The notes beneath the pieces are model-generated. The model worked only from the letters and a program-made list of their open reading frames with translations. It had not been told where the DNA came from and did not search any database. A DNA stretch of 38,503 nucleotides, taken from contig JAHJYN010000059.1 of NCBI GenBank assembly GCA_018826885.1, positions 1-38,503 on the forward strand. The letters run 5' to 3'. Each line of letters starts with the position of its first letter. Position 1 is the stretch's first letter. A program made the translations under genes and the position numbers. This DNA is from Alphaproteobacteria bacterium (GTDB lineage Bacteria > Pseudomonadota > Alphaproteobacteria > Caulobacterales > Caulobacteraceae). Of the stretch, positions 1-38,503 are shown piece by piece.

Positions 1-1
1 C

Positions 2-2470
2 GAATTCGTCGTGCGCGCCAACGGCTATCTGACCACCCTCGACGACTTCCGCGCCGTGCCGATCCGCACGGCCGCGGGCGGCGTTCCGGTTCAGCTGGGC
101 GATGTCGCCACGATACAGATCGGCCCGGAAATGCGACGCGGCATCGCCGAGTTGAACGGCGAGGGCGAGGTCGCCGGCGGTGTGGTGATCCTGCGGTCGG
201 GCGGAAATGCGCGCGAAGCGATCACGGCGGTGCGTGAGCGACTGGAAACCCTCAAGGCCGGATTGCCGGCGGGCGTTGAGGTCGTAACCGTCTATGATCG
301 CTCGCAGCTGATCGATCGCGCCATCGAAAACCTCAGCACCAAATTGCTCGAGGAGTTCATCGTCGTCGCGCTCGTTTGTGGCCTGTTCCTGTGGCACGCG
401 CGTTCGGCCCTGGTGGCCATCATCACCCTGCCGCTGGGCGTGCTGGCGGCCTTCATCCTGATGCATCTGCAGGGCGTCAACGCCAACATCATGTCGCTGG
501 GCGGCATCGCCATCGCCGTCGGGGCCATGGTCGACGCGGCCGTGGTCATGATCGAGAACGCGCACAAACATATCGAGCGATGGGAGCACGATCATCCCGA
601 CGAACGGCTGGCCGGTGAGGCGCGTTGGCGGGTGATTACCGAGGCGGCGGCGGAGGTGGGACCGGCCCTGTTCCTCAGCCTGGTGATCATCACCCTGTCG
701 TTCATTCCGGTCTTTACGCTGCAGGCCCAGGAGGGGCGGCTGTTCGCGCCCCTGGCCTTCACCAAGAGCTACGCCATGGCGGCGGCGGCGATCCTGTCCA
801 TCACCCTGGTGCCGGTGCTGATGGGCTATCTGATCCGCGGGCGGATCCCGGCTGAGCAGAGCAATCCGATCAACCGCTGGCTGACGCACATCTACCGTCC
901 ACCACTCGACTGGGTCCTGCAACGCCCGCGCGCGACCCTGTTGATCGCCCTGGTCGTGTTCGCCAGCTCGGCCTGGCCGATCAGCCAGCTGGGCGGTGAG
1001 TTCATGCCACCAATGGACGAGGGCGACCTGCTCTATATGCCGTCGGCCCTGCCGGGTCTGTCTGCGGCCAAGGCGTCCGAGCTCCTGCAACAGACCGATC
1101 GGATGATCCGCACCGTGCCCGAGGTCGATACCGTGTTCGGCAAGGCCGGACGGGCCGATACGGCGACTGATCCGGCCCCGTTGGTGATGTTCGAAACGAT
1201 CATCCGCTTCAAGCCGCGTGACCAGTGGCGGCCCGGCATGACGCCGGACAAGCTGATCGAGGAACTGGATGCGGCGGTGCGCGTCCCCGGCCTCGCCAAT
1301 GTCTGGGTGCCGCCAATCCGCAACCGCATCGACATGTTGGCCACCGGCATCAAGAGCCCGATCGGGGTCAAGGTCTCCGGTGCCGACCTTGAGGCCCTCG
1401 ACCGCATCGCCGCCGAGGTCGCCGAGGTCGCGAAAACCGTCCCGGGCGTCAGCTCGGCCCTGGCCGAACGACTGACGGGCGGACGCTATGTAAACGTCGA
1501 CATCGATCGGCAGGCGGCCGGGCGTTACGGCCTCAATATAGCGGACGTCCAGAGTATCGTCGCGGGGGCCGTCGGCGGTGAGACCATCGGCCAGACGGTC
1601 GAGGGTCTGGCCCGCTATCCGATCAGTGTCCGCTATCCGCGCGAGATGCGTGACAGCCTGGCGGAGCTTCGGGCCCTGCCGGTCCTGACGCCATCCGGCC
1701 AGCAGATCACCCTCGGCACGGTCGCGACCCTTCAGGTCGCGGATGGTCCGCCAATGCTGAAATCCGAGAACGGGCGCCCCACGACCTGGGTCTATATCGA
1801 TGTCCGCGGCCGCGACCTGGCCTCGGTGGTCGGCGATTTGCAGACGGCGGTGGCGGACAAGGTGACGCTGACCCCCGGCGTGACCATCGCGTATTCCGGA
1901 CAGTTTGAATATCTGACCCGCGCGGCCGAGCGGTTGAAGATCGTGGTCCCCGCCACCCTGCTGATTATCTTCTTCCTTCTGTATCTGACCTTCGGCCGCT
2001 TCGACGAGGCGGCCCTGATCATGGCCACCCTGCCGTTCGCCCTGACCGGGGGGGTCTGGCTGCTGTATCTGCTGGGCTACCACCAGTCGGTCGCCACCGG
2101 GGTCGGCTTCATCGCCCTGGCCGGACTGTCGGCCGAGTTCGGGGTGGTGATGTTGATCTATCTGAAGACCGCGCTCAACGACCGGGGACCCGACCCGGAC
2201 CCGGCGGCGGTCGAGACCGCCGTGCGCGAAGGTGCCCTGCTGCGGGTGCGGCCCAAGGCCATGACCGTGGCCGTGATCCTGGCCGGCTTGTTCCCCATTC
2301 TGATCGGCCACGGGGCCGGTTCGGAGGTGATGAGCCGCATCGCCGCGCCGGTCATCGGCGGCATGCTGACGGCACCATTGCTGTCCATGCTCGTTATCCC
2401 CGCGGGCTATCTGCTGCTTAGACGCCGCAGGTCCCGCTCGAAGGCGTCACCCCAAGGAGAAACACCATGA
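2..2470 (+). CDS. cusA: Heavy-metal efflux RND transporter, CusA/CzcA family (5' truncated by window edge)
   Basis: Frame open from window start; RND text ([64 protein letters not shown]) typical of CusA/CzcA; stop overlaps next ATG (ATGA). Confidence 0.93.
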
Positions 2471-2844
2471 ACCGTGCCCTGATCCTGTCCGCCGCTGCTG
2501 CCCTGGGCCTGAGTGCCTGCGGTCAGCCCGAGGCCACGCCGCCTGCCGAGACGGCACCCGCTGCTGAAATGCCGATGGGGTCGAACATGTCCGGCATGCC
2601 GATGCAGGGCGGTCAGGCCGCCATGATGGGGGCCGGAACCGGGGTCATCACGGCGGTCGACGCAGAGGCTGGAACGGTCACCATCGACCATGGCGCAATC
2701 CCGGCCGTGGAATGGCCTGCCATGGCCATGACCTTCACCGCGCCCGCCGCGGTCCTCGCGGGTGCCAAGGTCGGAGACCGGGTCGCCTTCGACGTCTCCG
2801 TCCACGACGGGGTCAATGAGGTCACAGCCCTGCGCCCGCAATAG
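2467..2844 (+). CDS. cusF: CusF-like periplasmic copper/silver-binding lipoprotein
   Basis: Lipobox LSAC; CusF-type motif [17 protein letters not shown] (His, Trp, Met, Met positions as in CusF); translationally coupled to cusA. Confidence 0.85.
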
Positions 2845-2990
2845 TCGGGCAGCCGGCAGACGCCAACCGCAGCAGGATCGCGGGCCTGTCAGGAACCAGA
2901 ACCGCCGGGCGCACAGGTTTGGCTGTCAGGGTTGGCGTCAGCGCGCGAACCCTTGTTCCCCGCGCCTTGGGCAGATCGCCTAAGCAGGCC

Positions 2991-4316
2991 TCAGTGATCG
3001 GGATTCGCCTGCGGGGCCAGCCAGCGTGACAGGTAGAGGCGTTCAAAGGCGAAGACCGCGGCGATGGCGAGACCCGCAATCAGGACAATGGCCGGATCAC
3101 TTTGCAGCTTCATTGCCGTGAAGGCCGACAGGACGACGGCGTCGAAAGCCAGTGCCGCCAGGATAACCGCCCCCGCGGCACCGACCTCCTTGCGGCGGAA
3201 ACGAAACACGCCCCAGTGCACGGTCATGTCCATGACGAGGTAGAAAAAGGCACCCAGTGAGGCGATGCGGCCGAGATCAAAAAAGATCGCCAGGGTCGAG
3301 GCGATGACCACTGTGTAGACCAGCGTGTGACGTTGGATGTTTCCGGGCATGCCGAAATGCCGATGCGGGATCATCTTCATCTCGGTCAGCATCGCCAGCA
3401 TGCGCGACACCGCGAAAACGCTGGCGAGAACGCCGGAGGCCGTCGCAACCGCGGCCAGAACGACCGTCAGATAAAAACCCGTCTGGCCGAGCGCCGGCCG
3501 GGCCGCCTCGGCCAGGGAATAGTCCCGAGCGGCAACGATCTGGTCGATCGTCAGGCTCGATCCCACGCCGAAGGCCACGAGCAGATAGACGAGGACACAG
3601 AGCGCGATCGAAATCATGATCGCCCGGCCCACATTTCTGTGCGGGTCAGTGACTTCGGCTCCGCTGTTGGTGATCGTGGTGAACCCCTTGAAGGCAAGGA
3701 TCGCCAGGGCCATCGATGCGATGAAACCCACAGGGGTCGCGTCCGGCATGGACTCCGATGCCGCGGCGAACTGGAAGCCGCTGGCCCAGAGGGCGGTGAT
3801 GCCGAACAACGCGATGCCGCCGACCTTGACCGCCGCCATGACCAACGAGAAGCGTCCGACTGATCGGTTGCCTGCGATGTTGACGAGGAAGGCGAACACG
3901 ATCACGCCGACGGCGAGGATCGGCACCAGTGGGCCGCCGGCGATATCGAAGGGCCGCAGGACGTAGGTCGCGAATGTCCGGGCCACGAGGCTCTCGGCGA
4001 TGATCATGCTGAGCGCCATCAGCAGGGCGGCCCCTGCGGCGACGGCACCCGGGCCGTAGCATTTCTGCAGGATCGTCGCGATCCCGCCTGCCGAGGGCCA
4101 GGCGTTCGACATCTTGACGTAGCTGTACGCGCTGAATGCGGTGACGATCGCGCCGGCAATGAAAGCGAGCGGAAAAAGCGGACCGGCCAGCTGAGCGACC
4201 TGGCCCGTCAGCGCAAAGATGCCGGCCCCGATCATCACACCGGTGCCCATGGCTACCGCCCCGCCGAGCGAGATCGAGCCCTTTTTGTAGGTGCTGCCAT
4301 CTTGATAATGCTGCAT
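2991..4316 (-). CDS. APC-family amino acid permease
   Basis: 441 aa, about 12 hydrophobic segments, N-terminal GTGVMIGAGIFALTGQVAQLAGP typical of APC transporters. Confidence 0.85.
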   Translation of the reverse strand: MQHYQDGSTYKKGSISLGGAVAMGTGVMIGAGIFALTGQVAQLAGPLFPLAFIAGAIVTAFSAYSYVKMSNAWPSAGGIATILQKCYGPGAVAAGAALLMALSMIIAESLVARTFATYVLRPFDIAGGPLVPILAVGVIVFAFLVNIAGNRSVGRFSLVMAAVKVGGIALFGITALWASGFQFAAASESMPDATPVGFIASMALAILAFKGFTTITNSGAEVTDPHRNVGRAIMISIALCVLVYLLVAFGVGSSLTIDQIVAARDYSLAEAARPALGQTGFYLTVVLAAVATASGVLASVFAVSRMLAMLTEMKMIPHRHFGMPGNIQRHTLVYTVVIASTLAIFFDLGRIASLGAFFYLVMDMTVHWGVFRFRRKEVGAAGAVILAALAFDAVVLSAFTAMKLQSDPAIVLIAGLAIAAVFAFERLYLSRWLAPQANPDH

Positions 4317-4692
4317 GTTAACTTGCCTTTGGTCGGTGCCGTTTTGCTACTACGCGGCGGGTCGGATCGCACCCCGTCGCGATCTGATACAAGTAAGCTA
4401 ACATTCGCTTGCAGCCTGATCGCTAGTTTTGGGTTTGCTGGACCGGGGAGAGCCGTGCGATCGCCCCTACTCAGGCGTTACCGGGTACCGCCGAATATCA
4501 TCGGGCGAGCGGATAGGCACTTGACGTCGGGCCACAAGTTCAGAATCCTGACAGAAGTAGACACCTTCGCTCGTTTCTCGCCAGTGATCGACCCGTTCTT
4601 CATCTGTCAGTCGGAGAACGTGGTCGAGCCGATGGAGCAAATTCGCACCAAGTTGTTGTATTCGAGGATTATTCTGGTCGATCTTGGGGCTT

Positions 4693-5355
4693 TTAACTGA
4701 GCCTCAATATTTTTTTCTTTACCAGAAACGCAACTGAGGTCGCAATAATCAATAAAAATATGAGTAATAGAACAATACCGAAGGCATGCCCGAAAAACTG
4801 TTGTTGCAAGTTGGCTTTGATTCTTGAATGTGACTGTTGTGAGTCCGTCAATCCCTGCGCAGTATTGGCCGCGATGGGACGCGTTCTCGTTGCGGTTGCG
4901 CCTCTTGCCTCTTCCGTGCTGTTTAGCCGGTAGGCTTCACTACTGTTGGCTGCAACTATGCTGTACCAGTTGTGCACCCGCACGTAGTCCTGTGGCACAC
5001 CATGACCCATGTCGTAGTGATAGCCGAGGCCATTCAGCCCTGCGGTGTCCCCTTGCTCTGCCGCCTTACGGAACCACCCGGCTGCGGCACCATAGTCTCG
5101 AGGCACGCCATGGCCGTTCGCGTACATTACCCCGAGGTTTGTCTGCGCTCTGGCATTTCCTTTTTCCGCCAACGGCATCCATATTCTCAGGGCAGAGGCA
5201 TAGTCGCCACGATCATGGGCTTCGTGTGCAGCATGCAGCTGCTCGGCGGAAATTTCCGTGAGTTGTAGTGTCCCAGCATTTGGGGTCTGCGCCCTTGTAC
5301 TCTCTGCAGAACCAAGGGTGAGGGCTATAGTCAAAACAAACAATTGGCGGATCAT
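4693..5355 (-). CDS. Sel1-repeat (TPR-like) protein with signal peptide and C-terminal TM segment
   Basis: Sel1 repeats (AQTNLGVMYANGHGVPRDYGAAAGWFRKAAEQGDTAGLNGLGYHYDMGHGVPQDY); ATG at 5355 gives signal peptide MIRQLFVLTIALTLGSAES; 7-bp gap from arcC. Confidence 0.8.
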   Translation of the reverse strand: MIRQLFVLTIALTLGSAESTRAQTPNAGTLQLTEISAEQLHAAHEAHDRGDYASALRIWMPLAEKGNARAQTNLGVMYANGHGVPRDYGAAAGWFRKAAEQGDTAGLNGLGYHYDMGHGVPQDYVRVHNWYSIVAANSSEAYRLNSTEEARGATATRTRPIAANTAQGLTDSQQSHSRIKANLQQQFFGHAFGIVLLLIFLLIIATSVAFLVKKKILRLS

Positions 5356-5362
5356 GAGTCCC

Positions 5363-6304
5363 TCACTTTTCCGGCTGCGCCCACTCGATCTCTTGGACAT
5401 CGCCCATTATCGTGGTGCCGGCTTGTCCCCCGATGATCGAAGCGAGGTCTGCAAGTGCACCGATCGCGGCCTTCCGGCCTGTTGCGGCTACAAACTGACA
5501 TGCCGCAGCGACCTTCGGCCCCATCGATCCCGCCGCAAACGAGTATCCGGCAATTAAGTCTGGGGACGCACGCCGGATGGCGTACTGGGTTGGTTTCCCC
5601 CAATCAATAAAGATAGCGGGAACGTCAGTAACCATGACAAGTAAATCGGCATCAAGCTCTCGAGCAAGGAGTTCGCTGGCATAGTCCTTGTCGATCACTG
5701 CCTCGACACCGCGCAGGAGCCCGTCGTCGTCAAACGCGGTCGGAATCCCTCCGCCTCCGGTACAGATAACCAGCACGCCATGTTCCATGAGCCACCTGAT
5801 CGGCTGTATTTCAAATATCCGTTTGGGAAGCGGGGAGGCGACTACGCGACGCCAGTGCTTGCCGTCTTGCTTTACGGTCCAGCCTTTCTCGCGCGTCAGG
5901 CGTTGTGCCTCTTCTTTTACATAAACGGGGCCGACAAATTTTGATGGATTGGCAAAGGCAGGGTCGGCAGGGTCCACTTCGATCATCGTAAGAATGGTCG
6001 CCAACGGCTTTTCCTTCGGCAATAGATTGCCGAGTTCCTGTTCAATCATATAGCCGATCATACCTTCGGTTTCGGCACCGAGTACGTCCAAGGGGAAAGC
6101 CTCTTCGGGCTTGTATGCCGCACCCTGGAGGGCAAGCAATCCGACCTGCGGACCGTTGCCATGCGAGATGATCAGTTCATGCTGATCGGCGAGCGGTGCT
6201 AGCGCGCGCGCCGCGATAGCGATGTTTGCTCGCTGGTTTTCCGAGGTTAGGGGTTCGCCTCGTTGCAGGAGCGCATTGCCTCCAAGCGCCACAACGATCC
6301 GCAT
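5363..6304 (-). CDS. arcC: Carbamate kinase
   Basis: 313 aa; [44 protein letters not shown] motifs; adjacent to arcB and arcA. Confidence 0.95.
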
Positions 6305-6307
6305 CGC

Positions 6308-7330
6308 TCAACGCCCGATCGTGGCGACAAGAATCGCCTTGATCGTGTGCAGCCTGTTTTCTGCCTGGTCGAACTGGATGCCTGCCGGAGATTCGAAAAC
6401 CTCATCGGTAACCTCCATTTCCGAAATGCCGAATTTCGCAGAGATCTTTCGACCGACCTCCGTCTCGGCGTTGTGAAACGCGGGTAGACAGTGCATGAAT
6501 TTTACCAACGGGTTGCCAGACGCCGCGAGTAGGTCGGCATTGACCTGATAAGGTTTCAGCAGCCGGATACGCTCTTCCCAAACCTCGTCCGGCTCCCCCA
6601 TTGAAACCCAAACGTCCGTGCTTATGAAATCGCAGCCTTTAACAGCTTCGGCGGGATCTTCGGTAATGGTCAGGGTCGCGCCATATCGGGCGGCCAGGTC
6701 GCGAGCTGGGCCGATGAATTCGTCACTGGGCCAATTGGTCTTGGGAGCGCCAATCCTTACGTCCATGCCCATCAGACAGCCGGCGATCATGAGGGAGTGA
6801 CCCACGTTGCTGCGGCCGTCGCCGACGAAAGCGTAGGAAATTTTCTGCAAGGGCTTGTCTGCATGTTCGCGCATTGTCATCAAGTCAGCCAGCATCTGCG
6901 TCGGATGAAATTCATCAGTCAGACCATTGAACACCGGAACGCCAGCATACGAAGCCAACTCCTCGACAACGGTTTGACCAAAACCGCGATACTCGATCGC
7001 ATCGTACATGCGCCCGAGAACTCGCGCGGTGTCCTTCATGGACTCCTTGTGACCAATCTGTGTGCCCGACGGGCCGAGATAGCTATAACCCGCACCCTGA
7101 TCCATCGCTGCCACTTCAAAGGCACACATTGTGCGGGTGGAAGATTTTTCGAAGATCAGGCAAATATTCCTGCCCTTCAGATGCTGTTGCTCCGTCCCGG
7201 CGTATTTGGCGCGTTTGAGATCGCGGGAAAGTTCAAGCAGGTGTCGTATCGCCTTCTGGTCGAAATCGAGCAGCTTCAGAAAGCTGCGCCCGCTTAGATT
7301 ATAAGCCAACTGTCGTCTCCTTGCCGGCAT
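6308..7330 (-). CDS. arcB: Ornithine carbamoyltransferase, catabolic
   Basis: STRT motif ([37 protein letters not shown]), HCLPAFHN motif; arc context. Confidence 0.94.
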
Positions 7331-7348
7331 TTGCCGAAATTAGTGTAC

Positions 7349-8578
7349 TTAAAAGGCGACCGGATCGCGCCAGACTGGACAGGTCATGCAGTGTCCGCCA
7401 CCGCGGCCGCGGCCAAGTTCCGAGCCCCGAATTGTGATGACTTCGATGCCCGCCTTGCGGAGCTGCGTGTTGGTCGATGTGTTGCGGTCATAGGCGACCA
7501 CCACTCCGGGCTCTAGAGCGACAACATTGTTGCCGTCGTCCCACTGTTCACGCTCCTGTTGATAGACATCGCCGCCGGTCTCAACGACGTGAAGTTTTTT
7601 AAGGCCCAAGGCTTCAGCTGCGATGACGAAGAGGTGCTTGTCTTCTTTCCTCACATCGATCTGGTTCGGTGCGTCGCCCGGCCGAAGGCTGTAGCCCTGA
7701 ATCTGGTCGCAAACCTCAGTAAACGCCGTAACGATGTCTCGGTCACAGTGGGAAAAAACAGTATCAAGATGCATTGCGCTACGAGCCCGGGGCATCTGAC
7801 ACGCCACGACGTGCGTGGCGGCACCGTTCTTGAAAAGCTCTCTGGCGACCTGGCCTACTGCCTGGGGAGTCGTTCGTTCTCCCATGCCGATAAGTACGGT
7901 GCCGTTACCCCATGGCATCACGTCGCCACCTTCGAGCGTGGCGGATCCATGATCCGTATCGGGATCTCCCCACCACACCTTGTAGTCGCCGCCGGCGAAT
8001 TCGGAATGGAACCTATAGACTGCAGCAACGAGCAAGGTCTCGGGGCGCCGCGCCGGCCAGTACATTGGATTTAGGGTTAGGCCCTGTCCGATCCAGCAGC
8101 TGTTGTCTCGCGGGAATTGCGTATTGGGCAAGGGTGGCAAAACGAAGCCGTGTACACCAAGATAGCTGCCAAACATGCTTTCGGTGGCGAACGGTAGGTC
8201 ATGTACGGCGATCCCCCCGATGAGAAAGTTGGCAAGCTGATCGGGCGGGAGCTCGTCGAGCCAGCCGCGTAGTTCGTCCAACATGCCGATACCGACGTTG
8301 TCTTCGGTGACGCGTCTGTCCAGGATCCATGCTCTTCCTTCCTTCTTGGCCACGACAGCACCGAGCAGGTCCTGAAATTCGTAAACCTTGACGCCACGAT
8401 TGCTCATCTTCATGCGAAAATCCGCATGGTCGGTGCGAGCCTCCTGCACCCATAGAACGTCGTCATACAGAAGCCGTTCGGCATTCGAAGGCGTCAGGCG
8501 AGCATGTGCAAGTCCCGGCTGGCATGTGATTACTTTGCGTAGTTTGCCAATTTCAGAATGGACACCGAACTCGGTCAT
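7349..8578 (-). CDS. arcA: Arginine deiminase
   Basis: 409 aa; C-terminal [18 protein letters not shown] with catalytic Cys; N-terminal [28 protein letters not shown]. Confidence 0.96.
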
Positions 8579-8645
8579 GAGAAATCTCCTTTTTAGAAAC
8601 GGGTAGTGGGTTCACCGAGATCGGCGAGCCCCCGGAGGGAGGCGA

Positions 8646-10085
8646 CTACCCCAAAAGCACTGCCACGCTCAGTACGGCCATGATCAACACAGCGAGGGCG
8701 AGCAGAAGCGGCCACATGAAACGAATCCAGCGTTGATAAGGCACCCCCCCGATGGCGAGCGCTCCCATCACGACCGCAAAGGTCGGATTAATCAGGTTCA
8801 CGAGACCGTTGGCGGATTGAAAGGCTGTGACAACCAACGACCGTTCGACACCCGCAAAATCCGCCAGTGGAGCCATGATCGGCATGCTGAGGACGGCAAG
8901 ACCTGACGAAGACGGCACAAAGAATGACATGGCGAGCTCAATGCCGAATGCGACGTTGACAAAGCCCAACGGCGACAGTCCACCTAGTGCACCCTCTCCC
9001 GCGAAGAGCACCGTATCTGTGATGCGGCCGGCATCCATGATGACGACAATGCCACGGGCTATGCCGATGATAAGGGCCACTCCGAGGAGATCGCGGGCAC
9101 CGTCGATGAAGGCGTCAACAAAGCCTTCCTCGCCCATCCAACTGACCAGCCCGACAAGCAGCGAGGCCCCCAAGAAAAGCGCCGACATCCGGTCCATCCA
9201 CCAGCCTTGTGAGGACACACCCCAAATCATCACGGCAAAAGTCAGCGCAAAGATGAGCAGTACTGCCCCTTGGACGCGCGTTAGCGGACCATCATCAGCA
9301 ACTTCTGAGGTCCGTGCGAACTTGGCGGCAATTTCCGCGTGCTTGTCGGCGACGATCGACTTGGCGGGGTCGCGTTTTACCATTGCAGCGTAGCGCATGA
9401 CATAGGCCGTGCATGCAAACCAGCCGGTGCCCAGCAAGATTAGCCGCAGTGTGAGGCCGTTGGTAAAGGGAATACCTGCAGCGTCGGAGGCGATCACGGT
9501 TGCGAAGGGATTGATGGTCGAGCCGAGTACGCCGATCCCGGCGCCAAGCAGGATGATCGCGACGGCGACGACTGCGTCATATCCTGCGGCGATCATGATT
9601 GGGATAAGTAGTGCGTAGAAGGCGAGCGATTCCTCAGCCATGCCATAAGTCGTCCCGCCGAAGGCGAATAGCGCCATCAGAATTGGGATCATCAAATTTT
9701 CATGGCCTTTGAGGCGTCGCATGGCGCGGGAGATTCCCTTGTCGATCGCGCCAGTCTTGGCGATTACGCCCAGAAAGCCGCCAATTACCAATACGAAAAG
9801 GGCAACGTCGATGGCTCGCGCTTCAGAGCTCGCGGGGTCATAAAATCCTGCAATCGGGGCGACAAGTACGTCCCCCAAGCCCTGCGGGTTAGAGTCCACG
9901 CGCTGATAGGTGCCGGGCACGGGCACTTCCTTGCCAATCGCAGCATTCTCGACCCGGTCATATTGGCCTGCAGGAACGATCCAGCTCGCGGCTGCGACCA
10001 GGGCGATCAGTGCAAACAGGATGCTATAGGCGGTCGGAAATTTGAATGACTTGCGGGCGGCGGGGCCGTCTTTGGGATTTGTCAT
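8646..10085 (-). CDS. YfcC-family (C4-dicarboxylate / arginine-ornithine antiporter-like) membrane transporter
   Basis: FKFPTAYSILFALIALVAAASWIVPAGQYDR and FALFVLVIGGFLGVIAKTGAID-type text of the YfcC family; most likely start MTNPKD at 10085 (ORF extends to 10232, overlapping the porin). Confidence 0.85.
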   Translation of the reverse strand: MTNPKDGPAARKSFKFPTAYSILFALIALVAAASWIVPAGQYDRVENAAIGKEVPVPGTYQRVDSNPQGLGDVLVAPIAGFYDPASSEARAIDVALFVLVIGGFLGVIAKTGAIDKGISRAMRRLKGHENLMIPILMALFAFGGTTYGMAEESLAFYALLIPIMIAAGYDAVVAVAIILLGAGIGVLGSTINPFATVIASDAAGIPFTNGLTLRLILLGTGWFACTAYVMRYAAMVKRDPAKSIVADKHAEIAAKFARTSEVADDGPLTRVQGAVLLIFALTFAVMIWGVSSQGWWMDRMSALFLGASLLVGLVSWMGEEGFVDAFIDGARDLLGVALIIGIARGIVVIMDAGRITDTVLFAGEGALGGLSPLGFVNVAFGIELAMSFFVPSSSGLAVLSMPIMAPLADFAGVERSLVVTAFQSANGLVNLINPTFAVVMGALAIGGVPYQRWIRFMWPLLLALAVLIMAVLSVAVLLG

Positions 10086-10099
10086 ATCTCGGCCCATTC

Positions 10100-11476
10100 C
10101 TAGAACGAAAAGCTGGCGTAAAGCATGAGGTGGGCCCAGGTATTGTTGCCTCCGGTGAATTCCCTCGCGGCTGAACCGGGGACCAATACGGCGACCGCGG
10201 CAGACAGGAAGAGCTGCTCGCTCGCCTCCCAATCCAGGATCACGTTGAACTCATTGCCGAAGTCGTCGTCTTCGACGCCCAATTGGCGGGGATCGTCGAG
10301 CGCGACATCAAGCCAGATCGTCGTGATCGACACGGCTTGCGAGAGTGACGCGGTCCCCTTGACGAGGTGTGTCTTCTGGTTCGAGTTGCCGAAGATCCAG
10401 TTGCCAGTCAGTTCGCCCTGGTACCATTGAGCATAATCTGTGAAACCATAGGCAAGCGGAACAAATGCCTCGTTCTGCGACGTGCTCGGATCGTCTCCGG
10501 TGACAACCGCATAGCGATAGCTCAGCGTAGGTTCCAAAGGCAGGTCGGCGAACTTATACGTGGCTTGTGCGTACCATCCGTCGCCTTCGTAGTGTTCTGC
10601 GCCAGTCTGGTGCGCATATTCGCCAGAAAATGTCAGCCGATCGGTAGCAGAGACCGCTCCCCTGACGTCGTAGGTTTTCAACTGCTCGGCGACGCCTCCT
10701 GAGACAGGGTCGTCGAAATGCGCGACCTCGATATAGGTCGCGCCAATCGATGCCCGCTCAGAGAAGTTATATTCGGCATTGATGCCGCGAACATGCGCCG
10801 TGATACCGCCGCGCCCCGGATTGTTGCCGAGCCAAAACCCTTCCAGCAACAGATTGCCCTTTTGGAGCCGCGCGAGCGCACTTCCCCGTGAGGCCGATCG
10901 CGCGCCAAGGTAAAAGCCGCCGCGGTTTCCGCCATCGCGGCCGCCATCCTTGATCAGGAAACCCGTGCCAATCTGATAGTCAAAATCGCCGCCCAATATC
11001 TCGACGAAATCATCGGCACCAAAGTCGGCTTTCCAACCAACGTAGAGCTTCTCAAGAGTTGCAGCGCCCGGATTGTCGATTCCTGCCGCAAAACCCTCTG
11101 CGCTTTCGCCAAAAGTCTGCGAGGCAACTGCGGAAATTCCGGCGGTCAACTCTCCGCCTAAAACATCCTTTATCGTCAGGTAAAGTTGCGGTTCGATCGC
11201 AAACTCGTTCCACGTGCCGCTTTCGACCCCGATGTTGGCCTGCGCCTCGCCGAACCAGGAACCGCGTTGAAAGAAGACGACGCTCGCCGCATCAAGACCG
11301 GCCTCGACTCGCACGCGGTCTGTTTCATAGATCACCTCCTGTGCAGCCGCTTTTGTCGCCAGCATGGACAGCGGTATCGCCAGAAGCGGCCACAGACGGA
11401 AGGCTGAACACTTGAGGTGTCTTGATCGTCCCGCACGGTAGTAAGGCGGTTCGGATGTGATTTTCGAAGGGGGCAT
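10100..11476 (-). CDS. Outer-membrane beta-barrel protein (alginate-export/porin-like)
   Basis: Signal peptide (...LLAIPLSMLATKAAAQ), alternating beta-strand composition, C-terminal aromatic LMLYASFSF; start MPPSKI at 11476. Confidence 0.75.
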   Translation of the reverse strand: MPPSKITSEPPYYRAGRSRHLKCSAFRLWPLLAIPLSMLATKAAAQEVIYETDRVRVEAGLDAASVVFFQRGSWFGEAQANIGVESGTWNEFAIEPQLYLTIKDVLGGELTAGISAVASQTFGESAEGFAAGIDNPGAATLEKLYVGWKADFGADDFVEILGGDFDYQIGTGFLIKDGGRDGGNRGGFYLGARSASRGSALARLQKGNLLLEGFWLGNNPGRGGITAHVRGINAEYNFSERASIGATYIEVAHFDDPVSGGVAEQLKTYDVRGAVSATDRLTFSGEYAHQTGAEHYEGDGWYAQATYKFADLPLEPTLSYRYAVVTGDDPSTSQNEAFVPLAYGFTDYAQWYQGELTGNWIFGNSNQKTHLVKGTASLSQAVSITTIWLDVALDDPRQLGVEDDDFGNEFNVILDWEASEQLFLSAAVAVLVPGSAAREFTGGNNTWAHLMLYASFSF

Positions 11477-12003
11477 AAAATCAACTCTCAAGAAGATGCT
11501 GAAATGGCCACCGCCGATGTATGAACGCGCTGATATCGCTGGCGGGGTGATACAAACCCAGACGCGCAGACAGCCCAGCCATTACAGATCGGAAACCTCT
11601 TTCGCATCGCGCAATGGGCGGTTGGGAGAGCCAGGCATGTCCCGGGATGCGCAACAGCCGCTGAGCCAGGCCCGGCCCTTTTCCTACCGCCGCCTGGCAG
11701 CAGCCACTTGCTTGGGTCGGAGCTGATGTGGACGCGGCAGGCTAGCCATAAGATCCTCCAGCTTGGACTTGACGGCCAGGAGACGGGATGGATCCGATAG
11801 GATTCAATGTCATCGGTGCGCTGGAGCCGCAATCTCCAGGAAGTTTGGCTCAAATGATCACCACTTGGCGACACGCTGTACCCCGGGCGGCGAGCATCCA
11901 GGCATGACGAGCTCGCGCCATGTGAGTCCGCCTTTTCGTCGCGCCCTGGAAGCTCTTGATCGGGGTTGAGAGTACTCCCGGCCCGCCGGCCGACCCGCGC
12001 AGA

Positions 12004-13077
12004 TCAAGGCGTGATCGCGACCTTCAAAACACCATCTCTCTGGTTGGAAAACAGATCGTATGCGCGCTCGATGTCATCCAGCTTGAAGCGGTGGGTCACC
12101 ATCATACTCAGGTCGACTCGCCCGGATTCGATTACTGCGAGCAGTCGACGCATACGCTCCTTCCCACCAGGACAGAGAGTGGTGATGATCTTGTGATCGC
12201 CAAGGCCGGCCGCGAACGCGCTGAGCGGGATCGTCAGATCGGTCGAATAGACGCCGAGGCTTGAGAGCACGCCGCCTGGGCGAAGCACTCGCAAGGCCGC
12301 CTCGAAGGTCGCCTGGGTTCCCAGAGCCTCGATCGCGACGTCTACGCCGCGACCATCGGTCAGCCGCATGATCTCCGCGACCGGGTCGACCTTGCTGGCG
12401 TCGATGACGTGATCAGCGCCCAGTCTGCGCGAAATCGCTAGTCGCTCGGGCAAACGATCGACAGCGATGATGGTGGTGGCTCCCATCAACCTTGCCCCCA
12501 CTGTGGCGCAAAGACCTATCGGCCCCTGGGCCAGGACGGCTACCGCATCACCGATTTGGACGCCGCCGCTCTGGGCCCCGCTCAGGCCGGTGGACATGAT
12601 GTCTGGACACATCAGGACCTGTTCGTCCGTAAGACCCTCGGGAACGACCGCCAGATTGGTCATCGCATCCGGCACGAGGACATATTCGGCCTGGCAGCCG
12701 TCAATGGTGTTGCCCAACCTCCAGCCGCCCGCTGGCTTCCACCCGTGGCCGAACGCTCCACCATCCTGGGAGTGATGGCCGCAGAGGCAGGCATTACTGT
12801 AGCCGCCAGGGGTGATCGCGCCTGCGATCACGCGCTGCCCTTCTTTGAAACCCTGGACGGCGGATCCCAGCTTGTCGATGACGCCGACCGGCTCGTGGCC
12901 GATGATCAGACCTCTTTCGACCGGATACTCGCCTTTCAGGATGTGAACATCTGTGCCGCAGATCGTCGTGGTGGTGATGCGCACGAGGGCATCCAGCGGT
13001 CCGACGTCGGGAACAGGCTTGTCATCCAGGACAATCCTGCCGGGTTCGACAAACACTGCCGCTTTCATCTTGGCCAT
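12004..13077 (-). CDS. Zinc-dependent alcohol dehydrogenase (GroES-like; secondary-alcohol type)
   Basis: TTICGTDVHILKGEYP, GHEPVGVI; Rossmann region VAVLAQGPIGLCATVGARLMGA; lacks the four-Cys structural Zn lobe. Confidence 0.9.
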   Translation of the reverse strand: MAKMKAAVFVEPGRIVLDDKPVPDVGPLDALVRITTTTICGTDVHILKGEYPVERGLIIGHEPVGVIDKLGSAVQGFKEGQRVIAGAITPGGYSNACLCGHHSQDGGAFGHGWKPAGGWRLGNTIDGCQAEYVLVPDAMTNLAVVPEGLTDEQVLMCPDIMSTGLSGAQSGGVQIGDAVAVLAQGPIGLCATVGARLMGATTIIAVDRLPERLAISRRLGADHVIDASKVDPVAEIMRLTDGRGVDVAIEALGTQATFEAALRVLRPGGVLSSLGVYSTDLTIPLSAFAAGLGDHKIITTLCPGGKERMRRLLAVIESGRVDLSMMVTHRFKLDDIERAYDLFSNQRDGVLKVAITP

Positions 13078-13665
13078 TGACGCGTTCCATTCTCAGATTG
13101 TGTCGGGGCGAGCCGGCCCAACCTAAGACGCGGACGGCGGGCATGGCTTACATGCGAGCGACCGTCGACGGTCGGTTTAGCGTTGCTGCGACGCCAGTCG
13201 TCTGAGCGAGCCTTGGCGCGGCTGCAAATCCCGCGGGGCCTGCTTCGAGACGATCGAGGTCTCCGCGAAGTCTGCCCGGACAGGCGGACCGGCGCGCGAC
13301 TCTGTAAGTTTTCGGAACACCCGGCGTCATAACCAGAGCGCACCGCGCGCCTGCAGGCCGCATGCGTCGAGGAACGACTATGACTGAATTCAAGCTGGCG
13401 GCCGCGTGACCCGTCTCCGCGTCTGCCGCGTGGCAAGCACCAGCGCATTGGGCACGGTCGAGCTATCCGGGCTCGGCGCGATAGGGACGGCGTTCCACCT
13501 CTCGGGCCCCGCGGCCTTTCTGGGCCTGTGCACCCGCCGGCCGGCCGGCTGCGCTAGCCGCTCTGGCGATCGAGGGTCTGAGCGCCTCCCTCGTGGAGCT
13601 TTCTCCTCAATGCCAAGCCACATGGCCCCCGCCATTTTGATCGCGCCGACTTTTGAGGTCCCGCA

Positions 13666-14706
13666 ATGCAGCTAGGAATCGTCGGATTGGGCCGCATGGG
13701 CGCCAATATCGCGCGCCGTCTGATGGCCGACGGCCACCAATGCGTCGTGCATGATCTTGACCCCGCAGCCATCGCTGCCTTGACCGAAGAGGGTGCCGTC
13801 GGGGCCGAAAGCCTGGTGGACGTGGTGCGCCAGCTCCCGCCGCCGCGACATATCTGGATCATGCTTCCTGCTGGGGCACCGACGGAGTCAGTGGTTGAGG
13901 CCCTCGCATCGGTCTTGGCCCCAGGCGACACCATGATTGATGGCGGAAACACCTACTACCGAGATGACATTCGCCGCGCCAAGGCATTGCGTGCCCGAGG
14001 TCTGAACTACATCGACGTCGGCACGTCGGGTGGCGTTTGGGGTCTGGCCCGCGGCTATTGTCTGATGGTGGGCGGTGATCGGAACGCGGTAGCGGCGCTC
14101 GATCCGATCCTGCAATCACTGGCGCCCGGACCCGGCGAGATTTTGCCAACCAGACGGCTTGAGAGTGCGGACCCGCGCCCCGAGCGGGGCTATGTGCACG
14201 CCGGACCGGTCGGCGCCGGCCATTTTGTCAAGATGGTCCACAACGGCATCGAATACGGGATGATGCAGTCCTATGCTGAAGGCTTCAACATTCTCCAGGG
14301 AAAGGCCTCCGCCAACCTGCCCGAAGCGGAACGGTTCGACTTGAACCTGGCCGACATCGCGGAAGTCTGGCGGCGGGGCAGCGTGGTCTCCTCCTGGTTG
14401 CTGGATCTCGCCGCGCAAGCGCTCGCCGACCATCCGACCCTGGACGGCTTCACAGGGGAGGTGGCGGATAGCGGTGAAGGCCGCTGGGTCGTCGAGGCCG
14501 CGATCGAGGAAGCGGTCCCGGCGGACGTATTGGCCACCGCACTATTCGCCCGCTTCCGATCGCGAGAACAGCACACCTTCGGTGAGAAGCTCCTGTCGGC
14601 GATGCGCTTCGGGTTCGGCGGCCACCTTGAACCAGACCTGAACGCTGAACTGATGGAGGGTGCTCCCGAAGCTCCGAGTGGAATCCCCCTCCGGTCGCCG
14701 GCGTGA
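13666..14706 (+). CDS. gnd: 6-phosphogluconate dehydrogenase, decarboxylating
   Basis: [69 protein letters not shown]. Confidence 0.94.
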
Positions 14707-14756
14707 TCGGCACCCCGGAATGGACACGCGGCAACCAGCCTGTCAGCACCAACAGG

Positions 14757-15269
14757 TCAGTCTCCGGGCGAGGGGTCCGCGTCCGGGACGTCTTGTGAAA
14801 TGCGACCCATCGCGGCCAGGGCCAATGTGGGAATCAAGACCCACTGCAGCAGTGGCGACAGTCCCGTGCCGATCGGGGGCAGGGTCGGCATCAGATCGGA
14901 GTAAGCCCAGGAGCCCCGTACTCCGGTGTTCAACCACTCACTGAAGATCGTATAGATCAGACCGCCGAACACAGTGAGTCCGGCTATCCTCAAACGGCCC
15001 CGGTTCGGCCATTCCCGATCGCCGATCACGGCCAGGCTGCCCATGAGGGTAGCGAGGGCGATCAGGAGATCGCCGGCGGTGCAATGCAGGACCGCAAACG
15101 CGATTTCGTGGGGGCTGGCGGTTGACCAGATGGTGTAGAGCGGAAGCTGGATTATTTCCCAGATCAGATGGCTGACCAGGGAGATCACGAGATAGGTCCT
15201 CAGGGCACCAAGCCACCCTGACTGCCGGTGGAATCGAAACGAGGCCTGCAGATAACTAGGCGGCCTCAT
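14757..15269 (-). CDS. Hypothetical integral membrane protein
   Basis: ATG at 15269; several hydrophobic helices (LVISLVSHLIWEIIQLPLYTIW; GDLLIALATLMGSLAVIG); overlaps the upstream ORF by 14 nt. Confidence 0.65.
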   Translation of the reverse strand: MRPPSYLQASFRFHRQSGWLGALRTYLVISLVSHLIWEIIQLPLYTIWSTASPHEIAFAVLHCTAGDLLIALATLMGSLAVIGDREWPNRGRLRIAGLTVFGGLIYTIFSEWLNTGVRGSWAYSDLMPTLPPIGTGLSPLLQWVLIPTLALAAMGRISQDVPDADPSPGD

Positions 15270-15492
15270 GCGACCTGCCCGCGACGGCCATGGCTTGAAC
15301 CTGGGGTAGCGGCTCGTTGAATCCGGGGTGGCCGAGCTGGCAACGCCGACCCGGCTGGGCCGCTTGTAGCGCCCTGGGTCGGTCGAAAATGTAGAAGCCT
15401 CGCTCGACCAGAGCTTTAACGACGTCGTCCGGGCACCGCGCATCGCGAGTGACATGTCGCTCAGGCATCGCAGGAGTGACGACCTCGGTCAT
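15256..15492 (-). CDS. Small hypothetical protein
   Basis: ATG at 15492 (alternative TTG 15513), coupled to 14757-15269, preceded at suitable distance by an FNR-type box (15549-15562). Confidence 0.45.
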   Translation of the reverse strand: MTEVVTPAMPERHVTRDARCPDDVVKALVERGFYIFDRPRALQAAQPGRRCQLGHPGFNEPLPQVQAMAVAGRSHEAA

Positions 15493-15548
15493 GGGAGTTC
15501 CGCTCCGATCCAACCGCCGATGTATCCGTCATTTTGCTCGTGATGACA

Positions 15549-15562
15549 TTGATCTCGATCAA
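15549..15562. promoter_or_regulatory. FNR/FixK-type box TTGATCTCGATCAA (perfect dyad) in divergent intergenic region
   Basis: Exact match to TTGATNNNNATCAA; centre 15555.5. Confidence 0.85.
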
Positions 15563-15615
15563 TGCCGGGTGCCCCGTCAAAGGTCAGCATGTCGACGCTC
15601 GACCTGGAGGACGTT

Positions 15616-16002
15616 TTGCGCCTGATCCTGATTGCCGGCTTGTCGATGCTGATGGGATGCACGGCCAGTCCGACCTATCGTGCAGCTCCAGGCACCGCCG
15701 AAGCCGCCCGATACTATCCGGTCGAAGCCGTGGACGTCACTGCGGTGGCGCGTGGCAAGGCGCTTGTGGAAAGTCGTTGCGCGGCGTGTCACGCCGTCGG
15801 GCCGACGGGCGAAAGTCCTCGGCCAATGGCCCCTCCGCTGCGCCATCTGGGGACTCGCTATCCGGTGACGGACCTTCAGGAAGCTTTCGCTGAGGGCATA
15901 TCCAACGGTCACCCGGAGATGCCGCAGATCACCCTGGAGGGGGACGAGATCGCCGCTCTGATCGCCTACCTCCAAGATGTCCAGAACCATTCCAGGCCTT
16001 AA
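15616..16002 (+). CDS. Class I cytochrome c, lipoprotein
   Basis: CAACH haem motif (SRCAACHAVG), distal Met region (NGHPEMPQITLEGDEIAALIAYLQ); TTG start with GGAGG upstream gives lipoprotein signal MRLILIAGLSMLMGC. Alternative ATG at 15589. Confidence 0.85.
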   Translation: MRLILIAGLSMLMGCTASPTYRAAPGTAEAARYYPVEAVDVTAVARGKALVESRCAACHAVGPTGESPRPMAPPLRHLGTRYPVTDLQEAFAEGISNGHPEMPQITLEGDEIAALIAYLQDVQNHSRP

Positions 16003-16201
16003 CCGGTCGGCCACGGCTGTCCGATGCTCCAAGGCTACCCAGTCTGATACCTTCCAAGTCGGTCCTGTTTCAGCCGGATACGACAGCCTAACTCTTCATT
16101 TCTCCGAATGTCGGGCGAACCTCTGGGCAAGACTGAGGGCGGGCGCGGCGGTGTAGCGAGCGACCCGAGCACGCCAGTTGAACATTCCGGGTAGGCTCTC
16201 G

Positions 16202-16306
16202 CCGCGCGGCCTGTCGCCAGGCAAACAAGGGCAGGTCGGGGTATCCCGGCCGCGCCAAGACGAAGGATTCGTCAATCTCGGATCGGACCGCTCGAGTGAC
16301 GGAAAC
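16202..16306 (-). pseudogene. N-terminal remnant of a paralog of the 21699-22127 GNAT-like gene
   Basis: LSAVSVTRAVRSEIDESFVLARPGYPDLPLFAWRQAAR aligns with MTAVFVTRLTRNAVDESFALARLGYPNMTFAGWREIAG; ATG replaced by CTG, no recognisable remainder. Confidence 0.7.
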
Positions 16307-16395
16307 AGCGCTCAGCCAATCAACCTTGAAGCTCCGGGGCAGTCGTGCACTGATGTGAACCAACAACAATCGAAAGCCGAATTGCGTTTCAAGCC

Positions 16396-17172
16396 ATGGG
16401 CACCAGTGCAAGGTCAGGGCTGGCGGTCAGCACCCTTCCAGCCGGGTGTGCGGATCGGCGACCATTGAACGCTTGTGATAGTTGTGGAGCGAGAATCTAC
16501 AGCGTTTGCGGCAGCGTCGCTGATATCGACACGGATCGGCTCGCAGCCATCGCGGAGTCCATCACATTGCCGACCGGCGCAGCGCTGATCCGCGAAGGAG
16601 ACCGCGCGCCGCACATCTTCAACATCTCTTCGGGGTCCATCAGGGTCTACAAGCTCCTGCCCGATGGTCGCCGGCAGATTATCGGTTTCCTCTTCGCGGG
16701 GGACTTCCTCGGTCTGGCCGTCGGCGACACTTATGTCTTCTCGGCTGAGGCGATGGAGCCGGCGTCTCTATGCCGATTCCGGAAATCCGCGTTTAGGGCG
16801 CTGATCCGGGACAATCCGTCCCTGGAGCGCGCGCTGTTAAACCGTACCTCGAATGAGCTGGCCGCAGCCCAGAACCAGATGCTCCTGCTGGGACGCAAGA
16901 CGGCGATCGAACGTGTGGCCAACTTCCTGCTCGATCTGCCCGGTCATGACCCGTTGCGTCCGACCCAAACCGATCACGTCCGGCTGGTAATGACGCGCGG
17001 CGAGATTGCGGACTATCTGGGTCTGACGATTGAGACCGTGAGCCGGGTCCTGACCCGGCTGAAAAACAAGGATGTCATCCGCCTGCTGTCACGGACGGAA
17101 CTCAGGATCGTCCGTCGCGAGACCTTGCGCGCTTTCGCCGACGGCGAACTGAATTGCCTGGATGGGACTTGA
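16396..17172 (+). CDS. fnr: Crp/Fnr-family oxygen-responsive regulator (FnrN/FixK-like), copy 1
   Basis: N-terminal CDSCGARIYSVC (C-x2-C-x7-C) plus internal Cys (PASLCRFRK); HTH MTRGEIADYLGLTIETVSRVLTRLK. Confidence 0.93.
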   Translation: MGTSARSGLAVSTLPAGCADRRPLNACDSCGARIYSVCGSVADIDTDRLAAIAESITLPTGAALIREGDRAPHIFNISSGSIRVYKLLPDGRRQIIGFLFAGDFLGLAVGDTYVFSAEAMEPASLCRFRKSAFRALIRDNPSLERALLNRTSNELAAAQNQMLLLGRKTAIERVANFLLDLPGHDPLRPTQTDHVRLVMTRGEIADYLGLTIETVSRVLTRLKNKDVIRLLSRTELRIVRRETLRAFADGELNCLDGT

Positions 17173-17370
17173 GCCGGAATAGAGCTATTGTCCTTGAGTC
17201 GGGCTAAGGATGCCCCCTAGCTTTGCTCGAGGCCCTTACCGGCTGTGTCCGGGATTTTCGTCTGAACCGGCGACGGGTCCGTTTCGGGAGGGCTGGCTCC
17301 GCCTTCGTTGTCCCATCTCGACAGGGCCATTCGGCGCAGCCAAGAGGGGTCTCCGGGGAGAGGTCGGGGG

Positions 17371-17658
17371 TCAGTCATTCCGGTCCGGGACCCAATTGGA
17401 AGTGTCGGTTGCACGATCCACACAGTCGGCGTCGAAAGTGCGAATGCGAGAGACCACCGCTTCGACTAGCTGGCCGTGGATTGCCGAAAACTGACGCTCG
17501 GTGGCGTCCTCATCATCGACCACGCAGGAGCAAAAAGGTTCTCGCCACGGCCTGGGCCGCCAGCTCTGTGGGGGTGATGTTCGCTCGGTCCGGAGGGGAC
17601 GCGTCAGATCGACCGCAGACCCCAAGGTCTTGGTGTGGTTGGCGTCGGCAAACTCCAT
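17371..17658 (-). CDS. Small hypothetical protein (95 aa)
   Basis: ATG 17658 with GGAG at 8 nt; FNR-like box 86-99 nt upstream. No family recognised. Confidence 0.5.
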   Translation of the reverse strand: MEFADANHTKTLGSAVDLTRPLRTERTSPPQSWRPRPWREPFCSCVVDDEDATERQFSAIHGQLVEAVVSRIRTFDADCVDRATDTSNWVPDRND

Positions 17659-17743
17659 AGGACCGGCTCCGGGGCTGGCTGGGACCCGAGCGGTCGTATG
17701 TAGCCTTGAAGCAGGGTTGTAGTCAGCCCTTCGGACCACCGCG

Positions 17744-17757
17744 TTGACATGGATCAA
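17744..17757. promoter_or_regulatory. FNR/FixK-type box TTGACATGGATCAA
   Basis: Matches TTGA-N6-TCAA; centre 17750.5, upstream of 17371-17658 (-). Confidence 0.7.
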
Positions 17758-17841
17758 TGCCTGAAAGACGTCTGCTTCGGTCGGGCGACGGTTCTGGAAA
17801 TCATCCTATTCTAGAACGAAGTGCGACCGCGCCGCCGGGCC

Positions 17842-18792
17842 TCACCGGTCCATCGGCTGCTGCGCGGCGGCGAGAGCGGCTCGTAGCGTCGTCGCTGACG
17901 CCAACAATCCTTTGATCTCCTCCGCACTGAGGTCTGGGGACAGGACGCGTTCGACGCCACCTGATCCGAGTACGCAGGGCAGGCTCAGGCAAACATCGGT
18001 GATTCCGTACTGACCGGTCAGCAGGGTCGAGACGGGCAGAACGGCATGTTCGTCGCGCAGGATGACCTCGCAGATGCGCACGATCGCGGTCGCGATGCCG
18101 AAAGAGGTGTACCCCTTGCCCTGGACGATCCGGTAGCCGGCCTCCCGAACCGCGGTGGCGATCAGGAGCCGTTCCCGGCCCTCATCGGTGGCGCAAAATC
18201 GGTCAAGGGCCAGCCCCCCGACCCGAACGGTCGAAAACGCAGCGACTTCGCTATCGCCGTGTTCACCCAGAACCACGCCGTCTATTGAACCAGGGGCGAC
18301 ACCGAGACGGGCCGCGAGAGTCTGCTGGAGCCGGGCGGAGTCCAGAAGGGAGCCGGTCCCGATGACGCGATTGGCCGCGAGCCGGGAGCGTCGCAGCGCC
18401 AGGATCGTCATCAGATCCACGGGATTGGCCGCGATGAGGAGAATGCCGGCGAACCCGGCGGCCATCAGCTCGTCCACGCAAGAGATGACGATGGCCGCGC
18501 TGCGGGACACCACCGACAACCGACTTTCTGTCCCATGGGTCGCCGCGCCCGCGGTGAGAACCGCGATCTGGGCCCCGGCGGCGTCCTCATAGGTGCCGGC
18601 CCAGATTCGGGCCGGTCGGGCGAGCGCGTTGGCGTCCGACAGGTCGGCCGCTTCCGCCGCCGCCAGGGTCGGGTCACTGTCGATCAACACGATCTCGCGA
18701 CAGAGGGCCCTGAGCATCAGGGCGTAGCCGGCTGTGGCGCCGACGTGTCCTGCACCGATGATCGCAATCCGTTGCTGGCCGATGATGCTCAT
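17842..18792 (-). CDS. ldh: L-lactate/malate dehydrogenase family protein
   Basis: IAIIGAGHVGATAGYALM, AANPVDLMT, VLGEHGDSEVAAFS, GKGYTSFGIA; LDH-like spacing. Confidence 0.9.
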   Translation of the reverse strand: MSIIGQQRIAIIGAGHVGATAGYALMLRALCREIVLIDSDPTLAAAEAADLSDANALARPARIWAGTYEDAAGAQIAVLTAGAATHGTESRLSVVSRSAAIVISCVDELMAAGFAGILLIAANPVDLMTILALRRSRLAANRVIGTGSLLDSARLQQTLAARLGVAPGSIDGVVLGEHGDSEVAAFSTVRVGGLALDRFCATDEGRERLLIATAVREAGYRIVQGKGYTSFGIATAIVRICEVILRDEHAVLPVSTLLTGQYGITDVCLSLPCVLGSGGVERVLSPDLSAEEIKGLLASATTLRAALAAAQQPMDR

Positions 18793-18801
18793 CCGCTAGC
18801 C

Positions 18802-19038
18802 TCAAGCGCGGCTTGTGGTGGCGTATGGCGGGCAAGGCGCGGCCACTGCGGTCTCCGCCACGACGGCCCGTTGCCTCCGCCGATTGGCGAGGAAGGAGTC
18901 CGATCCGAAGCGTAGCAGCCGGGCGAAGTCCACGGCGAAACAGGCCGGGAACGCCCTCGGCTTGGGGTGAACAGCGGGTTCTGCCTGGTTGCCATCATCT
19001 CGGCCGAGGGCGTCGGGGGTGAGGATCGAATGGGCCAT
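18802..19038 (-). CDS. Small hypothetical protein between sensor kinase and ldh
   Basis: 78-aa ORF with AGAGGA 5 nt before ATG, same strand and spacing as neighbouring operon genes. Confidence 0.45.
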   Translation of the reverse strand: MAHSILTPDALGRDDGNQAEPAVHPKPRAFPACFAVDFARLLRFGSDSFLANRRRQRAVVAETAVAAPCPPYATTSRA

Positions 19039-19054
19039 GGTTGTCCTCTCGGGA

Positions 19055-20083
19055 TCAGGAAACGGGAATGCAGACGACCGCGACCCGGGTTCCGGGCCGG
19101 GCGTCAGTGATCTTGATCACGGCGCCGAGCTGACCCGCGAGCGCTTCGACGATGCCGGTGCCGAGGCCGGGCTTGAGCCTGGCGGGAGGCTTGGGCATGC
19201 CGATTCCGTCGTCGCGGACCGTCAATGTCCAGCCGCCCCCATGCGCGCGGTAATCGACCTCGATCCGGCCTGGCCGCTGTTCGGGGAAGGCGTGCTTCAG
19301 CGTGTTTATGACCAGTTCGGTCACGATCAGGCCGAGACTGACGGACTTGTTGGCAGGGGCGATGCTGTCGTCAGCGGTCACTTCCAGGGAGATCAGGTCG
19401 TGGTCGCGGATCATCGAGTCGCCGATGCTGCGGCACAGGTCAGTGATGTAGGCGCGCAGGCCGACGTCACCGAGGGTCGAGGTCGCGAGCTGCTGCTGGA
19501 CTGCGGCCACTGACAGGATGCGCTGGTGGGCGTCGCGCAGATGCACCCGGCTTTCGTCGGACTGGACCTGGCGAGCGCCCTGGAGCAACACGCTGGCGAT
19601 GATCTGCAGGCTGTTGGCGACGCGATGCTGGACTTCCTGCACGAGAACCGCCTTGTCGCGGATCAGGGCGTCCTTCTGCCGGTCGCCGGCGCGAGCCGCC
19701 GTGACATCATCGATCGACAAGAGCAGGCGCACGCCCTGGCCGTCGCCATAGTGCAGGCGGCGGGCGTTGAGGATCAGCCGCCGCGTCTCGAACCCCGCGC
19801 GGCGAAAGTCCATCTCATAGGCCTGCGTCGGACCGTCTCCAAAGGCCGTCGTTTTCAACAAGGTCGACAACTGGGGGCTCTTCCACTCGCCGGAGCCCAG
19901 GTCCGCAAGGCGACAGCCCGGTATGGCCTCGGGTCCAACCTCGAATGCTTCACGGAAAGACTGACTGGCTGCGACGATTACCGAATCTCCGTCAAGCAGC
20001 AGTGCGGGAGCGACAGATGAGCTGATCAACGACAGGGCGAGGCTGAGCCCGACGTCCGGAACCGGGGGATTCAATGAACCCAT
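19055..20083 (-). CDS. PAS-containing sensor histidine kinase, HisKA_2 type
   Basis: LVQEVQHRVANSLQIIASVLLQGAR phospho-acceptor, VTELVINTLKHAFPEQRPG N-box, DDGIGMP. Confidence 0.9.
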   Translation of the reverse strand: MGSLNPPVPDVGLSLALSLISSSVAPALLLDGDSVIVAASQSFREAFEVGPEAIPGCRLADLGSGEWKSPQLSTLLKTTAFGDGPTQAYEMDFRRAGFETRRLILNARRLHYGDGQGVRLLLSIDDVTAARAGDRQKDALIRDKAVLVQEVQHRVANSLQIIASVLLQGARQVQSDESRVHLRDAHQRILSVAAVQQQLATSTLGDVGLRAYITDLCRSIGDSMIRDHDLISLEVTADDSIAPANKSVSLGLIVTELVINTLKHAFPEQRPGRIEVDYRAHGGGWTLTVRDDGIGMPKPPARLKPGLGTGIVEALAGQLGAVIKITDARPGTRVAVVCIPVS

Positions 20084-20197
20084 GGACGTCCCCTCTTGAG
20101 ACCAAAACCGCCCGGACGATCGTCACTGCAGATAGACGGATCCGACCGGTGCGGTACGACAACCGCGAACCTTGGACGTGACGGGCGGGGTCGCACC

Positions 20198-20211
20198 TTG
20201 ATCCAGATCAC
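20198..20211. promoter_or_regulatory. FNR/FixK-like box TTGATCCAGATCAC (one mismatch to the dyad)
   Basis: Centre 20204.5, upstream of kinase start at 20083. Confidence 0.55.
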
Positions 20212-20249
20212 GCCCATCTGAGGTCCGGTCCTGGTGAGCCTGAGGTCGT

Positions 20250-20786
20250 TCAAAACAGGTGCGCCTCCGCGCTGGCGATGCCGGAGCCGTCGCGTGAAGG
20301 GCGTCCGGTGTCGCCGAGGGAAAAGCATTCTGTATGGCTTCGACCATCGACCGCGCGTATGTCGCAGACCAGTTCCGGGACCAGTTGAATGATGGCGACT
20401 GAACTGGTGGCCGGGCAGGAGACGCCGTCGGGCGTACGCCGGGCCCAGACCAGCTTGTTGACCCGGTCCGCTACGGCATTGTCGTTCACCTCATGTGCCC
20501 GGGCCGCCATGGACACCCCGAACGCACCGTGCTCGGCGCTGGACCGGATCGCCACGGAGACACGGGAATCCGCAGCGATGTTGGTAAGCTTCTGACTTTC
20601 GCGGCCCGTCACGAAGAAGAGGTTCAGTCCGTCGTTGACGTAGCCGACGGTGGAAACCTGCGGCCAGCCGTCCGGGCGGTTGACGGCGATCGACATCAAC
20701 CGCTCACGGCTGAGCACAGCGATGATCGTGTCGAGGGCCTGGCCCGGGATCGGCGGATAGACTTGGGTCGTCGCAATGTTCGGCAT
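20250..20786 (-). CDS. Pyridoxamine 5'-phosphate oxidase-like (FMN split-barrel) protein
   Basis: MSIAVNRPDGWPQVSTVGYVNDGLNLFFVTGRESQKLTNIAADSRVSVAI; ATG 20786 with AGGAG 8 nt upstream. Confidence 0.85.
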   Translation of the reverse strand: MPNIATTQVYPPIPGQALDTIIAVLSRERLMSIAVNRPDGWPQVSTVGYVNDGLNLFFVTGRESQKLTNIAADSRVSVAIRSSAEHGAFGVSMAARAHEVNDNAVADRVNKLVWARRTPDGVSCPATSSVAIIQLVPELVCDIRAVDGRSHTECFSLGDTGRPSRDGSGIASAEAHLF

Positions 20787-20836
20787 CTCGGGCACTCCTG
20801 GGAGCCCTCGGGTATCACCTCGTGAAGTCGTTCGCC

Positions 20837-20850
20837 TTGATCTGCCTCAA
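20837..20850. promoter_or_regulatory. FNR/FixK-like box TTGATCTGCCTCAA
   Basis: Matches TTGA-N6-TCAA; centre 20843.5, 57.5 nt from the ATG of the PPOX-like gene. Confidence 0.65.
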
Positions 20851-20860
20851 GGCGGTCAGG

Positions 20861-21619
20861 TCACAGGTCGCCATCCGCATGCGCACGCAATAAATCAGGT
20901 CGCTCGACGAGAAGATCGGTCTGCGACACCAGACGGATCACGCCCTGGGTCTTGAGCCGGGTCAGCACCCGGCTGACGGTTTCGATGGTCAGGCCAAGGT
21001 AGTCGGCGATCTCGCCCCGGCTCATGGGTAACCGCACATGTCCGGCCTCGGCAGGCCTGGACAGGTCATGGCTTGGCAGATCGAGCAGGAAGGAGGCCAG
21101 CCGCTCGATCGCTGTCTTGCGCCCGAGCAACAGCATCTGGTTCTGGGCCGCCGCCAGCTCGTGGGTGGTGCGATTGAGCAGGGCGTGCTCCAGCGGCGGG
21201 TCGTCCTGGATCAGGGCCCGGAACGCCGCCTTTCTGAAACGGCACACAGACGAGGGCTCCATCGCTTCCGCTGTGAACACATAGGTGTCGCCGACCGCCA
21301 GACCGAGAAAGTCCCCCCGGAACAGGAAGCCGATGATCTGGCGACGGCCGTTAGGCAGGCGCTTGAAGACACGGACTGAACCCGAGGTGATATTGAAGAC
21401 ATGGGGGGCTTTGTCGCCTTCGCGGATGAGAACGGCGCCCTCATCAAGCATGACCGGCTCGGCCAAGGCCTCGAGTCGCGCCAGCGAAGCATCCGCGGTG
21501 CTGCCGCAGACCCGGCTTGCTGCGGCACCGCAGCTTGGACAGTCCTGCTCAAGTCGTCGACCGGCGCACCCCGAAGGGAGCGTGAGCAAGGCCAACAAGG
21601 GGATCTTCCTGGCTCCCAT
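20861..21619 (-). CDS. fnr: Crp/Fnr-family oxygen-responsive regulator, copy 2
   Basis: CPSCGAAASRVC (C-x2-C-x7-C), SSVCRFRK, HTH MSRGEIADYLGLTIETVSRVLTRLK; start at 21619 matches copy 1 (both 18 aa to LPxGC). Confidence 0.93.
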   Translation of the reverse strand: MGARKIPLLALLTLPSGCAGRRLEQDCPSCGAAASRVCGSTADASLARLEALAEPVMLDEGAVLIREGDKAPHVFNITSGSVRVFKRLPNGRRQIIGFLFRGDFLGLAVGDTYVFTAEAMEPSSVCRFRKAAFRALIQDDPPLEHALLNRTTHELAAAQNQMLLLGRKTAIERLASFLLDLPSHDLSRPAEAGHVRLPMSRGEIADYLGLTIETVSRVLTRLKTQGVIRLVSQTDLLVERPDLLRAHADGDL

Positions 21620-21650
21620 GAAAAAGGAGGGGTCCGGTTCCGGTCTGTGG

Positions 21651-21664
21651 TTGATCTGAATCAA
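21651..21664. promoter_or_regulatory. FNR/FixK-type box TTGATCTGAATCAA between divergent fnr2 and GNAT-like gene
   Basis: Exact TTGATNNNNATCAA; centre 21657.5. Confidence 0.85.
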
Positions 21665-21698
21665 AGCATCGCCGGTCTGGAAGTTCCAGGTTCACGCC

Positions 21699-22127
21699 AT
21701 GACAGCCGTGTTCGTGACGCGCCTGACCCGCAATGCAGTCGATGAATCGTTCGCCCTGGCCCGGCTGGGGTATCCCAACATGACGTTCGCGGGCTGGCGG
21801 GAGATTGCCGGGCACCAGCTGGACGATCCGGCGCCGGTCGGCGGAATCCTCCTGGCCCGGGACGCTGCAGGCAGGCTGAAAGGGCTGCTGCTCTGTTCGC
21901 TGTCGGTCTGCATTGCGGCCAAGCCCTCGGTGCAAATCGAGCGGTTGATCAGCTTCGATATCTCCGACCCACGGTCCGTCGCCGACGCCCTGCTCGCAGA
22001 GGTGTTCAAGCTCGGTTCTCACCAGGGTTGCGAAAACATCTGTCTGGTTCGGCCTCTCGAGTCGCCGGCAGTGGCCACAGCCCAGATCCTGGCGTCGGAC
22101 GTGGCGGTTCTGTGCCAGATGTTCTGA
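21699..22127 (+). CDS. Hypothetical protein, possibly GNAT-like
   Basis: 142 aa, GGILLARDAAGRLKGLLLCSLSV strand pattern; two partial paralogs elsewhere in window support coding nature. Confidence 0.7.
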   Translation: MTAVFVTRLTRNAVDESFALARLGYPNMTFAGWREIAGHQLDDPAPVGGILLARDAAGRLKGLLLCSLSVCIAAKPSVQIERLISFDISDPRSVADALLAEVFKLGSHQGCENICLVRPLESPAVATAQILASDVAVLCQMF

Positions 22128-22534
22128 AGCGCTCAGGGTCGCTGTCGTCTTAGCCGGTTCAGGAAAGCCGGAACATTGCTCGTTGAGAGCTCTCGCGGTC
22201 AGTGTTGATGGCCCGATCTGGCCGCTCTTTCAGGGAAGCCCCGAGGCATTTCCGAGTGTCCGATGACGATCCCGCCAGCGAGGGCCGATCGACTGCGGAT
22301 AGCCGATGACTCGAACCCCGATGCAACCTCTGTTTCGGACGGTCAACCGAGCTCGCTGGCCCGCCCGGATCCCTGGAAAGCGGTGGAAAAGCTCCCGGAC
22401 GGCGTGTTCGCCATGGTCGTCACTAGGGTGCAGGTCGCCGAGGGCGGGGGCGACTAGCTCTGGACCAATCCGGACGCGGCGCTGGCCGCGCTCCCAACCG
22501 TATTCCGCAAGGCTCTGGAACAGGGTCTGGCCGG

Positions 22535-24682
22535 CTAGCGGATGGTGCGCACGGAGACCGGGCCCGCGCGCCGCCGCGGGATCACCGCCGTGTGGGAATC
22601 CATCTGCTGGAAGGCTAGGTCGACCCGGCTCGCCCCGACCGACAGATTGGTGACGTTCAGCCGCTCGATCCCGGCTGGCAGGATCGGATTTTCGACCTCG
22701 ATAACGCCTTCGATGGCGTCGATGCGGACGCCCAGCGCCGCCTGCAGCATCAGGAACACCGATCCCGCCGCCCACGCCTGCGGCAGACAGGCCACCGGAT
22801 AGGCGATCGGCGGCTCGCCCGGAGCCTGTTCGAAGCCGCAGAACAGTTCGGGCAGGCGCAGGTGGAAATGGCTGGCGGCGGCGTAAATCTCCCCCAGCAG
22901 CAGGGCCACGGCCCGGCGCTCGCCGTAGCGCGCCATGCCGGCGGCGGCCATGACCGTGTCGTGCGGCCAGACCGAGCCGTTGTGATAGCTCATCGGATTG
23001 AACCGCGCCTGGCCGCGCGCCAGGGTGCGCAGGCCCCAGCCCGAACGAAATTCCGCCCCCAGCATGCGTCGGGTCACCTGATGGGCCCGCTCCCGCGACG
23101 GCAGGCCACTGAACAGCAGGTGCCCGGCGTTGGAGCCGATCGCCCGGCACTGGGCCCCGTCGCCGTCGAGGGCGATGGCGTAGAATTGCTCGTCCTCCAT
23201 CCAGTAGCGATCCTCGACCAGCGCCCGCACGGTCTCGGCCCGGTCGGCCCATTCCGCCTGCCGCCCCTCGCCGAGCAGCGCCGCCAGATCGGCCATCGCC
23301 TGCCAGGCGGCGAAGGCATAGCCCTGCACCTCCAGCAGGGCGATCGGACCCTTGGGAAAGCGTCCGTCGACGTGGAAGATCGAATCCTCCGAATCCTTCC
23401 AGCCCTGGTTCGAAAGGCCGGACTCGGCACCGCGCTGATAACTGATCAAGCCGTCGCCGTTGATGTCGCCGTGGTTGATCATCCAGCCCGTGGCGGCCAG
23501 CAGGTTGGGCCAGAGGCGGCGGATCAGGTCGAGGTCCCCGGTGCGCCGGGCATAGGCACCGGCCAGGGCGACGAACAGGCAGGTGGTGTCGACCCCGCCG
23601 TAATAGAGGCCGAACGGCACCTCACCGAGGGCGCTCATCTCGCCGCCGCGGGTCTCGTGCATGATCTTGCCCGGGGCCGAGTCCTGGAAGGCCGAGGTTT
23701 CGGTCGCCTGGCGCATGGCCAGATAGGTCAGCACCCCCTTGGCCAGCGACGGGTCCAGCCACAGCATCTGCCAGGCGGTGATGATCCCGTCGCGTCCAAA
23801 CGGGGTCGAGAACCACGGCACCCCGGCATAGGGATAGGGTCCGGTCGGCAGGTCGGTGGTCAGCAGGGCCACGTCGGCGCGGCTCTGGTCCAGCCAGTCA
23901 TTGAATCTTGGGCTGCGGGGGCCGCGGATCGAGGCCCCCCGACGCCGACGCGCCCGCATCGCCAGCCGCGCCTGCAGCGCGTTCAGCCGGAACCGCACCT
24001 CGTCCGGCGTGTCGCAGCGGTCGGGGCCGCATTCGATATACAGATCGCAGCGCCGGCCCTTGGGCAGGCTGAACATGAACTCGGCCCGCGAGTCGGTCAG
24101 CCGCGCCGGCGGTTCGGAAAAGGCCAGGCAACTGCTTCTCTCGACCGCATCCAGCCCGCGATAGCGGAAGGTGACCCGCCGCCCGTCCTGGGTCGGCGGC
24201 TCTGTCACGCCGCGCCGCGCCCGGGGCGTGCCCCGCACCTGGAAGATGTCGGCGAAATCGGCGGCGAAATCGAAGGCCAGCGGCAGCAGCACATCCTCGA
24301 TGCCATGGTTGACGATCCGCACGCGCTCGAACAGACGCCGGGCCCAAACGAAGCGCCGGCGCTCGATGTGGAGCACGCCGGCCGGGGCCGAGCGTCCGCC
24401 CATCGGCGGCAGGGGGCGGTTGGTCGAATGGCAGGTGAAATAGACATTGTCCTGGCTGACGCCGGAGCTCAGCCGTGACGGCCGGACGAGGCCGACGGTC
24501 ATCACCAGCCGCGAGAGCAGGCGGGTGTCATGGTCGAACAGGCCGTCGGCACCGCCCTTCAGATCCCCCCAGCCGTCGGCGACCAGAAAGGTGTCCGCGT
24601 CCTTGAGCGCCATCAGCCGCTCGGGCCCGTCGTCGTCGGCGGTCTCGGCGGCGGTCGTCTGAACCGAATAGGCGTCGTCCAT
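22535..24682 (-). CDS. Amylo-alpha-1,6-glucosidase / glycogen debranching enzyme-like protein
   Basis: 715 aa; N-terminal VADGWGDLKGGADGLFDHDTRLLSRLVMTVG, GVPWFSTPFGRDGIITAWQMLWLDPSLA, MSYHNGSVWPHDTVMAAAGMARYG. Confidence 0.9.
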   Translation of the reverse strand: MDDAYSVQTTAAETADDDGPERLMALKDADTFLVADGWGDLKGGADGLFDHDTRLLSRLVMTVGLVRPSRLSSGVSQDNVYFTCHSTNRPLPPMGGRSAPAGVLHIERRRFVWARRLFERVRIVNHGIEDVLLPLAFDFAADFADIFQVRGTPRARRGVTEPPTQDGRRVTFRYRGLDAVERSSCLAFSEPPARLTDSRAEFMFSLPKGRRCDLYIECGPDRCDTPDEVRFRLNALQARLAMRARRRRGASIRGPRSPRFNDWLDQSRADVALLTTDLPTGPYPYAGVPWFSTPFGRDGIITAWQMLWLDPSLAKGVLTYLAMRQATETSAFQDSAPGKIMHETRGGEMSALGEVPFGLYYGGVDTTCLFVALAGAYARRTGDLDLIRRLWPNLLAATGWMINHGDINGDGLISYQRGAESGLSNQGWKDSEDSIFHVDGRFPKGPIALLEVQGYAFAAWQAMADLAALLGEGRQAEWADRAETVRALVEDRYWMEDEQFYAIALDGDGAQCRAIGSNAGHLLFSGLPSRERAHQVTRRMLGAEFRSGWGLRTLARGQARFNPMSYHNGSVWPHDTVMAAAGMARYGERRAVALLLGEIYAAASHFHLRLPELFCGFEQAPGEPPIAYPVACLPQAWAAGSVFLMLQAALGVRIDAIEGVIEVENPILPAGIERLNVTNLSVGASRVDLAFQQMDSHTAVIPRRRAGPVSVRTIR

Positions 24683-24784
24683 AAGGGCTCCGGGCGGTTT
24701 GCGACGGCGTCAGGTTCGTTCGCGAATTCGAACGCTTGATCGCCGCATCCCGTTCATCCGGTAACGTTCAGGAGGCGGCGACTA

Positions 24785-24945
24785 GCCCGTGGCTGGCCAC
24801 GAGGCTTCGGGTCTCGGACGGGCGTAGCGAGGTGACCACTGCGCTTGGGGTCTCGCCGGCGAACGGGCACCGGGCGAGGAGATCACCCTAGACGTCCAGA
24901 TACCGGCGGGCCATGGCGGTGGGCGAGAAGCGAAGGTCAAAGTGT
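24785..24945 (-). pseudogene. C-terminal remnant of a second copy of the 26244-27437 glycosyltransferase
   Basis: FDLRFSPTAMARRYLDV*GDLLARCPFAGE vs FDLRFCATAMARRYLDVYADLSAQRPFAQN; includes 34-bp exact repeat with the intact gene. Confidence 0.75.
24889..24922. repeat. 34-bp exact direct repeat, copy A (pair with 26428-26461)
   Basis: TAGACGTCCAGATACCGGCGGGCCATGGCGGTGG identical at both places. Confidence 0.95.
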
Positions 24946-24950
24946 GCCCC

Positions 24951-25064
24951 CTGTTCGCAGAAGTGTTCAAGCTTGGTACCCATCAGGGCTGCGAAAGCAT
25001 CTGTCTGGTTCGACCTCTGGACTCGCCGGCTTCGGAAGCGACGGTTGTGTGCCGGATGTACTGA
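24951..25064 (+). pseudogene. C-terminal remnant of a paralog of the 21699-22127 gene
   Basis: LFAEVFKLGTHQGCESICLVRPLDSPASEATVVCRMY* vs LLAEVFKLGSHQGCENICLVRPLESPAVATAQILASDVAVLCQMF*; nucleotide similarity continues past the stop (TGAAGCGCTC). Confidence 0.8.
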
Positions 25065-25133
25065 AGCGCTCCATCGTCGCTGTCCCCGGAATGCCGAAAC
25101 GACGTTGCTCGCCAAGGGCCGGCGCGCGACAAT

Positions 25134-26171
25134 CTACTGCGCCGAAGGGGGTGGACCACCATTGAGCGGCAGTCGAATGCTGCAGCCGACGCCGGAGGCG
25201 GCATAGGAGGAGATCGCGGTGCCGCCGTGGGGACCCAGGCTGCGTGCGATCAGTTCGCTGCCAAACCCGCGTCTCGTCGGCGGGGCGACGAGAGGCCCAT
25301 TGCGTTCCTGCCAGATCACATCCAGCAGCGGCGGCGCATCTACCGGAACGTTCCAGTCCACGCTCAGCCGCCCGGCTGAAGTCGATAGCGCACCATACTT
25401 CGCCGCGTTTGTCGCGAGTTCGTGCAGGACCAGCGCCAGGGCGACAGCGCCCTGTCCGTCAAGGCCGATGTCCGGTCCGGTGAGCGTGATCTTGCTGTCA
25501 TCGTCCCGGTAGGGTGCCAGTTCCGACTCCAGCAAAAGTCGAAAACTGACGTCTGTCGACGAGCCGTGGACCAGCGCGTCGTTCGTCCTCGAGATCGCGG
25601 CGAAACGACCCAGCAGCGCTGCCTTGAGCTCAGTGACAGAAGCCGCCCGGCGGGCAGTCAGGGTCACGATGGCATTGACGACTGTCATGGTGTTCCGCAG
25701 CCGGTGCGCGACCTCGCTCGCTACGAGCTGGCGCTGCCTCTCCGCTGTCTTTCGAGCGCTGACGTCCCGGATAACGACAGTGACGATGTGCTGCCCGCCG
25801 ATCATCTGGCGCGAAAGCGTCGCTTCTATCGCCAGTTCTTCGCCGTCCTTGCGGCGTCCCAGGACTTCTCGTCCTTGCCCCATGGATCTGCGCAATGGTG
25901 CGTTGGAAGAGCAGAAGAGGCTCACGTCTTTCCGGTGCTGATCATGAAAACGCGTCGGGATCAGCGCACCGATCGGGCCGCCCAGAACTTCGTCGCTGGC
26001 ATACCCGAAGATATCTTCGGCCGCGCGGTTGAACAGGATGATACGACCGGTGTGATCGGTGCTCACGACGCCGTCGCCGATCAGAGACAGGATCGCCTGA
26101 AAATCCGCGCCGAACGGAAACTCCGTCACGAGTTTGATCTGCTCCCGCCGGCGACGATCATGGCTTTTCAT
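25134..26171 (-). CDS. PAS-domain HWE-type sensor histidine kinase
   Basis: PAS (ILSLIGDGVVSTDHTGRIILFNRAAEDIFGYASDEVLG), SEVAHRLRNTMTVVNAIVTLTAR, VLHELATNAAKYGALS, RRGFGSELIARSL. Confidence 0.9.
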   Translation of the reverse strand: MKSHDRRRREQIKLVTEFPFGADFQAILSLIGDGVVSTDHTGRIILFNRAAEDIFGYASDEVLGGPIGALIPTRFHDQHRKDVSLFCSSNAPLRRSMGQGREVLGRRKDGEELAIEATLSRQMIGGQHIVTVVIRDVSARKTAERQRQLVASEVAHRLRNTMTVVNAIVTLTARRAASVTELKAALLGRFAAISRTNDALVHGSSTDVSFRLLLESELAPYRDDDSKITLTGPDIGLDGQGAVALALVLHELATNAAKYGALSTSAGRLSVDWNVPVDAPPLLDVIWQERNGPLVAPPTRRGFGSELIARSLGPHGGTAISSYAASGVGCSIRLPLNGGPPPSAQ

Positions 26172-26243
26172 CTGTTTTCATCTGCCTGGAGTCCGTGGAG
26201 CGAAAATCTCGCCCTGTCCACCCGAAGGTGACGAGCCTGGGTT

Positions 26244-27437
26244 TCAGGCGAGAAGCGCACCTTGTCTGCCCGACAACGTCGGCATGGGTGCCGTGGGCGG
26301 ACCAGCCACGGCGACGACGCAGTTCTCCCTGGCCCTTTGGCGGTCGATGAGTGCTGTCGAGCAACGGGTGATGTCTGCGATACCCCGCCGATTCTGGGCA
26401 AATGGCCGTTGTGCCGACAGGTCGGCATAGACGTCCAGATACCGGCGGGCCATGGCGGTGGCGCAGAAGCGCAGGTCGAAGCGCGCGCGGATCGCCTCCC
26501 GGTCCAGCAGATGCGCCCGGCCGGCGGCGGCGACGGCCTGTTCCATGGTGTCGACCAGGAAGCCGGTGTGGCCGTCCTCGATGACCTCCGAGGTCGAGCC
26601 GCAGCGGAAGGCCACCACCGGCGTGCCGCAGGCCATGGCCTCGATCATCACCAGGCCGAACGGCTCCGGCCAGTCGATCGGGAACAGCAGGGCTTCGGCC
26701 CCGCCAAGGAAGGCGGACTTCTGATGGTCGCCGATCTCGCCGACGAATTCGATCAGCGGATTGCTGTCGACCATCGGCTTGATCACCGTCTCCCAATAGA
26801 CCTTGTCGGCGGCGTCGACCTTGGCCGCCATCTTCAGCGGCTTGTTGAGCTTGGTGGCAATCTCGATCGCGCGGTCGGGCCGCTTCTCGGGCGAGATGCG
26901 GCCGAGGAAGGCCAGATAGCCCTCCGATTTCGGAGAGAAGCGGTAGAGATCGCCCGGCATGCCGTGGTGCACCGTCGCCTTCCAGTTGGCGTGGGGCAGG
27001 GGACGACGCTGGTTGTCGGAGATCGACACCAGACCGAACTGCGGCCAGCGTTCGTAGACGCCGCCGATGTCCTTCATGTCCAGCCGGCCGTGCAGCGTCG
27101 TCAGCGTGCGGTCGGCGTACCGCTCGAACATCGCAAACTGGATCATGTCAGTGTGGAAATGGATCACGTCGAAATCGTCGGCGCGCTTCAGCACCTCCGA
27201 CAACATGACCATATGGGCCGCCAGGTCCGACTTGAACGGGGCCGGATCCAGTCGAATTGCCTGATCGCGCACCGGGATCAGCCGCGCGCGCGTCGTTGCA
27301 TCGGCGCTGGCGAACAGGGTGACGTCATGGCCCAGCTCAACCAGGGCGTCGGTCAGGTGGGCGACCACCCGCTCCGTGCCGCCATACAATTTCGGGGGCA
27401 CGGCCTCATACAGCGGCGTGACTTGCGCGATCTTCAT
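26244..27437 (-). CDS. Glycosyltransferase family 4 protein
   Basis: MKIAQVTPLYEAVPPKLYGGTERVVAHLTDALVELGHDVTLFASADA; FLGRISPEKRPDRAIEIA; EPFGLVMIEAMACGTPVVAFRCGSTSEVI. Confidence 0.92.
   Translation of the reverse strand: MKIAQVTPLYEAVPPKLYGGTERVVAHLTDALVELGHDVTLFASADATTRARLIPVRDQAIRLDPAPFKSDLAAHMVMLSEVLKRADDFDVIHFHTDMIQFAMFERYADRTLTTLHGRLDMKDIGGVYERWPQFGLVSISDNQRRPLPHANWKATVHHGMPGDLYRFSPKSEGYLAFLGRISPEKRPDRAIEIATKLNKPLKMAAKVDAADKVYWETVIKPMVDSNPLIEFVGEIGDHQKSAFLGGAEALLFPIDWPEPFGLVMIEAMACGTPVVAFRCGSTSEVIEDGHTGFLVDTMEQAVAAAGRAHLLDREAIRARFDLRFCATAMARRYLDVYADLSAQRPFAQNRRGIADITRCSTALIDRQRARENCVVAVAGPPTAPMPTLSGRQGALLA
26428..26461. repeat. 34-bp exact direct repeat, copy B
   Basis: See 24889-24922. 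Confidence 0.95.
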
Positions 27438-28210
27438 GAGCGGAGTTCCGGTATTCGGGGAGAGGGGAGGCAGTTCGCCGACAAACAGGACAGCGAGGAC
27501 ACTCGCCGCTTCTCGATCGCACCCGCCTCAGCTTGCATTGAAGCTTGCGCTGTCCGGGTGAAATCCTTCGTGCTCAGGCCGGGTTGGATCGGTTCCAGAA
27601 ACGATACAGTGATGGTCCCCGCCCGTTCTGGAAGGCCTCCGACGCCCCAGAATCGTCCCGAATCCAGGACAACAGGAAGAGCCGGGACGCCCAGCGCCTT
27701 GTATAGAAATTCGACGCCGCGCCGGAATTCGATCGGTTCACCGACCGCCTTTCGGGTGCCTTCCGGAAAGATCAGTACCGGGCGTCCGGCCGCCAGTGCC
27801 GCTCGACCTTGCAACGTCATCTCCCGGAGCGCTGCGGAGGCCGATGCCCGATCGATCAGGATCATGGGCGAGTGCCTCAGATACCAGCCCATCACCGGGA
27901 TATGCAGGAGTTCACGCTTGGCCACGATCGCGACATCGGGAAACAGGACGAGGGCCGCCAAGGTTTCCCAGGTCGATTGGTGGTTGGAAACAATCAGGCC
28001 CGGCGTACGAAAAACGTGCTCCCGACCCCGTTCCTGGTGCCGTAAACCAACGATGCCCACCAGCAAGAACATAACGCCACGGGCCCAGACCCGCGACAGC
28101 ATTCGTACCGTTGCGGGCGGGGACCCGGCGATCGACAGGAGTGGGATCGCCAGACCAAAGAGCGCCGTCCAAAGGCCCCACAGCCCGCCAAAAAGGAGCG
28201 TACGTAGCAT
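27434..28210 (-). CDS. plsC: 1-acyl-sn-glycerol-3-phosphate acyltransferase
   Basis: VSNHQSTWETLAA (NHxxxxD-like motif, D replaced by E), IFPEGTRKAVGEPIEFRRG; overlaps glycosyltransferase start by 4 nt. Confidence 0.87.
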   Translation of the reverse strand: MLRTLLFGGLWGLWTALFGLAIPLLSIAGSPPATVRMLSRVWARGVMFLLVGIVGLRHQERGREHVFRTPGLIVSNHQSTWETLAALVLFPDVAIVAKRELLHIPVMGWYLRHSPMILIDRASASAALREMTLQGRAALAAGRPVLIFPEGTRKAVGEPIEFRRGVEFLYKALGVPALPVVLDSGRFWGVGGLPERAGTITVSFLEPIQPGLSTKDFTRTAQASMQAEAGAIEKRRVSSLSCLSANCLPSPRIPELRS

Positions 28211-28533
28211 AGAGACCCGCCCCTCCGTTCACGTGGCGACCAGAAGGGCCGCTTCACTCATTCAACGGACGGGGCACCGTCACTTTCATTACATTCGGGG
28301 ACTGCCGTCATGTCGCGCCCCGAAACGCCATAGCACAGGTAAAGGTCTCGACGTTGGGCCCGGAGACCTCACGCTTCTTGTAAGGCATGCTTCTTTCTCG
28401 CGTCTCACCTTGCGACGTCTGTCCCTGATGGTGATCCCGATGATGAAAGGCGCTCCGTTCGATTTTACCCGAACGCACCGCCTTCAAGCTTCTTGCCAAG
28501 GCGCTTGGGCGCGCTGTTCAGCAAGGGTCGCTC

Positions 28534-29736
28534 GTGGTTGTCGATCCCTGTGGGGAGCGCCACGTCTTCGGCACCGACGACACTCCAACGGCAAGCATTC
28601 GGCTCAATGATCCCCGCACCCCGGCCCGGGTGCTGGCCGACCCTATGCTGAGTGTAGGTGAGGCCTATATGGACGGGACGCTTGTCCTGGAGGGTGGGTC
28701 GCTGCGCGACTTCCTGATGATGGGCGTTTCCATCGCCAATGATTTCGCCAAATCGCCATTCGCGGCGGGAGAGTTCGTCGGACCTTTCCGGAAGCGCCAA
28801 CGACGCAATCCAATCGCCCGGGCTCGCGCCAATGTGGCCCATCACTACGACTTGTCCGAGGACCTCTATCGCCTGTTTCTTGACCCCGACCTGCAATACT
28901 CGTGCGCATACTTTCAGGATGGCGATGAGAGCCTTGAGGTCGCCCAGGCCAAGAAGAAGCGTCACATCGCCGCGAAGCTGCGTCTGCAGACCGGTGCCCG
29001 CGTGCTCGATATTGGAAGTGGCTGGGGTGGCCTGGCGCTCGAACTGGCAAGCCGGCATGGCGTCGAAGTCGATGGCCTGACGCTATCCGACGAACAATTG
29101 CGGGTCGCCGCTGCCCGTGTCTCCGCTGGCGGACTGGAGCCGCACGTACGCTTTCATCTTCGCGACTACCGCCATGAGACTGGAACCTACGACCGTATCG
29201 TGTCTGTCGGGATGTTTGAACATGTCGGCCAACCGCACTACCGGGAGTTCTTCAATATCGTCCACCGACTACTGGTGCCGGACGGGCTCGCGGTCATCCA
29301 TGCGATCGGACGAACGGGTCCGCCAGCCGAAAACGACCCATGGATCGAGAAGTATATCTTTCCCGGCGGATACTGCCCGTCATTGTCGGAAGTGTTTACG
29401 GCGGTCGAACATAGCGGATTACGGGTGACTGACGTGGAGCTTTTGCCGCTCCACTATGCTGAAACCCTTCGGTGCTGGTCGGAAAGATTCGGCGCCAGCC
29501 GGGCCCGCGCCGCTGAAATCTATGACGAACGCTTCGGCCGCATGTGGGAGTTCTATCTCGCAGCCTGTGAAGCGGCATTCAGGGTCGGCAACATGACGGT
29601 GTTTCAGCTTCAGCTCACGCGATGCGTCACGGCTTCCCCGCCGACTCGAGATTACATGATCGACGAGGAACGCCGGTTACTTGTCTCAGAGACCAGCCCG
29701 ATCAACGGGCTGTTGCCTTGTGGCGATCTATCCTGA
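28534..29736 (+). CDS. cfa: Cyclopropane-fatty-acyl-phospholipid synthase
   Basis: ARANVAHHYDLSEDLYRLFLDPDLQYSCAYF, VLDIGSGWGGLALELASRHGVEVDGLTLS, MFEHVGQPHYREFF; GTG start at 28534 but coding similarity seems to extend upstream. Confidence 0.92.
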   Translation: MVVDPCGERHVFGTDDTPTASIRLNDPRTPARVLADPMLSVGEAYMDGTLVLEGGSLRDFLMMGVSIANDFAKSPFAAGEFVGPFRKRQRRNPIARARANVAHHYDLSEDLYRLFLDPDLQYSCAYFQDGDESLEVAQAKKKRHIAAKLRLQTGARVLDIGSGWGGLALELASRHGVEVDGLTLSDEQLRVAAARVSAGGLEPHVRFHLRDYRHETGTYDRIVSVGMFEHVGQPHYREFFNIVHRLLVPDGLAVIHAIGRTGPPAENDPWIEKYIFPGGYCPSLSEVFTAVEHSGLRVTDVELLPLHYAETLRCWSERFGASRARAAEIYDERFGRMWEFYLAACEAAFRVGNMTVFQLQLTRCVTASPPTRDYMIDEERRLLVSETSPINGLLPCGDLS

Positions 29737-30097
29737 GAAGGCAGCGAAAGCCGCTGACGGTCTGCTCATCGATGAGGCGGATCCCTCGAACGCGCGCGCT
29801 GAACCGGTGCGAGAGCCGACGAGATCATCACGCCGGACGCCGTCGGCGGGCGACGCGATCTCCCCTCGACGGTCAGGCGGGGGCTCCTCGTGACACACCA
29901 CGTCCCTGCGTTTGAGTTCGCAGCGTCGGGAACATGGGGTGGAGGTGCTGACAAGGTCAAATCAGGCAATCGACCCTCGTTGGCATCGGCTCGGGCGAGG
30001 GCTGCCATCCGCATGACTGCGGCGCTGATCAAAAGTCATTCCATCGGCTCAGAGTGGCGGACCCCGGGCCAAGCCATGGGTCTGCCACAAGGCTGAT

Positions 30098-30159
30098 CAG
30101 GGAGAGAAAGGAAGGCCGGACGGCGGGTGCTCCGTGGTGGAGCGGAGAAGGAGACCGCC
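30098..30159 (+). promoter_or_regulatory. Purine-rich leader with 5-nt-loop hairpin (GCTCC-GTGGT-GGAGC, 30129-30143) before radC
   Basis: One of four similar leaders; see findings. Confidence 0.55.
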
Positions 30160-30864
30160 ATGAGACCGAACCCGACCGGGGTCTGGGCCGAGGATACGCA
30201 CAAGGGCCCGCCCGCATCGTCGATGCTCATCCATGCGGCGCTGGATGATCAAGCCCTGTTGGGCTTGATGTTGAGACGGGCGGTCCATGATCCTGAAGGT
30301 GATCCTGGCAGGAACACGGATCGGCTCGCCGCCGCCTTGCTTGAGCGGTTCGCAGGTCTGGGCGCTGTCGTCGCCGCCGAGCCGGGCGAACTGTCGCGCG
30401 CGTCCGGCCTCAGCCCGCTCGCCCTGTCGGATCTCAAGCTGCTGCGTGAACTGGCGATCCGCCTGGCGCGCGATGAAACCTGTCGACGCCCCGTCATCAC
30501 CTCCTGGACGGCGCTTGTGGCCTATGTCCGAACGGCGCTCGCGCATGAGCCCCGCGAGCAGTTTCGAACCCTTTTTCTTGATCGGAGGAACAACCTGCTT
30601 CGCGATGAACTGATCGCGCACGGCACAGTGGACCACGCGCCTGTTTACCCACGTGAAGTGGTTCGCCGGGCCCTCGAACTTTCGGCCTCGGCCCTGATCC
30701 TGGTCCACAATCATCCCTCCGGAGATCCGACGCCGTCGCAGGCCGATATCCAGATGACGCGCCAGGTCATCGAGGCGGCGCGGGTGTTCAATCTCCAGGT
30801 CCATGATCACCTCGTGGTCGGCCGGGAAGGGACGGCCAGCTTCAAGGCCCTCGGCCTGATCTGA
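30160..30864 (+). CDS. radC: RadC-family (JAMM/MPN) protein of mobile-element type
   Basis: HNHPSGDPTPSQAD JAMM motif; EQFRTLFLDRRNNLLRDELIAHGTVDHAPVYPREVVRRALE. Confidence 0.93.
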   Translation: MRPNPTGVWAEDTHKGPPASSMLIHAALDDQALLGLMLRRAVHDPEGDPGRNTDRLAAALLERFAGLGAVVAAEPGELSRASGLSPLALSDLKLLRELAIRLARDETCRRPVITSWTALVAYVRTALAHEPREQFRTLFLDRRNNLLRDELIAHGTVDHAPVYPREVVRRALELSASALILVHNHPSGDPTPSQADIQMTRQVIEAARVFNLQVHDHLVVGREGTASFKALGLI

Positions 30865-30871
30865 GGTCATC

Positions 30872-31774
30872 ATGACGCTGCACCGTATTGTCGCCGCCGT
30901 GGGCGGCGATCTCTATTCCGATGGCCGGCGCGCCAATATCCCCGCGCCCGGCCACAGCGCTCGGGATCGCTCGGTCTCGCTCCTGTTGACTGATGACCGG
31001 GTCGTCATTCACGGGTTCGGCGGCTCCGACTGGCGGATTGTCCGCGACCATCTGCGGAGCGCCGGCCTGATCGACCACACCGGCCGATTGATCGGTGGCG
31101 CGCGACCGGGTCCGTCCGCCCCGAGACCCGATCTCCGTGTTCGCCTTCAGACCGCTTCAGATATCTGGGCCGGCTGTCGTCCTCTCTACCGCGGTGACGC
31201 CGGGGATCGCCACCTGCGTCATCGCGCCGTCGCAGGCGTCGACGACCCCTTGAACCTCGGGTGTCATCCGGAGGCACCGATCTCTGTTTACCGACCGCGC
31301 GGTCGCGGCAGGCCCGCCCTGATCGCGCGGATCAGCGATGCACAGGATCGGCTGACGGCGGTGGAAGTGACCTATCTCGACCGGAACGGGCGGCTTGCCT
31401 CGGGCCTTCGACTGACGCGCAAGACGGTTGGCCAGGTCCCTTCGGGCGCCGCTGTTCGTCTGGCTCCGGTCGGCCCGGAGATGCTGGTCGGGGAGGGGGT
31501 GGTGACGACCCTGTCCGCCATGGACCGCTTCCAACTTCCGGGCTGGGCGCTGATGGCGGCCAACAATCTTGCCGCCTGGACGCCACCGTCTCTTGTGCGC
31601 CGCCTGCTGATCGCCGCCGACCGCGGAGCTGCGGGCGAGCGCGCCGCGGAACGACTCCGGCGACGCCTCGCGGTCGTCGGTCTGGATGTTCGCATCCGGC
31701 TTCCAGACCCCCCGTTCGGGGACTGGAACGAGGTGGCGGTGGACGCGGCCAAAGTGGAGGAGCGAGGGCGCTGA
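30872..31774 (+). CDS. Toprim-domain protein (plasmid/ICE primase-like)
   Basis: LLVGEGVVTTLSAM..., LLIAADRGAAGERAAERLRRRL typical of Toprim domains; 8 nt from radC stop. Confidence 0.8.
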   Translation: MTLHRIVAAVGGDLYSDGRRANIPAPGHSARDRSVSLLLTDDRVVIHGFGGSDWRIVRDHLRSAGLIDHTGRLIGGARPGPSAPRPDLRVRLQTASDIWAGCRPLYRGDAGDRHLRHRAVAGVDDPLNLGCHPEAPISVYRPRGRGRPALIARISDAQDRLTAVEVTYLDRNGRLASGLRLTRKTVGQVPSGAAVRLAPVGPEMLVGEGVVTTLSAMDRFQLPGWALMAANNLAAWTPPSLVRRLLIAADRGAAGERAAERLRRRLAVVGLDVRIRLPDPPFGDWNEVAVDAAKVEERGR

Positions 31775-31825
31775 CGGGCGCCGGAGCGGCGGGGATGGAC
31801 CCCGAAGCCCGGCGGGAGAGCCCCC
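31755..31825 (+). promoter_or_regulatory. Purine-rich leader with 5-nt-loop hairpin (CGGGG-ATGGA-CCCCG, 31790-31804) before parB
   Basis: See findings. Confidence 0.5.
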
Positions 31826-33868
31826 ATGACCGATCTTGTTCCTGACACCATCCCGGCTGTGATCATTGAACGTGATGAGCGCACCGTTCGCCTCGGCGAC
31901 GTCGGCATCGCTCGAGAGAACCTGCGGTTCAGCGAACAGCCGGATGACGACATCCCGACTCTGGCCGCTACATTGAAGGCCGCCGGCCAGCTGCAGCGCC
32001 TCACCGTCCGGCCCGGCCGGGGCCGCAAGGAGCAGCCCTGGATGGCGCTGGACGGGCGTCGGCGCCGCCTCGCCCTGGGCCTGTTGCAGGAGGCCGGCGA
32101 GATCGACGAGGATTATCCCGTCACGGTCTATGTCGAGACCGATCCGGCCCGCCAGGCGGCTGCCGTCCTGCTCACCAACACCGCCGTGCCCGTCCATGTC
32201 GCCGACATCATCGCCGCCATCGGCCGGATGCTGAAATCGAAGCTGACCGTGCCTGTGATCGCCCGGGCCCTCGGCTACGCCGAGATCGACATCAAGCGGC
32301 TGGCCGCCCTGGCCGGACTGCCTGCGGCGGCCCTTGTGGCCCTGAAGGGCGGGCGGATGACCCTCAAACAGGCCAGGCTGTTGGCCCGGCTGCCCGACAA
32401 GGCCGAACAGGCCGAACTCGCCGAGGCGGCGCTTGACGGGCATGGGTTTCAGGACTGGCGCATCACTGAGCGGCTCGACGAGGGGCGTGTCACCAGCCGG
32501 GATCGACGCTGTGCTCTCGTCGACGCGGACAGTTATGGCGAGGCGGGCGGGCGCACCGAGGCGGATTTGTTCGGGGAACTCGCGCCCGTATTGCTCGATC
32601 CGGAGATTCTGACCGACCTGTGGATGCGTCGGGCGCGCGCTATCGCCGCCGTGTTCGAGGCCGAGGGAATCGCCGTGCATGTCACCGCCGGACCCGAACC
32701 GGACCTCCCGGACGACCTTGAGGCGCTGGGCTATGTCTATCGCGGTCAGCTCCCGGCCGACGAGATGGCGCGCTACCGGGCCCAGCGCGACGCGTTCAAC
32801 GCACGGGCGGACGCGGTCCGGCAGGCCCTGGCCGAGGCCTGTGATTCCGAGGCCGTTGACGCCGCGATTGTCGCCATGATCCGCGCCCGGGTGCAGGCCG
32901 ACCAGACGGGGTGCGGCGGGCGGGTGGTGACGACCATGGTCATGTGGCCCGCCGCCGGCACGGGCGTCGATGTGCGCTGCTACACGCCCGAGGAGCCTGA
33001 AATCGAGGACGCCGGATCGCTCGACAGTGATCCGGCGGACCGGGCGTCGGCTCCGCCGGTCTATGTCGCTCCGGAGGCGCCGGCGCCCGAGCCTGACACC
33101 GACGGCGTCAACCACGCCCTGCATGGCGTACGCACCGAGGTGGCCACGCGCGGACTGATCCGGGCCCTGGCCGACGATCCGGGCGCGGCGCTGACGGCCC
33201 TGATCGCGCGCCTGTTCACCGTCCTGGTTCTGCGCACCCATGTGGCGCGGTCGGAGTCAGCCCTGGCCATTCTCGCCACCGGGTTCGATCCGGTGGACGG
33301 ACGGGTAATCGAGACCCTGGACGGCGAGGTGCGCCAGCGGCTCGACGACCGTCGGGCGGCCTGGCAGGCGTCGGGTGAGACGGTCATCGCCTGGGTCCAT
33401 GCCCTGCCGCACGGGGAGAAAATGGGGCTGCTGGCGGAACTGACCGCGATCAGTCTCGATGTCCGCGAAACCCGCACCACCCTGATCCGGCGCAGCGCCC
33501 GAACGGAGGCGGCCGAGCTGGCCGCCCTGTGCGGGGCGGACATCACGCTCCACTGGACGCCGGACGCGCCCTTCCTGCAGGCCCATTCCAAGGGACTGCT
33601 GCTGGGAATGCTGGAGAGCATGGGCGCGGAAGACGAGCGGGCGCGATCCTTGAAGAAGACTGAACTGGTCGACTGGGTCGCCGAACAGGCGGCGTCCCGG
33701 AGCTGGGCGCCGGCCGGCCTCTCCTGGGCGGGTCCGCTGCCGGACGAGGAACCGGTGACGACCGAAGAGGACGTTGGTGCTGACGTGTCCACCCACGACG
33801 ACGACGGGATCGGGGCATTCACCGTCACCCCGGCGGGCGAGGCCGCCCTGGGGCCCGCCGCCGCCTGA
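31826..33868 (+). CDS. parB: ParB/RepB/Spo0J-family protein
   Basis: ParB-N-like: ENLRFSEQPDDDIPTLAATLKAAGQLQRLTVRP...LDGRRRRLALGLL; HTH-like VPVIARALGYAEIDIKRLAAL. Confidence 0.88.
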   Translation: MTDLVPDTIPAVIIERDERTVRLGDVGIARENLRFSEQPDDDIPTLAATLKAAGQLQRLTVRPGRGRKEQPWMALDGRRRRLALGLLQEAGEIDEDYPVTVYVETDPARQAAAVLLTNTAVPVHVADIIAAIGRMLKSKLTVPVIARALGYAEIDIKRLAALAGLPAAALVALKGGRMTLKQARLLARLPDKAEQAELAEAALDGHGFQDWRITERLDEGRVTSRDRRCALVDADSYGEAGGRTEADLFGELAPVLLDPEILTDLWMRRARAIAAVFEAEGIAVHVTAGPEPDLPDDLEALGYVYRGQLPADEMARYRAQRDAFNARADAVRQALAEACDSEAVDAAIVAMIRARVQADQTGCGGRVVTTMVMWPAAGTGVDVRCYTPEEPEIEDAGSLDSDPADRASAPPVYVAPEAPAPEPDTDGVNHALHGVRTEVATRGLIRALADDPGAALTALIARLFTVLVLRTHVARSESALAILATGFDPVDGRVIETLDGEVRQRLDDRRAAWQASGETVIAWVHALPHGEKMGLLAELTAISLDVRETRTTLIRRSARTEAAELAALCGADITLHWTPDAPFLQAHSKGLLLGMLESMGAEDERARSLKKTELVDWVAEQAASRSWAPAGLSWAGPLPDEEPVTTEEDVGADVSTHDDDGIGAFTVTPAGEAALGPAAA

Positions 33869-33887
33869 CGACGATCCGCCTCGAGCA

Positions 33888-33915
33888 CGCCGCCCCGGTT
33901 CGCGCCGGGGCGGCG
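33888..33915 (+). terminator. Perfect 11-bp stem / 6-nt loop hairpin after parB
   Basis: CGCCGCCCCGG-TTCGCG-CCGGGGCGGCG followed by TTGTCG. Confidence 0.65.
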
Positions 33916-33934
33916 TTGTCGTGTCCGGATGCTG

Positions 33935-34026
33935 GTCCGGGGAAAGGCGAGGGAAGGGCGGGCGAGGACGAGCCTGCAGGACCGAGAGGGAGGCGCCCTC
34001 CGCTTCAGGCCACCGGAGCTGATCCC
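33935..34026 (+). promoter_or_regulatory. Purine-rich leader with 5-nt-loop hairpin (GAGGG-AGGCG-CCCTC, 33986-34000)
   Basis: See findings. Confidence 0.5.
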
Positions 34027-37000
34027 ATGTCCTCGACCCTGTTGCTGTTCGCCGACCCCAGCGGAGATACGTCCGCCAACATCCTTGCCGCCGCCCGGGC
34101 GCTGGCGGCCCATCTGGCGCGATCCCGACCGCTCGACCGTCGGCTTGTGGCCGCCGTCATGACCACCGCATTCGGCGCGTCCGACGCCGAGGGGGCCTGG
34201 GCCTGGCGCGACGCCTATGACGCGATCGAGGCGGCGACGGTCCTGCAGATCCGGCGTCTGGCGCCCCAGGTCAGTCGTCTGGAGGATGCGCCGGCGGAGA
34301 TCGCCGCCCTTCTGGCGGCTGTCTCGGCCCTGGGCCTGACCCAGACCCGGCGCAGTGAGGCGCAGGTCGCGCTGGACCAGTTCTCCACCCCGCCCCACCT
34401 GGCCGCGCTCGTGGTCCTGGCCGCCCGGGTGCGCCCCGGAGACCGTGTCCTGGAGCCGTCGGCAGGCACGGGTCTGCTGGCCGCGGTCGGCGGGGCCTGC
34501 GGCGGAACGCTGAGCCTGAATGAAGTCGCGCCGGGGCGCGCCGCTCTGCTCGACGGTCTGTTCCCCGACGCCGATCGGACCCGTCATGACGGACGCCATA
34601 TCCATGACCTGAGCGCGGACGCGGGCGGGTTCGACGTGGTGCTGTGCAATCCGCCGTTCTCGGATCTCGGCGAGCATCTGTCAGCGGCCTTCAAGGCCCT
34701 GGCCGACCATGGCCGGTTGGCCGCGATCGTCCCGCTGACCGCCTTGACGGACGCAAGCCTGCTTCGACGCTTCGGTGAGGCGCGACGTGTCGTGGGGCGG
34801 TTCGCCTTTCCACCCCATGCCTTCGCCAAACACGGGACCGCCGTGGAGACGGGTCTGCTGGTGATCGATCGGGCCGAAGGCGCCGCGGAGGCCGCGCCTG
34901 TCCAGACCTCCGACGATCTGCAGGACGCGGCGCGGAAGGTTGGGGCGCTTGCGCCACGGGTCGGCGCCAGGCCGCGGACGCGCCTGCCCGTGACGACCGA
35001 CGCCCTGCTGGGACCGCGCGCGCGAGGCCTGGCCCTGCCTTCGGGCCGCCTGGCCTTCCTCGCGGGTGCGGCGCCCCTGGCCTATGAAGTGCAGGCCTGG
35101 ACCGGGGAGGGGCGCGATGTCGGGCTCTACCAGGCCCATGCCCTGGGGCGCGTCGTCCTGGCCGCGCCGCGTCCGCATCCGTCGCCCCTGGTCGAGTCCG
35201 GACCCATGGCGTCAGTGGCCCTGCCGCCACCGACCTATCGGCCGGTCCTGCCGCCGGCCATCCGCGATGAGGGGCGGATCTCGGACGCCCAGACCGAGAT
35301 GGTGATCCATGCCGGGGAGGCGCACGCCGCGCACCTGCCCGGATGGTGGCGGCCGGATCAGGCGCCGCACCAGATGGTGCTGGTCTCCGAGGAGCAGGAG
35401 GAGGCCGTCCAGCTGCGACGCGGCTTCTTTCTCGGCGACGGCACGGGGTGCGGCAAGGGCCGCCAGATCGCCGCCGTCATCGCCGACAACATGAGCCAGG
35501 GACGGGTCCGTGCGCTGTGGCTGTCTCGAAACGACGCCTTGCTCGAGGACGCGCGGCGCGACTGGGCCGCGATCGGCGGGGGCGCCTACGACATCGTGCC
35601 GCTGTCGAGCTGGAAACAGGGGGACGCGATCCGGCTCGACCGGGGTGTCCTGTTCACGACCTATGCGACGCTGCGCCAGCCGGCCCGGGGTGACCGTCAA
35701 TCCCGCCTCGACCAGATCATCGCCTGGCTCGGAGCGGATTTCGACGGCGTCATCGCCTTCGACGAGGCCCATGCGATGGCCAATGCGGCCGGCGGCGGCA
35801 AGGGCGCGCGGGGTGCGAAGAAGGCGTCGCTTCAGGGCATGGCCGGTCTGGCGCTGCAGAACCGGTTGCCCGACGCGCGGGTCCTCTATGTCTCGGCGAC
35901 CGGCGCCACCACAGCCGAGAATCTGGCCTATGCCGCGCGCCTCGGCCTGTGGGGCGGACCGGAGGCCCCCTTCATGACGCGGGCGGATTTTCTGGAGGCC
36001 ATGGATCGGGGCGGCGTGGCGGCGATGGAGCTGGTGGCGCGCGAGCTCAAGGCGCTTGGGCTCTATGTGGCGCGCAGTCTGTCGTTCGAGGGGGTCGAAT
36101 ATGAACCGCTCGTCCATCCCCTGACCTTGGACGATATCGCGATCTGGGACGCCTGGGCCGACGCCTTCCAGCTGATCCACGCCAATCTCGCCGAGGCCCT
36201 GAAGGCCACGGGCCTGAACGACGAGGACGGCAAGCCGAAGAGTGGCCAGGCGGCGTCCGCCGTATATTCGGCCTTTGAGAGCGCCAAACTGCGCTTCTTC
36301 GGTCATCTTCTCGCCGGCCTGAAGACGCCGAGCCTGATCACATCGATCCGGGAGGATCTGGTCCAGGATCGCTCGGCCGTGGTCCAGATCGTCTCGACCA
36401 ATGAGGCGGTCATGGAGAGGAGACTCTCCTCCATCCCGCCGGAGGAGTGGAACAACCTCTCCATCGACCTGACCCCGCGCGAATACGTTCTCGACTATCT
36501 GCGCGAGGCCTTCCCCGTCCATCTGATGGAGGCGATCGAGGACGGGGACGGCAATGTGACCATGGTCCCGGTCATGGACGACGGTCGCCCGGCCGTCAGT
36601 CAGGAGGCGCTGGTGCGTCGCCAGGCCCTGATCGAACGGATGGCTTGCCTGCCCGCCGTACCGGGTGTGCTCGACGCCCTGCTGGAAGCCTTCGGCACGG
36701 ACGACGTCGCCGAGATTACGGGCCGGTCGCGGCGGGTGGTGGTGCGTGGCGGACGGCGCATCGTCGAACGGCGCGGCGCCGCGGCGGCCCGCGCCGAAAC
36801 AGACGCCTTCATGAGCGGCCGCAAGCGGGTGCTGATCTTCTCCGACGCCGGAGGCACCGGACGCAGCTATCACGCGGACCTGTCGGCGGCGAACCGGCAG
36901 CGCCGGGTCCATTATCTGGTCGAGCCGGGCTGGCGCGCGGATGCCGCCATCCAGGGCCTGGGCCGCAGCCACCGCACCCACCAGGCCTCGGCCCCGTTGT

Positions 37001-38280
37001 TCCGGCCGGTCACGACCGACATCCAGGGCGAGAAGCGCTTCACCTCGACCATAGCGCGCCGGCTGGACACGCTCGGCGCCCTGACGCGCGGCGAGCGCCG
37101 GACGGCCGGTGCGGGCCTGTTCCGGGCCGAGGACAACCTGGAGAGCCCTTGGGCGCGCAGGGCCCTGCTGGTCTTCTACGGCGCACTGGCCTTCGGTGAA
37201 CTCGCCTCGATGACGCTCGAGACCTTCATGAACAAGACAGGTCTCAAACTGCTCGACGCCGACGGCGGTCTCAAACCCTCCGACGACCTGCCGCCAATCC
37301 ACACTTTTCTGAACCGGTTGCTGGCGCTGAGGATCGCCGACCAGAACGCCCTGTTCGAGGACTTCGATCGCATCCTCTCGGGCATCCTCGAGCGCGCGGC
37401 CGCGTCGGGAGATCTGGACCGGGGCCTTGAGGACATCGAGGCCGGGGAACTGGAGGTTCTGGACCAGGAAACCATACGGACCGACGTCTCGACGGGGGCC
37501 GAGACCGCCCTGGTGACCTTTTCGCTGAGGGTTCGTCGAGACATCCTGCGCTCTGACGACGCTTTGGCCCGGGCCGCCGACATCGCCCATCAGATGGTCG
37601 TCAACGCAAAGTCCGGACGGGCGGCGATCGCCGAACTGGGCCTGACCACCGCCACGGACGAGGACCGGCTCGTCGCGGCCGTCCGTCTGATCCGGCCGGA
37701 TGGACGCCAGACCCTGGCGGAGAAGACGTTCGAGGAATCCGCCTGGAAGCGAGCGGCGATCGATGACTGGCGCCGGGTCTGGGATGAGGAGGTCGCGGGA
37801 ACCGATCCCTGGCTGAGGCGTGAGCTCACGCTGGCGACCGGCCTGCTGCTGCCGATCTGGGGCCGGTTGCCGGCGCGCGGGTGTTCGGTGCGTCGGGTTC
37901 GGGCGCCCGACGGCCGACGCTGGCTGGGGAGGGTCCTGGACGAGACCCAGGCCCGGGCGCTCAAGGCGAGCCTGGGCCTGGGCGACATCGGCGACGCCTG
38001 GGCGGACGGCGCCAGAACCGCCGCCAGCCTCCTCGACCGCAGCGTCCAGCTCTGTCTGGAGGGGGGCCTGTGGCTGAAACGGGCGCGGGTGATGGATCGC
38101 TGGCGGATCGAGGTGGTCGGCGGCCGGACCGATCGCGACGTCCTGGTCGCGCTCGGCTGCTTCGTGGAGATCATCGCCTTCACGCCCAGGGTCTTCATCC
38201 CGATCGACCGGCCCCGCGTCCTGGAAGCTGTGTTGCGTCGTCACCCGGTGCAGTCGGTCCTCGACGGCGCGGCGGCCTGA
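34027..38280 (+). CDS. N6-adenine methyltransferase-like + Strawberry-notch (SF2) helicase-like fusion protein
   Basis: MTase: VLEPSAGTGLLAAVGGACGG and DVVLCNPPFSDL (NPPF); helicase: FFLGDGTGCGKGRQIAAVIADN (Walker A), VIAFDEAHAMAN (DEAH), VLYVSATGATT, GRSHRTHQ. Start at 34027 (ATG). Confidence 0.9.
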   Translation: MSSTLLLFADPSGDTSANILAAARALAAHLARSRPLDRRLVAAVMTTAFGASDAEGAWAWRDAYDAIEAATVLQIRRLAPQVSRLEDAPAEIAALLAAVSALGLTQTRRSEAQVALDQFSTPPHLAALVVLAARVRPGDRVLEPSAGTGLLAAVGGACGGTLSLNEVAPGRAALLDGLFPDADRTRHDGRHIHDLSADAGGFDVVLCNPPFSDLGEHLSAAFKALADHGRLAAIVPLTALTDASLLRRFGEARRVVGRFAFPPHAFAKHGTAVETGLLVIDRAEGAAEAAPVQTSDDLQDAARKVGALAPRVGARPRTRLPVTTDALLGPRARGLALPSGRLAFLAGAAPLAYEVQAWTGEGRDVGLYQAHALGRVVLAAPRPHPSPLVESGPMASVALPPPTYRPVLPPAIRDEGRISDAQTEMVIHAGEAHAAHLPGWWRPDQAPHQMVLVSEEQEEAVQLRRGFFLGDGTGCGKGRQIAAVIADNMSQGRVRALWLSRNDALLEDARRDWAAIGGGAYDIVPLSSWKQGDAIRLDRGVLFTTYATLRQPARGDRQSRLDQIIAWLGADFDGVIAFDEAHAMANAAGGGKGARGAKKASLQGMAGLALQNRLPDARVLYVSATGATTAENLAYAARLGLWGGPEAPFMTRADFLEAMDRGGVAAMELVARELKALGLYVARSLSFEGVEYEPLVHPLTLDDIAIWDAWADAFQLIHANLAEALKATGLNDEDGKPKSGQAASAVYSAFESAKLRFFGHLLAGLKTPSLITSIREDLVQDRSAVVQIVSTNEAVMERRLSSIPPEEWNNLSIDLTPREYVLDYLREAFPVHLMEAIEDGDGNVTMVPVMDDGRPAVSQEALVRRQALIERMACLPAVPGVLDALLEAFGTDDVAEITGRSRRVVVRGGRRIVERRGAAAARAETDAFMSGRKRVLIFSDAGGTGRSYHADLSAANRQRRVHYLVEPGWRADAAIQGLGRSHRTHQASAPLFRPVTTDIQGEKRFTSTIARRLDTLGALTRGERRTAGAGLFRAEDNLESPWARRALLVFYGALAFGELASMTLETFMNKTGLKLLDADGGLKPSDDLPPIHTFLNRLLALRIADQNALFEDFDRILSGILERAAASGDLDRGLEDIEAGELEVLDQETIRTDVSTGAETALVTFSLRVRRDILRSDDALARAADIAHQMVVNAKSGRAAIAELGLTTATDEDRLVAAVRLIRPDGRQTLAEKTFEESAWKRAAIDDWRRVWDEEVAGTDPWLRRELTLATGLLLPIWGRLPARGCSVRRVRAPDGRRWLGRVLDETQARALKASLGLGDIGDAWADGARTAASLLDRSVQLCLEGGLWLKRARVMDRWRIEVVGGRTDRDVLVALGCFVEIIAFTPRVFIPIDRPRVLEAVLRRHPVQSVLDGAAA

Positions 38281-38309
38281 GTTCGGCCGGACGAGGCGAA
38301 GGCCCCGTC

Positions 38310-38401
38310 CGGTAAGGAGGGGACGGGAGGAAGGGAAGATGAGGGTGAAGCGGGATCGGGGAGATCGGCTCCCCGGCGCTTCGGATCAACAGGAGACTGA
38401 C
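38310..38401 (+). promoter_or_regulatory. Purine-rich leader with 5-nt-loop hairpin (CGGGGAG-ATCGG-CTCCCCG, 38357-38375)
   Basis: See findings. Confidence 0.55.
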
Positions 38402-38503
38402 ATGCAGACCATGGTGTTCACCGGCCGACTGGCGGCCGATCCCCAGATCAGCGACGACTTCGGCAAGGCGGTGTTCCGGCTGCTCGAGAAGCGCGGTGTC
38501 GAC
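38402..38503 (+). CDS. ssb: Single-stranded DNA-binding protein-like (3' truncated by window edge)
   Basis: MQTMVFTGRLAADPQISDDFGKAVFRLLEKRGVD resembles SSB N-terminus; AGGAG upstream. Confidence 0.65.
   Translation, partial: MQTMVFTGRLAADPQISDDFGKAVFRLLEKRGVD

What the first reader, a model, noticed from the sequence alone, without database searches (positions are those of the whole stretch)
30098..38402. Recurrent leader architecture in the mobile module: purine tract + 5-nt-loop hairpin + SD
All four gene starts with an upstream gap (radC, parB, MTase-helicase, ssb) carry the same layout: G/A-rich tract, then a perfect hairpin with a 5-nt loop (GCTCC-GTGGT-GGAGC; CGGGG-ATGGA-CCCCG; GAGGG-AGGCG-CCCTC; CGGGGAG-ATCGG-CTCCCCG) ending 16-26 nt before the ATG. 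Stem sequences differ while the shape is kept, a covariation-like pattern suggesting a cis-acting RNA element (ribosome-access control or a common regulator). The translationally coupled Toprim gene lacks it.
Basis: partly seen in the sequence, partly recalled or inferred. Interest (0 to 1): 0.65.

Follow-up and report, generated by a model that had tools for sequence, protein, structure and literature searches.

The report
Shared RNA leader of conjugative-element genes
Several genes that a mobile DNA element uses around transfer each start with the same kind of small folded RNA leader, kept by evolution across many related bacteria and absent from the Rfam RNA library; this suggests a common switch or aid for making these proteins, though nobody has tested what it does.

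Summary
All four hairpins are exact at the stated places. Alone they were only suggestive: four perfect 5-nt-loop hairpins have chance about 8e-5, but about 2% if any loop of 3-8 nt is allowed. In about 60 homologous loci of the same genus the layout recurs before the same genes and before a fifth, a GcrA-family regulator. Each leader is a purine tract (RRAGGAAGGG), then a helix P1 ending about 11-19 nt before the ATG, either capped directly by a pentaloop (radC, gcrA) or enclosing an inner hairpin P2 (parB, MTase-helicase, ssb). The apical hexamer GAUNRG recurs in four gene classes, with a relaxed form in the fifth. Paired changes exceed shuffles in every class. G-U exceeds A-C deviations 90:17, so the mRNA-sense strand is the one that folds. 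A model built from radC+gcrA leaders alone finds parB, helicase and ssb leaders. Caulobacter and Phenylobacterium plasmids carry it before ArdC-type, Toprim and other genes. Nothing reached the Rfam gathering score. Best reading: a cis-acting RNA leader, undescribed as far as I could search, that tunes translation initiation of establishment genes, probably through a common binder. Binder, ligand and effect are unknown.

The parts
30107..30148 (+). radC leader: purine tract AAAGGAAGG 30107-30115, hairpin P1 GCTCC-GTGGT-GGAGC 30129-30143 (plus a U-G pair below), possible closing helix GGCGG 30122-30126 with CCGCC 30155-30159 around the SD
   Evidence: (model R1, 40.8 bits; this sequence was in the model)
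30160..30864 (+). radC (RadC JAB-domain protein)
   Evidence: Pfam PF04002
30872..31774 (+). Toprim gene (DUF7146 + Toprim_3), closely following radC, no leader; serves as negative control
   Evidence: consensus fold energy 0 for toprim upstream regions
31759..31812 (+). parB leader: purine tract near 31756-31768, outer helix P1 CGCCGG 31779-31784 with CCGGCG 31809-31814, inner hairpin P2 CGGGG-ATGGA-CCCCG 31790-31804
   Evidence: (model R2, 29.9 bits, E 1.2e-4; window parB not used to build R2)
31826..33868 (+). large ParB-like gene
   Evidence: Pfam PF17762
33949..34014 (+). MTase-helicase leader: tract GAGGGAAGGG 33949-33958, P1 33972-33979 with 34003-34010 (one mismatch), P2 GAGGG-AGGCG-CCCTC 33986-34000
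   Evidence: (R2 51.1 bits; used to build R2); found weakly by R1, which holds no helicase leader
34027..38280 (+). MTase / strawberry-notch helicase gene
   Evidence: Pfam AAA_34 and Helicase_C_4
38326..38386 (+). ssb leader: tract GGAGGAAGGG 38326-38335, P1 TGAAGC 38346-38351 with GCTTCG 38378-38383, P2 CGGGGAG-ATCGG-CTCCCCG 38357-38375
   Evidence: (R2 65.8 bits; used to build R2)
38402..38503 (+). ssb, start only (contig ends)
   Evidence: SSB domain in homologue L134

Best explanation
The leaders are copies of one cis-acting RNA element family at the head of each separately started translation unit in the establishment/DNA-processing module of conjugative or mobilizable elements. Anatomy (shown): purine tract RRAGGAAGGG; short linker often ending GGGYG; helix P1 whose 3' strand ends about 11-19 nt before the start codon, next to the SD; P1 is capped by a pentaloop (radC, gcrA) or holds an inner pentaloop hairpin P2 (parB, helicase, ssb); apical GAUNRG in four classes, relaxed (GAGGAG, GAGGCG) in the helicase class. 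How it works (inferred): it acts in the mRNA on translation initiation. The purine tract, which could pair with the 16S 3' end, or the GAUNRG hairpin is bound by one shared factor, so that radC, parB, MTase-helicase, ssb and gcrA are turned up or down together. Not shown: the factor, the direction of the effect, and whether it is regulated at all.
For: Same layout in about 60 homologous loci and five gene classes. RNAalifold consensus lower than 199-200 of 200 column shuffles in all five classes; toprim control gives no structure. Paired changes above shuffles: A1 26 cells against 10.6, A2 26 against 10.3; each class separately. Sense-strand G-U to A-C deviations 90:17 in helices with Watson-Crick consensus. 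Descriptor tract + GATNRG hairpin: 78 hits in 1.03 Mb against 2-4 in Markov controls; 71 passed the automatic gene test and the other 7 are ssb or gcrA leaders. Cross-class: in one E-value band model R1 (radC+gcrA) hits 54 leaders of the other three classes, 8 elsewhere; R2 (parB, helicase, ssb) hits 24 radC/gcrA leaders. R2 finds leaders on plasmids not used to build it. Genome-wide, R2 hits at E below 1e-3 in the order lie only in these modules. The leader goes with the translation unit, not the gene: Toprim following radC lacks it, stand-alone Toprim on plasmids has a candidate one, and radC overlapping an upstream gene lacks it while that gene has it.
Against: No expression or binding data. 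Paired changes within a class are few (29 cells in 12 pairs) and sequences are related, so shuffles overstate significance. Tract to anti-SD pairing is no better than shuffled tracts in parB, helicase and ssb, so a standby role rests on composition. The apical hexamer is not universal (window radC GTGGTG, helicase GAGGCG). No candidate binding protein was identified.
Confidence: 0.72

Rival explanations
1. Single-stranded DNA promoter of the Frpo/ssi type: the entering strand folds and lets RNA polymerase transcribe establishment genes at once.
For: The gene set (ssb, ArdC-type, methyltransferase, ParB) resembles leading-region establishment genes, and Frpo lies upstream of ssb genes (PMC11541004). 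The leaders also fold as DNA in principle.
Against: Frpo carries -35/-10-like elements in its fold (PMC11541004). No sigma-70-like site was found in 29740-38503, though that scan does not cover other promoter types. G-U outnumbers A-C on the mRNA-sense strand; on the template strand, the one an entering template would fold, these would be C-A mismatches. The fold lies beside the SD, so a transcript from it would have almost no leader.
Confidence: 0.08
2. Double-stranded DNA operator: inverted repeats bound by a common transcription regulator.
For: Repeated before several genes; a GcrA-family DNA-binding protein is in the module.
Against: G-U bias on one strand; nested P1/P2 with asymmetric internal loops; sites inside gene runs beside the SD; stems differ between genes, whereas a dsDNA operator keeps its sequence.
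Confidence: 0.05
3. Unregulated translation aid: purine tract as ribosome landing (standby) site and hairpin as a clean spacer that keeps the SD open in GC-rich mRNA; no dedicated factor.
For: Tract to anti-SD duplex about -12 kcal/mol against -7 to -9 for the proximal SD; P1 abuts but does not cover the SD; each independently started unit has one.
Against: Does not explain why the apex GAUNRG and the GGGYG anchor recur, nor why the leader is confined to this module and not used by the host genome. Tract no better than shuffles in three classes.
Confidence: 0.3
4. mRNA processing or stability element between genes of one transcript.
For: Lies between genes read in one direction; hairpins near 5' ends can protect mRNA (general knowledge).
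Against: Nearness to the SD in every class, and dependence on the translation unit, fit initiation better. No direct evidence either way.
Confidence: 0.12

Closest known systems
radC RNA motif, Rfam RF01754 (PMC2864571)
   Same: Listed in that paper as a Proteobacteria motif, probably cis-regulatory; named after radC.
   Different: 149-position model with other sequence and helices. No match in the window up to E 10; no match over cut-off in 16 genomes including the window's own and module carriers; the best sub-threshold hit has a different sequence.
STAXI motif (PMC2864571)
   Same: Near genes for SSB, antirestriction proteins, integrases, topoisomerases; proposed to act as RNA or single-stranded DNA.
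   Different: STAXI is a pseudoknot repeated two or three times, often with UUCG tetraloops (paper's own words); here a single P1 or P1+P2 with pentaloops, a purine tract, and a fixed place beside the SD.
Frpo / ssi single-strand promoters (PMC11541004)
   Same: Folded elements upstream of leading-region genes including ssb.
   Different: Frpo is a promoter with -35/-10 elements; none seen here, and the sense RNA strand is the one whose pairing is kept.
Phage coat-protein operators, ribosomal-protein leaders and the T4 gene 32 (SSB) leader (general knowledge)
   Same: Hairpin next to an SD that a protein binds to control translation.
   Different: Those serve one operon each. Here the shape is spread over five or more separate genes with different stems; no binder known.

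Membership tests
Rfam radC RNA (RF01754) | scores above the family gathering threshold | tested here: not met
   No match in the window at gathering or up to E 10 for 29700-38503; 0 of 16 genomes over cut-off
Any Rfam 15 family | gathering-score match over the leaders | tested here: not met
   (window, four plasmid loci, twelve helicase loci): zero matches
STAXI | tandem pseudoknots with UUCG tetraloops | tested here: not met
   Leaders hold a single nested hairpin with 5-nt loops; definition
Frpo/ssi single-strand promoter | -35/-10-like elements in the folded strand | tested here: not met
   No sigma-70-like site in 29740-38503, both strands; other promoter types not covered
Frpo/ssi single-strand promoter | transcription from single-stranded template stimulated by SSB | not testable with these tools
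   needs in vitro transcription
Structured cis-regulatory RNA leader | conserved helices with compensatory changes | tested here: met
Structured cis-regulatory RNA leader | fixed position upstream of related genes, same strand | tested here: met
Structured cis-regulatory RNA leader | alters expression of the downstream gene | not testable with these tools
   needs reporter assays
Intrinsic terminator / attenuator | GC stem followed by a U run | tested here: not met
   No terminator-like site overlaps a leader
Ribosome standby site | tract pairs with the 16S 3' end better than composition predicts | tested here: inconclusive
   Better than shuffles in radC and gcrA only

The most novel reading that the evidence does not exclude
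A regulon-wide RNA operator of conjugative elements: one trans-acting factor (protein or small RNA) reads the tract or the GAUNRG hairpin before each establishment gene and switches their translation together on entry into a new host, a post-transcriptional counterpart to zygotic induction by single-strand promoters.
Probability: 0.3. Interest if true: 0.85.

Novelty: new variant of a known kind. Interest (0 to 1): 0.62.

Why it matters
How conjugative elements of Alphaproteobacteria express their establishment genes (ssb, antirestriction, ParB-like, methyltransferase-helicase) is, to my knowledge, largely open; the known mechanism comes from F-like plasmids. A recurring RNA leader marks which genes are handled together, gives a sequence handle for annotating them (parB homologues in 52 of 131 genomes of the genus; relatives on other Caulobacterales plasmids), and makes a shared translational control directly testable. 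It also shows that helix shape plus a short apical sequence can be kept across unrelated genes in one mobile module.

Tried and rejected
Rfam radC RNA was my first lead by name: rejected. Chance in GC-rich leaders: rejected by homologous loci and controls. Extended anti-SD pairing as sole explanation of the tract: not better than shuffles in three classes. Terminator/attenuator and sigma-70 promoter: none at the leaders. Roseivivax plasmid (L187) leaders: purine tract and hairpin not seen, so the element is not universal among such modules. Weak R2 genome hits at E 0.01-0.02 outside modules (L166-L171) look like chance. The first radC alignment was spoilt by wrong start codons in a few loci and was repeated without them. 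Literature searches found no description, but only open-licence papers are held. Failed calls, no result: 6, 9, 16, 34, 80, 86.
Full report
OBSERVATION. The window is one whole contig (38,503 b) of a 315-contig genome. The last 8.4 kb hold radC, a Toprim gene, a large ParB-like gene, a methyltransferase/strawberry-notch helicase and the start of ssb. The four hairpins are exact: radC 30129-30143, parB 31790-31804, helicase 33986-34000, ssb 38357-38375. Dinucleotide-conserving shuffles give a perfect stem of at least 5 bp with a 5-nt loop in 5-16% of leaders. The product over four leaders is about 8e-5, but about 2% if loops of 3-8 nt are allowed. In the window alone the idea was interesting but weak.

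RELATED LOCI. The ParB-like protein has homologues in 52 of 131 genomes of the genus. About 60 loci were fetched and the regions upstream of each orthologue extracted. The sequence before the purine tract is not conserved; the tract and what follows are. Toprim, which closely follows radC, has no consensus structure. A fifth gene after ssb has the same leader (GAGGAAGGGCGG...GAGCC-GATCG-GGCTC); its protein resembles GcrA (homology judged by eye, and a plasmid homologue is annotated as GcrA family). A relaxase-like gene lies a few kb beyond in L134, which supports a mobile element.

ANATOMY. Consensus folds show a helix P1 whose 3' end lies about 11-19 nt before the ATG in all five classes (the window's parB is the 11-nt case). 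In radC and gcrA P1 is closed by a pentaloop. The apical hexamer is GATNRG in radC, gcrA, parB and ssb, with the pentaloop being either GATNR or ATNRG; the helicase class has GATGAG, GAGGAG or GAGGCG. The window's own radC (GTGGTG) departs from it.

MORE THAN CHANCE. (a) RNAalifold energies: 0 of 200 column shuffles as low for radC, parB, helicase and ssb, 1 of 200 for gcrA. (b) Pair counts: A1 (radC+gcrA) 97.3% of cells paired against 78.6% shuffled and 20-49% slid, 26 double changes against 10.6; A2 (ssb+parB+helicase) 95.7% against 79.3%, 26 against 10.3. Part of this is between gene classes, so few events. Within each class double changes still exceed shuffles: 6, 4, 5, 10 and 4 cells, shuffle means 1.2, 0.5, 1.8, 2.8 and 0.6. 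(c) Descriptor scan of 1.03 Mb: 78 hits with tract and GATNRG hairpin, 2-4 in Markov controls. 71 hits passed the automatic downstream-gene test; the other 7 are plainly ssb or gcrA leaders missed by its SD or length rule. A looser descriptor without the apex finds mostly the five classes, plus some background. (d) Cross-class recovery: in the band E 8.5e-5 to 0.2, R1, built without them, hits 20 parB, 12 helicase and 22 ssb leaders, with 8 hits elsewhere (mostly one recurring antisense position inside parB; one is a leader-like site before an extra small ORF upstream of toprim in L120). R2 hits 19 gcrA and 5 radC leaders, with 7 elsewhere, two of which are offset hits at radC leaders. (e) In 150 genomes of the order, R2 hits below E 1e-3 lie only in these modules.

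WHICH STRAND. In helices with Watson-Crick consensus, G-U deviations outnumber A-C 90 to 17 (29 pair columns against 15). Cells are not independent, but the bias says that the mRNA-sense strand is the one whose pairing is kept. That argues against a dsDNA operator and against a fold of the template strand, as in a single-strand promoter.

OUTSIDE THE GENUS. Caulobacter and Phenylobacterium plasmids have the layout before parB, helicase, stand-alone Toprim, ArdC/zincin, gcrA and unknown genes. Clear model hits on these plasmids: helicase in L110, L111, L114 and L112 (E 4.5e-9 to 3.4e-4), an unknown gene whose end overlaps radC in L111 (2.9e-5), parB in L111 and L109 (0.002-0.003), gcrA in L111 (R1 6.4e-4). 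Weaker: zincin L114 (0.026), ArdC L112 (0.12), Toprim L109 (R1 0.04). So the leader follows the translation unit. Mesorhizobium, Agrobacterium and Croceicoccus plasmids show purine tracts and hairpins before parB, helicase, ArdC, DUF3768 and DUF736 genes with other sequences; these are read by eye and not modelled. A Roseivivax plasmid does not show it.

MECHANISM. Shown: conserved, sense-strand-specific RNA structure beside the SD, with tract and apex sequence shared between genes. Inferred: action on translation initiation and a common binder. The tract could pair with the 16S tail at about -12 kcal/mol, stronger than the proximal SD, but shuffled tracts do as well in three classes. A plain standby-type aid therefore remains a serious rival. 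Expression, binder and direction of effect are unknown.

KNOWN OR NOT. No Rfam 15 gathering-score match; the similarly named radC RNA is excluded; STAXI and Frpo differ in defining features. Literature searches gave no description; the library holds only open-licence papers, so novelty is likely, not certain. The genus is not named by the tools; that it is a Brevundimonas-like member of Caulobacteraceae is my inference.

Noticed in passing
L083-L090, L093, L094 upstream of the helicase gene; L186, L189: Hyphomicrobiales-type helicase leaders share GAGAGGGAGAGG ... GGGTTTGAGCCGG ... GAGAGAGCG ... CCGGCTC ... CGCTCTC. GAGCCGG/CCGGCTC and GAGAGCG/CGCTCTC interleave like an H-type pseudoknot, and the first helix varies in step (GAACCGG/CCGGTTC in L094).
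   Followed up: partly
L110 33146, L111 26818 and 33078, L114 13783, L115 24180 (upstream of ssb): A different two-hairpin leader, GGTCGCGTGATCGCGG...CCGCGAGCCGCC...GGCGG then SD, stands before ssb genes of several Caulobacterales plasmids, with a related form before a small unknown gene (L114 11431, L110 31772).
   Followed up: no
L110 29416, L111 30761, L114 8346: DUF2493 genes share another conserved upstream region (GACGCTGCGCTCAAAGCCCTTGTGGGG ... CGAGCCGACGGGCTC).
   Followed up: no
L188 8923, 14376, 17518, 19091, 19984: Croceicoccus plasmid: purine tract RGGGGAGGGGG plus hairpin before helicase, parB, DUF3768, DUF736 and an unknown gene, perhaps the sphingomonad form of the same leader.
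   Followed up: partly
L034 near 3144, L120 4877, L122: Where an insert separates radC from toprim, a new leader-like sequence precedes a small ORF that runs towards toprim.
   Followed up: partly
L175 (G453:C3:123419): R2 hit (E 0.01) before a 174-aa unknown gene about 8.5 kb from a parB homologue with the leader, possibly another member gene.
   Followed up: no
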